Shown here in pieces: positions 1 to 64,000 of a stretch of 64,000 nt of DNA. The position numbers and the translations under genes are program-made. The notes under the pieces were generated by a model. It was not told the origin of the DNA. It saw only the letters and a program-made list of their open reading frames with translations, and did not search any database. The number at the start of each line of letters is the position of its first letter. Within the stretch, counting starts at the first letter, position 1. Source of the stretch: Reyranella sp. CPCC 100927 (GTDB lineage: Bacteria > Pseudomonadota > Alphaproteobacteria > Reyranellales > Reyranellaceae); contig NZ_VOHA01000002.1 in NCBI RefSeq assembly GCF_007859315.1, positions 124,001 to 188,000 on the forward strand, read 5' to 3'.

Positions 1-49
1 GACGCCCACCGAAGCCGATCCGCCGGTGACCCTGAGGAACGCCGCATAA
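1..49 (+). CDS. possible 3' end of an upstream gene (partial)
   Basis: From base 2 one frame reads TPTEADPPVTLRNAA and stops at TAA 47-49, about 65 nt before the next gene. It could be the tail of a protein that begins outside the window. Fifteen residues are too few to name a family, and another frame stays open through the same stretch, so this is only a possibility. Confidence 0.25.
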   Translation, partial: TPTEADPPVTLRNAA

Positions 50-113
50 GGAAGATGCAGGCCCCCTCCGCCGTATATATAGATACCTGTGGGGCGAGTC
101 GGAGGGGAGCATC

Positions 114-986
114 ATGGCCGAGGTCACCGTGCGCGTGCTGCGCGAGGAGCATCGCGAGGCGCTGGCGGCGTTTTTGAACAGGCGCCCGGACACCCACGTC
201 TTCCTGCGGTCCAACCTGGCCAAGGGCGGCATGGAGGATGACGGCAAGCGCAACGACGGCACCTGGGTCGGCACGGTGAGGGACGACGGCACCGTCACCT
301 CGGTGGCGGTGCTGCTCAGCAGCGGCGTCTGCCTTCTGCAGACGCCAGCCCACATCCACGAGATCCTCGACATGCTGGCGGCCGCGGCGCCACGGCAACC
401 GACGATGATGTGCGGGCCGACGGATCAAATCGAGCACGGGCTTCTGCATGGCCTGGTGCGCGATCGCTCCCTGCAGAGCCGCCACGATGCTGTCGTCATG
501 AACCTGGCCGTGGCGCAGCTGCGCGTGCCGCCATCGCTGGAGACCCGGCAAGTCGACGCCCGCCCGCCGATGGGCGAGGAATTGGCGCTGCTGGGCGAAT
601 GGCACGCTGCGTTCAACGACGAGGTGTTCAGCGACCCTCGCTCACCCGAGGCCGATCTCAAGGCCCGGCAATGGGTCCGTGCCGTCCACGACGAGCGGCG
701 CGATACGATCGCCACTGTCGAGGACAAGCCGGTGTCCTATTGCGCCATCACGGCCAGCCTCGACGACGAGGTCAACATCGGCGCCGTCTACACGCCGCCC
801 GAACTGCGCGGCCGCGGCTACGCGCAATGCGCCGTCGCCGCCACGCTGCGCGATGTGGCCCGGGACGGCGTGCAGCGGGCCTGCCTGACGGCCATGAAGG
901 ACAACCCGTCGTCGATCCGCACCTACACTGCCATCGGCTTCACACCGGCCTTCGACTGGACCATCGCCCGCTTCTTCCCGGAGTGA
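114..986 (+). CDS. GNAT-family N-acetyltransferase
   Basis: Predicted 290-aa acyl-CoA-dependent N-acetyltransferase; substrate unknown. The C-terminal third carries the GNAT core: a beta strand (VNIGAVYTPPELRGRGYA) with the acetyl-CoA pyrophosphate-binding R-G-x-G-x-A signature near residue 235, then the helix and a late strand ending in PSSIRTYTAIGF, the usual 'N-x-x-S-x-x-x-Y-x-x-x-G-F' motif. The N-terminal half is more divergent and may be a degenerate second GNAT domain, as in two-domain relatives. The start is supported by GGAGGGGAG just upstream of ATG. It is monocistronic; the next gene has its own heat-shock promoter. The fold is certain by motif, the substrate is not. Confidence 0.85.
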   Translation: MAEVTVRVLREEHREALAAFLNRRPDTHVFLRSNLAKGGMEDDGKRNDGTWVGTVRDDGTVTSVAVLLSSGVCLLQTPAHIHEILDMLAAAAPRQPTMMCGPTDQIEHGLLHGLVRDRSLQSRHDAVVMNLAVAQLRVPPSLETRQVDARPPMGEELALLGEWHAAFNDEVFSDPRSPEADLKARQWVRAVHDERRDTIATVEDKPVSYCAITASLDDEVNIGAVYTPPELRGRGYAQCAVAATLRDVARDGVQRACLTAMKDNPSSIRTYTAIGFTPAFDWTIARFFPE

Positions 987-994
987 TAGGGGCA

Positions 995-1024
995 CTTGAA
1001 CCCGCCCGCAGCGACCCCATCTCA
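995..1024 (+). promoter_or_regulatory. RpoH (sigma-32) heat-shock promoter of hsp20
   Basis: CTTGAA at 995-1000, a 14-nt spacer, then CCCCATCTCA at 1015-1024. This matches the enterobacterial sigma-32 consensus (CTTGAAA, 13-15 nt, CCCCATnTA) almost perfectly and lies about 90 nt before the hsp20 start codon. Promoter and gene product support each other. Confidence 0.75.
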
Positions 1025-1112
1025 TAGCTGTCGCCGATGCCCATCAGGGGCGGCGATACCCGGCCCGCCACAAGGGGCCACCAGATGCATCGCTCACAGG
1101 AGGGTGTAACCC

Positions 1113-1580
1113 ATGCGTGCTTTCGATTTTTCGCCGTTGTTCCGTTCGACCGTCGGTTTTGACCGGGTCTTCCAGCTCCTGGACACCGTGTCCAACGAGA
1201 GCGCCGGCAACGGTTATCCGCCCTACAACATCGAGAAGTCCGGCGACAGCGGCTACCGCATTACGCTGGCCGTGGCTGGTTTCACGGACAAGGATATCGA
1301 GGTCGTCCAGCAGGAGAACGCGCTGCGCGTCTCCGGCAAGATCGTCGACCGCGACACCAACGGCAACGGTAACGGCAGCTACCTGCATCGCGGTATCGCG
1401 ACCCGTGCGTTCGACCGCCGCTTCGAGCTCGCCGACCACGTGCGGGTGACGGGCGCGGCGCTGGAGAACGGCCTGCTCCACATCGACCTCGTGCGTGAGG
1501 TGCCGGAGGAGAAGAAGCCGCGCGTCGTGCCGATCGCCGGCCCGGCGGCGAGCCGCCCGGCCCTGCAGGCCGCCGAGTAA
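1113..1580 (+). CDS. small heat-shock protein, Hsp20/alpha-crystallin (IbpA type)
   Basis: A 155-aa ATP-independent holdase chaperone of the cytosol. The alpha-crystallin domain spans about residues 38-130: it opens with the class-A proteobacterial YPPYNIE stretch, contains ITLAVAGF, and ends in the A-x-x-x-x-G-L-L-x-I-x-L motif (ALENGLLHIDLVREVPEE). The tail contains the I/V-x-I/V-type anchor (RVVPIAG) used for oligomer assembly. The length is typical of the family. The start is chosen for the strong AGGAGGG site upstream. Regulation is by the sigma-32 promoter at 995-1024, leaving an 80-90-nt leader that could hold an RNA thermometer, although I could not fold a convincing ROSE element by eye. 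A rho-independent terminator follows at 1724-1760. Confidence 0.93.
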   Translation: MRAFDFSPLFRSTVGFDRVFQLLDTVSNESAGNGYPPYNIEKSGDSGYRITLAVAGFTDKDIEVVQQENALRVSGKIVDRDTNGNGNGSYLHRGIATRAFDRRFELADHVRVTGAALENGLLHIDLVREVPEEKKPRVVPIAGPAASRPALQAAE

Positions 1581-1723
1581 CCACCCAGGCTGCGGCCCGT
1601 CGGCCGCAGGACATCACCACCATCCCTCCCGGCGGGTTGCGCCGGGAGCCCCCACCGCGCCGGCTGCATCGGCGCGCGAAGACGGCCCGGGTCCATCTCC
1701 CCCCACCAGCCCGGGTCGTCGTG

Positions 1724-1760
1724 GAGGGCGTCGCGAGCGCTCGCGGCGCCCTCATTTTTT
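1724..1760 (+). terminator. rho-independent terminator after hsp20
   Basis: A 15-nt inverted repeat (1724-1738 with 1739-1753, one G.U wobble, tight loop) is followed directly by A and six T residues. It lies 145 nt after hsp20 and 120 nt before the next start, so it separates the two units. Confidence 0.75.
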
Positions 1761-1878
1761 GACCAGCGGGCAGAGCCCAAATCCGCGTCGCGATGCGAGC
1801 GGAACAACAGGGTGGCGCAGCGCCCGACGCCTCTCCTACACTTCGCCCCGATCGAAGCCCGGTGGAGGAAGTGCGCCC

Positions 1879-2931
1879 ATGAAAAGCTACAAGGTCGTTG
1901 AATTCGGCAAGCCGCTGCAGCGCGTCGAGGAAGCGACGCCGACACCCACCGGCAGCCAGGTCCTGGTCCGCATCACCGCCGCCGGCGTCTGCCACAGCGA
2001 CGTGCATCTGTGGGAGGGCTACTTCGACATGGGTGGCGGCAACAAATACTCCACCCAGAAGACGATGAACCCGCCGCGCACCATGGGCCACGAGATCGTG
2101 GGCGAAGTGGCGGCGCTGGGTCCCGACACCAAAGGTGCCACGGTCGGCCAAAAGGCGGTGGTCTATCCCTGGATCGGTTGCGGCAAGTGCTGGTACTGCA
2201 CGACGGGCATCGAGCATCTCTGCGCGACGCCGCAGGCGCTGGGCGTCAATGCCGACGGCGGCTACGCCGACCACGTGCTGGTGCCGCACGCCAAGTACCT
2301 GTTCGACTACACTGGCGTGCCGACCGAGCTTGCCTGTCTCTATGCCTGCTCCGGCATCACCGCCTTCGGTGCGGTGAAGAAGGCACAGGGCAATGACGGC
2401 GGCAAGCCGGTGCTGGTGATCGGCGCCGGTGGCGTTGGCCTCATGGGCGTGCAGTTCGCGCGCGTCGTGCTGGGCCGCGATCCCATCGTGGCCGACATCG
2501 ATCCCAAGAAGCGCGAGCTTGCCCTGCAGCAGGGTGCCTGCGCCGCCATCGACCCGCGCGATGCCGATGCACGCAAGCAGGTGATGGCGCTGACCGGCGG
2601 GACCGGCGTCGGCGCGGCGCTGGACTTCGTCGGCGCCGAGTCGACCGCCCAGTTCGGCCAGCGCGTGTTGGCGCGCGGCGGCCGGCTGATCATCGTCGGC
2701 CTGTTCGGCGGCACCTTCTCCACGCCGCTGCCGATGTTCGCCTTCACCGGCGCCCAGTTCATCGGCTCGGTGACCGGCAGCCCCGCCGAGATGGCCGAGA
2801 TGATGGCGCTGGTGCGCGCCGGCAAGGTGACGCCGGTGCCGCTCACCACCCGCAAGCTCGATGACGCTGATGCCGCCCTTCAGGACCTGCGCAAGGGCGT
2901 CATCATGGGCCGTGCGGTGCTGGTGCCCTAG
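1879..2931 (+). CDS. zinc-dependent alcohol dehydrogenase (MDR family)
   Basis: A 350-aa medium-chain NAD(P)-dependent alcohol/aldehyde oxidoreductase. Catalytic zinc ligands are visible: Cys38 in AAGVCHSD, and His71-Glu72 in GHEIVGEV. The structural zinc lobe is complete (C101-x2-C104-x2-C107-x7-C115). A Rossmann nucleotide site GAGGVGLMG follows near residue 180, and an aspartate at the end of the next strand (IVADIDPKK) suggests NAD preference. The open frame extends upstream to 1495, but ATG 1879 has GGAGGAAG at the right distance and starts the usual MKSYKVVEFG N-terminus. The gene stands alone. The family covers alcohols, polyols and aldehydes, so the substrate cannot be assigned. Confidence 0.92.
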   Translation: MKSYKVVEFGKPLQRVEEATPTPTGSQVLVRITAAGVCHSDVHLWEGYFDMGGGNKYSTQKTMNPPRTMGHEIVGEVAALGPDTKGATVGQKAVVYPWIGCGKCWYCTTGIEHLCATPQALGVNADGGYADHVLVPHAKYLFDYTGVPTELACLYACSGITAFGAVKKAQGNDGGKPVLVIGAGGVGLMGVQFARVVLGRDPIVADIDPKKRELALQQGACAAIDPRDADARKQVMALTGGTGVGAALDFVGAESTAQFGQRVLARGGRLIIVGLFGGTFSTPLPMFAFTGAQFIGSVTGSPAEMAEMMALVRAGKVTPVPLTTRKLDDADAALQDLRKGVIMGRAVLVP

Positions 2932-2958
2932 CGCCGGCGCCGCTGACCACTGCCCCGA

Positions 2959-3432
2959 TCAGGCGCAGGCATCGATCAGTTTCTGCGCCTGCTCCCTGGC
3001 GCCGGCCAGGGGAATCCTGTCCGTGCTGCCCGGTACGCGGATCGTGAGCGTGCGGCCTTCGGTGAGGATCCGCCGCAGCGATGGATCCAGTCTCGTCGTC
3101 GCGTGCAGCATGAACGAATCGTCCATCGCCAGGCGCTCCCCCGTGGCGTTCAGCACGACCTGTCCGCTCTCCGAGGCGAGGACCACGTCGACGCGCATGC
3201 CATCCTTCGCGTCCGCTGGTTCGACGATAACGGAAACCGTGAGCGCCTTCGTGGCCGGATCGCAGGAGAAGCTGATCGCCATGTCATCGGAGTCGGGCGT
3301 TCCATAGGCCAGCACGACACTGCCCACGTTGGCGGTCCCGATCCACTGCCGTTCGTCGGCCGAGGCGGTTCGTGCGCACGACAGCGCCGCCACCGCGGCG
3401 AGAATGACGGACTTTGCCCACCATGCCCTCAT
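2959..3432 (-). CDS. small secreted hypothetical protein
   Basis: A 157-aa protein of unknown function. The first 25 residues form a signal peptide: MRAWWAK, then a hydrophobic run (SVILAAVAALSCA), then cleavage after TASA. The mature part is short beta-rich sequence without catalytic motifs, resembling uncharacterised periplasmic proteins of Alphaproteobacteria. ATG 3432 is preferred over the longer open frame because AGAGG lies just upstream and the signal peptide starts there. It is 80 nt downstream of the flavoprotein gene on the same strand, so co-transcription is possible. Confidence 0.6.
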   Translation of the reverse strand: MRAWWAKSVILAAVAALSCARTASADERQWIGTANVGSVVLAYGTPDSDDMAISFSCDPATKALTVSVIVEPADAKDGMRVDVVLASESGQVVLNATGERLAMDDSFMLHATTRLDPSLRRILTEGRTLTIRVPGSTDRIPLAGAREQAQKLIDACA

Positions 3433-3512
3433 AATCGGACCTCTGACCCCTTGGTGAGACGCGAGGCAACAGCCTGCACTGTGCGCCAATGCTGGCTGGG
3501 TGCCGGCATTTC

Positions 3513-5171
3513 TCACGTGTTCTCCCGCACGATGTTGAGCCCGCAGATGTAGCCCCATGTCAGGCAGGGTCCGATCGTTGTGCCCGCCCCCACGGCCCGG
3601 GTCCCGATCGGGTTGGCCATGGCATTGCCGGCGCAGTAGAGGCCGCCGATGATGCTGTTGTCGGGCCGTAGCACCTGACCGCGTGCGTTGGTGCGCGCAC
3701 CGCCCTTGGTGCCAAGGATCGAGCGGTTGAACGGCACGGCGACGAACGGGCTTTTCTCAATGGGGGACAGCGCCGGGCTTGCCTTACCCGCGACATACCG
3801 CTCCCAGGCGCTCTCGCCCCGATGGAAGTCGTCGTCCCTGCCGGCCATGGCAAAGCCGTTGAAGCGGGCGACGGTGTCGAGCAGCGCTTGTGATGGGACG
3901 CCGATCGCCTGCGCCAGCGCGGGCAGGCTACGCGCGCGGCGCAGGAAGCCCGACTCCAGCCGTGCGAGCCAGGGAAGCAGAACTGTGTGATGGAGAAAGC
4001 GGCGGTCGCCGATGATCCAGGCCGGCAGGTGCAGCGGCTGCCCGGTGGCCGGGTCGCGCCGATCCAGCGCTTCGCCGATATTGTAGTCGTATTCGCTGAC
4101 GAACCGGCGGCCGTGGCGATCGACGATCAGGCAATGCGGCGAAGCCTGCAGGATGATCGGCATGCCGTGCCGCCGACCCTGATAGATCGTCGGCACGGTG
4201 GGATAGATGTTGGCCTGGTCCATGCGCTCCATCAGGGCGCCGACCGACTCGGCCATGCGCTGGCCATCGCCCGTGTTGGTCCGGGGGCTTGCCAGCCGAT
4301 CGACCGGGCCCGGGAAATGGCGCGCCAGCCGCTCGGGATCCCATTCAAAGCCGCCGCTCGCCAGGACGACTCCCTGCCGGGCAAGCACCACGACAGGCTT
4401 GGCGCGGGCTGTGTACTCGATCCCTTCGATGCGGCCCGTCTCCTGGTTCTGGACCAGACGATGCACGCGGGCGTCCGTGACAATGCGACAGCCCCGGCGC
4501 AGACAGGCCTCCAGCAATCCGGCGATCAGTGCGCTGCCGCAGCCGACCCGATCCGCCAGCACCCGCTGCAGCCACGTGGGCCAGAAGCGCAACGCCGTCG
4601 CAATCGGGCGGCGATACGGCTGATAGGATTTCACCTCGTTGTAGGTGAACCGGTGGGGCAGCGTGGAGCGCCGGATCTTTCGCGCGTAGGGCCGCACGAT
4701 GCGGCGGCTGAGGATGGCGGGCGATAGCATGCGACCGAACGGCTTGCCCCCTGGCGCCTCGCAGATCGGATCCGGTTCATGCACCAGCTCGAAGCGCAGC
4801 TGGGAGTTCTGCTCAAGGAACCGCAGCATATCCGGCGCATGATGCACGAAACTCTCCCACAGGGGTCGCTCCTTCTCGATCCAGCCGTCCGGCGCGGTGG
4901 CGCACAGATAGATCAACGCCGCTTCGGCGCTGTCGGCGATACCGGCGTCCCTGGCGTGATGGTTGTTGGGGATCCATGTGCCGGCGCCAGACATGGCGCT
5001 GGTGCCGCCGATGAGCTCACTCTTTTCCAGGATGACGACGCTGGCGCCATTCACGGCCGCTGCTAGCGCAGCCGACAGGCCGGCCGCGCCCGATCCGATC
5101 ACAATGACGTCGACAGGTCCCACCGCCTCGTTCGAGTGGTGCCGCGCGGTGGCAGAGATTGATCCCGTCAT
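3513..5171 (-). CDS. FAD-dependent dehydrogenase, KstD/fumarate-reductase flavoprotein family
   Basis: A 552-aa FAD_binding_2 protein. The dinucleotide site VIVIGSGAAGLSAAL lies about residues 22-36, followed by the E-K and GGTSAMSGAG segment that binds FAD in 3-ketosteroid dehydrogenases and fumarate reductases. The C-terminus has the family signature GGLYCAGNAMANPIGT plus GAGTTIGPCLTWG. This ending and the length are those of 3-oxosteroid delta-1-dehydrogenase-like enzymes, which desaturate next to a ketone. A steroid substrate is not shown, and related proteins act on other cyclic ketones. The gene is divergent from the TRAP operon starting at 5355, suggesting the importer may bring its substrate. 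ATG 5171 (MTGSISATARHH) is chosen; an upstream alternative would begin at 5216. Confidence 0.8.
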   Translation of the reverse strand: MTGSISATARHHSNEAVGPVDVIVIGSGAAGLSAALAAAVNGASVVILEKSELIGGTSAMSGAGTWIPNNHHARDAGIADSAEAALIYLCATAPDGWIEKERPLWESFVHHAPDMLRFLEQNSQLRFELVHEPDPICEAPGGKPFGRMLSPAILSRRIVRPYARKIRRSTLPHRFTYNEVKSYQPYRRPIATALRFWPTWLQRVLADRVGCGSALIAGLLEACLRRGCRIVTDARVHRLVQNQETGRIEGIEYTARAKPVVVLARQGVVLASGGFEWDPERLARHFPGPVDRLASPRTNTGDGQRMAESVGALMERMDQANIYPTVPTIYQGRRHGMPIILQASPHCLIVDRHGRRFVSEYDYNIGEALDRRDPATGQPLHLPAWIIGDRRFLHHTVLLPWLARLESGFLRRARSLPALAQAIGVPSQALLDTVARFNGFAMAGRDDDFHRGESAWERYVAGKASPALSPIEKSPFVAVPFNRSILGTKGGARTNARGQVLRPDNSIIGGLYCAGNAMANPIGTRAVGAGTTIGPCLTWGYICGLNIVRENT

Positions 5172-5310
5172 GGTGCCTGGTGGTGATCGACCACACCACC
5201 ATACGACAAGTCTCACAGGTTCTGCCGCCGTTCATTCTGGGCACGAGCAGATCCTGGCTGTCGAGCCGGCGTTGAACGCCGCTTTCGAGTCATCTAAGGT
5301 TGGGCCAATG

Positions 5311-5338
5311 CGGTGCGTCAGACATAACAACCGCACCG
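5311..5338. promoter_or_regulatory. dyad in flavoprotein/TRAP divergent region
   Basis: CGGTGCG (5311-5317) and CGCACCG (5332-5338) form a perfect 7-bp dyad with a 14-nt spacer, just before the ribosome binding site of the TRAP binding-protein gene. It may be an operator, but no regulator gene is adjacent. Confidence 0.25.
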
Positions 5339-5354
5339 TTCAAGGGAGGGTGAT

Positions 5355-6383
5355 GTGAAACGCGTACTCGCCCTGGCCGGCACGGCTTTTCTGGCCGCCG
5401 GCCTTGCTGGCGGAGCCCAGGCGCAGACCGAACTGACGTTCTCGACCTGGGTTCCAACGTCCCACACGCTCGTGACCTACGGCTTCGTGCCGTGGTTCCA
5501 GGAGGTCGAAAAAGCCACTGGCGGTAAGCTCAAATTCCGGGTGCTGCCCAAGCCGGTCGCTGCCCCCAACCAGCACTACGACGCGGTGGTCAAAGGTCAG
5601 ATCGACGTCTCCTTTGCTACCTACGGTTATCAGCCTGAGCGCTTCATGCCCTACCTGATCGCCGAGCTGCCGCAGCTGGGTGAAACGGCCGTGGACAATG
5701 GCGTCGCCCTGTGGCGCATCCACAAGAAGTACTACGAGAAACTGGCGATCCACAAAGACGTGCATCTGATCGGCGTGATGACCCATGGGCCGGGCATGAT
5801 GCACCACACCCAGAAGCCGATCATGACCCCGGCCGACCTGAAGGGTCAGAAGATCCGCGTCGGCGGCGACGTACCCAAAGCCATCGTCGAGCATTTCGGC
5901 GGCGTCGTGATCACACAGCCTGCCCCGAAGTCCTACGAGATCCTCTCGCAGGGCATTGCCGACGGAATCTTCTTCCCGGGCGAGTCGCTCAGAAGCTTCA
6001 ACATCACCAAGCTTGTCCCCCACACCACCTACGTGAAGGGCGGCCTCTACTCGTCATCGTTCTGGTTCGGCATCAACAAAGCAGTATACGAAAAGCTGCC
6101 GGCAGACGTGAAGGAGGTACTGGACAAGATGGGCGGTGAAGCGTTTGCGCGCTTCATGGGGGAGAAGAGCTGGGACCGCGCCGATGCCGAGAGCCTGGCG
6201 CTGGCCAAGGAGAACAAGAACACCTTCCAGCACGCCGCGCCGGAGCTGGTGGCTGAACTGACCAAGCTCACAGCCAAGCTCGAAGCGGACTACGCAGCGC
6301 AGCTCGACAAACTCGGCCTGCCCGGCAAGCAGGTGATCGCCGATTTCCGCGCCGAGGTGGCGAAGGTCGCGGCCGGTAAATAG
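5355..6383 (+). CDS. dctP: TRAP transporter solute-binding protein (DctP family)
   Basis: A 342-aa periplasmic binding protein that delivers a carboxylate-type ligand to the DctQM membrane pair. A signal peptide (KRVLALAGTAFLAAGL, cleavage after AQA) is followed by the DctP fold. Conserved landmarks are LKGQKIRV (about residue 155), the IVITQPAP-like segment and the lysine-rich C-terminal helix. The start is GTG 5355, with AAGGGAGGG upstream; the nearby ATG 5353 is out of frame. It heads a three-gene TRAP operon (dctP-dctQ-dctM), 30 nt before dctQ. The ligand is unknown; the divergent KstD-like flavoprotein and the downstream hotdog thioesterase hint at an organic acid. Confidence 0.9.
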   Translation: MKRVLALAGTAFLAAGLAGGAQAQTELTFSTWVPTSHTLVTYGFVPWFQEVEKATGGKLKFRVLPKPVAAPNQHYDAVVKGQIDVSFATYGYQPERFMPYLIAELPQLGETAVDNGVALWRIHKKYYEKLAIHKDVHLIGVMTHGPGMMHHTQKPIMTPADLKGQKIRVGGDVPKAIVEHFGGVVITQPAPKSYEILSQGIADGIFFPGESLRSFNITKLVPHTTYVKGGLYSSSFWFGINKAVYEKLPADVKEVLDKMGGEAFARFMGEKSWDRADAESLALAKENKNTFQHAAPELVAELTKLTAKLEADYAAQLDKLGLPGKQVIADFRAEVAKVAAGK

Positions 6384-6413
6384 GCGCGCGGCCACGCGCG
6401 GGAGGGCCTGGGG

Positions 6414-6956
6414 ATGGGCGATTCACCCGGAGCGCCGGCGCGCGGAACGTCGCTCGACGTCGTCGTGGAGCGGTGGGCGTCACGCACCCTGGGCATCGTG
6501 GCCGCGCTGACGCTGTTTGCGATGATGGTGCTGACCTTCGTCGACGTCTGGGGCCGTTATCTGCTGAGGCAACCGGTCTTCGGCGGCTATGAAGTCACCG
6601 AATTCCTGATGGGCGTGCTGATCTTTTCAGGCCTGCCCATCCTTTGCGCCCGCGAAGGGCACGTCTCGATCGACGTCTTCGACCCGCTGATCCCGAAGCG
6701 ATGGCGTCGCCCGCACCTCGCGACCGTCAATCTGGTGAGCGCCGTGGCACTGGGTGTGCTTGCCTGGCGCATGTTCATCCAGGCGGCGGAGCTGTCGCGC
6801 AACCACGAAGTCACGATGACGCTCAAGATCCCGCATGGGCCCTTTGCCCTGCTCTTTGCCGTGCTCTCGGCCGCGGCCTGCCTTGCCTGTCTTGCCGTGT
6901 TCTGGGCGTACCTGCGCGGCGCGCGCCAGCCTATCGAAGGCGAGTCCGCGACATGA
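6414..6956 (+). CDS. dctQ: TRAP transporter small permease (DctQ family)
   Basis: A 180-aa integral membrane protein with four predicted helices (for example TLGIVAALTLFAMMVLTF near residue 30 and the last near residue 150). It carries the family motif around F-x-x-V-WGRY-x-x-x-x-P and the polar GHVSIDVF segment. It forms the membrane complex with DctM, driven by a Na+ or H+ gradient. The start is supported by GGGAGGG upstream. The stop overlaps the dctM start as ATGA, so the two are translationally coupled. Confidence 0.9.
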   Translation: MGDSPGAPARGTSLDVVVERWASRTLGIVAALTLFAMMVLTFVDVWGRYLLRQPVFGGYEVTEFLMGVLIFSGLPILCAREGHVSIDVFDPLIPKRWRRPHLATVNLVSAVALGVLAWRMFIQAAELSRNHEVTMTLKIPHGPFALLFAVLSAAACLACLAVFWAYLRGARQPIEGESAT

Positions 6957-8467
6957 CGATAACGCTTATTGCGTTTGCCGTCCTGCTGGTGATCTCGTTC
7001 GCGCGCGTGCCAATCGCCTTCGCCATGGGAATCGTGGGCTTTGCCGGTTTCGCCATGTTGCGCGGCGTCGAACCGGCGCTGGGCCAGCTCGAAAAGGTCG
7101 CGTTCGCGACCGGCATCAACTACGAGCTCACGGTGCTGCCCCTCTTCATCCTGATGGGCAACTTTGTGACCAGCGCGCGCCTGTCGGAAGATCTCTATGC
7201 CGCGGCCAACGCCTTCCTGGGTCACCGGCGTGGCGGGCTGGCGATGGCCACCATCGTTGCCTGCGGCGGCTTCTCCTCTGTCTGCGGCTCATCGATGGCC
7301 ACGGCGGCGACGATGGCCAAGGTGGCGATGCCGTCGATGCGGAAGTACGGCTACGCCGACAAGCTCGCCGTGGCGTCGATCGCCAGCGGCGGCACGCTCG
7401 GCATCCTGATCCCTCCGTCGACCATCATGGTCATCTACGGGATCATGACGCAGACCAACATCGGGCATCTCTTCGCGGCGGGTATTCTGCCGGGCGTCGT
7501 CGCCATCCTGTTCTACCTGCTCGCCGTGCAATGGATCGTTCGCACCGACCCCGCAGCCGGACCACCCGCGGAACGCAAGGGTTGGCGCGAGCGGCTGGCG
7601 ACGCTGCGCGGCGTGGGTTGGTTCCTGGCGCTGGCGGTCGCGCTGTTGCTGGCGACCCGGATCTATCGGGCCAATCCCGAGAGCTGGCTTTCGCTGGGCA
7701 TCGACTGGTCGCGTTCGGCGCCGGGCCAATACCTGCTCGACCCGGTCACAGCCGGCATCGTCGGCATGGTTGCCGTCTTCGCCCTGGCGCTGGTGTTTCG
7801 CGGCGTCGTCGGCGTGATCGCGCTGTTCCTGCTGGTCATGGTCGGCATCTACGGCGGCATCTTCACGCCGACCGAGGCGGCCGGCATCGGCGCCGCCGGC
7901 GCATTCCTCTTTTCCCTGCTCCATGGCGGGATGACACTGGCCAAGCTCTATCAGGTGCTGCTCGACAGCGCGGTTACCACCGCGATGATGTTCACCGTGC
8001 TGATGGGCGCGATCCTGTTCTCCGACTTCATCAACTTCACCGGCTTCGCTGAAGCGCTGGTGACCTTCGTCAACGGTCTGGGCATCGACCGTTGGGGCGT
8101 CCTCTTCGCCATCGTGATCATCTACATCATTCTCGGCACCGCGATGGAGGAGCTGTCGATGATCCTCCTGACGGTGCCGGTGTTCTTCCCGTTGGTGATG
8201 TCGCTCGGCTTCGATCAGGCGCTGGGCGTACCGCCCGGGCTGGTGGCGGTCTGGTTCGGGATCCTCATCGTCTGTGTCGTCGAGATCGGCATGATCAGCC
8301 CACCGGTCGGCGTCAACATCTTCGTCCTGCGCAGCGTACTGCCGGACGTGCCCACGAGCCTGATCTTTCGAGGCGTGATGCCGTTCTTCACCATGGATTG
8401 CCTGCGCATCGCGGTGCTGACGGCCTTCCCCATCATCTCGATCTGGTTGCCCTCGCACATGCGCTGA
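6953..8467 (+). CDS. dctM: TRAP transporter large permease (DctM family)
   Basis: A 504-aa multi-span permease that forms the transport channel. It begins MTITLIAFAVLLVISF. It has the characteristic PLFILMGNF, the G-x-x-S-S-x-A-T-A-A-T-M hairpin (CGSSMATAATMAK), and a C-terminal hairpin MEELSMILLTVPVFFPL followed by GMISPPVGVN. ATG 6953 overlaps the dctQ stop. At 504 residues it is longer than the usual 425-435. The extra residues form a mid-protein insertion around residues 190-270 (KGWRERL through PGQYLLDPVT) containing further hydrophobic stretches, as in some larger DctM relatives. Confidence 0.9.
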   Translation: MTITLIAFAVLLVISFARVPIAFAMGIVGFAGFAMLRGVEPALGQLEKVAFATGINYELTVLPLFILMGNFVTSARLSEDLYAAANAFLGHRRGGLAMATIVACGGFSSVCGSSMATAATMAKVAMPSMRKYGYADKLAVASIASGGTLGILIPPSTIMVIYGIMTQTNIGHLFAAGILPGVVAILFYLLAVQWIVRTDPAAGPPAERKGWRERLATLRGVGWFLALAVALLLATRIYRANPESWLSLGIDWSRSAPGQYLLDPVTAGIVGMVAVFALALVFRGVVGVIALFLLVMVGIYGGIFTPTEAAGIGAAGAFLFSLLHGGMTLAKLYQVLLDSAVTTAMMFTVLMGAILFSDFINFTGFAEALVTFVNGLGIDRWGVLFAIVIIYIILGTAMEELSMILLTVPVFFPLVMSLGFDQALGVPPGLVAVWFGILIVCVVEIGMISPPVGVNIFVLRSVLPDVPTSLIFRGVMPFFTMDCLRIAVLTAFPIISIWLPSHMR

Positions 8468-8472
8468 CGCCA

Positions 8473-8883
8473 CTACTTCGGCAGCAGCACCAGTTGCGTC
8501 TGCAGCGTCTGGCTCAGCAGCTTGCCGGCCTCGTCGTAGAGGCGGGTCTGCCAGACGCTGGTGCGGCCGCCGACATGCAAGGGCGTTGCTTCGGCGCGCA
8601 CCTTGCCGGCCTTGCAGCCGGCGAAGAAATTGGTCTTCGACTCCAGCGTCGTGGTGCCGGCACCGGCCGGCAGATTGAGGAACGCCGCCGTCGCCCCGAC
8701 CTGGTCGGCCACCGCCATCAGCGCGCCGCCATGCAAGGTACCGCCCACCGTACAGAGGTCCGGCCGCCAGTCGAACTCGGCCACCACCTTGTCCTTGCGC
8801 GCCTCGATCACCTTCAGACCCAGCACAGTGCCGAACAGGCCCTGCATGCGCTCGTTGATCGCGTCGGCCGCGTTGTCGGACAT
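8473..8883 (-). CDS. hotdog-fold thioesterase (PaaI/YigI-like)
   Basis: A 136-aa acyl-CoA thioesterase of the PaaI_thioesterase class. The hotdog helix has the G-G-x-x-H-G-G-x-x-x-x-x-x-D signature (VGGTLHGGALMAVADQVG, residues about 48-65), followed by TLESKTNFF and VGGRTSVWQTRLYD. The catalytic centre in this class is the helix Asp/Asn plus backbone amides. Start 8883 is preferred because GGAGAG lies about 7 nt upstream; a further ATG at 8895 is possible. It converges with the TRAP operon with only 5 nt between, and may act on CoA thioesters from the same catabolism. Confidence 0.85.
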   Translation of the reverse strand: MSDNAADAINERMQGLFGTVLGLKVIEARKDKVVAEFDWRPDLCTVGGTLHGGALMAVADQVGATAAFLNLPAGAGTTTLESKTNFFAGCKAGKVRAEATPLHVGGRTSVWQTRLYDEAGKLLSQTLQTQLVLLPK

Positions 8884-8970
8884 CACACTCTCCATCCCGC
8901 TTTTTGATGTCCCTTGGTAGCCGGCGACGGCGGGGTCAGCAATTACCTTCGACGTTATAGGAGCACCAAC

Positions 8971-8995
8971 AAAAACGGGGCCCGCAGGCCCCGTT
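8971..8995 (-). terminator. rho-independent terminator of sodB
   Basis: A perfect 9-bp stem (8974-8982 with 8987-8995), loop CGCA, followed on the minus strand by TTTT(T) at 8971-8975. It lies just downstream of the sodB stop and is well formed for this GC-rich genome. Confidence 0.85.
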
Positions 8996-9015
8996 CGTCG
9001 TCTCGGCGGGTCTGA

Positions 9016-9618
9016 TCAGGCCGCCTTCTCGAGGTTGGCGTTCACGAAGTCCCAGTTCACGAGATGCTCCATGAAGGTCTCGATGTACTTGGGACGCGCG
9101 TTACGATAGTCGACGTAGTAGGCATGCTCCCAGACATCGATGGTGAGCAGCGCCGTCTTGCCGTGCACCAGCGGCAGGTCGGCATTGCCGGTCTTCATTA
9201 CCGAGAGCTTGCCGCCGTCGAGCACCAGCCAGGCCCAGCCGGAGCCGAACTGCGTGGTGGCCGCGTCCTTGAAAGCCGCGAGAAACTTGTCGTAGCCGCC
9301 GAGGTCGCTGGCGATCTTGCGCGAGATAGCGCCGCTCGGCTTGCCGCCGCCATTGGGCTTCATGCTGTTCCAGTAGAACGTGTGGTTCCACACCTGGGCA
9401 GCGTTGTTGAAGATGCCGGCCTTCGCCGCGTCCTTGGACGCCGCCTGGATCACGTCCTCCAGCGGCATCGACGCCATCGGCGTATCGGCCACCAGCCTGT
9501 TCAGGTTGTCGACGTAAGCCTTGTGATGCTTGCCGTGGTGAAAGTCGAGCGTCTCGGCCGAGACATGCGGCGCAAGCGCATCCTGGGCATAAGGCAACGG
9601 TGGCAACTCAAATGGCAT
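9016..9618 (-). CDS. sodB: superoxide dismutase, Fe (or cambialistic Fe/Mn) type
   Basis: A 200-aa cytosolic enzyme that dismutates superoxide to O2 and H2O2. The metal ligands are all present: His in HHGKHHKAYV (about residue 28), His in QVWNHTFYW (about 76), and Asp and His in IDVWEHAYYVDYR (about 160-164). The N-terminus MPFELPPLPYAQDALAPH is the standard SodB start. The A-x-F-G-S-G-W-A-W-L motif is intact. The Gln near residue 72 (NNAAQVWNHTFYWNSM) favours iron, but metal choice cannot be proven by sequence. It is a single gene with its own terminator and an upstream dyad at 9650-9673. Confidence 0.95.
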   Translation of the reverse strand: MPFELPPLPYAQDALAPHVSAETLDFHHGKHHKAYVDNLNRLVADTPMASMPLEDVIQAASKDAAKAGIFNNAAQVWNHTFYWNSMKPNGGGKPSGAISRKIASDLGGYDKFLAAFKDAATTQFGSGWAWLVLDGGKLSVMKTGNADLPLVHGKTALLTIDVWEHAYYVDYRNARPKYIETFMEHLVNWDFVNANLEKAA

Positions 9619-9649
9619 CTCTGACTCCGTTTTATCCGCAAGTGATGAG

Positions 9650-9673
9650 GCGTTGATCCCACGGCATCAACGC
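9650..9673. promoter_or_regulatory. dyad upstream of sodB
   Basis: GCGTTGAT (9650-9657) and ATCAACGC (9666-9673) form a perfect 8-bp inverted repeat with an 8-nt spacer, 32-55 nt upstream of the sodB start. It could be a repressor site or a 5'-leader hairpin; the binding protein is unknown. Confidence 0.35.
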
Positions 9674-9781
9674 TCCATCTCCCATGTGGCTCCATGGGGT
9701 CGGCAGGAAACCGTTGTTACGTCAGCCCTGCAATGCGTGTGCCGCGCATGCGGCAAAACGCGCATGGCATACACGAATCGA

Positions 9782-9805
9782 AGCGGGGCCCCGAAGGGCC
9801 CCGCT
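9782..9805 (-). terminator. hairpin after the PuuD-like gene (terminator-like)
   Basis: A perfect 10-bp GC stem (9782-9791 with 9796-9805) with loop CGAA, 31 nt past the stop of the gene ending at 9836. There is no clear T-run on either side, so termination may be weak or factor-assisted. Confidence 0.45.
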
Positions 9806-9835
9806 CTGCTGCATCGTGACAGGATGATGTCTGTC

Positions 9836-10429
9836 TTACATCCCGGCATTCTGCTGCGCCACCATGCAGAACAGCATGGGGATCGACAGCATGGTATTGA
9901 TGCGCGAGGTCATGCCGGCGAGACGCGCCGCCGGCGCCTTCTGTTCGGCCGGCACATCGACCAGGCCCAGCGCCTTCTGCTGGTTGGGCCAAATGATGAA
10001 CCAGACGTTGAACGCCATGATCAGCGCCAGCCACATGCCGATGCCGATGACATGGGCGCCCTTCTGGAACGTCAGCGCCTGCACGATGTAGCCGTTCATC
10101 CACGCCAGCAGCAGCCCGGTGAGCACGGTGGCCGCCGCGCCCCAGCGGAACCAGAACAATGCCGCCGGCGCGATCACCTTGCTGACCGCCGGCTTCTGGT
10201 CGTCGGGAATCTTGGGCATTGACGGCGTCTGCACGAAGTTGAAGTACCAGAGCAGGCCGATCCACATCACACCGCTCAGCACGTGCAGCCAGCGCATGAA
10301 GAACGTGAACCAGGCATGATCCGGCTTGATCATCTGGCCAGAGAGGATGCCGACAATAATGGCAATGACGATGAGCAGCACGATGCCGGCGATGATCGTG
10401 CGCTGCAGAGATGAGAAGAATGCAGCCAT
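9836..10429 (-). CDS. PuuD-like membrane protein (urate oxidase N-terminal domain family)
   Basis: A 197-aa integral membrane protein with about five hydrophobic spans: residues 10-30, a conserved HAWFTFFMRWLHVLSGVMWIG segment, one after APAALFWFRWGAAATV, one after VIGIGMWL, and a final one near TMLSIPMLFCMV. This is the Urate_ox_N domain found in the membrane part of PuuD urate hydroxylase, whose histidines and W-rich helices resemble haem-binding membrane proteins. Only the membrane domain is present, with no cytochrome c tail as in full-length PuuD, so urate oxidation should not be assumed. The ATG at 10429 begins the first helix; upstream open sequence is ignored. Confidence 0.75.
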   Translation of the reverse strand: MAAFFSSLQRTIIAGIVLLIVIAIIVGILSGQMIKPDHAWFTFFMRWLHVLSGVMWIGLLWYFNFVQTPSMPKIPDDQKPAVSKVIAPAALFWFRWGAAATVLTGLLLAWMNGYIVQALTFQKGAHVIGIGMWLALIMAFNVWFIIWPNQQKALGLVDVPAEQKAPAARLAGMTSRINTMLSIPMLFCMVAQQNAGM

Positions 10430-10474
10430 GGGATTTCCCCCGTTTGTTACGCCACCTAAGCCGCGACAAACTAG

Positions 10475-10492
10475 CACACCGACTGCGGTGTG
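10475..10492. promoter_or_regulatory. dyad in divergent region
   Basis: CACACCG (10475-10481), loop ACTG and CGGTGTG (10486-10492) form a perfect 7-bp hairpin between the divergent genes at 10429 and 10589. The role is unknown: operator or leader hairpin. Confidence 0.25.
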
Positions 10493-10588
10493 AATAGCCT
10501 TGCACAAGAATTTTCGTTCCCGATCAAGGATATATCCGTCAGTGTTCGTACGATATCAGCACTGCGCCGCAGCAAGAATGACAGCACC

Positions 10589-11458
10589 ATGACGGCACCG
10601 CCTCCTGCCGATGCGCTCGACGACGCGCGGCGTGCCTGCAGCGAGCAGGCGCGCGCCGGGGATCGCGAGCGTTTCCTGTGCAGCCTGTTCGCGCCCGAAC
10701 CGGCCCGCAGCGACCTGTGGGCCTTGCTGGCGTTCAATCTGGAGATCGCTCGCACGCGCGAAACGGTGAGCGAGCCCACCCTGGGCGAGATCCGCCTGCA
10801 ATGGTGGCGCGAGGCGATCGAGGCGGCTGACGCCGGAAACGCCCGGCCGCATCCGGTCGTGCGTGCGCTGGCCGCGGCCATGGCCCGCGTGCGGCCGCCC
10901 CGGGAACGCTTCGAGCGACTGATCCATGCCCGCGAGCATGACCTCTACGACGATCCGATGCCTGATCTCGCCGCCCTCGAAGACTACGCCGACGCCACCT
11001 CGGGTGAGTTGTCGGTACTGGCGCTGGACATGCTCGGCGTGGCTGATGCCCCTGTGCGCGTGGCGGCGCGCCATGTCGGGATCGCCTGGGCGCTGGCCGG
11101 CGTCATCCGCGCCACCCCCTTCCTGGCGCGCCAGCGCCGACTGCTGCTCCCCGCCGATCAGCTTGCCGCCGAAAGCGTCAGCGCCGAGGCCATTTTCAGC
11201 GGCCAGCCTGAGCCTGGGCTGCGCGCCGTGCTGAAAGCTATCGCCGACCACGCCCGATACCACCTGCGGGAGGCGCGTGGCATTCAAGCGACCTTGCCAC
11301 CGGCCGCGCTGCCGGCACTGCTGCCGGCGCGCCTGGCCGAGCGTCACCTGGCGTTGATCGAGGCCGATCGCTTCGATGTCTTCGCCGGCGTTCGGACCCC
11401 CAATCCGGCGCTGACGGCGGCCCGCGTCTGGTGGAGCCACGCCCGCGGCCGGTTCTGA
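10589..11458 (+). CDS. squalene/phytoene synthase family protein (NDUFAF6-like)
   Basis: A 289-aa all-helical protein of the trans-isoprenyl diphosphate synthase fold. Motifs: RFLCSLFAPEPARSDLWALLAFN at residues about 27-50, LGEIRLQWWREAIE about 68-81, then the aspartate-rich helix REHDLYDDPMPDLAALEDYADATSGELSVLALD (about 112-145), and GIAWALAGVIRATPF (about 160-175). The second catalytic DxxxD of true phytoene synthases is weak. There are no other carotenoid or hopanoid genes in the window. The closest known parallel is the NDUFAF6 branch, implicated in respiratory complex I assembly, so enzymatic synthase activity is doubtful. ATG 10589 starts the compact family length. Confidence 0.75.
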   Translation: MTAPPPADALDDARRACSEQARAGDRERFLCSLFAPEPARSDLWALLAFNLEIARTRETVSEPTLGEIRLQWWREAIEAADAGNARPHPVVRALAAAMARVRPPRERFERLIHAREHDLYDDPMPDLAALEDYADATSGELSVLALDMLGVADAPVRVAARHVGIAWALAGVIRATPFLARQRRLLLPADQLAAESVSAEAIFSGQPEPGLRAVLKAIADHARYHLREARGIQATLPPAALPALLPARLAERHLALIEADRFDVFAGVRTPNPALTAARVWWSHARGRF

Positions 11459-11460
11459 GG

Positions 11461-12828
11461 TCACGCGGCGGCGACGTAGCCCGCCTCGCGCATGATCCGC
11501 GCCGCCGACTCCTGCAGTTCGCGCTTGCGCTGGCTCAGCACATCGGCCGGAAAGAGCAGGCGCCCGCCCTGCTTGCGCACAACGCCGTCGATGAGAACGG
11601 TATCGACATTGCCCGGACCGGCCTGTTCGACGATCGAGACGATCGGGTCGTAGACGGGGAACAGGTTGAGATCGCTGGCGCGCAGCAACGCGATGTCGGC
11701 CTTCTTGCCTGGCGTCAGCGACCCGATCTGCCGCTCCAATCCCAACGCCCGCGCCCCGCCGATCGTGGCCCAACCCAGCGCTTCCCGCGATACCAGCGGG
11801 GGCATATTCTGTGCCGCGTTCGCTGCCCGTGCCCGCACCTCGATCGACTGTGCGTGCAGCAGAGCGACATGCATCTCGCGGAACATCTCGCCCGAAACGG
11901 TGGGCTCGACATCCACGCCCAAAGCCGGGATTTGACCCAACGCGCGCACCCGCCAGACCAGCGGATCGGCGGCATAGGCGCGCAGTTCGCACTGTACGGT
12001 CGATATCGCCATCACGCCGGCATCGACCAGCCGCGCCAGCTCCTCATCGCCGAGATAGTTGCCGTGAACGATGGTGTGATCGTCGCCGATCAGCTTCTCG
12101 TCAAGCAGGGTGAAGTAACCACGCGGATCGATCGCCAGCGCCGGCCGCTTGGTCGCATGCGAGGATGACCGCAGCCCCAGGTCGCGCGCCAGACGGAGGT
12201 TGATGCGGGTCGGTCCCATTTCGGCCCAGTGCGGGCCCGCCACCGCCAGTGCCATGGTCACACGGGCGTCGTCGCTGGTCAGGCGCCCCTTGCGGATGCG
12301 CTCGACCCGATCGCGCGGATTGACCCGCCGCTCGAACGGTTCCAGCGCCTCCTGCGCCGGCGACAGCTTGCCGGCGCCGAGCGTGAAGACGGCGCGGATG
12401 CCGCTGTCTTCCAGCGCATCGATCGAGCGCTCCGCCTGCTCCGTGGTGGTGATGTTGTGGCAGTAGTCGAGCAGTGTCGTACAGCCGCAGTCGATCTGGT
12501 TGAGCGCGCCGATCAGGTTGCCGAGGTAGTTGTCCTGCGGCCCGAAGCGGGTCGCCATGTCGCCGTGGATATACTTGAAGTACTCGCCGCTGCGCCATTC
12601 GGAACCGATCGACCGCATCCCGGTCTGCCATGTGTGCAGATGGGCATTCACCAGGCCTGGCATCGCGATCATGTCGCGGCCGTCGATGACCGTGTGAGCC
12701 TTGGCGCCGAGCTGACGGCCGACGGCGACGATGCGGTCGTCCTCGATCAGGATATCGGCGTTCTGCAGGTCGCCCAGCGCCGGATCCATCGAGACGATCC
12801 AGCCGCAGGTGATCAATGTCCGGGCCAT
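11461..12828 (-). CDS. amidohydrolase, MTA/SAH-deaminase/AtzA-like family (copy 1)
   Basis: A 455-aa metal-dependent hydrolase of the TIM-barrel superfamily that deaminates or dechlorinates heterocycles. The N-terminal small beta domain (ITCGWIVSMDPALG) leads into the metal site HLHTW (about residue 65-69), then SSHATK (about 225), VHGNYLGDE (about 257) and the barrel-end GVDVEP with Asp about 308. LTPGKKADIALL closes the small domain. It is closely similar along its length to the adjacent gene (next entry), clearly a tandem duplicate. ATG 12828 is 4 nt after the upstream stop, so the two are one operon. Substrate unknown; the linked ABC importer suggests salvage of an aminated or halogenated heterocycle. 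Confidence 0.85.
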   Translation of the reverse strand: MARTLITCGWIVSMDPALGDLQNADILIEDDRIVAVGRQLGAKAHTVIDGRDMIAMPGLVNAHLHTWQTGMRSIGSEWRSGEYFKYIHGDMATRFGPQDNYLGNLIGALNQIDCGCTTLLDYCHNITTTEQAERSIDALEDSGIRAVFTLGAGKLSPAQEALEPFERRVNPRDRVERIRKGRLTSDDARVTMALAVAGPHWAEMGPTRINLRLARDLGLRSSSHATKRPALAIDPRGYFTLLDEKLIGDDHTIVHGNYLGDEELARLVDAGVMAISTVQCELRAYAADPLVWRVRALGQIPALGVDVEPTVSGEMFREMHVALLHAQSIEVRARAANAAQNMPPLVSREALGWATIGGARALGLERQIGSLTPGKKADIALLRASDLNLFPVYDPIVSIVEQAGPGNVDTVLIDGVVRKQGGRLLFPADVLSQRKRELQESAARIMREAGYVAAA

Positions 12829-12832
12829 GGTC

Positions 12833-14206
12833 TCATGCCGCCCTGAGGGTGAAAGCGCCTTCGTGCATGACCCGCGCCACCGACTGGGCCAGTTGCGCCT
12901 GGCGTTGCCGCAGCGTGGCAGGGTCGACCAGCAGCTTGCCGGCGCGCTTGCGCACGATACCGTCGATGATGACCGTATCGACATTGCCGGCGTGTGCCTG
13001 CTCGACAATGCTGAGCAGCGGATCATGCACCGGGAACAGGTTGAGGTCCGTGGCGCGCAGCATGACGATGTCGGCCTTCTTGCCCGGCGTCAGCGAACCG
13101 ATCTGGCGCTCCAGGCCGGCCGCGCGGGCGTTGCCGATCGTCGCCCATGTCAAGGCTTCGCGCGAACGGACCGGTATGGCCTTGAACGGCGGCTGTCCGC
13201 TGGCGGCGTTGTCGCGTTGCGATGCCCAGCGGGCATGCAGCAACGCCGCCTGCATCTCGCGAAACATCTCGCCGCTGACCATCGGCTCGATATCCACGCC
13301 AATGGACGGCATGCCGCCCAGCGCGCGCACCCGCAACGTCACGGGATCGGCCGCATGGCCGTGCATTTCGGCCATCACGGTCGCGGTGATCGATGCACCG
13401 GCTTCGACCACCGCGCGAAGCTCGGCGTCCTCGATATAGTTGCCATGAACGATGTTGTGGTCCGGCCCGATCAGGCCGGCCTCCGCCAGGCGTTGGTAGC
13501 CGCCGGGTGCAACCTGATCGGCAATTTTCTTCGTCGCATGCGAGGTCGAGAGCAGACCTAGCTCGCGCGCGAGGCGCAGGTCGTGCTCCGCGACGTCGTA
13601 CGTGCCCCAGTGCGGGCCGAGGATTGCCATGGCGAGCGTCACGCGGCGAGCGTCTGACGCGAAGCGTCCCTTGCGCAGGGCCTCGATGCGATCGCGCGGA
13701 TGCGGGATATGGGTATAGGGCAGGCTGCCGGGCTTGGTTGGCGGCTTGGCCGTGCCGTGCGCGAAGACGGCGCGAATGCCGGACTCCTCCAGCCCGTCGA
13801 CGGACCGTTCGGCATGCTCCAGCGACGTGAGGTTGTGGCACCAGTCGAGGATCGTGGTGACGCCGCCGTCGATCTGTCCCAGCGCCCCCACCAGGTTGCC
13901 GATGTAGTTGTCCTCCGGACCGTAGCGCGTGGCCAGATTGGCGTGGATGTTGGCGTGATAGTCGGGCCCCAGCCACTCCGACCCGATGGCACGCAAGCCC
14001 GACTGCCAGGTATGGATGTGGGCATCGACCAGCCCGGGCATGACGATCATGTCGCGCGCATCGATCGTCTCATCGGCGGTCGCTTCGATGCCGCGGCCGG
14101 CGGCGACAATGCGGTCGCCCTCGATCAGCAGGCGTGCCTCGCGATGATCGCCGACAGCGTCATCCATGCTGACCAGCCAGCCGCAGTCGATCAGGGTGCG
14201 TTTCAT
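12833..14206 (-). CDS. amidohydrolase, MTA/SAH-deaminase/AtzA-like family (copy 2)
   Basis: A 457-aa paralogue of the preceding gene in the same operon. It shares the opening (LIDCGWLVSMDDAVGD), the metal motif AHIHTWQSGLRAIGSEW, TSHATKK, IVHGNYIEDAEL, GVDIEPMVSGEMFREM and LTPGKKADIVMLRATDLNLFP. It differs from copy 1 in a central loop (TAKPPTKPGSLPYTHIPH, around residue 155) and in the segment before the last barrel strands, which suggests a different or broadened substrate. The start is supported by GAGGAG upstream of ATG 14206. It is first in a minus-strand pair, and the ABC importer lies upstream on the same strand beyond the palindromic element at 14226-14357. Confidence 0.85.
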   Translation of the reverse strand: MKRTLIDCGWLVSMDDAVGDHREARLLIEGDRIVAAGRGIEATADETIDARDMIVMPGLVDAHIHTWQSGLRAIGSEWLGPDYHANIHANLATRYGPEDNYIGNLVGALGQIDGGVTTILDWCHNLTSLEHAERSVDGLEESGIRAVFAHGTAKPPTKPGSLPYTHIPHPRDRIEALRKGRFASDARRVTLAMAILGPHWGTYDVAEHDLRLARELGLLSTSHATKKIADQVAPGGYQRLAEAGLIGPDHNIVHGNYIEDAELRAVVEAGASITATVMAEMHGHAADPVTLRVRALGGMPSIGVDIEPMVSGEMFREMQAALLHARWASQRDNAASGQPPFKAIPVRSREALTWATIGNARAAGLERQIGSLTPGKKADIVMLRATDLNLFPVHDPLLSIVEQAHAGNVDTVIIDGIVRKRAGKLLVDPATLRQRQAQLAQSVARVMHEGAFTLRAA

Positions 14207-14225
14207 TTCCACTGCTCCTCCACTA

Positions 14226-14357
14226 TTCCCTCCCCCCAGCTTCGCTGGGGGAGGTGGCCGAAGGCCGGAGGGGGAATCAACGTGGTCTGAACTACATAAA
14301 CCACGTCGGTTCCCCTCCGCCCCTTCGGGGCACCTCCCCAGCAAAGCTGGGGAGGAA
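14226..14357. repeat. long composite inverted repeat (REP-like)
   Basis: Two arms, about 14226-14276 and 14308-14357, are imperfect reverse complements. Each contains a CCTCCCC/GGGGAGG hairpin and a smaller GGCCGAAGGCC or CCCCTTCGGGG hairpin, and between them ACGTGGT/ACCACGT also pair. It fills the gap between the ABC permease end and the amidohydrolase start, so it lies inside a same-strand cluster and could modulate read-through. Confidence 0.75.
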
Positions 14358-14364
14358 GTATCAC

Positions 14365-15189
14365 TCAGGTCGTGCGCCAGCGATTGACGAGCCCGTCGAG
14401 CTTCTGTTGGCCCTTGGTCAGAAGAATACCGAGCGCCGCCAGCAGCAGCAGGATCGCAAACACCTGGCCGGTTTCCAGGACCTGCCCGGCAAGCTGCAGG
14501 CGGGCGCCCAGCCCGTAGCGGGCGGTCTGCATTTCGGCGGCAACGATCAGGATGATCGAGATGCCCAATGCCAGCCGCAGGCCGCCGAAGATCGCAGGCA
14601 CCGCCGCCGGCAGCACGATCTTGCGCTGGATCTGCATGCGGGTCGCGCCGAGATCACGCGCCGCCAGGATCAGACCTTCGTCGCACTGGCGCACGCCGAT
14701 GATGGTGTTCACCAGGATGGGAAACACGCAACCCAGCGCGCTGAGCGCGATCTGGAAGAGATTGCCGCTGCCCAGCCAGATCACCAGCAACGGCACCAGC
14801 GAGATCTTCGGCACCGGGTAGATCGCGGCGACGAAGATGTCACAGACCGCATAGATGCGCCGCGAGGTTCCCATCAGGATGCCAAGCGCGATGCCGACGA
14901 TGGCGGCCAGGAAAAAGCCGCCGAAGATGCGAAACAGCGTCAGTCCCAGGTCGTAGGCGAGGTTCTTGTGCACGAAGAGATCGAACAGGCTCACGACCAC
15001 GACGGACGGCCGCGGCAGGTAGAGTTCCGGAATCTCCGCGACCTGGACCGACACTTCCCAGAACACGAGGAACAGCGCCATGGCGACGGGGCCATAGAAC
15101 CAGTAGTGGTCGCGCAATCGTTCGCTTTGTACCGCCTGCGGCAACGGCGCATCGCCGTCGACGACGGCGGACGGCTTGATCTCGGACAT
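14365..15189 (-). CDS. ABC transporter permease (SsuC/TauC/NrtB/ThiX class)
   Basis: A 274-aa inner-membrane permease with about six transmembrane helices. The EAA cytoplasmic loop that docks on the ATPase reads ILAARDLGATRMQIQRKIVLP (about residues 183-203), with the invariant G after the D-x. PVPKISLVPLLVIWLG is the class signature for importers of nitrate, alkanesulfonates, taurine and hydroxymethylpyrimidine. It is followed 7 nt upstream by the ATPase gene and belongs to one minus-strand operon, substrate-binding protein, then ATPase, then permease. GAGG precedes the ATG. Confidence 0.9.
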   Translation of the reverse strand: MSEIKPSAVVDGDAPLPQAVQSERLRDHYWFYGPVAMALFLVFWEVSVQVAEIPELYLPRPSVVVVSLFDLFVHKNLAYDLGLTLFRIFGGFFLAAIVGIALGILMGTSRRIYAVCDIFVAAIYPVPKISLVPLLVIWLGSGNLFQIALSALGCVFPILVNTIIGVRQCDEGLILAARDLGATRMQIQRKIVLPAAVPAIFGGLRLALGISIILIVAAEMQTARYGLGARLQLAGQVLETGQVFAILLLLAALGILLTKGQQKLDGLVNRWRTT

Positions 15190-15196
15190 GATGGCC

Positions 15197-15997
15197 TCAG
15201 TTCAGCATCGACTTGCGCACTTCGTCGCGCAGCAAGCCGTAGATCTCGGTGAACAGTTCGCCGAAGCGCTTGTTGTTCTGGGTATCGATGCCGCGCGGCC
15301 GCGGCAGATCGACATCCAGCGTCCGTGCAATGCGACCGGGACGCGCCGTCATCACCGCGACGTGGTCGCCCAGGAAGATGGCTTCCTCGATCGAGTGGGT
15401 GATCAGGATCACCGTCTTGCCGCTGCGCTCCACCACGGTCGACAGCTGTTCCTGCAGATAAAGCCGGGTCTGCGCATCGAGGGCGCCGAAGGGCTCGTCG
15501 AGAAAGAGGATGTCCGGTGACATCACGAGGCCGCGCGCCAGGCCGACCCTCTGCTTCATGCCACCCGACAGCTGGCTGGGATAATGTTTCTCGAACCCGG
15601 CCAGCTCGACGGATTTGATCGCCTCGGCGGCACGCGCATGGCGTTCGCCGGCCGATACGCCTTCGAGTTCGAGGCCGAAGGCGACGTTGTCCAGCACGGT
15701 ACGCCACGGCAGCAGGTTGAAGGACTGCCAGACCGTGGCCATGCGCGGCGGGTCGCCAGCCCGACGGTTGCCCGATCCGTCACGGTAGAGGAATTGAACC
15801 TTGCCTTCGCTGGCCTCCATCAGGCCACGCAGGATCAGCAGCAACGTCGACTTGCCGCAGCCGCTGGGGCCGACGATCGATGTCACCTTGCCGGCTGGAA
15901 AGTCGCACGACACACCCGTGAGCGCCGTGGTCGGCGGTCGGTTCCGACTGAGGAACCGGTGCGACAATCGCTCGATCGAAATCGCTTCAAACTGCAT
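15197..15997 (-). CDS. ABC transporter ATP-binding protein (SsuB/TauB/ThiZ class)
   Basis: A 266-aa ATPase energising the importer. Walker A GPSGCGKST (about residues 42-50), Q-loop at VWQSFNLLPWR (about 90), the ABC signature LSGGMKQRVGLARGL (about 143-157), Walker B DILFLDEPFGALD (about 162-174) and the switch histidine in ILITHSIEEA (about 195) are all intact. The LSGGMKQR plus PFGALD combination is typical of the nitrate/sulfonate/taurine group. The N-terminus (MQFEAISIERLSHRF) is normal. It is co-transcribed with its neighbours on both sides. Confidence 0.93.
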   Translation of the reverse strand: MQFEAISIERLSHRFLSRNRPPTTALTGVSCDFPAGKVTSIVGPSGCGKSTLLLILRGLMEASEGKVQFLYRDGSGNRRAGDPPRMATVWQSFNLLPWRTVLDNVAFGLELEGVSAGERHARAAEAIKSVELAGFEKHYPSQLSGGMKQRVGLARGLVMSPDILFLDEPFGALDAQTRLYLQEQLSTVVERSGKTVILITHSIEEAIFLGDHVAVMTARPGRIARTLDVDLPRPRGIDTQNNKRFGELFTEIYGLLRDEVRKSMLN

Positions 15998-16017
15998 CCC
16001 GGGCCAATCCTCTGCCT

Positions 16018-17073
16018 TCAGATGAACGGGTTCTTCTCGGCCATCCGGCGCTTGGCCTCGACAATGGCGCGGCTGTCGAACAGCTGGTCCTCGGGTACGG
16101 AACGCGCCAGAAGATCGGTGTTCTGGCGCCAGTAGTTCTGCTGCGCGATGATCGAGGGCAGGTTCGGCGTGCCGTCGATGGTCATGAACGTCCAGCGCGG
16201 CCGGGTCTCGTCGATGATCGGCGCGGTCAGTCCCGTCGCATCGGCGATGATCTTGAGAACCTCGGCATTGCCGGTCTTCGCGGCGTCCATGAAATCCATG
16301 TTGCCCTGCATGATCGCCATGCAGAAGCGCACCGCCGCGTTGTGGTTCGCGGTCAGGAACTTTTCGCTCGCCACCGAGCAGGCGAGCACGAAGTTCGGCG
16401 CGATTTCATCGCTCCACGTCGCGACCCGGCCGACACCCTGCTTCTGCGCGGCATAGGCTCCCGGCAGCGGCAGATTGATGATGCCGATACGGCCCTGTTT
16501 CATCAGCGGCAGGCTGACATTGGGCGACATGCCCCATTGCCACTCGAGATCGTCGGGCTTGAGTCCGGCACGCGCCAGGCCGTGCGCGTGCAGGTAATGG
16601 GCGACGCTGCCGCGCGAGGAGATGCCGATCTTCTCGCCCTTGGCATGACGGTAGCCATCAACCGAGCGGAAGCCCTTCTCCCATAACGCGTTGCTGACCA
16701 TGATCGAGTTCGAGCCCCAGCCCGGTGCCTCCCGCCCGCGTTCCATGAACATGCGCAGCCCGGCGCCCTTGGCCATCAGGTTGAACAGACCGGCGCTCAA
16801 TGTCGCCCCGGTGATATCGAGTTCGCCAGCGGCCAGCGCCGGCATCGACAGGCTGCCATCGACATGGCTAGTGGGTTCGATCGTGATGTTGAGTTTCTTG
16901 AAGTAGCCGCGTGCCTCGGCGATGAAATACGGTCCGCCCGAGATGTAGGGCGCAAATCCCATGCGGATGCGTGCCGGCGCCATGAAGTTCGATTGGGCCA
17001 ACACATAGGGCGCCGGCAGCACGGCACCCGCCGCGGCCGCGACCAGAAATCCGCGTCTCGTTCCCACCCGCAT
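16018..17073 (-). CDS. ABC transporter substrate-binding protein (NMT1/ThiY-like, Tat signal)
   Basis: A 351-aa periplasmic binding protein. The N-terminus MRVGTRRGFLVAAAAGAVLP is a twin-arginine export signal ending near VLAQ. The fold is the SsuA/THI5-like type: GFAPYISGGPYFIAEARGYFKK near the mature N-terminus, DITGATLSAGLFNLMAKGAGL, then EWQWGMSPNVSLPLMKQGRIG. It delivers ligand to the permease and ATPase downstream. In this class ligands are anions or pyrimidines; with two heterocycle-type amidohydrolases next door, a nitrogen heterocycle is a reasonable inference but unproven. ATG 17073 is the first start that exposes the signal peptide. Confidence 0.88.
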   Translation of the reverse strand: MRVGTRRGFLVAAAAGAVLPAPYVLAQSNFMAPARIRMGFAPYISGGPYFIAEARGYFKKLNITIEPTSHVDGSLSMPALAAGELDITGATLSAGLFNLMAKGAGLRMFMERGREAPGWGSNSIMVSNALWEKGFRSVDGYRHAKGEKIGISSRGSVAHYLHAHGLARAGLKPDDLEWQWGMSPNVSLPLMKQGRIGIINLPLPGAYAAQKQGVGRVATWSDEIAPNFVLACSVASEKFLTANHNAAVRFCMAIMQGNMDFMDAAKTGNAEVLKIIADATGLTAPIIDETRPRWTFMTIDGTPNLPSIIAQQNYWRQNTDLLARSVPEDQLFDSRAIVEAKRRMAEKNPFI

Positions 17074-17266
17074 CGCACGTCCCTCCCGGCAACTGTGTTT
17101 TGTTTCTGCAAACGTTTGCATCGTAGGCACCCACCCCCACGGGGTCAATCGGAGTTTCGCCGCGATCGTCGCCGACGCAGCAAACTAGTCCTTCCCTTTC
17201 CCTACAGGTCTCTCCTACGGTCTCCGTTCCAGCAGCGTCCCCCTTCTTCCCTCGGAGAGACCGTTC

Positions 17267-18163
17267 ATGCCTGTCGCCCGTGCCAATGGACTCGACATCG
17301 CCTATGAGACCGTCGGCAACCCGGACGATCCGACGATCCTGCTGGTGATGGGCCTGGGGGCGCAGCTAACCCTGTGGAATGAACAGTTCGTGTCGGCATT
17401 GGCGGGCCATGGCCTGCGTGTCGTGATGTACGACAACCGCGACGTCGGCTTGTCGACCGACTTCGGCGCCTGGGGTCCCGCCGATATCCCCGCCGCAATG
17501 GCTGCTGCCTTCACCGGCAAGCCGATCACGGCGCCCTATACGCTGACGGACATGGCGCGCGACGGACTTGGCCTCATGGACACGCTGGGCATCGCCAAGG
17601 CCCATGTGCTGGGCCTGTCGATGGGCGGCATGATCGTGCAGCTGATGGCCGGTTGGCACCCGGCGCGGGTCACATCGTTGACCGTGGTGATGTCGACCAG
17701 CGGGCGACGGGGTCTGCCGCCGGGTAAGCCGGAGGCGATGAAGGCACTGCTGACCCGACCGCAGACGAATGATCGCGACGAGATCGTGCGCCACGCGATG
17801 TCGTTGCGAAAGATCATCGGCAGCCCTGGTTACCCGCCGGAGGAAGGACGACTGCGCACCTTCGTCGAGAAGAACGTCGACCGGCGCTACTATCCGGAGG
17901 GTGTCGGCCGCCAGTATCTCGCGGTGATGGCCAGCGGCGATCGTGTCGATCTGCTCAAGACCATCAGGGTCCCCACACTCGTCATCCATGGTGCCGAGGA
18001 TCCGCTGCTGCCGGCCGACTGCGGCCGCGACGTCGCCACCCTCATCCCCGGTGCCCGCCTGGACCTGATCCCCGGCATGGGCCATGACCTGCCCGACGAA
18101 CTCGCCGAGGACCTTGCCGCGCGCGTTGCCGCGCACTGCAAGGCAGCGGCCGCGGCGGACTGA
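17267..18163 (+). CDS. alpha/beta hydrolase
   Basis: A 298-aa serine hydrolase. The oxyanion region VMGLGAQLTLWNEQFV follows the first strands. The nucleophile elbow is LGLSMGGMI (Ser about residue 119), the acid is in VIHGAEDPLLP (Asp about 247) and the histidine in IPGMGHDLPDEL (about 267). The YDNRDVGLST segment is typical of the TAP-like/haloperoxidase-like group near rifamycin and aclacinomycin esterases (RdmC-like). It is monocistronic and divergent from the ABC operon. The substrate is not predictable. Confidence 0.88.
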   Translation: MPVARANGLDIAYETVGNPDDPTILLVMGLGAQLTLWNEQFVSALAGHGLRVVMYDNRDVGLSTDFGAWGPADIPAAMAAAFTGKPITAPYTLTDMARDGLGLMDTLGIAKAHVLGLSMGGMIVQLMAGWHPARVTSLTVVMSTSGRRGLPPGKPEAMKALLTRPQTNDRDEIVRHAMSLRKIIGSPGYPPEEGRLRTFVEKNVDRRYYPEGVGRQYLAVMASGDRVDLLKTIRVPTLVIHGAEDPLLPADCGRDVATLIPGARLDLIPGMGHDLPDELAEDLAARVAAHCKAAAAAD

Positions 18164-18171
18164 GCCCTGGG

Positions 18172-18196
18172 TTCCTCCCCGCGCAGCGGGCAGGAA
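18172..18196. terminator. hairpin between convergent genes
   Basis: TTCCTCCCCGC (18172-18182), loop GCA and GCGGGCAGGAA (18186-18196) pair at 10 of 11 positions in the 36-nt gap between the alpha/beta hydrolase and the convergent helicase. It could serve both strands; there is no strong T-run. Confidence 0.5.
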
Positions 18197-18199
18197 TTG

Positions 18200-20701
18200 C
18201 TACACCCGCGTCGCCTCGGCGATCAGGTCCTGGGCTGCTTCGTCGAGCAGTTCATCGAGCGTGTCGCGGCCCATCACCTGTTCGCGGCCGATCTCCAGCA
18301 GCACCGGCACGGCCAGCGGCGAGATGCGATCGAGCCGGCGGTAGTCGATCCGCCCCTTGGCCCGGCGCAGCAGGTCGCCCAGCCGGCGGATATCGGCCAG
18401 TTGCCAGGCGGCATCCTGGCGGGTGGCGCGCAGCAGGATGTGATGGGGTTCGTGGCGGCGCAACGCATCGTAGATCAGGTCGGCACTGAACGTGACCTGC
18501 CGCCGCGACTTTTCCTGGCCCGGGAAACGCCGCTCGATCAAGCCGGCGATCACCGCGACGTTGCGGAATGATCGGCGCAGCATCGAGGACTCGTCCATCC
18601 ACGCTTCGAGATCGTCACCCAGCATGTCCTCGTCGAACAAGGCCTCGACCTGCTGCGGCCGCGCCGGCTCCAGACCCCAGATCCCCAACACGTAATCGGT
18701 GGCGACAAAACCCATGGGCTTCAGGCCCAAGCGTTCCATGCGCCGGGTCAGCAGCATGCCCAAGGTCTGGTGCGCGTTGCGGCCTTCGAAGCAGTAGGCG
18801 ACCAGGAATTGCTTCAGGCCGCGCGGGAACCCCTCGATCAACAGCCGATCGGCGCGCGGCAGGGTCGAGCGGATGCCCTGGATGCGCAGCCATTTGCGTA
18901 CATCCTCCGGCAGATCGGCGTGGCGGCCAGGGTCGGCGATGATGTCGCGCACCCTGCCGGCGAGGTAGGTACTGAGCGGCAGGCGGCCGCCGCCATAGGC
19001 GGGGATTTTGGGATCTCCGCCATCGCGCACGCGGCTCACCTCGGCGTGCAGTTGGCGCACGCCCTCGAAGCGCAGCAGTTGGCCCGAGAAGATGAACGTG
19101 TCGCCGGCGATGAGACCCTGGATGAAGGTCTCCTCGACCTCGCCCAGCACCGGGCCGCCGCGCAGCTTCACCTTCATCAACGGCTGCTCGACAATGGTGC
19201 CGACATTCATGCGGTACTGGCGCACGACGTCGGGCCGCGTCACCTCCCATTTGCCGTCGCTGCGGGGAAACAGCCGGCGCCATTTTTCGTAGGCCTGAAG
19301 CGCATAGCCGCCGGTCGCCACGAAGTCGAACGCGTCGTCGTAGTCCTGGCGCGCCAGGTCGCGAAAAGGCGCCGCCCGGCGCACCTCGTCATACAGTGCG
19401 GCACGGTCCAGCGGCGCCGAACAGGCACATCCCAGGATGTGCTGCGTCAGCGCGTCCAGACACGGCGGTCGCGGCGGATCGCCATCGAGTTCCTTGGCCG
19501 CGACGGCTTCCTGGGCAGCGATGCATTCGAGCACTTCGAAACGGTTGCCCGGCGCCAGCAGCGCCTGGCTGGCCTCATCCAGGCGGTGGTTGGCGCGGCC
19601 CACGCGCTGCAGCAGGCGGCTCACGCCCTTGGGCGCGCCGACTTGGATGACGAGGTCGATGTCGCCCCAGTCGATGCCCAGATCGAGCGAACTGGTCGCC
19701 ACCACGGCGCGCAGCCGGCCGGCGGCCATGGCCGCTTCGACCTTGCGACGCTGTTCGATCTCCAGGCTGCCATGGTGCAGCCCGATCGGCAGGTTCTCGC
19801 TGTTAAGCCGCCACAGCCCGTCGAATGTCAGCTCGGCCTGCGCGCGCGTGTTCACGAACACCAGCGTCATCCTGTGCTGGCGGATGGCGTCGTAGATGTC
19901 GGGCACCGTGTGCTGCGCCATGTGCCCGCCCCACGGAATGCGGGCATCGGGATTGAGAATCGAAATGCGCGGCCGCGCGCCGCCCTCGACCTTCACGACC
20001 TCGACGGGCGCATCGCGAAACCGGAGCCAGTCGGCGTAGAGCGGTGGATCGTCGACTGTCGCCGACAGGCCGACAAAGCGCGCCGCCGGCGCCATCGCAG
20101 CCAGCCGCGCCAAGCCCAGCGCCAGGAGATGGCCGCGCTTTGTGGTGGCGATGGCGTGCAGTTCATCGACGACGACAGTGCGCAGCCCGGAGAAGTAGTC
20201 CGCCGAATCGGGATAGGACAACAGCAGCGCCAGCGACTCGGGTGTCGTCAGCAGCATCTGGGGCGGCCGCACGCGCTGGCGCTCGCGGCGATTCTGCGGC
20301 GTGTCCCCGCTACGGGTCTCGACACGCACCTGCAGCCCCATCTCGGCGATCGGTGCCTGGAGGTTGCGATGGATATCCGTCGCCAACGCCTTCAGGGGGG
20401 AGATGTAAAGCGTATGCAGCCGCTCGACGGCTTCCCCGGTTGCCGCAAGATCGATCAGGCTCGGCAGAAACCCCGCCAGGGTCTTGCCGGCGCCGGTCGG
20501 CGCAATCAACAGCGCCGACTTCCCTTCCGCCGCCAGCCGCACCATATCCAGCTGATAGGGCCGCGGCACCCAGCCTCGAGCCACAAACCAGTCGCCGAAC
20601 CGCGCCGGCAAGGGCGTCGAAGAAAACTCAAACGCCAGCTGGTGACGGGTCGGACCGCGCCGCTCCAGCGGCGCCTTCTTCATGTCACCAGTCGACGCCA
20701 T
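18200..20701 (-). CDS. ligase-associated DEXH-box DNA helicase (Lhr-Core type)
   Basis: An 833-aa ATP-dependent 3'-5' translocase/helicase of the Lhr-Core class. Walker A APTGAGKT lies about residues 67-74, the DEXH box VVDELHAIA follows, then LVFVNTRAQAELTF, SSLDLGIDWGDIDLVIQVGAPKG and the arginine-finger motif LLQRVGRANHRLD. The winged-helix and Lhr C-terminal core fill the rest. It belongs with the exonuclease and ligase encoded divergently at 21337-24002. ATG 20701 is preferred because GGAG lies 6 nt upstream; ATG 20683 is an alternative. Its first codons lie inside the end of a RAYT gene and a REP palindrome (20638-20674), so the extreme N-terminus is probably not ancestral. Confidence 0.9.
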   Translation of the reverse strand: MASTGDMKKAPLERRGPTRHQLAFEFSSTPLPARFGDWFVARGWVPRPYQLDMVRLAAEGKSALLIAPTGAGKTLAGFLPSLIDLAATGEAVERLHTLYISPLKALATDIHRNLQAPIAEMGLQVRVETRSGDTPQNRRERQRVRPPQMLLTTPESLALLLSYPDSADYFSGLRTVVVDELHAIATTKRGHLLALGLARLAAMAPAARFVGLSATVDDPPLYADWLRFRDAPVEVVKVEGGARPRISILNPDARIPWGGHMAQHTVPDIYDAIRQHRMTLVFVNTRAQAELTFDGLWRLNSENLPIGLHHGSLEIEQRRKVEAAMAAGRLRAVVATSSLDLGIDWGDIDLVIQVGAPKGVSRLLQRVGRANHRLDEASQALLAPGNRFEVLECIAAQEAVAAKELDGDPPRPPCLDALTQHILGCACSAPLDRAALYDEVRRAAPFRDLARQDYDDAFDFVATGGYALQAYEKWRRLFPRSDGKWEVTRPDVVRQYRMNVGTIVEQPLMKVKLRGGPVLGEVEETFIQGLIAGDTFIFSGQLLRFEGVRQLHAEVSRVRDGGDPKIPAYGGGRLPLSTYLAGRVRDIIADPGRHADLPEDVRKWLRIQGIRSTLPRADRLLIEGFPRGLKQFLVAYCFEGRNAHQTLGMLLTRRMERLGLKPMGFVATDYVLGIWGLEPARPQQVEALFDEDMLGDDLEAWMDESSMLRRSFRNVAVIAGLIERRFPGQEKSRRQVTFSADLIYDALRRHEPHHILLRATRQDAAWQLADIRRLGDLLRRAKGRIDYRRLDRISPLAVPVLLEIGREQVMGRDTLDELLDEAAQDLIAEATRV
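20638..20674 (-). repeat. REP element, left copy (inside helicase 5' end)
   Basis: A 37-nt palindrome-bearing unit (core GCGCCGCT/AGCGGCGC) that matches the reverse complement of 21284-21320 at 36 of 37 positions. It encodes about residues 10-22 of the helicase and flanks the RAYT transposase on its downstream side. Confidence 0.85.
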
Positions 20702-21241
20702 GCCGAACTCCAGCGCCAATCAACCTTGTCTTCGACCAGCTTGGCCTTCACCGGGTTTTCCTCAATGTAGGTGAGGGCTGTCTGATGATGCCCCTCATCT
20801 CGAATGAAGCGATCAAAATAGTCTACATGCCAGAAGGGACCGTTGCGCTTGAGATGTCGGTTGGCCATCCGGGCCACGTACTGTTTCCATGAAGCAACGA
20901 CCGCACCCAATCCATGGCCATTGAGTGTTTCAACCATGACATGAACGTGATTTGGCATGATGCACCAGGCTAGCAAGCGGTAACGTTGACTGTCGAAATG
21001 GAGCAGCGCGACCTCCATCAATCCCGCCACGACAGGATCGCGCAACCAACACGCACCAATGCCCCGATCCCCGATCCAGTAATATCTCGAATCTGCTCGT
21101 GCCTTCCGGATCATTCAGAACCTGTTTTGCGACATGCGCGGGCAAACTGTCTGCAAGCCTGAAGGTTACAGTCTGGACAAGCCGCGGTGTGTCATAGTGC
21201 GGAAGATACCCGCGCGAATGCCATCCTTTTGGTTCGCTCAT
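20680..21241 (-). pseudogene. REP-associated tyrosine transposase (RAYT), frameshifted
   Basis: A Y1/IS200-like HUH single-strand transposase domesticated for REP mobilisation. The N-terminal part (MSEPKGWHSRGYLPHYDTP, then VTFRLADSLP) reads in one frame from 21241. The rest continues in another frame from about 21115: GIGACWLRDP, the HUH motif MPNHVHV, GPFWHVDYFDRFIRDE, and the tyrosine in YIEENPVKA. The switch lies near 21110-21125, where the frames overlap at CTGAATGATC; a one-base change restores the family-length protein of about 187 aa. Catalytic residues are intact, so the frameshift is recent or a sequencing error. Two inverted REP copies flank it, as expected for this family. Confidence 0.85.
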
Positions 21242-21283
21242 TGCGCCATTTTAGGCGCAGCCTAGATTACATTGAAGAGAAGA

Positions 21284-21320
21284 GCGCCGCTGGAGCGGCG
21301 CGGTCCGACCCTTCACCAGC
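21284..21320 (+). repeat. REP element, right copy
   Basis: A 37-nt unit, inverted relative to 20638-20674, with 36 of 37 positions identical. It lies between the RAYT start and the exonuclease start (21337). Its stem is GCGCCGCT/AGCGGCGC with a 2-3-nt loop. Confidence 0.85.
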
Positions 21321-21336
21321 CAGGACGCGATCTCGG

Positions 21337-22389
21337 ATGAACGCCTCGCCTTCTCCCAACGATCCGCGGTCGTGGCTCACCACCACGCCGAAGGGGTTGT
21401 ATTGCGTGCCGGGTGGGTTTTTCGTCGATCCGGCGTGGCCTGTCGAGAAGGCGGTGGTCACGCATGGTCATGGCGATCACGCGCGGCCAGGCCATGGATC
21501 CGTGCTGGCGACGCTGGAGACGATCGAGATCATCAAGGTGCGCCTGGGCGCCGAGTCGATCGGCAGCCTGCAGGGCGTGCGCTACGGCGAGACAACGCGC
21601 ATCGGCGAAGTCGATGTGCGGCTGGTGCCAGCCGGCCACATCCTGGGCAGCGCCCAGGTCGTCCTCGACTGGCGCGGCGCGCGTATCGTCGTGTCGGGCG
21701 ACTTCAAGCGCCGGTCAGATCCGACATGCCCGCCGTTCGAGCCGGTGCCGTGCGATGTCTTCGTCACCGAGGCGACGTTCGCGTTGCCGGTCTTTCGCCA
21801 CCCGCCCGACCAACAGGAGATCGCGCGGCTGCTGGGCTCGCTGCGGACGTTTCCGGATCGCACGCATCTCGTCGGCGTCTACGCGCTGGGCAAGTGCCAG
21901 CGTATCATCCGCCTGCTGCGCGCCGCCGGCTACGACCGCCGCATCTGGCTGCATGGCGGACTGATGTCGATGTGCGAACTCTATCAGCGCCACGGCATCG
22001 ACTTCGGCGATATCGCCGCCGTCAATGATGCCGGACCGATACGGCGCAACGATCTCTTCCAGCACGAGACGTTCAAGAACGCCATCGTGCTCTGCCCGCC
22101 GTCAGCTCTGGCCGATCGCTGGACGCGGCGCTTCTCCGAGCCTTTGCCCGTGGCCGCATCCGGCTGGATGCGCGTGCGCGCCCGGGCGCGCCAGCGGGGC
22201 GTCGAGCTGCCGTTGGTGATCTCCGACCACGCCGACTGGGACGAGTTGCTGCAGACCGTGCGGGACGTGCAGCCCAAGATGGTCTGGGTGACGCATGGCC
22301 GCGAGGATGCGCTGGTGCACCAGGTCCAGGCGATGGGCGTGGGCGCCGAAGCGCTGCATCTCGCCGGCCGCGACGAGGAAGAGAGCTGA
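21337..22389 (+). CDS. ligase-associated MBL-fold DNA exonuclease (Exo)
   Basis: A 350-aa metallo-beta-lactamase/beta-CASP nuclease of the SNM1/CPSF-like class. The metal-binding motif THGHGDHA (His43, His45, Asp47, His48) is followed by VPAGHILGSAQV (motif III His), VVSGDFKRR (motif IV Asp), VGVYALGKCQRI and the final VISDHADWDEL. The family partners a DNA ligase and the Lhr-Core helicase in a bacterial repair cassette. The stop overlaps the ligase start by one base (TGATG), so the two are coupled. ATG 21337 is chosen for family length; the open frame runs further upstream through the REP. Confidence 0.9.
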   Translation: MNASPSPNDPRSWLTTTPKGLYCVPGGFFVDPAWPVEKAVVTHGHGDHARPGHGSVLATLETIEIIKVRLGAESIGSLQGVRYGETTRIGEVDVRLVPAGHILGSAQVVLDWRGARIVVSGDFKRRSDPTCPPFEPVPCDVFVTEATFALPVFRHPPDQQEIARLLGSLRTFPDRTHLVGVYALGKCQRIIRLLRAAGYDRRIWLHGGLMSMCELYQRHGIDFGDIAAVNDAGPIRRNDLFQHETFKNAIVLCPPSALADRWTRRFSEPLPVAASGWMRVRARARQRGVELPLVISDHADWDELLQTVRDVQPKMVWVTHGREDALVHQVQAMGVGAEALHLAGRDEEES

Positions 22390-24002
22390 TGCAGCGCTTC
22401 GCCGAGCTGCTGGATTCGCTCGCCTTCCAGCCTGCCCGCAACGGCAAGCTGCGGCTGATGACCGACTACATGCGCAGCGCGCCCGACCCGGATCGCGGCT
22501 ATGCCTTGGCGGCACTCACCGGCACGCTGGAGTTGCCCAACGCCAAGCCGGCGCTGTTGCGCGAATTCGGCACCCAGCGCCTGGGCGAGACGCTGTTCAT
22601 GCTGAGCTACGACTATGTCGGCGACCTCGCCGAAACGCTGGCGCTGATCTGGGAGCCGGCGGACAAGGTCGGCGTCGGACACAACCGGCCACCGCCGTCG
22701 CTGTCGGAGGTCGTCGAGACCCTGCGCCAGGCCAGCAAGCGCGAAACACCCCAGTTGCTCGAGCGCTGGCTCGATGCGCTGGATGCCACGGGCCGCTGGG
22801 CCCTGCTCAAGCTGGTGACCGGTGCGCTGCGCGTCGGCGTCTCGGCGCGGCTGGCCAAACAGGCTGCCGCCGACCTCGGCAAGGTCGAGATCGACGTGGT
22901 CGAGGAGGTCTGGCACACGCTGGAGCCACCCTACCAGGCGCTGTTCGACTGGCTCGAGGGCCGCACACCACGACCGGACCCGGGCAACGCGCCGGTCTTC
23001 CGGCCGGTCATGCTCGCTACCGCGCTGGAAGACTCCGACATCGGCGGCCTCGATCCTCAGGCCTACCGCGCCGAATGGAAGTGGGATGGCATCCGGGTCC
23101 AGCTCGTCGCGGGACCAGGCTACCGGCGCATGTTCTCGCGCGCCGCCGATGAGGCCGCGTCGGCGTTTCCCGACATTGTCGAGGCCATGGACTTCAACGC
23201 CGTCCTGGATGGCGAGTTGCTGGTGGCGCATCCCGTCGACGACGGTGGTGTGCGCGTGGCCCCCTTCAACGACCTGCAGCAGCGCCTGAATCGCAAGCAG
23301 ACCACCGCCAAGCTCATGCAGGAGCACCCGGCGCATGTCCGCCTCTACGACGCCCTGATGATCGACGGTGAGGACCTGCGTGCGCTGCCGTTCGACGACC
23401 GTCGCGCCCGCCTCGAGGCCTGGTACGCCGCGCGCCCGCGGCCGCGGCTCGACCTGTCGCCGCTGGTGCCTTTCGACTCCTGGGACGAGCTTGCCGCCAT
23501 TCGCGCCGGCACGCGCGAAGCCGGCATCGAAGGGCTGATGCTCAAGCGTCGTGACAGCCCTTATGCCGCCGGCCGCCCCAAAGGCCCGTGGTTCAAATGG
23601 AAACGCTCGGCGCTCACCGTGGATTGCGTGTTGATGTATGCCCAGCGCGGACACGGCAAGCGCAGCTCGTTCTACTCCGACTACACGTTCGGCTGCTGGC
23701 GTCCCACCGAGGGCGGCGCGCCGGAGTTGGTGCCGGTGGGCAAGGCCTATTTCGGCTTCACGGACGCCGAACTGATGAAGCTCGACAAATGGGTGCGTGA
23801 CCACACCACCAACCGCTTCGGCCCGGTCCGCGAGGTCGCGCCCGGCCTGGTTCTGGAGATCGCCTTCGACAGCGTCCACCGTTCGACCCGCCACAAATCC
23901 GGCGTCGCCATGCGCTTCCCACGCGTGCATCGCATCCGCTGGGACAAGCCGCCGGCCGAAGCCGATGCACTGGCGACCCTGGAGCGGATGATCGTGGATT
24001 GA
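22389..24002 (+). CDS. ATP-dependent DNA ligase (LigB/LigC-like, repair-cluster type)
   Basis: A 537-aa three-domain ligase that seals nicks via a lysine-AMP intermediate. The N-terminal DNA-binding domain spans about 1-200. The adenylation domain starts with motif [11 protein letters not shown] (nucleophile Lys231), then DGELL (motif III), [16 protein letters not shown] (motif IV) and GPWFKWKRS (motif V). The OB-fold domain occupies the C-terminus ([21 protein letters not shown]). It is the ligase of the Lhr/Exo/Lig repair set and is translationally coupled to the exonuclease. It lacks the primase and nuclease domains of LigD, so it is not the core NHEJ ligase. Confidence 0.92.
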
Positions 24003-24036
24003 ACCCTTCTCCCCGCTCCGCGGGGCGTGGAGGGTT
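24002..24036 (+). terminator. hairpin after the DNA ligase gene
   Basis: AACCCT (24002-24007) pairs with AGGGTT (24031-24036) around an inner CCCCGC/GCGGGG hairpin; TTCTG follows. It is a plausible terminator for the exo-lig operon. Confidence 0.45.
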
Positions 24037-24105
24037 TCTGAGGGGTCCAATTCCGCGTCCATTTTGGGGTCGAAACCCGGCCATTCCCGACCTACATTGT
24101 CGGAC

Positions 24106-25098
24106 ATGATCGACCCGTTCGGCCGTTCCATCTCATACCTGCGCGTCTCGGTGACGGACCGCTGCGACTTCCGCTGTGTCTACTGCATGGCGGAGGACAT
24201 GACCTTCCTGCCCAAGGCCGAGCTGTTGACCCTGGAAGAGCTGGAGCGCGTCTGCGCTGCCTTCATCGGATTGGGCGTCAAGAAGCTGCGGCTGACCGGC
24301 GGCGAGCCGCTGGTGCGCAAGAACGTGATGTCGCTGGTCCGGGGACTTGCCGGCTACCTCGACGGCGGCGGGCTGGAGGAGCTGACGCTCACCACCAACG
24401 GCAGCCAGCTCGCCAAGCACGCCGACGAGCTGGCGCGGCTGGGCGTCAAGCGCATCAACGTCTCGATCGATACCCTGGACGCCGGCAAGTTCCGCGACCT
24501 CACCCGCTGGGGCGACCTGGCGCAGGTCATGCGCGGGATCGATGCCGCCCAGCAAGCCGGCCTGCACATCAAGATCAACGCCGTGGCGCTGAAGGGCGTC
24601 AATGACGGCGAGTTCGACGACCTGATCCGCTGGTGCCACGGGCGCGGCATGGACATGACCCTGATCGAGGTCATGCCGATGGGCGAGATCGGCACGGCAA
24701 CCCGGCTCGATCAGTATCTGCCCTTGTCGATGGTGCGCATCGATCTGGCGCGACGCTGGACGCTGACCGACCTCGACGACAACACCGGCGGCCCGGCGCG
24801 CTATGTACGGGTCGAGGAGACCGGTGGCCGGCTCGGCTTCATCACGCCGCTGACCCACAATTTCTGCGAAGCGTGCAATCGAGTGCGGCTGACCTGCACC
24901 GGCACGCTCTACATGTGCCTGGGCCAGGAGGACGCTGCCGACCTGCGCGCCCCGCTGCGCCAGAGCGAGAGCGATGAACCGCTGATCGCCGCCATCCACG
25001 AGGCCATCGGCCGCAAGCCCAAGGGGCACGATTTCGTGATCGACCGCCGCCACAAGCGGCCGGCGGTGCCACGCCACATGAGCGTCACCGGCGGCTGA
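24106..25098 (+). CDS. moaA: GTP 3',8-cyclase MoaA
   Basis: A 330-aa radical SAM enzyme for the first step of molybdenum cofactor synthesis: GTP to 3',8-cH2-GTP. The N-terminal 4Fe-4S motif CDFRCVYC and the GGEPL SAM-binding segment ([10 protein letters not shown]) are present. The C-terminal 4Fe-4S cluster, which contacts GTP, has cysteines in [19 protein letters not shown]. The very C-terminal GG that moaA needs is seen as SVTGG. ATG 24106 is preferred; the open frame extends to 24064. It supplies Moco for enzymes such as the molybdenum hydroxylase subunit at 29047-31293. A small conserved gene follows after 8 nt. Confidence 0.95.
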
Positions 25099-25106
25099 CC
25101 GGCGGC

Positions 25107-25505
25107 ATGGCGTTCGACGACAGATACGCCAGGGCTCTGATCAAGAAGGCGCGTCGCGGTTTCAGCGGCTATCCCGTCGCGACCATCGCCTACTACGGTC
25201 CCGACGACAGCCGAGCCACCAAGGTGGCCGTGGGAATCATCATGGCCGAAGGCGAGGACACCGCCGACCTGCAGCGCTGGTCCTCCGAGCGGGAGGATGT
25301 CCGGCGCGACGCCGGCATCCAACGCGCGATCCTCACGTTTATTCGTGCCCAGGGCGCCCAGTCCATCGCCATGGGCGACGGGATCCTGGGATGCGCGCAC
25401 GAGGAAGGCATCGACTACCCCGACGGCACCGTGTGCCCGCAATGCCCTTTCTGGGCGAGCCACGACCGTCCGCTCGGTAAGCTCGTCCGGCGCACCACCT
25501 CTTAA
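25107..25505 (+). CDS. conserved hypothetical protein downstream of moaA
   Basis: A 132-aa protein of unknown function. It begins MAFDDRYARALIKKARRGFSGYP and contains a central acidic segment (AEGEDTADLQRWSSERED). The C-terminus has a cluster that could bind a metal: Cys in GILGCAHEEGIDYPDGT, then C-P-Q-C-P-F-W-A-S-H-D. No catalytic motif is recognised. It begins 8 nt after moaA, so it is very likely co-transcribed, which hints at a link to Moco handling. This is inference only. Confidence 0.7.
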   Translation: MAFDDRYARALIKKARRGFSGYPVATIAYYGPDDSRATKVAVGIIMAEGEDTADLQRWSSEREDVRRDAGIQRAILTFIRAQGAQSIAMGDGILGCAHEEGIDYPDGTVCPQCPFWASHDRPLGKLVRRTTS

Positions 25506-25543
25506 TTGCACCACCGCCATGCAGACTTGAGTGCCGCGGTCCC

Positions 25544-25576
25544 TTGTCAATTTAATAACGCTGCTTATGTTAGCGT
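25544..25576 (+). promoter_or_regulatory. promoter/operator of the marR-emrAB operon
   Basis: TTGTCA (25544-25549), a 16-nt spacer and TATGTT (25566-25571) resemble a sigma-70 promoter. ACGCT (25558-25562) and AGCGT (25572-25576) flank the -10 as a dyad, a position suitable for autorepression by the MarR protein encoded 19 nt further on. Confidence 0.4.
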
Positions 25577-25594
25577 CATCTATGGTAAGTCACG

Positions 25595-26047
25595 ATGCCA
25601 AAATCGTTTGATCGGGACGTTCTCGTCCTCATCCATGACGTCGGCCGCCTCCTGCGTGTGCACGCGGATCGGCGTGCCCGATCGCACGGCATGACCCGGG
25701 CTCAGTGGGTGGTGCTGGTACGCGTGGAGCTACAACCGGGTCTGTCCCAGAACGAGCTGGCCGCCCTCCTCGAGGTCGAGCCGATCACCGTCGCCCGCCT
25801 GGTCGACCGCCTGCAAAAGCGCGGCCTGGTCGAGCGCCGCCCGGATGCCAAGGATAGGCGGATCTGGCGGCTGCATTTGCTGCCGGCGGCACAGCCGATC
25901 GTCGAAGAGGCCCACGAATACCGCGCCGAACTGAACGCCTTCATCACGCAGGGCATGCCGCCCGAACTGATCGACACCATCGTCGACGGCCTGCTGCGGA
26001 TGAAAACGACCCTCACGACCGGCAACGCCGCGGACCAGGCTGCCTGA
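25595..26047 (+). CDS. MarR-family transcriptional regulator
   Basis: A 150-aa winged-helix repressor. The DNA-binding part is NELAALLEVEPITVARLVDRLQ (helix-turn-helix, about residues 50-72), followed by the wing KRGLVERRPDAKDRRIWRLHL (about 74-94). The dimerisation helices flank it. MarR proteins repress adjacent efflux genes and release DNA on binding phenolic or drug-like ligands. Here it precedes an EmrA/EmrB-type pump by 11 nt, so it most likely controls that operon through the site at 25544-25576. Confidence 0.92.
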   Translation: MPKSFDRDVLVLIHDVGRLLRVHADRRARSHGMTRAQWVVLVRVELQPGLSQNELAALLEVEPITVARLVDRLQKRGLVERRPDAKDRRIWRLHLLPAAQPIVEEAHEYRAELNAFITQGMPPELIDTIVDGLLRMKTTLTTGNAADQAA

Positions 26048-26058
26048 AAGGTACTGCC

Positions 26059-27225
26059 ATGAGCACATCAACCGCCGCCCTGCGCGCCCTGAAGGAGCGC
26101 GAGGAAGACAAGGCGCCGACGTCCCCGCCGGCACACGAAGAAGACAAGGCCGCTACGACCGAGCAACCCACGACATCGGGATCGCCACCCTGGTGGACAT
26201 CGCGCCGCGTCTTGCGGCCGGTCCTGATGGTGGGCGGTCTCGTCGCGGTGCTGCTGGTCGCCGGCTACATGTGGCTGACCGGTGGCCGATACGTGTCGAC
26301 CGACGATGCCTACGTCCGTGCCGCCAAGCTGATGGTGTCGACGGACGTATCCGGCATTGTCGCCGGCATCGATGTCCGCGAAGGCCAGGTGGTGCGCAAG
26401 GGCGACGTGCTCTTCCGTCTCGATCCGCGGCAGTACGACATCGCCCTGGCGGGCGCCAAAGCACAGTTGGCGCAGACCGCGCTGTCGATCGAGGCCATGA
26501 AGCAGGATTATCGACGCATGCTGCGGGACGCCGAGGCCCAGCAGGCGCAGGTCGATCAGGCCGAGGCCCAGTTCCGTCGCTATGCGGCGTTGGTCACGGG
26601 TGGCAGCATCTCGCAGTCGACCTATGACGATGCGCGCTTCAAGTATGACGCCGCGCGCCAGACCCTGGCCTCGCTGCGCCAGCAGGCACAGACCCAGATC
26701 GCCAAGCTGGGCGGCAATCCCGACATCGCCGTGACCGACCATCCACAGTATCAACAGGCCAGGGCGCAGGTCGACGAAGCGCAGCGGCAGCTCGACCACA
26801 GTACCGTGCGGGCGCCGTTCGACGGCATCGTCAGCAAGGTCGATACGCTGCAGCCCGGCATGTACATGGCCGCCGACACCGCCGCCATGGCGCTGGTATC
26901 GACCGATCAGGTCTGGGTCGAAGCCAACATGAAGGAGACCGATCTCACCTGGGTGAAACCCGGCGATCGGGTCACGGTCGCGATCGATACCTATCCGGGC
27001 CGGGTCTGGGTCGGCACTGTCGATGTGGTGAGTCCTGCCAGCGGTGCCGAGTTCTCGGTGCTGCCGGCGCAGAACGCCAGCGGCAACTGGGTCAAGGTCG
27101 TGCAGCGCATCCCCTTGCGCATTGTCGTCGACCGCAAAGCCGGCGATCCGCCGCTGCGCGCCGGCATGAGCGTCATCGTCGACGTCGATACCGGCCATCG
27201 CCGCCAGCTGTCGGATATCTTGTGA
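26059..27225 (+). CDS. emrA: HlyD/EmrA-family membrane fusion protein
   Basis: A 388-aa periplasmic adaptor of a tripartite efflux pump. A proline- and charge-rich cytoplasmic leader (about 1-50) is followed by one transmembrane helix (VLRPVLMVGGLVAVLLVAGYMW, about 50-75). A biotinyl-lipoyl half (DAYVRAAKLMVSTDVSGIV, about 85-105), an alpha-hairpin with coiled coil (residues 125-215), and the second lipoyl half (TVRAPFDGIVSKVDTLQPGMY, about 248-270) follow. It links the inner membrane MFS partner at 27377 to an outer membrane channel, which is not in this window. AAAGG precedes the ATG. Confidence 0.93.
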   Translation: MSTSTAALRALKEREEDKAPTSPPAHEEDKAATTEQPTTSGSPPWWTSRRVLRPVLMVGGLVAVLLVAGYMWLTGGRYVSTDDAYVRAAKLMVSTDVSGIVAGIDVREGQVVRKGDVLFRLDPRQYDIALAGAKAQLAQTALSIEAMKQDYRRMLRDAEAQQAQVDQAEAQFRRYAALVTGGSISQSTYDDARFKYDAARQTLASLRQQAQTQIAKLGGNPDIAVTDHPQYQQARAQVDEAQRQLDHSTVRAPFDGIVSKVDTLQPGMYMAADTAAMALVSTDQVWVEANMKETDLTWVKPGDRVTVAIDTYPGRVWVGTVDVVSPASGAEFSVLPAQNASGNWVKVVQRIPLRIVVDRKAGDPPLRAGMSVIVDVDTGHRRQLSDIL

Positions 27226-27230
27226 ATTTT

Positions 27231-27366
27231 TCCTCTCCCGCAAGCGGGAGAGGAAGGGGCCCATCGCGCAGCGATGGGAAGGTGAGGGACTACAGACGAA
27301 GCATTGTGCGTGAAGCCCTCACCCGGCGCTTCACGCCGACCTCTCCCGCTTGCGGGAGAGGTGAAG
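27231..27366. repeat. long composite inverted repeat within emrA-emrB gap
   Basis: Two arms, 27231-27288 and 27316-27366, are imperfect reverse complements built on CCTCTCCCGC/GCGGGAGAGG hairpins and a GGTGAGGG/CCCTCACC stem. It resembles the intergenic REP-like units common in Alphaproteobacteria and separates emrA from emrB, so it may tune pump stoichiometry. Confidence 0.8.
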
Positions 27367-27376
27367 AGAAGAGCCC

Positions 27377-28921
27377 ATGAGCACCACGGCAACCCCTTCT
27401 CCCACCGCTCTGCGGGGACGGGCGATCATCACGGCCTGCACGATGGCTGCCACCCTGATGCAGGCGCTGGACAGCACCATCGCCAACGTCGCGCTGCCCT
27501 ACATGCAGGGCAGTCTGGCGGCGACGGCCGATCAGATCACCTGGGTGCTGACCTCCTATATCGTCGCGTCGGCGATCGCGACCGCGCCTGTCGGCTGGCT
27601 CGCCACCCGCCTGGGCCGCAAGCGCCTGTTCATCGTTGGCCTTGCCGGCTTCACCATCGCGTCGATGCTGTGCGGGCTCGCCACGTCGCTGGTCGAGATG
27701 GTGCTGTTCCGCCTCCTGCAGGGATTGTTCGGCGCCGTGCTGGTGCCGCTGTCCCAGACCACGCTGCTCGACATCTATCCGCCGGAAAAGCGCGGCTCGG
27801 CCATGGCGCTGTGGGGCATGGGCGTGATGATCGGGCCCATCCTGGGGCCGACGCTGGGCGGCTATCTGACCGACATCTACGACTGGCGCTGGGTCTTCTA
27901 CGTCAACCTGCCGTTCGGCGTGGCCGCCATCGCTGGCCTGCTGATCTTCCTGCCGGAGACGGACCGCCAGCCGTTGAAGTTCGACTGGATCGGCTTCGGT
28001 GCGCTCAGTCTGGGCCTCGGCGCCTTGCAGCTCATGCTCGACCGCGGTCAGCAGAAGGACTGGTTCGGCTCGAGCGAAATCGTCATCGAGACCATTCTTG
28101 CCGGCCTGGGTTTCTACTGGTTCGTCGTGCACATGCTGACCGCCAAGAAGCCTTTCATCCCGCCGCGCCTGTTCCGTGACCGCAACCTGATGATGGCCAT
28201 GGTCGTCATGTTCGCGGTCGGCATGATCCTGCTCGCCAGCGCCGCACTGCTGGCACCTTATCTGCAGACGCTGGCCGGTTACCCCGTCTTCACGGCCGGC
28301 CTGCTGATGGCGCCGCGCGGCCTCGGCACCATGGCGGCGATGATGCTGGCGGGACGTCTGTCCAACCGCATCGATCCGCGCCTGGTAATGCTGGCGGGCC
28401 TGCTGACCGTGGGCGCCACCATGTGGCAGATGACCGGCTGGACCCCGGACGTCTCGCAGCGCACGATGGTGATCTCGACCGTCGTGCAGGGCTTCGGGCT
28501 GGGCCTGATCTTCATCCCGCTGCAACTGGTCGCGTTCTCGACCCTGGCCGGCGCGTTGCGCACCGACGGCACCGCGCTGTGGAGCCTCGTGCGCAATGTC
28601 GGCGCCGCCATCGGCATCTCGCTCACCACGCTGGTGCGCGAGGAGAGCATCCAGGTCGTGCACAGCCAGTTGGCCGGCGACATCAGCCCTTTCAACCGGC
28701 TGCTGCAGGCGGGCGCGGGCGGCGGCTTCTGGAACCTGCACACGACGCCGGGCCGGATGGCACTCGATGCCGCCATCAACCAGCAGGCATCCATCATCGC
28801 CTACATCAACGACTTCAAGCTGATGATGCTGGTCTGCCTCGTGGTGATTCCCCTGCTCGCCCTGATGCGCCCACCACGTCAAGCAGCCGCCGGGCCAAGC
28901 CACGCCGCAGTGATGGATTGA
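27377..28921 (+). CDS. emrB: DHA2-family MFS multidrug transporter (EmrB type)
   Basis: A 514-aa drug:H+ antiporter with 14 predicted helices. The first helices hold the family motif D-x-T-I-x-N-V-A-L-P (LDSTIANVALPYMQG), motif A-like GWLATRLGRKRLF in loop 2-3, and the antiporter motif C region MGVMIGPILGPTLGGYLTD. W-R-W-V-F-Y-V-N-L-P is also typical of EmrB. It works with the HlyD-type protein encoded just upstream, and the MarR gene heads the operon. The start is ATG 27377 after GAGAAGAG. Substrates are probably hydrophobic or aromatic compounds. Confidence 0.93.
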   Translation: MSTTATPSPTALRGRAIITACTMAATLMQALDSTIANVALPYMQGSLAATADQITWVLTSYIVASAIATAPVGWLATRLGRKRLFIVGLAGFTIASMLCGLATSLVEMVLFRLLQGLFGAVLVPLSQTTLLDIYPPEKRGSAMALWGMGVMIGPILGPTLGGYLTDIYDWRWVFYVNLPFGVAAIAGLLIFLPETDRQPLKFDWIGFGALSLGLGALQLMLDRGQQKDWFGSSEIVIETILAGLGFYWFVVHMLTAKKPFIPPRLFRDRNLMMAMVVMFAVGMILLASAALLAPYLQTLAGYPVFTAGLLMAPRGLGTMAAMMLAGRLSNRIDPRLVMLAGLLTVGATMWQMTGWTPDVSQRTMVISTVVQGFGLGLIFIPLQLVAFSTLAGALRTDGTALWSLVRNVGAAIGISLTTLVREESIQVVHSQLAGDISPFNRLLQAGAGGGFWNLHTTPGRMALDAAINQQASIIAYINDFKLMMLVCLVVIPLLALMRPPRQAAAGPSHAAVMD

Positions 28922-28929
28922 CGTCATCT

Positions 28930-29040
28930 TTTTCGGACCGCGGGCGTCCACGCCCGCATTTCGGCGCGTCAGCGCCGACGGGTTTTCGCTCTTCGCTTCG
29001 CTGCGAGCGAATGCGGGTGTGGACGCCCGCGGTCCGAAAA
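28930..29040. repeat. long inverted repeat between convergent genes
   Basis: Arms of 31 nt, 28930-28960 and 29010-29040, match as reverse complements at 30 of 31 positions. The interior has further short hairpins (GGCGC/GCGCC). The element fills the gap between emrB and the convergent molybdenum hydroxylase gene, so it can act as a bidirectional terminator; TTTT and AAAA ends flank the stem. Confidence 0.85.
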
Positions 29041-29046
29041 TCAGGC

Positions 29047-31293
29047 CTACGCCGGCTCCAGCGCCGCAAGCACCTTCGGTGGCGACATGGGCAGGCTGTC
29101 GAAGCGATGACCAAGGGCGCCGTGGAGGGCGTTGGCGACTGCCGCCAGCGATGGCACCAACGGTACCTCGCCGACGCCGCGCACACCCTGCGGATGCTTC
29201 GGATTGGGGACCTCGATGATGACCGTATCGAGCATCGGCAGGTCGGAGGCGACGGGCATGCGGTAGTCGAGGAAGCTCGGATTATCGACCCGGCCGTTCT
29301 TGTCGTAGATGTACTCCTCGTTGAGTGCCCAGCCGATACCCTGCGCCGCGCCGCCCTGCATCTGACCCTCGACGTAGTCCGGGTGGATCGCCCGGCCAAC
29401 GTCCTGGAAACAGGTGAAGCGCGTCACCGAGACTTTGCCTGTCGCCGGATCGACTTCGACGTCGCAGATCTGCGTCGCAAAGCCGCCTTCGGCACCGGTT
29501 GTGTTCAACGATACGCCGGCGCCGATCGGACCGCCGGTTTCGCTGGCCCGGGCGGCGAGTTGCGACAGCGATAGCGGCTCGAACTTGCCGGCGTTGTCAC
29601 CCGCAGGCCGTGCCTCGCCGTTCTCCCAGGTGACCGCATCGGGATCGATCTTCCAGATCTTCGCCGCCCGCTCGCGTAGCGTGGAGATGACCTGCTCCGT
29701 GGACCGGGTGACCACCATGGCGGATGCATAGGTGACGCGGCTGCCGCCGGTGAGATTGCTGAAGCCGATGGAGCTGGTGTCGCCGATCAGAACCTGCACC
29801 TTGGCATGATCAATGCCCAGCAGTTCCGCCGTGATGTTGGCGGTGGAGGCGCGCGAGCCGCCGATATCCGGATGGCCCGTGATCACGACGACGGTACCGT
29901 CCTCGTTGATGTTGACCTGGGCACTCGATTCGCCGCCGGCGTTGAACCAGAATCCGCTGGCGACGCCGCGTCCCTGGTTGGGCCCCAGCGGCGCCGTGTA
30001 GTGCGGGTGCTCGCGCGCGGCCTTCAACGTCTGCTCATAGCCGATCACCGGGAAGACCGGACCGTAGGCCGCCTTGGTTCCTTGCTTGGCGGCGTTCTTC
30101 AGGCGCAGCTCGAGCGGATCCATCTTCAGCGCCTGGGCCACTTCGTCGATCACGCATTCGACCGCATACGCGCCGATCGGTGCGCCCGGCGCACGATAGG
30201 CGGCCACCTTCGACCGGTTGGAAACGACATCGAAACCCAGCGAATGAACGTTTGCGATGTCGTAGGGCGAGAAGGCGCAGCCGACCGCACCGCGGATCGG
30301 CGAGCCCGGGAAAGCGCCAGCCTGCAAGTAGTAGGTACCCTTGGCTGCAACGATCTTGCCATCCCGGGTCGCGCCGATCTTGACTGTGCTGGCCGAGCCC
30401 GACGTCGGCCCCGAAGCGCGAAAGACCTCCTCGCGCGTCATGACCATCTTGACCGGGCGGCCCGACTTGCGCGCCAGCAGCAGCGCCAACGGCTCCAGGT
30501 AGACGATGGTCTTGCCGCCGAAGCCACCGCCGATCTCCGCCGGAATGGCGCGAATGTCACTCTGCGGGGTACCGGTCAGATAAGCACACATGGCGCGGAC
30601 CATGAACTGGCCCTGGCTCGAGCTCCAGATCGTGGCCTTGCCATCGGGCGCGACACTGACAAGGCAAGCGTGGGGCTCGATATAGCCTTGATGTACGGGC
30701 TCGGTCTTGAAGCTGCGCTCGACGATCACGTCGGCCGCAGCGAAACCGGCCTCGATATCGCCAAGCTTGTGCTCGATCTTGCCGGCGATGTTGGATGGCT
30801 TGCCATCAGACTGGATATGGCCGTGCAGGATCGGCGCGTCGGGCTTCATCGCCGCCTCGACATCGATGACCCAAGGCAGCACTTCGTAGTCGACCTCGAT
30901 CAGTTTCAGCGCCTGCGCCGCGATCTGCTGCGTCGTTGCGGCGACGGCCGCCACGGGATGGCCGGCGAACAAAGCCTTGTCGCGCGCCATCACGTTGCGG
31001 CACATCCACCGCATGTCCTGGATCCCCACCATCACGGCACCCTTGTCGATCGGGAAATCGACGATGTCCTTGCTGGTGATGACAGCCTTGACACCCGGCA
31101 ATGCAGCGGCCTTGGTCGTGTCGATCGACTTGATGCGCGCATGCGGATGCGGGCTGCGCAGGACCTTGCCCCAGATCATGCCGGGCATGGTGGTGTCGGC
31201 GGCGTAGGCGGCACGGCCTGTCACCTTGTCCGCACCGTCAGGTCGCACGGTACGTTTGCCGATCCATTTGTTGTCGGGATTGTCGAGGCTCAT
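29047..31293 (-). CDS. xanthine dehydrogenase family, molybdopterin-binding subunit (orphan)
   Basis: A 748-aa Mo-pterin subunit that hydroxylates a carbon of an N-heterocycle or aldehyde using water. It has the N-terminal domain GRAAYAADTTMPGMIWGKVLRSPHPHARI (about residues 25-55), the Mo-site glutamine/glycine segment (ipaeIGGGFGGK, about 250), the substrate-loop AYRAPGAPIGAYAVE (about 370) and the catalytic Glu near the end in GVRGVGEVPLVPSLAA (about 722). CoxL-type AYRCSFR is absent, so it is not a CO dehydrogenase. The FAD and 2Fe-2S subunits normally encoded beside it are missing here, so they must be encoded elsewhere. It is convergent with the efflux operon. Confidence 0.88.
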   Translation of the reverse strand: MSLDNPDNKWIGKRTVRPDGADKVTGRAAYAADTTMPGMIWGKVLRSPHPHARIKSIDTTKAAALPGVKAVITSKDIVDFPIDKGAVMVGIQDMRWMCRNVMARDKALFAGHPVAAVAATTQQIAAQALKLIEVDYEVLPWVIDVEAAMKPDAPILHGHIQSDGKPSNIAGKIEHKLGDIEAGFAAADVIVERSFKTEPVHQGYIEPHACLVSVAPDGKATIWSSSQGQFMVRAMCAYLTGTPQSDIRAIPAEIGGGFGGKTIVYLEPLALLLARKSGRPVKMVMTREEVFRASGPTSGSASTVKIGATRDGKIVAAKGTYYLQAGAFPGSPIRGAVGCAFSPYDIANVHSLGFDVVSNRSKVAAYRAPGAPIGAYAVECVIDEVAQALKMDPLELRLKNAAKQGTKAAYGPVFPVIGYEQTLKAAREHPHYTAPLGPNQGRGVASGFWFNAGGESSAQVNINEDGTVVVITGHPDIGGSRASTANITAELLGIDHAKVQVLIGDTSSIGFSNLTGGSRVTYASAMVVTRSTEQVISTLRERAAKIWKIDPDAVTWENGEARPAGDNAGKFEPLSLSQLAARASETGGPIGAGVSLNTTGAEGGFATQICDVEVDPATGKVSVTRFTCFQDVGRAIHPDYVEGQMQGGAAQGIGWALNEEYIYDKNGRVDNPSFLDYRMPVASDLPMLDTVIIEVPNPKHPQGVRGVGEVPLVPSLAAVANALHGALGHRFDSLPMSPPKVLAALEPA

Positions 31294-31487
31294 GGTTGTC
31301 CATCCCGTCGCATGCGGTGAGCATTTCCCGGTGACAGTCTAGCAGACACCGGCCTGACCTGAAGACCCACGGCGGTTGCACGGCGCGCAGGGCTGCCTCG
31401 GTGTTGAAGCCGATCCTGTTCGCGGTAAGACTATGCTGTCGCAGAAGCCCTATCGAACGACGCTCAGCACGTCGAAAGCGGGAAACC

Positions 31488-32330
31488 ATGCCGATCATCG
31501 ATGCACAGGTGCATGCCTACGAACGCGATCATCCGGGACGCCCGTGGGCTGCCGTACTGCACGGACCGCCGGAGGTCACGGGCGATCAACTGGTTGCCGC
31601 CATGGATGCCGTGGGCGTCGACGGTGCCATTCTGGTCTCGGTGTGGACCATGTACCGCTTCGACGCCAGCTATGCGCTCGCGGTCCATGCCGCGCACCCC
31701 GGGCGCTTCGGTCTGGTGAAACCGGTCGATCCGAACGATCCTGGCGTGGCCGATACGATCGCCGATTGGGCCGCCACCCCGGGCCGGGTCGCGATCCGCA
31801 TCATGATGACACCGGATGTGTCGACCGACGCCGCCGATCCCGGCATCAACCGCGTGCTGTCTGCCGCAGCGCAACATGGGTTGCCGGTCAATCTTCTCTG
31901 TCGCGGGCGACTGGAACAGGTTGCCCGGATGGCGGCGCACAACCCCAACACCCGGCTGGTGATCGACCATCTCGGGCTGAACCAGCCGTTCGAGCCGCCG
32001 GTGCCGGCCGATCCGTTCGCCGAGTTGCCGACGCTGCTGGCGCTCGCCGCCCACGACAATGTCGTGGTGAAGATCACCGGTGCCTGCACCCTCTCGCATG
32101 AACCCTTTCCCTACAAGGACCTGTGGGATCCGCTGGGCCGCATCTTCGATGCCTACGGTTTTGATCGCTGCCTGTGGGGCACGGACTGGACCCGGGCCGT
32201 CGCACTGCTGACCTACAAGCAAGGGGTCGACGCGTTCCGTGTCACGGACCGCCTGTCCGAGAGCGAACGCGCCGCGCTGATGGGCGGCACGGTGCAGAAG
32301 GTCTACAGCTGGTCACCATCGAGGTCGTAG
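31488..32330 (+). CDS. amidohydrolase 2 family protein (ACMSD/TIM-barrel)
   Basis: A 280-aa metal-dependent hydrolase or decarboxylase. It begins MPIIDAQVHAYERDHPGRPW, with the D-x-Q-V-H-x-Y metal site (His replaces the usual second histidine of HxH by a tyrosine). LVIDHLGL (about residue 160) and FDRCLWGTDW (about 227) are characteristic of the Amidohydro_2 group that includes 2-pyrone-4,6-dicarboxylate and gamma-lactone hydrolases. ATG 31488 is preferred over an upstream open frame. It is divergent from the molybdenum hydroxylase and followed by an MFS carrier and the BVMO genes, so a role in opening lactones or similar products is plausible. Confidence 0.85.
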   Translation: MPIIDAQVHAYERDHPGRPWAAVLHGPPEVTGDQLVAAMDAVGVDGAILVSVWTMYRFDASYALAVHAAHPGRFGLVKPVDPNDPGVADTIADWAATPGRVAIRIMMTPDVSTDAADPGINRVLSAAAQHGLPVNLLCRGRLEQVARMAAHNPNTRLVIDHLGLNQPFEPPVPADPFAELPTLLALAAHDNVVVKITGACTLSHEPFPYKDLWDPLGRIFDAYGFDRCLWGTDWTRAVALLTYKQGVDAFRVTDRLSESERAALMGGTVQKVYSWSPSRS

Positions 32331-32471
32331 TGCCCGGAGCAACCTCCCGCCGGGAACGCGGCGCGAACACCTGACGCCCGCGCGCAGTAGAAAATTTCAT
32401 GTGAGAACGGGTCGCCTATCCGGCGGCCCGTTCGTCCTTGGGACGATGCGCATGAAAGTGGTGAGGGCCAA

Positions 32472-33689
32472 ATGAAGGTCTATTACGGCTGGGTCGTCGT
32501 AGCGGCAGGCGCCTTGATGGGCTGCGTCGCCATCGGCACGGTGTTCTCGCTGGCGGTTTTCCTGCAACCGATCTCGGACGCGACAGGTTGGTCACGGACC
32601 GGCATATCCACGGCGATGACGCTCGACTTTCTCGCGATGGGCGTCGCCGCTTTCGGCTGGGGCGCGGTGATGGACCGCTACGGCCCACGCATCGTGGTGC
32701 TCGCCGGCGCGGTATTGCTCGGCCTGGGTGTGGCGCTGGCCAGTCGCGCCAGCAGTCTGCTCGAGTTCCAGCTTGCGTACGGCATCGTGGTCGGCGTCGC
32801 CGCCGGCGCCGTGTTCGCCCCGACGATCGCTACCGTCACCGGCTGGTTCGAGAAGCACCGCAGCCTTGCGGTCTCGCTCGTCTCGGCCGGCATGGGCGTC
32901 GCACCACTCACGATCTCGCCCTTCGCGGCCTGGCTGATCTCATCCTACGATTGGCGCACGGCACAGATCACCATCGCCGTGCTGGCGTGGGTGCTGATGA
33001 TCCCCACTGCGTTTCTGGTGCGCTCGGCACCGACCGCGCCCGCCAATGCCGCCCCCGCTCCCGGTGCGGTCGCCCCGGGAGAACCCGGCATGACCGTCGG
33101 GCAGGCGCTGCGCTCGCCGCAGTTCGTTGTACTGGCGGCAACCTTCTTCTGCTGCTGCGCGGCCCACTCCGGCCCGATCTTCCACACGGTGAGCTATGCG
33201 ATGGCCTGCGGCCTGTCGACCATGGCCGCGGTCACGATCTACAGCGTCGAGGGTCTGGCGGGACTTGGGGGTCGCCTGCTGTTCGGCGTCGCCGGCGACA
33301 AGTTCGGCGCCCGTCAGGCACTGGTGGTCGGCCTGATGATCCAGGCCATCATGGCGGGGGCGTACTACTTCACGCGCCAGCTCGGCGAGTTCTACGCCGT
33401 GGCCGCCATCTTCGGCCTCGCCTACGGCGGCGTGATGCCGCTCTATGCCGTGATCGCCCGCGAATACTTCCCGATGCGCATCATGGGCACCGTCTTCGGC
33501 GCCGCCACGATGGTCTCGGCGCTCGGCATGGCGCTGGGGCCGGCGGTCGGCGGCTGGATCTTCGACGTCACCGGCGGCTACGGCTTCCTGTATATCGGCT
33601 CGCTCGGCATCGGCATCGGCGCTGCGGCCATCGCGCTGGTCTTCCCGCCAATACCGTCGCGCCACCCGGCCCAGCCTCAGCCAGCGTGA
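32472..33689 (+). CDS. MFS transporter (oxalate:formate antiporter-like / MCT type)
   Basis: A 405-aa permease with 12 predicted helices. The N-terminus MKVYYGWVVVAAGALMGCVAIGTVFSLAVF, the loop 2-3 motif AVMDRYGPR, the YGIVVGVAAGAVF segment and the second-half GRLLFGVAGDKFGAR are typical of the OFA and monocarboxylate families. It probably imports an organic anion used by the neighbouring oxidative genes. GTGAGGG precedes the ATG. It lies 142 nt after the amidohydrolase and a hairpin (33726-33762) ends it. Confidence 0.88.
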   Translation: MKVYYGWVVVAAGALMGCVAIGTVFSLAVFLQPISDATGWSRTGISTAMTLDFLAMGVAAFGWGAVMDRYGPRIVVLAGAVLLGLGVALASRASSLLEFQLAYGIVVGVAAGAVFAPTIATVTGWFEKHRSLAVSLVSAGMGVAPLTISPFAAWLISSYDWRTAQITIAVLAWVLMIPTAFLVRSAPTAPANAAPAPGAVAPGEPGMTVGQALRSPQFVVLAATFFCCCAAHSGPIFHTVSYAMACGLSTMAAVTIYSVEGLAGLGGRLLFGVAGDKFGARQALVVGLMIQAIMAGAYYFTRQLGEFYAVAAIFGLAYGGVMPLYAVIAREYFPMRIMGTVFGAATMVSALGMALGPAVGGWIFDVTGGYGFLYIGSLGIGIGAAAIALVFPPIPSRHPAQPQPA

Positions 33690-33725
33690 TCGCGGCATCA
33701 TCATCTTGATTTCTTGGTACGAAAT

Positions 33726-33762
33726 CCGCTGTCATTCCGTGCATCGCGCGGGATGACAGCGG
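33726..33762 (+). terminator. hairpin after the MFS gene (terminator/REP-like)
   Basis: CCGCTGTCATTCCG (33726-33739) pairs with CGGGATGACAGCGG (33749-33762) at 13 of 14 positions plus a G.U. The GTCATTCC/GGATGAC core belongs to a repeat type frequent between alphaproteobacterial genes. There is no T-run. Confidence 0.4.
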
Positions 33763-33787
33763 CCGTTGCAGGCGCTACCATCGCGCG

Positions 33788-33807
33788 ATATGAATGGTTG
33801 TTCATAT
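33788..33807 (+). promoter_or_regulatory. operator-like palindrome upstream of BVMO gene
   Basis: ATATGAA (33788-33794), a 6-nt spacer and TTCATAT (33801-33807) form a perfect 7-bp dyad 23 nt before the start codon. Size and AT-rich TGAA...TTCA arms resemble TetR-family operators. No regulator gene is adjacent. Confidence 0.4.
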
Positions 33808-33830
33808 AGAGATGCAACGGGGAGCTGAGC

Positions 33831-35483
33831 ATGGTGGCGAAGACCGGCTCGCACTATGAAGTGATCGTCATCGGCGCCGGCGTCGCCGGGATCTATCAGA
33901 TCAAGCGTCTGGTCGATCTTGGCATGAATGCTACGGTGATCGAGGCGGCGTCCGGCCTGGGCGGCACCTGGTACTCCAACCGCTACCCCGGTGCCCGCTT
34001 CGATTCGGAGAGCTATACCTACGGCTACTCCTTCTCCAAGGAGCTGCTCGATGAGTGGCACTGGAAGGAGCACTTCTCCGCCCAGCCTGAGAACCTGCGC
34101 TACCTGAACCACGTTGCCGACAAGTTCGACCTGCGCCGGCACATGCAGTTCAACTGCCGCGTCGAAGCTGCCCACTTCGACGAAGCCGAGAACATCTGGC
34201 GGCTGCAGATCAACGACGGCCGCACGCTGACCTGCCGCTTTCTCGTCATGGGGCTGGGCCTGCTGTCGATTCCGACCCTGCCACGGCTGGAAGGCATGGA
34301 GAGCTTCAAGGGCCGCTCGTTCCACACCTTCCACTGGCCGCACGAGAAGCTGGATCTGTCGGACAAGAAGGTGGCCATCATCGGCACCGGCGCCACCGGC
34401 ATCCAGGTCATCGGGGAGATCGCCGACAAGGTCGGCCACCTGACGGTATTCCAACGCCGCCCCAACTGGAGCGCGCCGCTCAACAACGGGCCCATCTCTG
34501 AAAAGGAGATGGCCGCCATCCGTGCCGACTATGACGAGATCTTCGCGACCTGCGCGCGTACGCCCGGCGGCTTCGTGCACGAACCCGACCGGCGCGGCTT
34601 CTACGAGGTTCCGCGCGAGGAGCGCGTGGCGCTATGGGACCGCCTCTACCGCACGCCGGGTTTTGCGATCTGGCTGGCGAACTTCCGTGAAATCTTCATG
34701 GACGAGAAGGCCAACGCCGAGTTCTCCGAATACATTGCCGACCGCATCCGCCAGCGCGTGAAGGATCCCAAGGTCGCCGAGAAGCTGATCCCGAAGGATC
34801 ACGGCTTCGGCGTGCAGCGCGTGCCGATGGAGACCAACTACTTCGAGGCCTACAACCGCGACAACGTCGAACTGGTGGACATCAGCGAGACGCCGCTGGT
34901 GCGCGTGACGGAGACCGGGCTGCGCACCAGCGAACGCGACTACGATGTCGACATCATCATCTACGCCACCGGTTTCGACGCCATCACGGGTGCCTATGAC
35001 CGCATCGACATCCGCGGCATCGGCGGCCAGACCTTGCGTGAGAAGTGGAAGGATGGCCCGTCAACCTATCTCGGGATCTTCATCCACGGCTTCCCGAACC
35101 TGATCATGCCCAACGGCCCGCAAAGCGGCTCGGCCTCGACCAACTACCCGCGCGGCATCGAAACCGGCGTCGACTGGTGCACTGCCTTGCTGAAGCACAT
35201 CCGGGCAAACGGTTATGTGCGCGCCGAGGCCACGCAGGAGGCCGAGGATCAGTGGACCCGGCATGTGAACGACATGTACGCCATGATGCTGATGCGTCGC
35301 GCCAAGTCCTGGTTCACCGGCTACAACTCCAACGTCGCCGGCCACGAAGAGGGCCGCTTCCGCCCCATGATCTACAACGGCGGTGCCCCCAAGTACGTCA
35401 GGCGCATCAACAGAGTCGCGGGCAATGACTATGAGGGCGTTACGTTCTCGGGCGCTGCCCCCGTCGCGAGCGCAGCATCGTAG
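33831..35483 (+). CDS. flavin-containing Baeyer-Villiger monooxygenase (type I)
   Basis: A 550-aa FAD/NADPH enzyme inserting oxygen next to a ketone to give an ester or lactone. Rossmann site for FAD: VIVIGAGVAG (about 11-20). Then GLGGTWYSNRYPGARFDSES (about 43-62), the BVMO fingerprint F-K-G-R-S-F-H-T-F-H-W-P (residues 159-170, with its histidine intact), the NADPH site VAIIGTGATGIQV (about 182-194) and the D-I-I-Y-A-T-G-F-D segment (about 380). The length matches cyclohexanone- and steroid-type BVMOs. The strong GGGGAG site supports the start. A downstream paralogue fused to an esterase suggests a shared ketone pathway. Confidence 0.92.
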   Translation: MVAKTGSHYEVIVIGAGVAGIYQIKRLVDLGMNATVIEAASGLGGTWYSNRYPGARFDSESYTYGYSFSKELLDEWHWKEHFSAQPENLRYLNHVADKFDLRRHMQFNCRVEAAHFDEAENIWRLQINDGRTLTCRFLVMGLGLLSIPTLPRLEGMESFKGRSFHTFHWPHEKLDLSDKKVAIIGTGATGIQVIGEIADKVGHLTVFQRRPNWSAPLNNGPISEKEMAAIRADYDEIFATCARTPGGFVHEPDRRGFYEVPREERVALWDRLYRTPGFAIWLANFREIFMDEKANAEFSEYIADRIRQRVKDPKVAEKLIPKDHGFGVQRVPMETNYFEAYNRDNVELVDISETPLVRVTETGLRTSERDYDVDIIIYATGFDAITGAYDRIDIRGIGGQTLREKWKDGPSTYLGIFIHGFPNLIMPNGPQSGSASTNYPRGIETGVDWCTALLKHIRANGYVRAEATQEAEDQWTRHVNDMYAMMLMRRAKSWFTGYNSNVAGHEEGRFRPMIYNGGAPKYVRRINRVAGNDYEGVTFSGAAPVASAAS

Positions 35484-35515
35484 TACCCGCTATCGCTCGA
35501 GTGTGACTCGGGACC

Positions 35516-35595
35516 GTCATCCCGAGCATAGCGAGGGAGATGCAGGCGCATCCGTGCATCACTTGCAGAAGATCCCTCGCTGCGCTCGGGATCAC
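35516..35595. repeat. inverted repeat of the GTCATCCCGAGC type
   Basis: Arms 35516-35538 and 35573-35595 are reverse complements at 20 of 23 positions (ATCCCGAGC...AGCGAGGGA). It is an intergenic repeat type widespread in Alphaproteobacteria, between the two BVMO genes. Confidence 0.7.
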
Positions 35596-35671
35596 AGCTG
35601 TATCAGGGACGCGTGATTCCGAGTAGACCCTAGACGAGTGCGTCACGTTACCGTGAGGTGGCAATCGGATC

Positions 35672-35697
35672 GGTTCCCCGCGGAACCCATTCGTTTT
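35672..35697 (+). terminator. weak terminator-like hairpin before fusion gene
   Basis: GGTTCC, loop CCGC and GGAACC (35672-35687) are followed by CATTCG and TTTTTT to about 35697. It may end transcription from the BVMO gene; a short stem and offset T-run keep confidence low. Confidence 0.35.
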
Positions 35698-35782
35698 TTC
35701 CTTCCTGTTTTTCCAATGCGACACCGCACGGTTTGAGTCAGGCTTCAGGCTGAAAATCAGCGTCCGCAAGAGGGAGGAAGCG

Positions 35783-38449
35783 ATGGCAAACGCAGCAGTC
35801 GCCAATGGTGCACAGCAAGTGGATGTCGCAGTCGTGGGCGCCGGTTTCGCCGGCCTCTATCTGCTGCATCGCCTGCGCAAGGCAGGTTTCTCGGCCGTGG
35901 GCCTCGAGACCGGCAACGATGTCGGCGGCACATGGTACTGGAACCGCTATCCCGGTGCGCGCTGCGACATCCAGACCACCGACTACAGCTACACCTGGGA
36001 TCCCGAGTTAGAGAAGGCGTGGACGTGGTCGGAGAAATACGCCACCCAGCCCGAGATCCTGCGCTATCTCGGCTTCGTCGCCGACCGCTACGACCTGCGC
36101 CGCGACATCCGCTTCGGCACCCGGGTCAACAGCGCCACCTGGGACGACGCCACGCAGCGCTGGCGGCTCGACACCAGCGCCGGCGCGCCGGTGTCCTGCC
36201 GCTTCTACGTCATGGCCAGCGGCTGTCTGTCGCTGCCCAAGCCGCCGGAGATCGAGGGCTACAACGACTACAAGGGCGCCGTCTACTTCACCGGCCGCTG
36301 GCCGCATGAAGCGGTGGACTTCAGCGGCAAGCGCGTGGCGGTGATCGGCACCGGTTCATCGGCGATCCAGTCGATCCCGCTGATCGCCCAGCAGGCCGCT
36401 CACCTCACCATCTTCCAGCGCACGCCGAACTTCGCACTGCCGGCGCACAACGGCCCGTCGCCCGCCGATCGCATCGAGATGCGCGACAAGGATACCCCCG
36501 CCTTCCGTGAGGCCGCGCGCTGGTCGATGGCGGGCGTGCCGCTGCCGCCGGCCACCGACCACAGCTGGCAGCTGAGCGAAGCCGAACGCCACGAGCGCTT
36601 CGAGAAGGCCTGGGCTGCCGGCGATCTGGTGGTCATGCTCAGCCAACTCTGGGCCGACCAGGCTGTCGACGTCGACGGCAACACCCTGTTGTCCGACATG
36701 CTGCGCGAAAAGATCCGCGCTGCCGTCAATGACCCCGAAACGGCCGAGGCGCTGACGCCGCGCGATCATCCCTTCGGCTCCAAGCGGCCGTGCCTCGATA
36801 CCGGCTACTACGCTACCTACAATCGACCCAACGTCACGCTGGTGAACCTGCGGCGCGAGCCCATCAAGCGCATCACGGCCACCGGCATTCAGACTGATAA
36901 CCGCAGCGTCGACGTCGATGCCATCGTCTTCGCGACCGGCTTCGATGCCATGACGGGCGCCATCACCGCGGTGCATCCCATCTCAGGTCGCGGCGGCAAA
37001 TCGATCGGCGACGTCTGGGCGAACGGGCCACAGACATATCTTGGCCTCACCGTCGCCGGCTTTCCCAACCTGTTCATGATCACCGGCCCCGGCAGCCCGT
37101 CTGTGCTGTCCAACATGATGGTGTCGATCGAACAGCACGTCGACTGGGTGACCGACCGCCTGATCGCCCTGCGTGACACCGGCTTCACCACCATGGAAGC
37201 CACCGAGGCAGCGCAAGACGGCTGGCAGCGGCACAATGCCGACTGCTCGATGATCACGCTGCACCGGCTGGCCAACACCTGGTACACGGGCGCCAACGTG
37301 CCCGGCAAAGCCCAGGGCGTGATGCCCTACACCGGCGGCGTCGGCCCCTATCGCGGTATCTGCAACGAGGTCGTCGAGCGCGGCATGCTGGGCTTCCGGC
37401 TCACCGGTCCCAACGGCGCCGAGCAGTGCAACGACGGCGAGATCGTGCGCCTGCAGCCCGACGTGCGCCTGGTGCTCAACGCGCTGGCCGACATGAAACT
37501 GCCGCCGCTGGAGTCGTTCGGCGCCCAGGGCGCGCGCGACTTCCTGGCCCAGTTCAATGCCGCCCGTCCGGCGGGCCGGCCAGTCGGCGAGGTCATTGAC
37601 GGCACGCTGCCCGGCACCGATGGTCTGCTGCCCTATCGGCTGTACCGGCCGGCGACGCCGGGGCCGCATCCGGTCGTGGTCTATTTCCATGGCGGTGGCT
37701 GGGTGCTGGGCGACGAGCAGTCCGACGACCCGTTCTGCCGCGACATGTGCCGGCGCACCGACATGATCTTCGTCAGCGTCGGCTACCGGCACGCGCCCGA
37801 GCACCGCTTCCCCACGGCAGCCGAGGACAGCTACGCTGCCTTGTGCTGGATTGCAGCGCACGCGGCCGAACTGGGCGGCAAGCCGGGGCCGGTATCTGTC
37901 GCCGGCTGGAGCGCCGGCGGCAACATGGCCGCCGTGACCTGCCAGCTGGCGCGTGACCGCAAGGGTCCGCAGATCGCCGGCCAGCTGCTGCTGTGCCCGG
38001 TCACTGACTGCACGTTCGACCGGCCATCGTACGTCGACAACGCGACGGGCTACTTCCTGACGCGATCGCTGATGTACTGGTTCTGGGACCTGTACTGCTC
38101 GCCGGCCGACCGCACTGATCCGCGCGTCTCGCCGCTGCGCGGCAAGGTGGCGGGCCTGCCGCCGGCATTCGTGGTCACCTGCGAGTTTGATCCGCTGCGC
38201 GACGAAGGCATCGCCTACGCCGAGGCCATGGCCAAGGCCGGCGTGCCCGTCGAACAGCTGCAGGCGAAGGGCCACTTCCATTCGTCGTTCACCATGGTCG
38301 ACGTGGTGATCACGAGCGTGTCGGGCCGCGTGCAGATGGCGCACGCCCTGCGTCGCTTCGCCGGTCTGCCGGCGGAGGAAACCCCGACCCACCAGGACAA
38401 CACCGCGCAGCGACCCCTCCAAGCCGCTGCCGCCGGCGCTGCCGACTGA
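35783..38449 (+). CDS. fusion: flavin monooxygenase (BVMO-like) + HSL-type esterase
   Basis: An 888-aa protein with two complete enzymes. Residues about 10-540 are a FAD/NADPH monooxygenase: FAD site VVGAGFAGL (about 18-26), [22 protein letters not shown] site [23 protein letters not shown]. Residues about 600-870 are a hormone-sensitive-lipase-type alpha/beta hydrolase: oxyanion HGGGW at His636, nucleophile GWSAGG at Ser710, acid Asp803 in FDPLRDEG, and histidine 831/833 in GHFHSSF. BVMOs make esters and HSL esterases cleave them, so one polypeptide could convert a ketone to acid plus alcohol. In the BVMO fingerprint the expected histidine is phenylalanine ([12 protein letters not shown]), so the first step may be altered. 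The frame is continuous, so it is a true fusion. GAGGGAGGAAG precedes the ATG. Confidence 0.9.
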
Positions 38450-38641
38450 GGCTGCGGCCCACGTCGCGAAAAGGGACCGCCGCCGTCGTCCCCGGCGCAG
38501 CGAGGCGACAGCGGTGGACCCGTGCGAATAGCTTGTTCCACGTCAAGCCCGGCGCTCGAACGGTGGAGAAACCGATTCGAGGTGCATCGCTTGCGAGGCC
38601 GTCGCGCACGCGCATGTCGACTAGACGTCTTCATTTCCAAC
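38450..38641. other. island edge, no gene seen
   Basis: 192 nt between the fusion gene and the zorD stop. I see no coding frame, tRNA or clear direct repeat. Base composition changes from GC-rich to mixed across it, consistent with the left edge of the Zorya island. Confidence 0.5.
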
Positions 38642-41600
38642 TCAGTGAAAGAGATAGGACCCGTCTAGCTCCCGTGATGGGACACCCAGCTCGTCCCGGG
38701 CAAACATGGCCGTCATGGCCTCGCCGAGCGGATCGGCTTCAGCCCGCAGACGTTCGCTTGCCATCCCTCGCTGGAGAACCGCTGCATCGTCGGCTACGTC
38801 GCCCATTGGCCACAGCGCTGAGCTTGCAAGACGGCGCTTCCGCATCATCAGGCTCTGGAGAAGACAGTCGAAAGATTGTTCCCGATAACCTTCGTGAATC
38901 GCCATGGGCACGTGAACCGTCACAGGTCGGGTTTGCCCGATGCGATGTACGCGGTCATTGCATTGCTCTTCGACCGCGGGGTTCCACCATCGCGACAAAT
39001 GGATCACATGCGTTGCTGCGGTAAGGGTAAGTCCGGTGCCAGCCGCTTTCGGACCAAGGACAAGGAGATCGAACCCGTGATCTTCGGAGAGATGCCGTTG
39101 AAAGCGGTTCACGATCGCTTGCCGCTGAGAGATCGGCGTATCACCGTTGATAAGATCGACGCGTACGAGACCCAGCTCGCTGCGAACAAGTTCGATGAAG
39201 CGGTATTGCATCTGCCGGTGTTCAATGAAGACCAGCGCACGCTCGCCTTTTGCCTTCACGCGCCTCAAGATTTCCATTGTCGCCTCCAGGCGGCCGGAGG
39301 AGCGGGTAAAATCTTCATTGTTCATTTCTTCATCCAAGGACGGATGAACCGAAACACTGCGGATATGATGCAGCATCTTGAGCTGCGCGCCCAACCCGCC
39401 ACTAGCAAGCTTGAGCCGCGCGTCATCATAGGCCAACGCCTGAGCATCCGGCATCAGGCGAGGATGAATGCGACGCGACTTTGGTGGGAGATCGGTAGCG
39501 ACTGCTTCCTTCAACCGACGGATTGCCAGCGGCGGCTTTGTGTCCCTGCGCTCGAAAACACGGGAGTACAACTCCGCCATATTGGCTTCTTCCGGCTTCA
39601 GGTACCGTTGGCGAAATTCCTTGAGACTATCGAGCGAACCGGCAGCCAGCTGATCCATGACAGCCCAGAGGTCGACAGTACTGTTCTCAATGGGGGTACC
39701 CGTAAGGCCGATTCTAAAATCGGCGTTGACGGAGCGGGCGGCAACCGCGCGCAGACTGATCGGATTCTTCAGCGCCTGGATTTCGTCAAAGACAACGGCC
39801 GAAAAAGGAATGCGGGCGAGCGAGTGCTGGTAATTGGTTAACGTGGTGTAGGTCGTCAGCATCCAGAACCGGTGCGCTCTGCCCTCCGCGACAGCTTCGT
39901 GCAGCGCGCCGAAATCGAGCTTGGCTTCGCCGCTGTCAGTATCTGTCCCCCGAAATCCGGTGCGTTTGCGTCCACCGAGGCTTGAGCCGTAGAGGCGAAT
40001 GAGATGGCCGAGCCCCGTCTCATCCATGTGACGGGCGACCTCCTGCTCCCAGTTTTCCAGAAGGGAGGTCGGCGCAACGACGAGAACAGGTCCACGTTTC
40101 CTGACCTCGGGACGCGCCGCCGCCGTGTTCAGCCATGCCAGGAACGCGATCGTCTGGAGCGTCTTGCCGAGCCCTTGTTCGTCGGCATTCAGAATTCCGG
40201 GCAATCCCGATCGCCACGCCTCGACCTGCCAAGCGAAGCTTTCGACTTGATGAGATTTGAGCGGCGTGCGAACCGAGCCGGGCAAGGTGTCCGCGACACC
40301 GGACGTTCTTGGCTTAAGCCTCGCATGCCATTTGACGTCTTCATAGTTGACTTGGGTATCCAGAACGAAGGGTCCGGTTTTTTCGCCATCGACCTCCCGG
40401 TCATCCTGCTCGGCAGGCTCAGCGTTAATCCTATGAAGCCGCTCGTCAAGCAGCCTGAGCATTTCCGCGCGTGCCGGCAGCAACAGATCCTCGAGCTCCA
40501 CCGTCGGCCACTGCTTTTCCATCGCTGTGGCCACACGATCACGCAGGGTTTCGAGCTGCGCTGCGTCCTGCCGTCCTAGCGCATCAGCCAGACGATCGGC
40601 GAATTCTTCGGGCAGCCATGTTGTACTACTCGGCTCAATCTCACCCAGATCGGGCTTCTCGTACTTCACGATGCCCGTCACGCGTTCCGAGAATTCCAGC
40701 GTCTCTACCAGAACAGGGCCGATGGCAGCTTCGATAGCTTCCTGCTCCGCCGCTGGCGACAGTCCGTCCAGCTGTCCTGAGCGGCGAAGCTGAGCCTCCA
40801 TCGCCTCGGTCAACTTCGGCAACGGGTTCTGAATAAAAGTGCGGCGGTCTTCGGGAGACGCCTTCTGCATGCTGACCATGACGGAAAGTGCCGGCGTCGC
40901 AGAGCGCTCCACGACGACATAGCGTCCCGGAGAAAGGCGATAGGCCGGCAAAGCGCCACGCCCTCTGACGAGAGACTGAAATCGTTGAAGATCGAGACCA
41001 CCGACTTCACTCATCGACTCAGATGGCTCAGCAAAACCCGAGGTAACACCATGCCCATCCAGCGTATCGCTCGAAAATGGAATCACGTCGAAGTCCGTAT
41101 CCCCCTTTGGAGAAATCGAGAGCCGATCAACGAGGCGCACTTCAAGACCACTGAGGAAATCGGTCATGGAGACGCGCGACGCCTCATCTCCACCCACGAT
41201 CGATGCACCAGGGTCAAGCGCCTTGCGGAATCGGCCGAGCGCCTCCCAGTCCGCGGCATCGCCTTGATCTGATTGATAGGAATCCGCAACCTCGATCGCG
41301 TCCAGCATCCAGAGAGGCAGCCGTCTTGCACCCTGCGCCGTCTCCAGCATCGCGCCCGTCCGTTGCGGCAACTGGCGCTGGCCGTTGCGTGACCATTCGT
41401 AGCGAAGGCGAAAGCCGGACGAACCGACGATGCCCTCAGCGTCGGTTTTAAGGGTCATATCCACGAATGGAGGCAATCCCAGCAGCTGGCCCGCCTCGCC
41501 TGAGATTGACGCAGCGATGCGATGAGACATCACGATGCGATCAGAATCGATCGACAAAGGCTCGCGAAGCGCATCTGCGGCAGCGCGCAGATCAGCGATC

Positions 41601-41746
41601 GCGTACGCGAGAGGTCGCTCCCCGGCGTTGAGATGCTGCAGATCAGCTTCTGTGCTGCGGCGAACAAGACGATGAAGCAGGCCCGTGCTTTTTCTCTTCA
41701 CGGTGAGAGTGATTGCGTCGGGAGACGTAGATACAAAAAGCTCCAT
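38642..41746 (-). CDS. zorD: ZorD: SNF2-family helicase of type I Zorya
   Basis: A 1034-aa cytosolic SNF2-type ATPase, the effector arm of type I Zorya. The N-terminal half (about 1-490) is the variable, probably regulatory, part. The core starts near residue 495 with LKSHQVESFAW, Walker A DEQGLGKT (525-529 for GLGKT), the DEXQ box FDEIQALKNP (Asp654-Glu655), LTGTPIENS, and the helicase C-terminal half with LINGDT, GTGLTLTAATHVIHLSRWWNP and the motif VI QCNDRVHRIGQTR. All catalytic motifs are intact. ATG 41746 is chosen, 8 nt after zorC ends; a TTG at 41785 is less likely. In the described system ZorD acts on invading DNA. Confidence 0.9.
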   Translation of the reverse strand: MELFVSTSPDAITLTVKRKSTGLLHRLVRRSTEADLQHLNAGERPLAYAIADLRAAADALREPLSIDSDRIVMSHRIAASISGEAGQLLGLPPFVDMTLKTDAEGIVGSSGFRLRYEWSRNGQRQLPQRTGAMLETAQGARRLPLWMLDAIEVADSYQSDQGDAADWEALGRFRKALDPGASIVGGDEASRVSMTDFLSGLEVRLVDRLSISPKGDTDFDVIPFSSDTLDGHGVTSGFAEPSESMSEVGGLDLQRFQSLVRGRGALPAYRLSPGRYVVVERSATPALSVMVSMQKASPEDRRTFIQNPLPKLTEAMEAQLRRSGQLDGLSPAAEQEAIEAAIGPVLVETLEFSERVTGIVKYEKPDLGEIEPSSTTWLPEEFADRLADALGRQDAAQLETLRDRVATAMEKQWPTVELEDLLLPARAEMLRLLDERLHRINAEPAEQDDREVDGEKTGPFVLDTQVNYEDVKWHARLKPRTSGVADTLPGSVRTPLKSHQVESFAWQVEAWRSGLPGILNADEQGLGKTLQTIAFLAWLNTAAARPEVRKRGPVLVVAPTSLLENWEQEVARHMDETGLGHLIRLYGSSLGGRKRTGFRGTDTDSGEAKLDFGALHEAVAEGRAHRFWMLTTYTTLTNYQHSLARIPFSAVVFDEIQALKNPISLRAVAARSVNADFRIGLTGTPIENSTVDLWAVMDQLAAGSLDSLKEFRQRYLKPEEANMAELYSRVFERRDTKPPLAIRRLKEAVATDLPPKSRRIHPRLMPDAQALAYDDARLKLASGGLGAQLKMLHHIRSVSVHPSLDEEMNNEDFTRSSGRLEATMEILRRVKAKGERALVFIEHRQMQYRFIELVRSELGLVRVDLINGDTPISQRQAIVNRFQRHLSEDHGFDLLVLGPKAAGTGLTLTAATHVIHLSRWWNPAVEEQCNDRVHRIGQTRPVTVHVPMAIHEGYREQSFDCLLQSLMMRKRRLASSALWPMGDVADDAAVLQRGMASERLRAEADPLGEAMTAMFARDELGVPSRELDGSYLFH

Positions 41747-41754
41747 TGCTCGAC

Positions 41755-43071
41755 CTAAATCTGCTCCATCACCCAGCTTTGCCAATCTCCGATGTGTGAC
41801 TTTGCTTTTGAGCCCGAGATCAGCCTGATTTGCTCACAATCATAGTGCCACTGATAGAGGGTGGGCGCACGCCTGTCGGTCTCGTCAAAGATGTGAACCC
41901 TATAGCTGTGGGAGCCTTCGACAACGATCTTTCTGCCAATCTTGAGCACAAGTAGGGAAGTATTCGCCCTGCTGCCGCCGGCAGTCTGACGTCCGAACCT
42001 CAGTGTTCCCTTCCCACCCCCTCGCCGCTTTGCCTCTCGTTCGGCGGAAGCACCGAAGGCCACCCAAGCTGTGTCCACCCGCCCTCGACTATGCAACCCC
42101 AGCCAGAACTTTCTTCGCGGCTCCCACATATGGCTGTCCTCTACTGCCGACACGACGTCGAGGAAGAAGCGAATGTTTTCTCCAGTCAGCCATCGAAGGA
42201 TGACAGCCAGTCTATGGCTGGGCACCGCGGACCAGATCCCGCCACGCTGGACTCGTGGATCACCGTAGATGCCGATGATGCTTTCGGTCAGATAACGAAG
42301 ATCCTCAGCCGAGGGTGTACGGCTTACCCAGTGCCCGAGCAGCGCCGAAATCGCCTCACCGGCCCCAGTGCTCTTGGCCTCTCGGCCGTCGGGCTTCATC
42401 CATTCAATGAGCCGCTTCATCTCAATCCTCGTGTCGAGATGCGGTTCGATTTGCGTCACATAAGCAAGATGAGCTGCGTTCATCAGACCGGGAGCATGAG
42501 GGCTGTGGATGCCGAGCTTCTGCAGGCCGGTCCAAAGATCGTCCATGGAGATCATTTTCCGCGCAACGGCATCCGCCACGACGGTTGGCGAGAGCATCTC
42601 CGGGATAGCCTCTAGCAACATGCGCCAACGTGCACCCAAACGGTCCGTCACCTCCGACAATGCACTGGCAAGCTTGTGGGTATGATCCGCGGCAGCATCG
42701 AAACTACCCATGTAGATGGAGAGCATGCCACCTAGAAAGCCGGCGCGCGTCGAGGCACGTGTCTCGCGGTAGTAGAATTCCCGTAGTCCGGAAAGATCTG
42801 GCCGCTCGCGGCGTTCTTCGTCGAACAGAGCCTTGCCGGCGCTCGTGATCAGCGATAGTTTGGTGTCTTTCCACTCGTCGCGATCGAGCCGATCGCGAAC
42901 CATGGCAACGAGCTTCTCGCGATCCTTCTCCGGCGGGTTTGCAACGATATCGGGCCATCGGGCCATGATCCGCTCCGCCCTGGACATCAGCGGGCTCAGG
43001 GATGGCAGCGCCGGCCTGTTGAACTGGCGATTCTGCGACAAGGCCTCGGAGAGTGTCATTTTGCTTCTCAT
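41755..43071 (-). CDS. zorC: ZorC: EH-signature protein of type I Zorya
   Basis: A 438-aa cytosolic protein, found only in type I Zorya. The EH_Signature segment with conserved glutamate and histidine is visible at VVEGSHSYRVHIF (Glu385, His388). It is preceded by the family's WEPRRKFWLGL region (about residues 316-326) and AFGASAEREA. The remainder is alpha-helical and has no enzymatic motif. Published work places ZorC downstream of the membrane motor as a DNA-binding effector acting with ZorD; this is family knowledge, not shown here. The start overlaps the zorB stop as ATGA, so translation is coupled. Confidence 0.88.
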   Translation of the reverse strand: MRSKMTLSEALSQNRQFNRPALPSLSPLMSRAERIMARWPDIVANPPEKDREKLVAMVRDRLDRDEWKDTKLSLITSAGKALFDEERRERPDLSGLREFYYRETRASTRAGFLGGMLSIYMGSFDAAADHTHKLASALSEVTDRLGARWRMLLEAIPEMLSPTVVADAVARKMISMDDLWTGLQKLGIHSPHAPGLMNAAHLAYVTQIEPHLDTRIEMKRLIEWMKPDGREAKSTGAGEAISALLGHWVSRTPSAEDLRYLTESIIGIYGDPRVQRGGIWSAVPSHRLAVILRWLTGENIRFFLDVVSAVEDSHMWEPRRKFWLGLHSRGRVDTAWVAFGASAEREAKRRGGGKGTLRFGRQTAGGSRANTSLLVLKIGRKIVVEGSHSYRVHIFDETDRRAPTLYQWHYDCEQIRLISGSKAKSHIGDWQSWVMEQI

Positions 43072-44033
43072 CGCGAGAGGCCTGCGCTCAATGCCTCCCG
43101 TATTCGCCTGATCTCCTCAGACTTGCTTGGCGCATACATGATGATGCGAAGGTCTACGCGGCGATTGGTATCACGGCCCTCCTTCGTCGCATTGTCCCTG
43201 ACGGGCCTCATCTGCCCGTAGCCGGCGACCGATAATACGGGTTGCCCCCGGAAATTGAGAAATTTGACGAGCTCTGGAGCCTTCCCGAGCATCGTGGAAA
43301 AGGTATTGTTTGCACGCTCAGTTGACAAAGTAAGGTTCGGCGTGAAGTCGCCCGTCGAATCGGTGTGGCCTTCGATTTGAAGAGCCTCGATCACGGCATG
43401 TGTCGGGTTGCAGTCAGTCTTCCAATTCGAGCGAGCCCCCAGCGTGTAGCACGGAAGAATTTCCGCCAGACGGGTGGCCAGCGTTTCGACGATAGTCCTT
43501 CTCTCGGACCGAAGTAAGGGCGAGCCGGACGCAAAAAGGCCATCGCCTTGGAAACGCAGAGCGTCGATTTCTTCGCTGATGACGACCTGCAGATCGGGGA
43601 AGTCAATTTTAAGCTGCCCCTGCAGCGTTTCGAGAATGCGTCGCCGTTCGACAGCCGACAACGCGAGATAGGTTTCAAGCGGATCGACCCTGCGAAGCTT
43701 TTCAAGCTCCTGCTTCAGTTGCGCGACTTCAAGCTGCAGCTCGTCAACTTGCTTCTGTTTGGCGTCGATCGCTCCGCTGAGCTCTTTGATCGTGACCTCT
43801 AGCTGGGCGACAAGCATCCGGAGCCGCATGACCTCGTGACGTGCATCGTCCCGCTGTTGCACGACCAGATCGTAGTCGGCTCGCGGCACCATGCTTTGAT
43901 CGTTGTATTTGCTGGCAAAATAGGCGAGCAGCAGGATGACGACGAAAAGGAAGCTGACAGTCATGTCCGTCATGGACATGAAAGCACTTTCCTCTTCTTC
44001 CTCCCCGTGGCGCGTTCGCTGACCGCCGCGCAT
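43068..44033 (-). CDS. zorB: ZorB: MotB/OmpA-like stator protein of Zorya
   Basis: A 321-aa membrane protein of the MotB/ExbD type. After a charged cytoplasmic N-terminus (RTRHGEEEEES) comes one transmembrane helix, MTDMTVSFLFVVILLLAYF, carrying the proton-handling aspartate (Asp23). A periplasmic coiled coil (about 50-110) links to an OmpA C-terminal peptidoglycan-binding domain: IEGHTDSTGD, NLTLSTERAN, VAGYGQMRPV and RRVDLRI. ZorB dimers sit within a ring of ZorA. ATG 44033 overlaps the zorA stop as TGATG; a GTG at 44036 is a possible alternative. Confidence 0.92.
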   Translation of the reverse strand: MRGGQRTRHGEEEEESAFMSMTDMTVSFLFVVILLLAYFASKYNDQSMVPRADYDLVVQQRDDARHEVMRLRMLVAQLEVTIKELSGAIDAKQKQVDELQLEVAQLKQELEKLRRVDPLETYLALSAVERRRILETLQGQLKIDFPDLQVVISEEIDALRFQGDGLFASGSPLLRSERRTIVETLATRLAEILPCYTLGARSNWKTDCNPTHAVIEALQIEGHTDSTGDFTPNLTLSTERANNTFSTMLGKAPELVKFLNFRGQPVLSVAGYGQMRPVRDNATKEGRDTNRRVDLRIIMYAPSKSEEIRRIREALSAGLSR

Positions 44034-46060
44034 CACGCTCTCCGCGATTGCGGAGCGAATTGCTCGGCCTGCTCGACGATCTCGCGCATTGTATCCAGCG
44101 CTGGACTAAGCCGATTCTGCAAGTCACGCACGTGTCCGGACATGCCCTGGACAGCCTTCTCGACATTCTCGGTATAGAGATCGAAAGCCTGGCCGAGCTT
44201 TCCATCCATATCGTCCAGCCGGTCGCCCTGTCCTCGCAATCTCTCCAGCATGACGGTCACGCCGCCGAGGGCACTCTCGATCGCCTTCGCCTCGCTGCCG
44301 AGAATTTCCCGGGCGGCGGCCAGCGCCGATGCGGCAGATTCAGCCGTCGCTTCCGCCGAACGGGAGACCGTGCTCGCCACCTGTCGGGTGCTGTCGGTCA
44401 ACTGTCTAATCGAACTATCCATCCGATCGGCGATGGACTTCACCGGCGTCGCTGCCGTAACCAGCTCGGCTGCTGCGCCCTTGAATGTGCCTGCGGCTTT
44501 CTCCGATGCATCTGCGCCAGCCTTTACGCTATCGGACATGCGCTGCATGTCCGATGCACCTTGATTAAGCTGATTGATCAGAGCCTCGAGCCGCGTTCCG
44601 ATTTCGGCAAGGGGTGCAAGCAATTCGGCTCCCGCCCTTTGCGAGACATCTTCGGCTACCCGTGAGATTTCCGCGCTCGTTCGGCTGAACACCTCCGCGA
44701 CACTCTTGCCAGCATGGCCAATCTGGTCGGCGACCTGCTGGCTGGCAAGCTTCATGCGTTCCTGCGCGGTTTCGGTTCCGGTGCGTGCCGCCGCCTCGAT
44801 CTCCTGCTTGAAGGACGCTGCTGCCCGACGCATGTCATCGGCGGCCGCTGACATCGCCCGCGCGCCCTCGCCGGTATTATCGCGGATACCCTCGAGTGTG
44901 CGGTTCATCACCGACAGGAGCTTTTCCGTACCTTCGTTGAAGGTGCCGCCAGTGACCTCCGCCGTGTTCATCAGCGCCGCACGCAAATCCTCAACCGCCT
45001 GTGCGACGCGTTCGGTCACACCCTCCATTTCGGAGCCGATTCGTCCCGAACTCTGATCGAGCCGGTCAGCAAGGGAGCCGAGCCGGTCGCTCGCATCCGA
45101 GATCTTCTGACTGGCTTCCGAGAGCGCCAGGCCAATAGACCCCGTCAGCTGGCTCGACAGACCGGAAACCATATCTCCGACGCCTTCCGTTCCCATCTTG
45201 CCAACCTTCTCGACAATTGGAGCCATGGCGTCGGCGATGGAGTTCTGGATGGCCGCAGGAAGCTCTTCTCGCAATGGACGGCCGATCTCGGCGACCAGCT
45301 CCATGCCGATCAGACGGAAATGCTCCCGTTGCTCGCGCGTCGCGTTCAGTTGCTCCGCAGCAAGCGCTTCCAAGCTGATATAGGTCAGATGTTTTTCGAT
45401 CGCGCCACACAGATCATGGATGGCTTCTTCCAACCTGCCATAGACAACGCGCAGAAAGATCGTGAAGACAATCGAGCAAAATAGTCCGGTCAACGACATG
45501 ATGAACTTGGCCGACGCTACGGACAGCAACTCCTGCATCGCAGCGCTGTCGATCGCGGCTCGCCCGCCAAGGCTTTGCAGAGCCGCGATCAGCCCAAGGA
45601 AAGTCAGGAACAAACCTCCTGATACGAATAACCCGGGCATTATCCGCCAGGAGCCAACACCAAATCCCAAATCTTCCGGATTGAGAAACGTGGACGGTCG
45701 CACGGCATTTCGAAGAATAATCTTGCCGTCCTCTTCATGAGGGACAAGCGTCTCACGATACTTGTGCCACGCTCTGGCTAGGTTGCGGCGATATCTATTG
45801 CTGCCGCCTTTGTCGATTACTGCGGAAAGCCGGTCTATGTCGCGGCTGAAATCGGCGCCACTCTGGCTGCTTTCTATTTGCCTCGTGAGCCAGGCAACAG
45901 CCCTCTTCTGCCGGTATATTTGTTGGATAAACAGGATCGTGCAGATTGCCAGCAGTGCAACCAATCCTAGAGCGACATATCCTGGAACCTCCTCCCTTAC
46001 CAGAATATTAGCTGCCCAAAGGATAAAGCTGACAGTGGATCGACCAATTTCTTGAAACAC
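44033..46060 (-). CDS. zorA: ZorA: MotA/TolQ-like membrane motor protein with long tail
   Basis: A 675-aa inner-membrane protein of the MotA/TolQ/ExbB family. Transmembrane segments are at about 27-47, 140-163 and 185-208, the last two containing FVSGGLFLTFLGLIAAL and FIMSLTGLFCSIVFTIFL. Residues 215-675 form the very long cytoplasmic tail characteristic of ZorA, alpha-helical, alanine- and glutamate-rich and probably coiled-coil. In type I systems the tail signals phage contact to ZorC and ZorD. The start is GTG 46060, with AGGGGGC upstream. The gene heads the operon; a promoter is proposed at 46111-46139. DNA here is clearly less GC-rich than flanking genes. Confidence 0.9.
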   Translation of the reverse strand: MFQEIGRSTVSFILWAANILVREEVPGYVALGLVALLAICTILFIQQIYRQKRAVAWLTRQIESSQSGADFSRDIDRLSAVIDKGGSNRYRRNLARAWHKYRETLVPHEEDGKIILRNAVRPSTFLNPEDLGFGVGSWRIMPGLFVSGGLFLTFLGLIAALQSLGGRAAIDSAAMQELLSVASAKFIMSLTGLFCSIVFTIFLRVVYGRLEEAIHDLCGAIEKHLTYISLEALAAEQLNATREQREHFRLIGMELVAEIGRPLREELPAAIQNSIADAMAPIVEKVGKMGTEGVGDMVSGLSSQLTGSIGLALSEASQKISDASDRLGSLADRLDQSSGRIGSEMEGVTERVAQAVEDLRAALMNTAEVTGGTFNEGTEKLLSVMNRTLEGIRDNTGEGARAMSAAADDMRRAAASFKQEIEAAARTGTETAQERMKLASQQVADQIGHAGKSVAEVFSRTSAEISRVAEDVSQRAGAELLAPLAEIGTRLEALINQLNQGASDMQRMSDSVKAGADASEKAAGTFKGAAAELVTAATPVKSIADRMDSSIRQLTDSTRQVASTVSRSAEATAESAASALAAAREILGSEAKAIESALGGVTVMLERLRGQGDRLDDMDGKLGQAFDLYTENVEKAVQGMSGHVRDLQNRLSPALDTMREIVEQAEQFAPQSRRA

Positions 46061-46110
46061 TTAGTCTTTGCCCCCTGCGACTCTGCCCCGAAGAGTCTTC
46101 GATGAGAGAA

Positions 46111-46139
46111 AATAAACCAAAGGGCGGTAATGCAATCAA
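46111..46139 (-). promoter_or_regulatory. candidate promoter of the Zorya operon
   Basis: On the minus strand TTGATT (46139-46134), exactly 17 nt, then TTTATT (46116-46111) resemble a sigma-70 promoter. It lies about 45 nt upstream of the zorA GTG start, with AGGGGGC in the leader. Confidence 0.45.
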
Positions 46140-46315
46140 GGGACATATGTGGGGATGGTTGCCAGAAGCTGGAGGCGGCTGGGTTTGTTTGAACAGCGTT
46201 TTGCCTTCGATACGCGGCTCCCTGCCGGGGTCGTCAGGATGGTATGGTGACCGCTTGGGTGCAACGGACCGAGAGCGCAACCAAACAATAGTGCACCTCA
46301 AGCGCGCGGCGAAGC

Positions 46316-46478
46316 TCACGCCGTCAGGGGCTGCCGCAAATGGTCGAAGTGGGCTTGACCGGGGACGGTTGCCGATCAGAGCTCGAGTGTGACGTCGAGT
46401 ATTGCAGAAGCTGAAGTGCTGGCCCAGCAAGATACGCGCCTCGCTGACGCTGTCGCAGGCCCGCAGATAGACTTTTAT
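46316..46478 (-). pseudogene. IS3-family transposase (OrfB) C-terminal remnant
   Basis: Minus-strand fragments match the end of IS3-type OrfB across three frames. VYLRACDSVSEARILLGQHFS (like the family's VYLRAYDSVSEAR...IGRY), then a frame change to HSSSDRQPS (family HSSLDRQTP), then QAHFDHLRQPLTA followed by TGA (family QAYFDHLRQPL). The upstream W-R-S-I-K-Y-E-E is reduced to I-K, indicating an internal deletion. No integrase-core D-D-E remains, so it is dead. It borders the Zorya operon and marks past insertion activity. Confidence 0.75.
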
Positions 46479-47050
46479 TTCGTTCGCCTCTTTTCGTTCC
46501 GTTGTGATGCACCGGATATTTGCCAACAAATGTTCTTGTTGCGTTCGAAAGACCGCCGTCGTTTTATTGCCACTTCCTGTAGACAAGTCCCGCCCATGCT
46601 TCGCCGGCATGGAGTCCGCCCGATGACGTATCGGCCATCACTGGAGATCACTGAGCCCGACATATGAAGATTGTCACTGCCATTGCCACCGCGCTGCCCG
46701 TCGCGCCGGGAACAGCCCTGTCCCCTATTTCCCGATAGCAGGAAGGGGTTAACGGCGTGTGCGTGCTTGGTCCGCGCAGCTTTCCGAACCATCGCGCAGC
46801 TTCGCGCCGCCGACGCAAGAGTGATCGCGGCTGCAGCAAGCCATTGTCATCGTTGCCGAATCCGGCATCACGCTCTTGCCGATCTTCTCGCAGGCGGATC
46901 TCGCACATGTCCGGCATTCCCCGCAAAATCCAGGACACGGGACATGCCAGTCGGGCGGCGGTAAGGCACCCGGCGCGGCGCGCTCAGGACGGCCGGATCG
47001 CGCAGCTTCGTTTGAAGTTCCGAATTGCCATCTCTGTGTTGGAGGACCGC
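46479..47050. other. island edge, no gene recognised
   Basis: About 570 nt with several short open frames on both strands, none with a family match, a good start site or coding character consistent with neighbours. It probably holds insertion debris from the right side of the Zorya island. No tRNA or attachment repeat was seen. Confidence 0.55.
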
Positions 47051-48070
47051 ATGCAGCCCTTGCCACTTCTGCCGACCATGGGTGTCGGCAGCTACGCCTC
47101 GCCCGGTTGGTTCGTGTCCGGCCGGGCGCGCATGCGCGAGGGTGACTTCGGGCCGGCCGACATCGACGAGATGTTCGAGGACGCAACGCGCCTGGCCATC
47201 GCCGATCAGATCGAGGCTGGCCTCGACATCGTCAGCGACGGCGAACTGCACCGCCAGCGTTTCGTCTTCGAGATGTTTCAGCACCTGCAGGGCCTCAAGC
47301 GCGTGGCACCGGGCCGCAAGCTTGGCGTGCCCGGCTACGACATGGCCCCGCACTTCATGGTCGAGAGCGCGGTTACGGCGCCGCGCGGCCTGGGCGTCAT
47401 CGGCGAGTTCCAGACACTGAAGCGCCTGGCACCCGGCCGCCATCTCAAGGTGGCGTTGCCGGGACCGGTGACGTTTGCGGGCTTCATGACGCTCGGCCGT
47501 CACGATGTGGGTGAGACGATCGACGCGCTGATCGGCATCGTGCGTAGCGAGCTGGAGGACTTGGCCGCGGCGGGTGCAGACTATGTCCAGCTCGACGAAC
47601 CGGGCTTGCCGGAGACGCCACTGGGCCTGTCGCTCGACGACTGTGTTGCCGTGATCAATCGTACGCTGGCCGGTTTTGCCTTCCGCCGCGGCGTGCACGT
47701 CTGTTTCGGCAACAATGCCGGCCGCCCCATGGCCGACCGTGACATCGCGCGGCTGATGCCGGGCCTCGTGGCCCTGAAGGCAGACGAGATTTCGCTCGAG
47801 TTTGCCAACCGCGAGATGGCGCAGGTCGAGGTGATGGCCGAGTTGGCACGCCGTTTTGATGTCGCAGCCGGTGTGATCGACGTGAAGAATTTCCGGCTCG
47901 AACCCAAGGAGGCCGTGGCGCAACGGATCGAGCTGTGCCTGAAACATGTGCCGGCAGACAGACTGCGCCTTACCGCCGACTGCGGCTTCTCGGCGCTGCC
48001 GCGTGGACTGGCGCGCCGCAAGATGATCGCCCTTGTCGACGGCGCGCGGATGGTGCGGTCGGCACGATAA
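47051..48070 (+). CDS. MetE-like cobalamin-independent methyltransferase
   Basis: A 339-aa protein corresponding to the C-terminal catalytic half of MetE. The zinc site is visible: His and Cys in GVHVCFGNN (about residue 217-219), Glu in ISLEFA (about 247), and Cys in RLTADCGFSALPR (about 313). The glycine-rich LPTMGVGSYASPGWF opening is the family's N-terminal strand. Full MetE is about 750 aa with two barrels, while short single-barrel forms act on other methyl donors or in core methyl transfer. It may demethylate a catabolic substrate. GGAGG precedes ATG 47051. It is followed by a Bug-type binding protein after 24 nt. Confidence 0.85.
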   Translation: MQPLPLLPTMGVGSYASPGWFVSGRARMREGDFGPADIDEMFEDATRLAIADQIEAGLDIVSDGELHRQRFVFEMFQHLQGLKRVAPGRKLGVPGYDMAPHFMVESAVTAPRGLGVIGEFQTLKRLAPGRHLKVALPGPVTFAGFMTLGRHDVGETIDALIGIVRSELEDLAAAGADYVQLDEPGLPETPLGLSLDDCVAVINRTLAGFAFRRGVHVCFGNNAGRPMADRDIARLMPGLVALKADEISLEFANREMAQVEVMAELARRFDVAAGVIDVKNFRLEPKEAVAQRIELCLKHVPADRLRLTADCGFSALPRGLARRKMIALVDGARMVRSAR

Positions 48071-48094
48071 AAATGACAAAGGGAGGGAGACGTC

Positions 48095-49054
48095 GTGCGC
48101 TTCTTTCGAATGATGATCGTCGCCGTGCTGACGCTGTCAGCGCCTGTCGCTCACGCAGAGACCTATCCCGCCAAGCCCATCCGCCTTGTCGTCGGCTACA
48201 GCCCGGGCGGCGGCAACGATGTCATGGCCCGCATCGTGGCGGCGAAACTGCAGGATCGCCTGGGCCAGCCGGTCGTGGTCGAGAACAAGGCCGGCGCCCA
48301 GTCGATCATCGCCGCCGAGTTCGTCGCCAAGGCGCCACCCGACGGCTACACGCTGCTGGTCGCACCCAGCGGCCCGATGACCATCAACCCGGCGATCTAC
48401 AGCAAGCTGCCTTATGCGCCACGCGATGACTTCGCACCCGTCTCACTGATCGCCGAGTTCCCGCTGCTGCTGGCCGTGACCGCATCGCTGCCGGTGAAGT
48501 CGGTGGCGGAGCTCATCGCCCATGCCAAGACGCGCCCAAACGAGGCGAACTACGCATCGAGCGCCGCGCCGTTCCAGCTCGCGGCCGAACTGTTCAACCA
48601 GAAAACCGGCAGCAAATTCGTGCACGTGCCGTTCAAGGGCAGCGGCGATGCCGTCGCAGCCGTTGCGACCGGCACGGTGATCATGACCATCTCGGATGCC
48701 GGCCCGATCTCGGCCGGCCTGCAGGGCGGCGCGATCCGGGCGCTGGCAGTGACGTCGGCGACGCGCCATCCGGCGTTTGCCGGCGTGCCGACCATGGCCG
48801 AAGCCGGCATTGTCGACATGGTGATCACGCTGTGGACCGGCATCGTGGCCCCGGCCGGCACGCCGGCGCCGATCATCAAGCGCCTGCAGCAGGAGATCGC
48901 CGAGGTCATGCGCCTGCCCGATGTGCGTGAGCGCTATGCCAGCCTTGGTATCGATGCGGTGAGTTCGACACCGGAGGCGTATGCACGCCGCATCGCCGAC
49001 GATATCGCGCGCTGGACGGCCATCGCCAAGGCTGCTGACATCAAACTGAACTGA
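48095..49054 (+). CDS. tripartite tricarboxylate transporter binding protein (Bug family)
   Basis: A 319-aa periplasmic protein. Signal peptide RFFRMMIVAVLTLSAPVAHA is cleaved before ETYPAKPIRLVVGYSPGGGND, the canonical Bug entry with its glycine-rich ligand loop. DRLGQPVVVENKAGAQ, DGYTLLVAPSGPMTINPAIY and VPFKGSGDAVAAV are all conserved. These proteins bind carboxylates and related compounds; the TctAB membrane partners are not here, so it may be an orphan sensor or partner of a distant permease. The start is GTG 48095 with GGGAGGGAGA upstream; ATG 48110 is a weaker alternative. Confidence 0.92.
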   Translation: MRFFRMMIVAVLTLSAPVAHAETYPAKPIRLVVGYSPGGGNDVMARIVAAKLQDRLGQPVVVENKAGAQSIIAAEFVAKAPPDGYTLLVAPSGPMTINPAIYSKLPYAPRDDFAPVSLIAEFPLLLAVTASLPVKSVAELIAHAKTRPNEANYASSAAPFQLAAELFNQKTGSKFVHVPFKGSGDAVAAVATGTVIMTISDAGPISAGLQGGAIRALAVTSATRHPAFAGVPTMAEAGIVDMVITLWTGIVAPAGTPAPIIKRLQQEIAEVMRLPDVRERYASLGIDAVSSTPEAYARRIADDIARWTAIAKAADIKLN

Positions 49055-49072
49055 CGACCATGGAGCCTCTGC

Positions 49073-50152
49073 ATGCCCGCCTTCGATCGTCGTGCCGTGA
49101 TTGTCGGCGGTATCGCGGCACTGGTCGCGCCGGGCGCGCGGGCCCAGCATGAGCAGCACGGACCGCTTTACGAGCGGCTGAACCAGCCCGGGCGAGTCGG
49201 CGAACCCGAGACGGCCGCCACGCAGCGCGTGTACGACAGCCCGGCGCCCAAAGCAGCAACCCAGGGCCGCTGGGTGGCGCGCCAGCCGCTGCCGCTGCCA
49301 CGCAGCGAGATGGCCTGGGCGACGGCACTCAAGGGCCAGATGCACCTGGTCGGCGGCTACGGCGAGCAACGCGTCGATCGGCCCTACCATCACGTCTACG
49401 ATCCCGCCGCCGACAAATGGATCGCCGCCGAGCCGATACCACGTGGTGCCAACCATGTCGGCGTTGCGACACTGGATGACCGGCTCTACGCCATCGGCGG
49501 ATTCCTCGGCCAGAACCATACGCCGCACAACGAGTGCTTCGTCTTCGGCGCCGACGGCCCGAAGTGGTCGAAGATCGCGCCGCTGCCGCAGGCCTGCGGC
49601 GCCATGGCATGCGTCGGTTTCGAGGGCAAGATCCACGCCGTCGGCGGTGCCATCGGCGATGGCTTCGAGAAGCGTCGCTCGATCGACTGGCACCTGGTCT
49701 ATGATCCGGCCGCCGACCGCTGGAGCGAGCGCGCGCCGCTGCCCACCGGAAGAGACCATACGGGAACTGTTGCCGTCGACAACCGCATCCACGTGATCGG
49801 CGGCCGCGTCGATACGTTCTACACCAACTCCCACTTCCACCATACCTACGAGACCAAGGAAGACCGCTGGCGCCTGCGCAACCCGTTGCCCACGGCGCGC
49901 TCAGGCCATGGTGCGGTCGTGCATCGCGGCCGCATCTTCTGCATGGGCGGCGAAGGCGCCAATCGGGTGTTTGCGCAGAACGAGGCCTATGACGTGGCGG
50001 CCGACCGCTGGGAAGCGTACGCCCCGATGGCAACACCGCGCCACGGCCTGGGCGCGGTGGCGATCGGCGACTGGATCTATGTCGCAGGCGGCGGACCGGT
50101 CATGGGCGGCGGGATCCAGAGTGCCGTGCACGAGGCGTTCACGCTCACCTAG
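49073..50152 (+). CDS. kelch-repeat protein, exported
   Basis: A 359-aa beta-propeller. A short export signal (FDRRAVIVGGIAALVAPGARA, Tat-like with RR) precedes five or six kelch blades: examples are HLVGGYGEQRVDRPYHHVYDP, YAIGGFLGQNHTPHNECFVF and HVIGGRVDTFYTNSHFHHTYE, each with the G-G followed by Y and W in the next strand. The exported propeller could bind a ligand or have oxidase-like activity, but there is no copper site as in galactose oxidase. It is 18 nt after the Bug gene and its end overlaps the convergent LysR gene by 8 nt. Confidence 0.85.
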   Translation: MPAFDRRAVIVGGIAALVAPGARAQHEQHGPLYERLNQPGRVGEPETAATQRVYDSPAPKAATQGRWVARQPLPLPRSEMAWATALKGQMHLVGGYGEQRVDRPYHHVYDPAADKWIAAEPIPRGANHVGVATLDDRLYAIGGFLGQNHTPHNECFVFGADGPKWSKIAPLPQACGAMACVGFEGKIHAVGGAIGDGFEKRRSIDWHLVYDPAADRWSERAPLPTGRDHTGTVAVDNRIHVIGGRVDTFYTNSHFHHTYETKEDRWRLRNPLPTARSGHGAVVHRGRIFCMGGEGANRVFAQNEAYDVAADRWEAYAPMATPRHGLGAVAIGDWIYVAGGGPVMGGGIQSAVHEAFTLT

Positions 50153-51092
50153 CACGCCCGGCTGGGCCCGATCGCCGGGCTGCTCGCCGTGGCGCGCCGT
50201 GCCGTTCGTGCGCCGTGGCGAGAAGCCAATCCCGGAACAGCTTGGCACTCGGGCTTGACGGCCTGCCCGACGGCCAGGCCAGCCTGTACGTGCCGCGCTT
50301 CACGGCCGTTTCCCGCAGCGGCGCCACCAGCCGACCGGACGCGATCTCGTCGTGCGCCAGGACGTCGCTTTCCAGAACGATACCGAACTCCTTCGCGGCG
50401 GCCTCGATCGCAACGTGCGATGGATCGATCTGGATGCCCCTGTGACGGCTGTATCCGGTCAGACCAAGCGCGGCAAACCACTGCTTCCAGCTGAACAGGT
50501 TGTCGTTGGTATGAATGAGCGCATGGTCGAGGACATCGGCCGGCGACCGGATCGGCTTGTCTGTCAGGATCCGTGGACTGCACAGCGGCTGGACGACCTC
50601 CTCCAGCAGCGGCGTCGCATGCCCATCGGCCGTGGGCGCATCCGTGTAGAGAATCGCCAGGTCGACGACATCCCAGCTGAAGCCGGCCCGTCCGGTCTCC
50701 GCCGTCAGCCGAACCTCGATACCCGGCTGCTCCTTCATGAAGGCAGGCAGCAACGGCAGCAGCCACTTGCTGGCGATCGACGGCGGGGTATGGATGGTCA
50801 CGACATCGGGTGCACTGGCGTTGGCCACCTCCCGGCCTGCTTCCTCGAGAGTGGCGAGAATGCGCTGCACGCGTTCGTGGTATCGCCGGCCCAGCGCTGT
50901 CAGTTCGACACCGCGGCCAACGCGGGCGAACAGCGCGATGCCGAGAAGCCCCTCGACGGCGGCAATCTGATGACTGATGGCCGATGGCGTCAGGTGAAGT
51001 TCCTGCGCCGCAGCATTGAAGCTCGACAGCCGAGCTGCCGCCTCGAAGGCGATCAGGCTGCGCAGTGGCGGACGGTACGATCTGGCAGGCAT
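50145..51092 (-). CDS. LysR-family transcriptional regulator (GcvA/DgdR-like)
   Basis: A 315-aa regulator. The winged helix-turn-helix is at residues 8-66 (LRSLIAFEAAARLSSFNAAAQELHLTPSAISHQIAAVEGLLG). The co-inducer domain begins near residue 90 (VVTIHTPPSIASKWLLPLLPAFM), as in GcvA-type members. It is divergent from the class III aminotransferase at 51208, an arrangement also seen for DgdR and dgdA of Burkholderia, so it likely controls that gene via 51128-51143. Its 3' end overlaps the kelch gene by 8 nt on the opposite strand. Confidence 0.92.
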   Translation of the reverse strand: MPARSYRPPLRSLIAFEAAARLSSFNAAAQELHLTPSAISHQIAAVEGLLGIALFARVGRGVELTALGRRYHERVQRILATLEEAGREVANASAPDVVTIHTPPSIASKWLLPLLPAFMKEQPGIEVRLTAETGRAGFSWDVVDLAILYTDAPTADGHATPLLEEVVQPLCSPRILTDKPIRSPADVLDHALIHTNDNLFSWKQWFAALGLTGYSRHRGIQIDPSHVAIEAAAKEFGIVLESDVLAHDEIASGRLVAPLRETAVKRGTYRLAWPSGRPSSPSAKLFRDWLLATAHERHGAPRRAARRSGPAGRAR

Positions 51093-51127
51093 TTCGATCA
51101 GGTCCCGACAACAGGTGACAGATTTTC

Positions 51128-51143
51128 ATGAATCGTTGATCAT
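51128..51143. promoter_or_regulatory. candidate LysR box
   Basis: ATGA (51128-51131) and TCAT (51140-51143) frame an 8-nt core, with ATC/GAT also paired inside. It lies between the divergent lysR and PLP-enzyme genes and is the size of a T-N11-A LysR site. Confidence 0.35.
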
Positions 51144-51207
51144 TTCGAGCTTTTTTGCGCCGGTGGTTTGTCGTCTCATCATTTATCTGTTGAGCGGATT
51201 TCGTGAG

Positions 51208-52521
51208 ATGAACGACCAGACCACGCCTCGATCGACCGACGCGCTGCGCGCCGCGGCACGCAAACACCTGCTGTTCTACGGCCGCGACTTCGCCGACGTC
51301 ATCATCACGCGCGCTGCGGGCGCCTACATGTATGACAGCACCGGGCGCGCCATTCTCGATTTCTCGTCGGGCCAGATGTGCGCCACCATTGGCCACAATC
51401 ATCCGGCGATCCGGACGGCGCTCGAGAAGGCGGCGCGCGACGTCATTCATCTCGACAGCACGAAGCTGGCGCCGGCCGTCATCGAACTGGCGGAAGAGCT
51501 CTGTGCGCTGCTGCCGCCGTCATTGCAGAAGGCGCTGTTCCTCAGCACGGGCAGCGAGTCCAACGAAGCGGCCATCCGGTTGGCCAAGCTCCACACCGGC
51601 GGTTTCGAAATCGCGGCGCTGAGCGGATCATGGCACGGCATGACCGCTGGCTCGCAGGCCAGCACCTATGCCTCCGGGCGACGCGGGTATGGCCCCTCTC
51701 TGCCCGGCACGTTTGCGCTGCCGCCGCCCAATGCTTTCCGCTGCCCGATCCGGCACTGTCAGGATCGCTGCACGGGCACCTGTCTCGATGTCGGCTTCGA
51801 ATTGTTCGACGGCTGGAGCGTCGGTGCTGGCGCCGCCGTGATCGTCGAGCCGATCCAGAGCGCCAACGGCATGATCGTGCCGCCCGAGGGCTACCTGAAA
51901 CGGTTGAAACGCTTCTGCGCCGATCGCGGCATGCTGTTGATTTTCGACGAGGCACAAACCGGACTCGGGCGTACCGGATCGATGTTCGCGTTCGAGTCCG
52001 AGGATGTGGTTCCGGATGTCATCACCCTGTCCAAGACGCTTGGCGCCGGCGTTCCCTTGTCCGCCACGATCACCAGCGACACCATCGACGCCGATGCCCG
52101 TACCAAGTCCTTCTCCTTCTACACGTCCCACGTATCGGATCCGATGACCGCCGAAGTCGGCCTGGCCGTGGTTCGTCTGATCACGGCGGAGCGTCTGGCC
52201 GACCGCGCGCGTGATCTCGGCCAGCACCTGATGGCGGGCCTGCGCGAGTTGCAGCAGCGGTTCGAGGTCATCGGCGACATCCGCGGTCGCGGCCTGCTGG
52301 TCGGCGTCGAACTGGTGGAAGACCGCCATTCGCGACGTCCGGCGCACGACCTGATGCAGCGCGTGACCCGTCGCTGCCTGGACATGGGATTGAACATCAA
52401 CAAGGCCGGCGGCCCCAACGCCGTCTGGCGGATCGCACCGCCGCTCACCATAGAACCATCCGAGTTGGATGCAGGGATTGGCCTCCTTGACGAGGCGTTG
52501 AGAGGCTGCGGCGCACGCTAA
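51208..52521 (+). CDS. class III PLP enzyme, 2,2-dialkylglycine decarboxylase-like
   Basis: A 437-aa PLP-dependent aminotransferase/decarboxylase. Similarity to DgdA (dialkylglycine decarboxylase, pyruvate) runs throughout: AILDFSSGQMCATIGHNHPAI, LFLSTGSESNEAAIRLAKLHTG, GSWHGMTAGS, DEAQTGLGRTGSMFAFE, the Schiff-base lysine in TLSKTLGAG (about residue 277) and YTSHVSDPMTAEVGL. DgdA couples decarboxylation of 2,2-dialkylglycines to pyruvate transamination. Four cysteines in FRCPIRHCQDRCTGTC (about 173-188) replace a region that lacks them in characterised DgdA but occurs in related aminotransferases, so DgdA function is likely rather than certain. ATG 51208 is preferred over an upstream open frame. 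Confidence 0.85.
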   Translation: MNDQTTPRSTDALRAAARKHLLFYGRDFADVIITRAAGAYMYDSTGRAILDFSSGQMCATIGHNHPAIRTALEKAARDVIHLDSTKLAPAVIELAEELCALLPPSLQKALFLSTGSESNEAAIRLAKLHTGGFEIAALSGSWHGMTAGSQASTYASGRRGYGPSLPGTFALPPPNAFRCPIRHCQDRCTGTCLDVGFELFDGWSVGAGAAVIVEPIQSANGMIVPPEGYLKRLKRFCADRGMLLIFDEAQTGLGRTGSMFAFESEDVVPDVITLSKTLGAGVPLSATITSDTIDADARTKSFSFYTSHVSDPMTAEVGLAVVRLITAERLADRARDLGQHLMAGLRELQQRFEVIGDIRGRGLLVGVELVEDRHSRRPAHDLMQRVTRRCLDMGLNINKAGGPNAVWRIAPPLTIEPSELDAGIGLLDEALRGCGAR

Positions 52522-52632
52522 GTCCAAGGGCGATGACGGCACCCCGGACGCCCCATGAGATGCCGTGCGGGCATTGCGCGGTCCAGATCATGCATGTAAC
52601 GATCAGGACCGTGTCAGACAGGGGGTAAATCG

Positions 52633-53613
52633 ATGTTCATAAGGAAAATAGCGGGTGTTTCGATCGCCGCAACCGTGGGGCTGACCGCGGCGAGCGCGGC
52701 GGCGCAGACCAAGTGGGATATGCCGACCGGCTATCCACCCACCAACTTCCATACCGAAAACATCCAGGTGTTCGCCGACGACGTGAAAGCGGTGACCGGC
52801 GGCAAGCTGCTGATCACGGTTCATGCCGGCGCGTCGCTGTTCAAGGTGCCCGAGATCAAGCGCGCGGTGCAGTCCGGTCAGGCGCAGATCGGCGAGCTGC
52901 TGCTGTCCAACTTGGAGAACGAAAACCCGCTGTACGGCGCCGACGTCGTGCCCTTCCTGGCCGCGTCCTATGGCGATGCGCTGAAGCTCTGGAAGGCGCA
53001 GAAACCCGCCATCGAAAAGAAGCTCGACGCGCAGGGCCTCAAGCTGCTGTTCGTGGTGCCGTGGCCGCCGCAGGGCATCTACACCAAGAAGGATATCAAC
53101 TCGGCAGCCGATCTGAAGGGAATCAAGTTCCGCGCCTACAACGTGGCGACGACGCGTCTGGCCGAATTGACCGGCATGGTGCCCGTCACCATCCAGGCCG
53201 CCGAACTGCCGCAGGCGCTGGCCACCGGCGTGGTGCAGTCCTTCATCTCGTCCGGCTCGACCGGCTACGACAGCAAGGCCTGGGAATCGTTGACGCACTT
53301 CTATGACACACAGGCCTGGCTGCCCAAGAACATCGTGTTCGTCAACAAGGAGGCCTTCGGCAAGCTCGACGCGGCCACGCAGGAAGCCGTCCTGAAAGCG
53401 TCCGCCAAGGCCGAGGAAGCCGGCTGGAAGCTGAGCCAGGAGAAGACCGCCTGGTATCTCGACCAGCTCAAGGCCAAGGGCATGAAAGTGCAGCCCCCGA
53501 GCGAGGCGCTGAAGTCTGATCTGCGCAAGGTCGGCGACCAGCTGACCGACGACTGGCTCAAGAAGGCGGGCGACGAAGGCAAGTCGGTCGTCGATGCCTA
53601 TCGCAAGATGTAA
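52633..53613 (+). CDS. dctP: TRAP transporter solute-binding protein (DctP family), second system
   Basis: A 326-aa periplasmic binding protein. Signal peptide FIRKIAGVSIAATVGLTAASAAAQ precedes TKWDMPTGYPPTNFHTENIQ. The DctP fold is clear: ADLKGIKFRAYN (about residue 158), the ligand arginine in that strand, and the long basic C-terminal helix ending KSVVDAYRKM. GGGGG lies upstream of the start. It differs considerably from the DctP at 5355, so the two import different ligands. A 14-bp stem-loop (53633-53663) separates it from dctQ, consistent with excess binding protein being made. Confidence 0.9.
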   Translation: MFIRKIAGVSIAATVGLTAASAAAQTKWDMPTGYPPTNFHTENIQVFADDVKAVTGGKLLITVHAGASLFKVPEIKRAVQSGQAQIGELLLSNLENENPLYGADVVPFLAASYGDALKLWKAQKPAIEKKLDAQGLKLLFVVPWPPQGIYTKKDINSAADLKGIKFRAYNVATTRLAELTGMVPVTIQAAELPQALATGVVQSFISSGSTGYDSKAWESLTHFYDTQAWLPKNIVFVNKEAFGKLDAATQEAVLKASAKAEEAGWKLSQEKTAWYLDQLKAKGMKVQPPSEALKSDLRKVGDQLTDDWLKKAGDEGKSVVDAYRKM

Positions 53614-53632
53614 GCCCTGATCGATGCCGATA

Positions 53633-53663
53633 TTCATTCTCCCCGCGCGGCGGGGAGAATGAA
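53633..53663 (+). other. intercistronic stem-loop between dctP and dctQ
   Basis: A perfect 14-bp stem (53633-53646 with 53650-53663) and loop GCG, 20 nt after the dctP stop and 31 nt before dctQ. It has no T-run. It is well placed to protect the dctP 3' end and reduce downstream expression. Confidence 0.7.
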
Positions 53664-53693
53664 GGATGGCGCCCTGATGGTACGGGCCACTCC

Positions 53694-54245
53694 ATGACGC
53701 TCCTACGCAAGACTCTTGATGCGCTGTACTGGGTGTGCGGCGCGGTCGCCGGCCTGTGTATCGTGGCGATCTGCGCGCTGATGATGGCGATGTCGCTGGG
53801 CCGCGAGATCGGCATCAACGTGTCCGGCGGCGATGAGGTCGCGGGCTGGCTGATGGCGGCCATGGCCTTTCTCGGCCTCGCGCATACCTTCAAGCACGGC
53901 GACCTGATCCGCGTGACGCTGGTGATCGAGCGCTTCACGGGCGCGACGCGGCGCTGGCTCGAACTGCTGGCGATCGGCACCGGCGGGCTCTTCCTCGGCC
54001 TGTTCGCCTGGTACTGCGTGCGCATGGTGTACGACTCCTGGCGCTTCAACGAATTCGCCCAGGGCGTCATCGCCATCCCGATCTGGATCCCGCAGTCGGG
54101 CCTGGCCCTGGGTGTGGTCGTGCTCTTCGTCGCCTTCCTCGATGAGTTCGTGCGCGTGCTGGCGGGCCACGCCCCCTGCTATCACCGCGAGCCGCCCAAA
54201 ACGGCGGACGAGATCATCGAGCGCGCAGCCGAGAGCGGAGTCTGA
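53694..54245 (+). CDS. dctQ: TRAP transporter small permease (DctQ family), second system
   Basis: A 183-aa membrane protein with four predicted helices (VCGAVAGLCIVAICALMMAMSL about 15-36; EVAGWLMAAMAFLGLAHTFK about 52-71; others near 100 and 135). The motif R-E-I-G-I-N-V-S-G-G-D-E-x-A-G and GDLIRV are conserved. It is tightly followed by dctM (3 nt). The Shine-Dalgarno site is weak, fitting the lower expression expected after the stem-loop. Confidence 0.88.
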   Translation: MTLLRKTLDALYWVCGAVAGLCIVAICALMMAMSLGREIGINVSGGDEVAGWLMAAMAFLGLAHTFKHGDLIRVTLVIERFTGATRRWLELLAIGTGGLFLGLFAWYCVRMVYDSWRFNEFAQGVIAIPIWIPQSGLALGVVVLFVAFLDEFVRVLAGHAPCYHREPPKTADEIIERAAESGV

Positions 54246-54248
54246 ACC

Positions 54249-55556
54249 ATGGGCGTGCTCGAGATGGGCCTGTTGCTGCTGGGCATTCTCGCCCTGCTGC
54301 TCGGCGCCGGCGTGTGGATTTCGATGTCGCTGATGGCCTGCGGCTGGGCCTCGTTGCTGCTGACCGGCAAGATGACGGCGGGCGAGGTGCTGGCGACCAC
54401 CGTCTGGGGCGGCTCCAATTCATGGACCCTGGCGGCCCTGCCGCTGTTCATCTGGATGGGCGAGATCCTATTCCGCACCCGGCTGTCAGAAGAGATGTTC
54501 CGTGGCCTGGCGCCCTGGCTGGGCTGGCTGCCGGGGCGGTTGATGCACGTCAACGTGTTGGGCTGCGGCATCTTCGGCTCGGTGTCCGGATCGTCGGCAG
54601 CAACCTGCGCCACCATCGCCAAGATCGCGCTGCCCGAGTTGAAACGCCGTGGCTACAACGAGTCCATGAGCCTGGGCTCGTTGGCCGGCGCCGGCACGCT
54701 GGGCATCCTGATCCCGCCATCGATCACCATGGTGGTCTACGCCGTGGCGGCCGAAGTCTCGATCATCCAGGTGTTCCTGGCCGGCTTCCTGCCCGGCCTG
54801 CTGGTGATGGCGCTCTACAGCGGTTACATCGCCATCTGGTCGCTGCTGCATCCGAGCGAGACACCGCCCGACGACATGCGCATGTCCCTGCGCGAGAAGC
54901 TCTACGAGTCGCGCAACCTCATTCCGTGCATGTTGCTGATCGCGCTGGTCTTTGCTTCGCTGCTGTTCGGCTGGGCGACCGCCACGGAATGCGCCGCCTG
55001 GGGCGTGCTCGGCTCGTTCGCGATCTCGTGGTGGTCGGGCATGCTGAGCTGGAAGTCGTTCTGGGACAGCGTCATGGGTGCCACGCGGCTCACCTGCATG
55101 ATCATGCTGATCCTGGCCGGCGCCTCCTTCATGTCGGTGGCCATGAGCTATACCGGCGTGCCGCTGGCGCTGGCCCAGTGGGTGAACGGACTGGGGCTCA
55201 GCCCCTACATGCTGATCGCCGTGCTGACCTTGATGTACATCGTGCTGGGCACGGCGCTGGACGGCATTTCCATGATCCTGCTGACCACGGCCGTCGTGCT
55301 GCCGATGGTCAAGCATGCCGGTTTCGACCTGGTCTGGTTCGGCATCTTCATGGTGCTGGTCATTGAGATGGCCGAGATCTCGCCGCCAGTCGGCTTCAAT
55401 CTGTTCGTCCTGCAGGCGATGAGCGGCAAGGACAGCCTCTACGTCGCCCGCGCGTCCCTGCCCTTCTTCTTCCTGCTGGTCGTCGCTGCCGCGCTCGTCA
55501 CGGTGTTTCCCGACATCGTGATGTCCGTGCCGCGCTGGGCCTTCCCGGATCGATAG
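54249..55556 (+). CDS. dctM: TRAP transporter large permease (DctM family), second system
   Basis: A 435-aa channel protein of typical length. It shows PLFIWMGEILFRTRL (about 60-75), GSVSGSSAATCATIAKIALPE (the conserved hairpin), AGTLGILIPPSITMVVY, GTALDGISMILLTTAVVLP and AEISPPVGFNLFVLQAM. It closes the operon dctP-dctQ-dctM. It converges with the racemase-family gene with a 1-nt gap. Confidence 0.93.
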   Translation: MGVLEMGLLLLGILALLLGAGVWISMSLMACGWASLLLTGKMTAGEVLATTVWGGSNSWTLAALPLFIWMGEILFRTRLSEEMFRGLAPWLGWLPGRLMHVNVLGCGIFGSVSGSSAATCATIAKIALPELKRRGYNESMSLGSLAGAGTLGILIPPSITMVVYAVAAEVSIIQVFLAGFLPGLLVMALYSGYIAIWSLLHPSETPPDDMRMSLREKLYESRNLIPCMLLIALVFASLLFGWATATECAAWGVLGSFAISWWSGMLSWKSFWDSVMGATRLTCMIMLILAGASFMSVAMSYTGVPLALAQWVNGLGLSPYMLIAVLTLMYIVLGTALDGISMILLTTAVVLPMVKHAGFDLVWFGIFMVLVIEMAEISPPVGFNLFVLQAMSGKDSLYVARASLPFFFLLVVAAALVTVFPDIVMSVPRWAFPDR

Positions 55557-55557
55557 C

Positions 55558-56235
55558 CTACGCCGCCAGCCCGGCGCGGAACAGCCGCAACAGATCGAGC
55601 ACGTCGTAGACGGGCAATCCCAGCGCATCGCGCAGTGCCGCTGCGTAGGGCGGCAGATTCGTGCATTCCAGCACGACGGCGCCGACATCGGGATGACGCG
55701 CCACGAGGGCTTGGCCGGCAACCAGCACTTCGCGTTCCACCGCGTCGCGATCAAGGTCCAGGGCATTGCCGAGGAACGTGTGCCCGAAAGCGCCGTCCGC
55801 AGGCATGCCGATGACAGGCGTGTCGACAGCAGCGCCGACCGCTTCCAGATGCGCCGAAGTCAGGTTGGCAGCACTGGCGGTCAGAACGCCGACCCGTTTC
55901 CCGGCCGCAACGGTGCGCGCGACCTGCGGTACCAGCAACAGCGCCGACGTCGCGACCGGAACCGGCGACACCGCCGCCAGTTCGGGCTGAAACAACGCCA
56001 GGAAGCCGCAGCTGGTGGACAGGCCGACCGCGCCGCGATCCGCAAGTCGCCGAGCGTTCTCGGCAAGCGCCGCCCGTATGCGCGCGCGGTCGGGCGTGGC
56101 CGACACGGCATCCGCCGGCCCGATGCCTTGCAGCCGTTCGTAGATCACCGGGAAGGAAAAGCTCGCCGGGTTGCCGATATCGCCGTCGATCCGCGGAAAG
56201 CGCGTATCGAGCATCAGGATGCCCAGGGGGCGCAT
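55558..56235 (-). CDS. aspartate/glutamate/hydantoin racemase-family protein
   Basis: A 225-aa enzyme of the Asp/Glu racemase fold that uses two cysteines as acid/base pair. The first cysteine lies in GLSTSCGFLA (about residue 77) and the second in VVLECTNLPPYAAAL (about 190). RVGVLTASAANLTSAHL is the middle beta-alpha unit. Related enzymes are hydantoin racemase, maleate isomerase and arylmalonate decarboxylase; the substrate is unassigned. It starts 3 nt after the CinA-like gene on the same strand. Its closeness to the TRAP operon suggests the imported compound may be a dicarboxylate, an inference only. Confidence 0.85.
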   Translation of the reverse strand: MRPLGILMLDTRFPRIDGDIGNPASFSFPVIYERLQGIGPADAVSATPDRARIRAALAENARRLADRGAVGLSTSCGFLALFQPELAAVSPVPVATSALLLVPQVARTVAAGKRVGVLTASAANLTSAHLEAVGAAVDTPVIGMPADGAFGHTFLGNALDLDRDAVEREVLVAGQALVARHPDVGAVVLECTNLPPYAAALRDALGLPVYDVLDLLRLFRAGLAA

Positions 56236-56238
56236 GGC

Positions 56239-57012
56239 TCACGTCACCGGAATCTCTTCCGGCTCGGCCTTGAGCGCGGTCAGGGCCACCAGCAGGTCAT
56301 CCACCGCGCTCTGCACCTTGGCCGGGTCGGTTCCGCGAATGATCAATGACACGCTCGGCTTGCCCTGCCGGAAGGCCGGGTAGCTGCCGATCTCGGTCTC
56401 GGGATGCTGGTCCTGCACGGCGCCCAGCTTTTCGGCGATGAAGCCCTCCGGCTGGCTGCACCGGATGGTCCGGCTGATCACCGGCCGGCCACCCACCAGC
56501 AGGTGCTTCATGGCCAGGAACATGCCTTCGACGATCATGGGCACGCCGGCGAACGTGAAGACGTTCTCCATGCGAAACCCGGGCGCCACCGAGACCGGGT
56601 TGTCGACCAAGGTGCCGCCATGCGGGATGCGCGCCATGCGCCGGCGCGGCGGCGTGAACAGCGTCGGATCGGCGTAGTAGCGGGTCAGCCGGTCGACCGC
56701 CTCCGGGTGCTCCGAGATACCGACACCGAACGCCCGGGCGATGGCGTCGGCCGTGATGTCGTCATGTGTCGGGCCGATGCCGCCGGTGGTGAACACGTAG
56801 TCGAACTTGCGGCGCACCTCATTGACGGTATCGACAATGACGCTTTCGATGTCCGGGATCACCCGGCACTCCATCAGCCGCACGCCTATTTTGTTCAGCT
56901 CCGTGGACAGGAACGGCAGGTTGGCGTCCCGGGTGCGGCCCGACAGGATCTCGTTGCCGATGATCACCAGGCAGGCAGTAACAACCTTGTCGGAACCGGC
57001 TTCTTCGCTCAT
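56239..57012 (-). CDS. CinA-like protein (MoCF_biosynth domain)
   Basis: A 257-aa cytosolic protein with the MoaB/MogA-like domain of CinA N-termini. Motifs: IGNEILSGRTRDANLPFLS (about 18-37), FTTGGIGPTHDDITADA (about 71-87, the pterin/nucleotide-binding loop) and FAGVPMIVEGM (about 165). The amidase C-terminus of full CinA is absent. CinA proteins are linked to NAD/pyridine-nucleotide repair, while the isolated domain may bind molybdopterin. AGGAG precedes ATG 57012. It shares an operon with the racemase-family gene and is divergent from the aminopeptidase. Confidence 0.87.
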   Translation of the reverse strand: MSEEAGSDKVVTACLVIIGNEILSGRTRDANLPFLSTELNKIGVRLMECRVIPDIESVIVDTVNEVRRKFDYVFTTGGIGPTHDDITADAIARAFGVGISEHPEAVDRLTRYYADPTLFTPPRRRMARIPHGGTLVDNPVSVAPGFRMENVFTFAGVPMIVEGMFLAMKHLLVGGRPVISRTIRCSQPEGFIAEKLGAVQDQHPETEIGSYPAFRQGKPSVSLIIRGTDPAKVQSAVDDLLVALTALKAEPEEIPVT

Positions 57013-57129
57013 CGAACACTCCTGGTTTACCCGGTTATAGGGCGCCCGCCCGCCCGCGGTCCACGGCTGCGCTGCCGGCCTGACCGGCCGCCCTTGCCGA
57101 CCGGCCTCGCACATGCCACATACCCGGAT

Positions 57130-57981
57130 ATGACGTTCCAAGCCGAAAAAGCCCGTTCGGACGACTACTGGGACCAGGATCAGCGCCAGATCAAGCTGCA
57201 CGGTCCGGCCGATTTCGAGGCTATGCGCAAAGCCGGCCAGCTGGCCGCCGCAACGCTCGACTTCATCGCGCCGCACGTGCGGCCGGGCGTGGCGACGGGT
57301 GAGCTCGACCGCCTGTGCCACGAGTACATCGTGGGCCACGGCGCCGTGCCCGCCCCGCTGGGCTACCGCGGCTTTCCCAAGTCGATCTGCACATCGATCA
57401 ATCACGTGGTCTGCCACGGCATTCCGGGCGACAAGCGCCTGGCCGCTGGCGACATCGTCAATATCGACGTCACCGTGATCCTGGACGGCTGGCACGGCGA
57501 TACCAGCCGCATGTTCTATGCCGGCGAACCCAAGCTGCTGGCACGCCGCCTGTGCGATATCACCTACGACGCCATGATGCGCGGCATTGCCACCGTGAAA
57601 CCAGGCGCGCGGCTGGGCGATATCGGGCACGCGATCCAGACCTATGCCGAGGCGCAGCGCTTCTCCGTGGTACGCGATTTCTGCGGCCACGGTTTGGGCA
57701 AGATCTTCCACGACGCGCCCAACATCCTGCACTACGGCACGGCGGGAACCGGTCCCGTGCTGCAGCCGGGCATGTTTTTCACCGTCGAGCCGATGATCAA
57801 TGCCGGCTCGTGGGAAGTGAAGATCCTGTCCGACGGCTGGACTGCGGTGACCCGGGACAAGGCACTGTCGGCGCAGTTCGAGCATTCGGTCGGCGTGACC
57901 GAGACCGGCGTCGAGATCTTCACCGAGTCACCGGCGGGGCTTCACAAGCCGCCCTACGACCTCGGCAAACCCGCGGCCTGA
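57130..57981 (+). CDS. map: methionine aminopeptidase, type I
   Basis: A 283-aa dinuclear metalloprotease that removes the initiator methionine. The five ligands are seen: Asp in IVNIDVTVILDGWHGDTSR (both Asp residues about 116 and 127), His in VRDFCGHGLGKIFHDAP (about 190), Glu in FTVEPM (about 223) and Glu in FEHSVGVTETG (about 254). NHVVCHGIP holds the substrate His. An N-terminal extension of about 25 residues precedes the normal start; many alphaproteobacterial paralogues have this. It is monocistronic with a terminator-like hairpin after it (57981-58016). Confidence 0.95.
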   Translation: MTFQAEKARSDDYWDQDQRQIKLHGPADFEAMRKAGQLAAATLDFIAPHVRPGVATGELDRLCHEYIVGHGAVPAPLGYRGFPKSICTSINHVVCHGIPGDKRLAAGDIVNIDVTVILDGWHGDTSRMFYAGEPKLLARRLCDITYDAMMRGIATVKPGARLGDIGHAIQTYAEAQRFSVVRDFCGHGLGKIFHDAPNILHYGTAGTGPVLQPGMFFTVEPMINAGSWEVKILSDGWTAVTRDKALSAQFEHSVGVTETGVEIFTESPAGLHKPPYDLGKPAA

Positions 57982-58016
57982 CCGAACCGCGCGGCATCCC
58001 GGCGCGGCCTTTCGGT
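57981..58016 (+). terminator. terminator-like hairpin after map
   Basis: ACCGAA (57981-57986) pairs with TTCGGT (58011-58016) around an inner CCGCGC/GCGCGG stem. Imperfect, T-run short; a plausible terminator for map. Confidence 0.35.
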
Positions 58017-58088
58017 TGTACGAAAGCTGCCCTTTTCTCGCCATGACTCCCCGCCACTCTGCACCAAGGGTGAAAATGGGGTTGGGGC

Positions 58089-59102
58089 ATGGGCCGGCGA
58101 AAGATCGGTACCGCGGTCGTCACCACCGAGCCTGACACGACGGCAGCGCCTGAGGCGCCTACAGCCGATGATGCCGGCCTGCTAACACTATTGGCGGCCG
58201 GCCTGAATGTGCGAGCGAGCCGGACACGGGACACCGCCCAGCCGGTCTGGCGTATCTCCGGCAACACGCACCATCATCGGACCCTGCTGCGCGATGCCGG
58301 TGGCACCTGGAACCGTCTCGAGCAGGCCTGGGAATTCGCCGAGAGCGATCCGACGCCTCGCCTCGTCGAGGCCCTGGCGGCGTTGCCAGCAGCTGCCGGG
58401 CACAACTCGGGCCAACCAGCAACGCCCGATCGTCCCCACTATTGGGGTCACCGCCAGCGGGTACGCGACCGCGTCCAGGCCTCGGGCGTGGAGGGCTTCC
58501 AGGACTACGAGCTGCTCGAACTGTTGCTGTTCCACGCCATCGAGCGGATCGACGTCAAGCCGCTGGCGAAGCAACTCCTGGCCCGTTTCGGTACGCTGGG
58601 CGATGTGCTGTCGGCCGACACCGAGCGCCTCAAGGATGAAGGCGTCGATCCACGCACCGTCGTGTTGTTCCGCACCGTGCGTGAGGCGGGCCTGCGGCTG
58701 GCACGCCGCGAGGTGATCGACAAGCCGGTCATCGGTTCCTGGCAGAAGCTGATCGACTACTGCCACGCCGCGCTGCAGTACGAAAAGACCGAGCAGTTCC
58801 GCATCCTGTTCCTGGACCGCAAGAACGTGTTGATCGCCGATGAAGTGCAGCAGCGCGGCACCGTCGACCACACGCCGGTCTACCCGCGCGAAGTGGTCAA
58901 GCGCGCCCTTGAGCTGAACGCCTCGGCGCTGATCCTGGTCCACAACCATCCCTCGGGCGACCCGACGCCGTCACGCGCCGACATCGACATGACGAAGGAA
59001 GTGAAGGTCGCCGCCAAGGCGCTGGGCATCGAGGTCCACGACCACCTGGTGATCGGCCGCAAGAACCACGCCAGCTTCAGGAGTCTGGGATTGCTGTCGT
59101 AA
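58089..59102 (+). CDS. radC: RadC/JAB-domain protein with N-terminal extension
   Basis: A 337-aa protein. Residues about 118-337 are RadC: a helix-hairpin-helix part ([25 protein letters not shown] about 140-165) and the JAB/MPN metalloprotease-like core with the JAMM motif [14 protein letters not shown] (about residue 283). The biological role of RadC is unclear despite its name. Residues 1-115 are extra: a proline/threonine-rich leader and a short domain [31 protein letters not shown] (split here) whose GG-x-W and W-x-F residues resemble small domains at the ends of plasmid and phage proteins. GGGGTTGGGG precedes the ATG. Confidence 0.85.
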
Positions 59103-59250
59103 CGTGTCGGTACGACCTGGTATTACCGTCAGCGACACTTGTACGCCTGCTCGGCGGAAACGAGGCACGCTGATCCGTCCGGTGCCGCCGGCTGGACGGC
59201 ATCCGAACCTCAACGTGCGGCTTTCACCGCCGGTGCCTCTCCCCGTCTTC

Positions 59251-60522
59251 CTAGAAGAAGACGTAGGACCGGACCACGACGTTCTTGCGGCAGCGCGCGT
59301 CGGCCGGCGCGGTCGGGTCGATGCAGGCGGAGTGGAACGACCAGCGCGAGACGGAACCGTCGGTGACGGAGTCGTAGCACTTCAACATCGAGACCTCCGT
59401 CGAGGTCTGCCGCGGGAACCAGTACCACTCGTGATCGGGGCGGTGGGTGAAGCGGGTCGTCTCGCCAACGCGGTCGTCGTAGATCCGGTAGTTGGTGATG
59501 TACGGCTGGTCGGCGAAGGACGGCCAGGCGCAGAGCACGAACGGGTATTGCTCGACCGTCTCCATCGGCTTGGCGAGATTGATCGACATGAACCGCCGCG
59601 ACATCTTCGCGTCGGCCTCCGCCTCCGTGTAGTGCTGGGTGCGCCCGAAGTTTCGCAGGTTCTTGGTGAGCAGTTCGCGACAGCGCACGCGTCCGCTGTT
59701 GTCGTTCAGGTCGTTGTGCACCAGCATGGCGTAGCGCGCGTTCACACCAGGATTTTTCTTGTCCTGATCTTCCGTGCGATCGCCCGCGTAATCCTTGTCG
59801 AAGACGTCGTGGTTGTAGACCAGGGCATCGGTCGCGCCCGGGAAGAACGCGAGCAGGAGCTTCTCGATCTCGGGGTAGAACACGCGCTCCACCTCCGCCG
59901 AATCGTAGAAGTTCGTACACTTGGACTCGAGATGCGCCAGCGAAACGCCGAGCCGGTCCATGGATTGGGGGCTGTTGGGCGAGAGGCCCGGATAGTACTC
60001 GCCGATACGGCGCGCGTCGCGCAGCACCTGTGGGAAGAAGAGGTCCCGCCGCCGATTGTCCTCCTCGCTCTGGCGCAGGATCTTCGCCATATCGGCGCGC
60101 GCCGGGTCGCGCCAAAGCGCGTTGGACGGGACGACGGAGTATGTCGGCCGCTCGTAGACCGTGTAAGGCAACGGCAGCACCACCCCACCGTCGGGGGCCT
60201 TGATGCCGCTCGCACGGATATGGTCGACGCAGTCGTCGTAGCTGCGGAATCCGGGGCCCCACCGGGTCTCGATCGGGCCCGGGGGTGCGTTGTCGATCAT
60301 GTCGATCACGCGCTGGCTCTCGCCGTCGGCGATCTCGGCGAGTGCATCCTTGATCGCTGCGGCGGTCCCCGCATCGCCATTCCGATCGAACGACATGTAG
60401 GACAGGCCGCCGTTCGCGGCGATGGGCGGCGGCTGCCCTTCCGTGCGCTGCAACGACGGCACATAGGCGGACGACGCTGTCTCCGCCGCGACATTCTTCT
60501 CGACGACCTTGAGCTGGCCCAT
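59251..60522 (-). CDS. CmcJ/NvfI-type non-haem iron oxygenase-like protein
   Basis: A 423-aa protein of the CmcJ/NvfI (2-oxoglutarate/Fe(II)-dependent-like, also called methyltransferase-like) family. Landmarks: VYNHDVFDKDYA (His-x-Asp motif, about residue 238), PAMLVHND-like RYAMLVHNDLNDNSG (about 265), EQYPFVLCAWPSF (about 330), HRPDHEWYWFPRQTSTEVSMLKCYDS (about 363-388) and a final FHSACIDP (about 398). Such enzymes modify fungal and actinobacterial secondary metabolites. No biosynthetic cluster surrounds it, so the substrate is unknown. GAGGTG precedes the start. It converges with radC. Confidence 0.8.
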   Translation of the reverse strand: MGQLKVVEKNVAAETASSAYVPSLQRTEGQPPPIAANGGLSYMSFDRNGDAGTAAAIKDALAEIADGESQRVIDMIDNAPPGPIETRWGPGFRSYDDCVDHIRASGIKAPDGGVVLPLPYTVYERPTYSVVPSNALWRDPARADMAKILRQSEEDNRRRDLFFPQVLRDARRIGEYYPGLSPNSPQSMDRLGVSLAHLESKCTNFYDSAEVERVFYPEIEKLLLAFFPGATDALVYNHDVFDKDYAGDRTEDQDKKNPGVNARYAMLVHNDLNDNSGRVRCRELLTKNLRNFGRTQHYTEAEADAKMSRRFMSINLAKPMETVEQYPFVLCAWPSFADQPYITNYRIYDDRVGETTRFTHRPDHEWYWFPRQTSTEVSMLKCYDSVTDGSVSRWSFHSACIDPTAPADARCRKNVVVRSYVFF

Positions 60523-60681
60523 GGCACACCTCGGGTTGGTTTCGACGGGTACCGTGGCACACAGAGCATGCCGCTCCAGATGATGAATATTCTACAAGTC
60601 ATGAGTCCAGGTCATGCGAACGGACGTCGCGCCCGCGGCGGGTGAGGTTCGGGCGGCAAGTCGGTCGGCCGCAAACGCTTT

Positions 60682-60700
60682 TGGCATCCCAGGGATGCCA
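60682..60700. promoter_or_regulatory. dyad in divergent region before dienelactone hydrolase
   Basis: TGGCATCC (60682-60689), a 3-nt loop and GGATGCCA (60693-60700) form a perfect 8-bp palindrome, 87 nt before the hydrolase and 160 nt from the CmcJ-like start. It is a candidate operator or small terminator. Confidence 0.3.
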
Positions 60701-60786
60701 CGTGCGCGCGGACATTGCCGAGGCCGGTATCTCTGGCTCACAGTCCGTCCCCTGTGGCGCATCTTCGTCGCCCATGGAGAAGGCCG

Positions 60787-61539
60787 ATGTCATTCTACCG
60801 AGGCATGACCTGCGAAAACGTGACCATCAACGGCGACAAGGGAGCCCCGGTCACCGCCTACGTGGCCAAGCCCTCCGGCCCGGGGCCGTTCCCCGGCGTG
60901 GTGCTCATTCACCATCTGCCGGGCTGGAGCGAGCTCTACATCGAGACAACCCGCCGGTTCGCGCATCACGGCTATCTCGCGATCTGCGCCAATCTCTACG
61001 AGCGCGAGGGCGGCCAGGCCAACCCTGATGACGTCGCCGCCAAAGTCCGCGCCGAGGGCGGCATTGCCGATGCCCAGATGGTCGGCGACACCGCGGCAGC
61101 CGTGCAGTGGGTGCGCGCGCAATCGAGCCACAACGGCAAGGTCGGCCTTCTCGGTTCCTGTTCCGGTGGCCGGCACGCGTTCATCTACGCCTGCCAGAAG
61201 AAGGACGTCGACGCCTGCGTCGACCTCTGGGGCGGCCGCGTGGTGATGGGCCAGGAAGAACTCAACGCCAAGACGCCCGTCGCGCCGATCGAGATGACGA
61301 AGGACCTCTCGTGCCCCCTGCTCGGCCTCTTCGGCAACGACGACCGCGCGCCGAGCCCGGAGCAGGTGAACCAGCATGAGGCCGAGCTCAAGAAGCACGG
61401 CAAGGCATACGAATTCCATCGCTACGACGGCGCCGGCCATGGTTTCTTCTATTGGCACCGCCCGCTCTACCGCCCCGAGCAGGCCATGGATGGCTGGAGC
61501 AAGGTATTCGCCTTCTTCGGCAAACACCTGGCGAAGTAG
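60787..61539 (+). CDS. dienelactone hydrolase family protein
   Basis: A 250-aa alpha/beta hydrolase. The nucleophile is a cysteine in GLLGSCSGGRHAF (about residue 123), as in dienelactone hydrolase; the acid is in LFGNDDRAPS (about 178) and the histidine in YDGAGHGFFYW (about 213). PGVVLIHHLPGWSE is the oxyanion region. Dienelactone hydrolases open lactones made from chlorocatechols, but many homologues have unknown substrates. GGAGAAGG precedes the ATG. A small gene follows by 10 nt, likely the same transcript. Confidence 0.9.
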   Translation: MSFYRGMTCENVTINGDKGAPVTAYVAKPSGPGPFPGVVLIHHLPGWSELYIETTRRFAHHGYLAICANLYEREGGQANPDDVAAKVRAEGGIADAQMVGDTAAAVQWVRAQSSHNGKVGLLGSCSGGRHAFIYACQKKDVDACVDLWGGRVVMGQEELNAKTPVAPIEMTKDLSCPLLGLFGNDDRAPSPEQVNQHEAELKKHGKAYEFHRYDGAGHGFFYWHRPLYRPEQAMDGWSKVFAFFGKHLAK

Positions 61540-61549
61540 GATCCCTGAT

Positions 61550-61855
61550 ATGTGCACATCCATCGTGGAGATCGCGCGCGCCGAAGGCATGGCCAAACGC
61601 GGCGACGACTGGTTCCCGCTGGCCCAGGCCGTGGTGACCTATGACCACGCGCGCCACGCGCCGCTGGGCGACGTCATCACGCTCGATTTCATCAACACCG
61701 ACCTCGACCCCGGCGCACGCGCCGGCGTCGAGCTGACGCTGGAGACTGCCAGGGCGCTGCGCGCCGCCCTCGACCGCGCCATCGCGGCCGCCGAGTTCGA
61801 GGAGGCGGAAGTGAGAGGTAAGGGAGCCGAGCCGCGCCTTGCTCAGGCTGCGTGA
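61550..61855 (+). CDS. DUF6295-like small protein
   Basis: A 101-aa protein of unknown function. It begins MCTSIVEIARAEGMAKRGDDWF and contains a Y-D-H-A-R-H-A-P stretch (metal-ligand-like His residues) followed by an acidic F-I-N-T-D-L-D-P-G-A-R. The architecture matches DUF6295, found alongside hydrolase genes in Alphaproteobacteria and Actinobacteria. It is 10 nt after the dienelactone hydrolase. No catalytic mechanism is evident. Confidence 0.7.
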   Translation: MCTSIVEIARAEGMAKRGDDWFPLAQAVVTYDHARHAPLGDVITLDFINTDLDPGARAGVELTLETARALRAALDRAIAAAEFEEAEVRGKGAEPRLAQAA

Positions 61856-61913
61856 TGCGAGACGTGACAGCGACCGTCGCCATCCTGGGCGAAGCGAAGG
61901 GTCGTGGCAGGCA

Positions 61914-62777
61914 CTAAGTCTTTGTGGGCTGGAACGTGTTACCGCCACCAAGAGCGGTTGAAATCTCACTGGCGAGGTCTTTCACCGTTCGCGCGAACGT
62001 CGGCACATCGGCCTTCGACAGTCGGAATGTCGGCGCCGATGCGCTGACTGCGGCGATGATCGCTCCGCTATGGTCGCGAATAGGCGCGCCGACTGTCCGC
62101 ATGCCGATATCGGACTCCTCGTCATTCAGCGTCCAGCCCTGGCGACGGTCGCGATTCAGCTGCTGCACGAACAGCTTCGGATCCGTGATCGTGTTTTCCG
62201 TCAGCGCTCGCATGTCCGACCGCGCGAGCAGATCATAAACCTGTTCGTCCGTGTGATCGAGAATGAGCGCTTTCCCGCTGCTGCTGCAATACACGGGAAT
62301 ACGCGAGCTCAATCGTGAGACGAGTTGCGGCGTCTTGCTGCCGCGCACCTGGCTGATGCTGATCGAGTCGAGGCCATCGAGGATCGCCAGAGTGACGCTT
62401 TCGCCGGACTGCATGGCAAAGGCCTGCAGGAACGGACGAGCGTCGCCTCCCAGGTCGACGGTGGAGAGGAAACAGTTTGCCAGGTCGAGCACGGCAGGTC
62501 CCAGCTTGTAACTGCCGCTGTCATCCTCGCGCCGCACCAGATTGGCGGCCCCCAGCGCCTGCAGCAGCCGATACACCGTGCTCTTGTTAAGGCCGAGCGC
62601 CTCCGTGAGTTCGGGAACGCGGCGGATCGGCTGGTCTGCCGTAAAGGAAAAGAGCACCGCCAAGGCACGATCGATTGCCTGGGTGCCGCCGGGTTCGGAC
62701 TTGAGATCGTCGACAACAGCCGGCGACTTCGCAGCTTTCGCGCGCGACTTGCGCGCGCGTACTTCAGGTTGGGACAT
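61914..62777 (-). CDS. IclR-family transcriptional regulator
   Basis: A 287-aa repressor/activator. An N-terminal basic leader (ARKSRAKAAKS) precedes the winged helix (PELTEALGLNKSTVYRLLQALGAANLVRRED, about residues 52-82) and the GAF-like effector domain. SRIPVYCSSSGKALI (about 165) and TRHDG-equivalent WTLNDEESDIGMRTVGAPIRD (about 220) are typical ligand-site motifs. It is divergent from the esterase at 63021, and the paired palindrome at 62938-62975 lies between them, so it probably represses the esterase operon. Effectors of IclR proteins are usually small aromatic or short-chain carboxylates. Confidence 0.93.
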   Translation of the reverse strand: MSQPEVRARKSRAKAAKSPAVVDDLKSEPGGTQAIDRALAVLFSFTADQPIRRVPELTEALGLNKSTVYRLLQALGAANLVRREDDSGSYKLGPAVLDLANCFLSTVDLGGDARPFLQAFAMQSGESVTLAILDGLDSISISQVRGSKTPQLVSRLSSRIPVYCSSSGKALILDHTDEQVYDLLARSDMRALTENTITDPKLFVQQLNRDRRQGWTLNDEESDIGMRTVGAPIRDHSGAIIAAVSASAPTFRLSKADVPTFARTVKDLASEISTALGGGNTFQPTKT

Positions 62778-62912
62778 TCATTTCACTCTGTTCGACGAAC
62801 CCTATTTGCACGGTGAACTCGTGGGCACAACACGTCCGCCCACCTCTGCATGGCCTGCGCGCGGACGTCATCCCGTCATCGCTACACGCACTTCACACGC
62901 CAGCAAATACGC

Positions 62913-62942
62913 TTGACAGCCGACCCTGGCTAACTCTATTTC
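62913..62942 (+). promoter_or_regulatory. promoter of the esterase operon
   Basis: TTGACA (62913-62918) and a -10 of CTATTT or TATTTC (62936-62942) at 17-18 nt spacing. The IclR-type palindromes begin at the -10, so repressor binding would occlude it. Confidence 0.5.
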
Positions 62943-62975
62943 CATTATATGGACTAATAACCATAATATGGAAAT
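62938..62975. promoter_or_regulatory. IclR-type operator, paired palindrome
   Basis: Arms ATTTCCATTATATGG (62938-62952) and CCATAATATGGAAAT (62961-62975) are reverse complements at 13 of 15 positions, with an 8-nt spacer. Each arm also contains an 11-bp palindrome CCAT-NNN-ATGG. AT-rich in a GC-rich genome and between an iclR gene and its divergent target, it is a strong operator candidate. Confidence 0.7.
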
Positions 62976-63020
62976 CATGACAAACCGTCCCGACTCCCGC
63001 CAGAGAACCAGGCATAGGAC

Positions 63021-63896
63021 ATGACATTCGAATTCCTGCCGGAGCAGCCGCCGATCTACCCTCCGGAAGCAGAAGATTATTCCCGGCGCGCCCTTCAGCT
63101 GTCGTTCGACGCCATCGGAAAATGCGACGTCCGAACCGACATCGCCTATGGCGCTGACGCGCGACAGATTCTGGATGTCTATCGACCGAGGGCAGATCCC
63201 CGAGAGGCCCTACCCGTTCTTTTGTTTATTCACGGCGGTGGCTGGACGAATGGATACAAGGAATGGGTGGGCTTGCTGGCGCCGGCGATCACGGCGTTCC
63301 CTGCGGTGTTTGTGTCCGTCTCGTGCCGGCTGGCGCCCGTCCATCGTTTCCCGGCACCCTTCGATGACTGCGTCGCTGCGATCAGGTGGACCTACGATCA
63401 TATCGCCGGGTTCGGCGGCGATCCGGAGAAGCTGTTCGTCGGCGGCCATTCATCCGGCGGGCATCTGACGGCGCTGGCGACACTTCGCGTCGACGCACTG
63501 GCCGCCGCAGGTGTGCCGCAGACGGCAATACAAGCGTGCTTTCCCGTCAGCAGCCGCTTCAACATGGTCTTCGGCGACCCGCCACCCGGCAGCATCGAGC
63601 ATCGCCATCAGTCGGTGCTGTTCGTGCCGGGCCAGGATGCTGTTCCCGCAAGTCCGTTCCATCAGATCGGCGCCAGCAAGACACCGTTCCTGCTCGCCTA
63701 CGGCAGCCGGGACATACCCTCGATCATCGACAACAACGAGCAGATGTCTGCCGCCCTCAGCGCCCGCGGTGTTCCCGTGGAGCGCCTGGTTCTGGAGGGA
63801 CACGATCATTTCGATACGGCGATAGAAACGCGCCATGCCGACAGCCTGTGGATACAGGCGATTCGGCGCCGGATGCGCAACGAGGTTCCAGGCTAG
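63021..63896 (+). CDS. alpha/beta hydrolase (HSL/BD-FAE-like esterase)
   Basis: A 291-aa serine hydrolase. The oxyanion motif LLFIHGGGWTNG is at about residue 70-81, the nucleophile GGHSSGGHL at about 143-151 (second Ser, 147), the acid in AYGSRDIPS (Asp about 233) and the histidine in GHDHFD (about 264). The family covers carboxylesterases and kynurenine formamidase-like enzymes. It is divergent from an IclR regulator with an operator between, and a further gene follows 52 nt downstream, so this is the first gene of an inducible catabolic operon that continues beyond the window. Confidence 0.9.
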   Translation: MTFEFLPEQPPIYPPEAEDYSRRALQLSFDAIGKCDVRTDIAYGADARQILDVYRPRADPREALPVLLFIHGGGWTNGYKEWVGLLAPAITAFPAVFVSVSCRLAPVHRFPAPFDDCVAAIRWTYDHIAGFGGDPEKLFVGGHSSGGHLTALATLRVDALAAAGVPQTAIQACFPVSSRFNMVFGDPPPGSIEHRHQSVLFVPGQDAVPASPFHQIGASKTPFLLAYGSRDIPSIIDNNEQMSAALSARGVPVERLVLEGHDHFDTAIETRHADSLWIQAIRRRMRNEVPG

Positions 63897-63948
63897 CCAG
63901 GCCGAAGAGCAGTGGAACAGGTGACAACCAACTGAAAAGGAGACAGAC

Positions 63949-64000
63949 GTGACGAGCACCGTGAAAGATCTTGAAGCGGCCGTTGAGCGGCTGCTGGCCA
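63949..64000 (+). CDS. start of next gene (partial, truncated by window end)
   Basis: GTG 63949 with AAAAGGAGA upstream opens a frame MTSTVKDLEAAVERLLA that runs to the window edge. It would be the second gene of the esterase operon. Too short to identify. Confidence 0.6.
   Translation, partial: MTSTVKDLEAAVERLLA

Follow-up and report, generated by a model that had tools for sequence, protein, structure and literature searches.

A RAYT-REP unit of Reyranella with a non-canonical REP head, a broken transposase gene and one arm in the reading frame of a repair helicase gene

The systems closest to the unit described here are the RAYT/REPIN systems of Pseudomonas and Stenotrophomonas (PMC2817692, PMC3116915, PMC3686654), in which, as in the present case, one RAYT lies between two inverted REPs, the REPs are dispersed as inverted doublets, RAYT orthologues are syntenic while the REPs change yet stay palindromic, and the RAYTs diverge faster than the adjoining genes. 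The present unit departs from them in having a GGRS-type REP head rather than GT(A/G)G, a broken RAYT, and a left arm that is read as helicase codons. E. coli TnpAREP (PDB 4ER8; PMC6006769, PMC8266576) shares with the Reyranella RAYT an HUH motif and a single Tyr, as well as the equivalents of W94 and R104, and the E. coli BIMEs, like the REP pairs of the present genome, are heterodimeric (Y/Z in E. coli, A/B arms here). However, the Reyranella RAYT is about 40 residues longer at its N terminus (the GWHSRGYLPH... segment), and its REP stems are shorter, perfect, without a bulge, and lack GTAG. REP insertions in DNA repair genes are on record (PMC3733652), and there too REP codons lie N-terminally in a repair gene, but in the present unit the REP is a RAYT-flanking arm and, from comparison with relatives, replaces the native N terminus. 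The IS200/IS605 elements (IS608, ISDra2) share the Y1 HUH catalytic core and recognise hairpins by the same logic, whereas the present system has no multicopy full element and its hairpins far outnumber the transposase genes. In kind the system is a known one; its REP head is non-canonical, its transposase gene was probably broken only recently, and one of its arms is read in the frame of a helicase gene.

The unit and its setting in the ligase gene cluster

The stretch analysed, referred to as the window, comprises 64 kb of contig C12 in a genome of 9.08 Mb and 81 contigs (G000). The features of the locus are as follows.

18200..20683, minus strand: ligase-associated DEXH-box helicase (TIGR04121); the ORF is open up to 20719
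20638..20674, plus strand: left REP arm, head CGGACC and stem-loop GCGCCGCT-CC-AGCGGCGC
20680..20683, minus strand: ATGA overlap of the RAYT stop TGA (20682-20680) and the candidate helicase ATG (20683-20681)
20680..21241, minus strand: RAYT gene, frameshifted, from two overlapping ORFs, profile matches and motifs
20680-21114, minus strand: downstream-frame ORF, catalytic part with the HVH and YIEENPV motifs
20930-21241, minus strand: upstream-frame ORF, N-terminal part (MSEPKGWHSRGYLPHYD...)
21062..21075, minus strand: 7-bp perfect tandem duplication (CCCCGATCCCCGAT) that breaks the RAYT frame, CCCCGAT twice on the plus strand
21284..21320, minus strand: right REP arm, inverted copy (36/37)
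21337..22389, plus strand: ligase-associated exonuclease (TIGR04122), starting 16 bp outside the right arm
22389..24002, plus strand: ATP-dependent DNA ligase of the same cluster (TIGR04120)

The two 37-nt arms (20638-20674 and 21284-21320) are complementary at 36 of 37 positions, with a spacing of 609 nt, and both form the hairpin GCGCCGCT-CC-AGCGGCGC; a comparable inverted pair within 700 bp is expected by chance at about 1e-15 under an even-base model. The coordinates and the count in the first-pass annotation were thus reproduced, and so was its statement that the window holds no third copy: the 23-nt REP core occurs twice in the 64 kb, against 0.01 occurrences expected from shuffles, and no third copy of it was found there.

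The same annotation placed a Y1-type REP-associated transposase between the arms. The product matches Pfam Y1_Tnp (35.9 bits; cut-off 23) and carries RAYT motifs, and in this the claim stands, but the gene is not one open frame and consists of two overlapping ORFs. The window fragment scores 79.5 or 78.8 bits against NCBIfam REP_Tyr_transpos, slightly below the curated cut-off of 80, and 21.4 bits against NCBIfam transpos_IS200 (cut-off 55). Alignment with 4ER8 and six relatives locates the HUH motif (MPNHVH) and the nucleophilic Tyr motif (YIEENPV) in the downstream frame, and the NP(L/V)(R/K) motif adjoining the Tyr, which is RAYT-specific (PMC2817692), is present as NPVK. Of the solved structures, E. 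coli TnpAREP 4ER8 is the nearest (E 9e-10); the HUH motif, the catalytic Tyr and NPVK align with it, and the fold class can be taken as settled through this homology. Membership of the gene in the RAYTs rests on descent, not activity.

The 761-bp unit has one full-length match in G000. RAYT homologues were present in 21 of the 61 relatives searched. Named matches to related RAYTs come mainly from Reyranella MAGs. Hairpins lie on both sides of the RAYT in 17/17 Reyranellaceae loci with a full-length gene; the sequence of the flanking pair varies between RAYT lineages, each RAYT having its own matching pair. The gap between helicase and exonuclease holds a RAYT in the same orientation in G001, from the same genus as G000, and in G007 and G011, both from another genus. 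In G004, from a third genus, the RAYT in this gap has the opposite orientation and lies within a REP array, and in G013 the locus is present in rearranged form. The gap is without a RAYT in G003 (same genus as G000; 133 bp) and G009 (genus of G007; 126 bp). That relatives carry a homologous unit, as the first-pass annotation implied, is borne out by G001, G007, G011 and G004, and the comparison also brought out the gaps without it in G003 and G009. RAYT loci in different species often have flanking genes in common. Because the unit is single-copy and has counterparts at the same site in relatives from other genera, it is, to judge from these comparisons, a resident REPtron rather than a freshly mobile unit, in keeping with the description of RAYTs as resident in Stenotrophomonas and Pseudomonas (PMC2817692). 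The REP-mobilising architecture proposed in the first-pass annotation is present insofar as a RAYT is bracketed by inverted REPs; the RAYT is frameshifted, so that the system is not evidently working, and the unit is resident.

The unit could instead be an ordinary IS200/IS605-type insertion sequence that itself transposes and whose inverted terminal hairpins are incidental. The enzyme belongs to the same superfamily, hairpins lie at both ends and the congeners G003 and G009 have gaps without the unit, but this reading is very improbable, since the full unit is single-copy against about 50 hairpin copies without a transposase, the REP_Tyr_transpos score is far above that for transpos_IS200, and RAYT loci of different species have the same flanking genes, i.e. 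are stationary.

In the RAYT protein trees, G000, G001, G007 and G013 are grouped with modest support (86/72) and other groupings are weak; support for a five-member clade is 60/20, and the addition of G004 was not rejected either (p 0.25). A putative single ancestral RAYT insertion in the helicase gap is neither supported nor rejected by these trees; the native helicase N termini of G003, G009, G004 and G013 speak against the fused state having simply been lost.

At G013:C72 (L095:3700-4900), the helicase gene is turned round with respect to the exonuclease gene, the breakpoint falling at the outer margin of a RAYT-flanking REP, and a remnant resembling the exonuclease start adjoins the helicase N terminus; this may be a rearrangement at the REP or a MAG assembly artefact. 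At G011:C41 (L140 / L099), the genome has about 60 perfect G007-type REPs, yet the REPs on either side of the RAYT at the locus are of another type, and a GTCTTCGG-like remnant of the older arm lies beside the helicase. It is possible that one REPtron was replaced by another in place.

The REP population and the break in the RAYT gene

Searching the genome with a 27-nt REP core gave 51 matches (≤3 mismatches) against 0 for a reversed control pattern, so that the 37-mer does mark a genome-wide REP family, as first supposed. The copies occur mostly in inverted pairs of about 95-160 bp. A pair usually consists of one arm of type A (GGCTGGGACC with the GCGCCGCT stem) and one of type B (GGGTCGGACC with the GCGTCGCT stem), whose stems differ by a compensated C-G/T-A change; next to the RAYT, the arms have a B flank and an A stem, an arm also seen in a few REPINs (L115, L116, L129). 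By a codon-usage ORF call trained on the genes of the window, 27 of 28 REP sites lie outside genes, 14 of them between convergent, 12 between tandem and 1 between divergent genes, and the paired element folds as a long DNA hairpin (z −7.6). The repeat is high-copy, extragenic, palindromic and mostly paired, and is a REP/REPIN by these expected properties, which are textbook for REPINs (PMC3116915). A literature search with the REP sequence strings returned no bacterial match.

The only REPIN of the family inside a predicted gene is at L113:2638-2722 (G000:C12:370137-370221), where the ORF spans most of a 5.5-kb locus. At L109, L112, L118, L120, L122 and L125 (also L126 and L131), a REPIN forms the core of a longer, composite repeat (about 140-250 bp); the copies are mostly 85-96% identical and reach well past the REPIN arms, as though the whole repeat had spread together.

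The orientation bias of the sites bears on whether the hairpins are bidirectional terminators or mRNA-stabilising stems between genes, with no tie to the transposase. REPs are enriched between convergent genes (14, against 1 divergent site), and such side roles of REPs are known elsewhere (PMC3733652, PMC6006769). Each full-length RAYT read in the family, however, has its own matching hairpin pair, which differs in sequence by RAYT lineage, no T-run follows the stems, and the repeat is 50-fold and paired, so that this explanation is extremely improbable.

The statement of the first-pass annotation that the 37-mer defines the REP sequence of the genome is too broad as worded, because other families exist: it defines one family of at least three in G000, and not the largest. 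The commonest REP, GGGAGCGCGGGCGTCCCGCCCGC, has 312 copies (≤2 mismatches) and flanks two intact RAYTs, G000:C4:43627-44004 (L090) and G000:C81:179606-179992 (L091), which are 60% and 54% identical to the window RAYT and score 85.0 and 83.2 bits against REP_Tyr_transpos, above the 80-bit cut-off. One RAYT per REP family is the usual report, whereas in G000 two RAYTs share GGGAGCGCGGGCGTCCCGCCCGC. The third family (GGAGCGCGCCACTCC..., GGAGCGCGCCACTCCAGTGGCGC) has 19 copies (e.g. L131:453-577); no cognate RAYT of the GGAGCGCGCCACTCCAGTGGCGC REP was found in G000, and such RAYTs are present in G003, G004 and G011.

The window RAYT has no intact reading frame, whereas its orthologues in relatives consist of one continuous frame. 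Because the 7-bp tandem duplication splits the frame, the gene as read from the assembly is probably dead, and an assembly error at the duplication may be the source of the frameshift. The orthologues have dN/dS values of 0.10-0.15, and the window RAYT compared with that of G001 gives pN 0.20 and pS 0.80, values that point to purifying selection having shaped the gene. A programmed frameshift was also considered and set low, the orthologues being continuous and the break being a perfect 7-bp duplication.

The state of the REPs was compared by counting perfect cores against one degenerate pattern in each genome. Perfect copies make up 50/61 in G000 (broken RAYT), 51/71 in G007 (intact RAYT), 60/94 in G011 (RAYT at the locus with a different REP) and 11/44 in G009, whose only RAYT homologue is distant (31% identical). 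G009 stands apart from all three other genomes (p<3e-5 in each comparison; p<2e-6 against G000 or G007). The undecayed REPs of G000 indicate that the RAYT break is recent or that activity persists. Decay of REPs after RAYT loss, together with a recent break in G000, fits these counts, with one decayed genome (G009) as its base; REP homogeneity is not a clean readout of a cognate RAYT, because G011 is fairly homogeneous without a matching RAYT at the locus.

Persisting activity would mean that the RAYT is still produced despite its frameshift, or that its frame is regained, through ribosomal frameshifting or reversible slippage at the 7-bp repeat, and that the REP system of this strain is active. 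The REPs are as homogeneous as those of G007 (82% and 72% perfect, p 0.22), a perfect two-copy repeat could revert, and the downstream ORF, which holds the HUH and Tyr motifs, has its own ATG. Against this, no slippery motif was recognised at the duplication, the orthologues have one continuous frame, and a recent mutation accounts for the undecayed REPs equally well; we regard a still active RAYT as decidedly unlikely.

The reading we prefer, and hold to be highly probable, is that the unit is a REPtron, one RAYT with two inverted cognate REPs at a founder-type REPIN locus, that was recently functional and is now probably inactive. The RAYT would have been a single-strand HUH/Y1 endonuclease related to the IS200/IS605 transposases. 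By analogy with the RAYT/TnpAREP literature, it would bind the REP hairpin and its 5' head on single-stranded DNA, cut near the foot of the hairpin and copy or move paired REPs (REPINs), the RAYT locus itself staying put while the REPINs spread. It would have been functional until recently and then broken, leaving the REPIN population no time to decay as yet.

The REP head and its guide contacts

Published REP classes have GT[AG]G at the hairpin foot (PMC2817692, PMC6006769), with exceptions noted for subclass 2.6 and class 3 (CnGA); CGTC is another published class (PMC3733652). The head of the window REP is CGGACC and not GT[AG]G. Among 43 REPs flanking RAYTs of the window group, a set made up of inverted repeats recovered by a simple search, with loci having no pair or a weak one left out, GT[AG]G occurs within 0-2 nt of the hairpin foot in none, and a GG[AGT]N(C) head (GGRS-type) in 41. 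The set includes MAG contigs labelled Chloroflexi, Verrucomicrobia, Gemmataceae, Bacteroidia and Gammaproteobacteria, labels that may be wrong. The REP stems covary across phyla, with 100% paired cells and two-sided changes in 5 of 7 pairs, a score reached by 0 of 500 shuffles.

The CGTC superfamily is characterised by a terminal CGTC, A-T pairs at stem positions 1-2, a loop of 4-5 nt and no associated transposase (PMC3733652). Assignment of the window REP to it was rejected, as the stem starts with GCG, the loop is 2-3 nt and the REP is RAYT-associated. In the segment that contacts the guide in 4ER8, the window RAYT keeps W94 and R104, whereas E100 is replaced by D, H101 by R and Q95 by H. 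The replacements at E100 and H101 cannot alone account for the different head, because PMC6006769 describes them also for subclasses whose REPs have GT[AG]G.

We put forward tentatively, at somewhat less than even confidence, a joint reading in which REPs with GG[A/G][C/G]C heads are a third superfamily beside GTAG and CGTC, accompanied by related RAYTs in Alpha- and Gammaproteobacteria, Chloroflexota, Verrucomicrobia, Gemmataceae and Bacteroidia, and in which the REPIN state of Reyranellaceae lines up with the presence, recent breakage or absence of the RAYT.

The left arm and the helicase gene

The left REP arm can be read in frame as codons of an N-terminal extension of the helicase (APLERRGPTRHQ). 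In G000, G001 and G007 no stop interrupts the helicase frame across the REP arm, and (M/V)K(K/N/R)APLERRGP is the common stretch, and G003, G009, G004 and G013 have native helicase N termini. Since G001 has no in-frame ATG, GTG or TTG separating the REP from the helicase core, its helicase has no canonical alternative to being translated through the REP; G000 and G007 may instead use a TTG start downstream of the REP. The candidate helicase start overlaps the RAYT stop as ATGA in G000 and G001 and as GTGA in G007.

These features could mean that the RAYT is mainly a host gene kept for the helicase, the two forming one transcription-translation unit under selection on helicase expression. The ATGA or GTGA overlap, the REP-encoded helicase N terminus with its shared stretch in three genomes and the lack of another canonical start in G001 would all be expected of such a unit. 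However, ATGA at the RAYT stop is also common in RAYTs at other loci, where it is supplied by the REP tail TCATGA, and the overlap is weak evidence for coupling because this tail gives the same ending elsewhere; a conserved RAYT-helicase translational coupling was for this reason demoted to a rival. The native helicase N termini in G003, G009, G004 and G013 also stand against a host-gene role, and we judge it unlikely. On the preferred reading as a REPtron, one REP copy appears to have become the start of the neighbouring repair helicase gene, the left arm and the 3' end of the RAYT now presumably supplying its start codon and first codons.

A REP arm read as the helicase N terminus would be a way for a resident REPtron to rewire a DNA-repair gene. 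The family also offers a natural experiment on REPIN upkeep, with the RAYT intact (G007, G001), freshly broken (G000) or absent (G009), and with REPs that are homogeneous, homogeneous and decayed in the genomes with an intact, a broken and an absent RAYT, respectively. If the reading of a third superfamily is true, these RAYTs would recognise another guide sequence and have another cleavage site, and if the GGRS head holds up biochemically, the rules for guide reading by HUH transposases would be wider.
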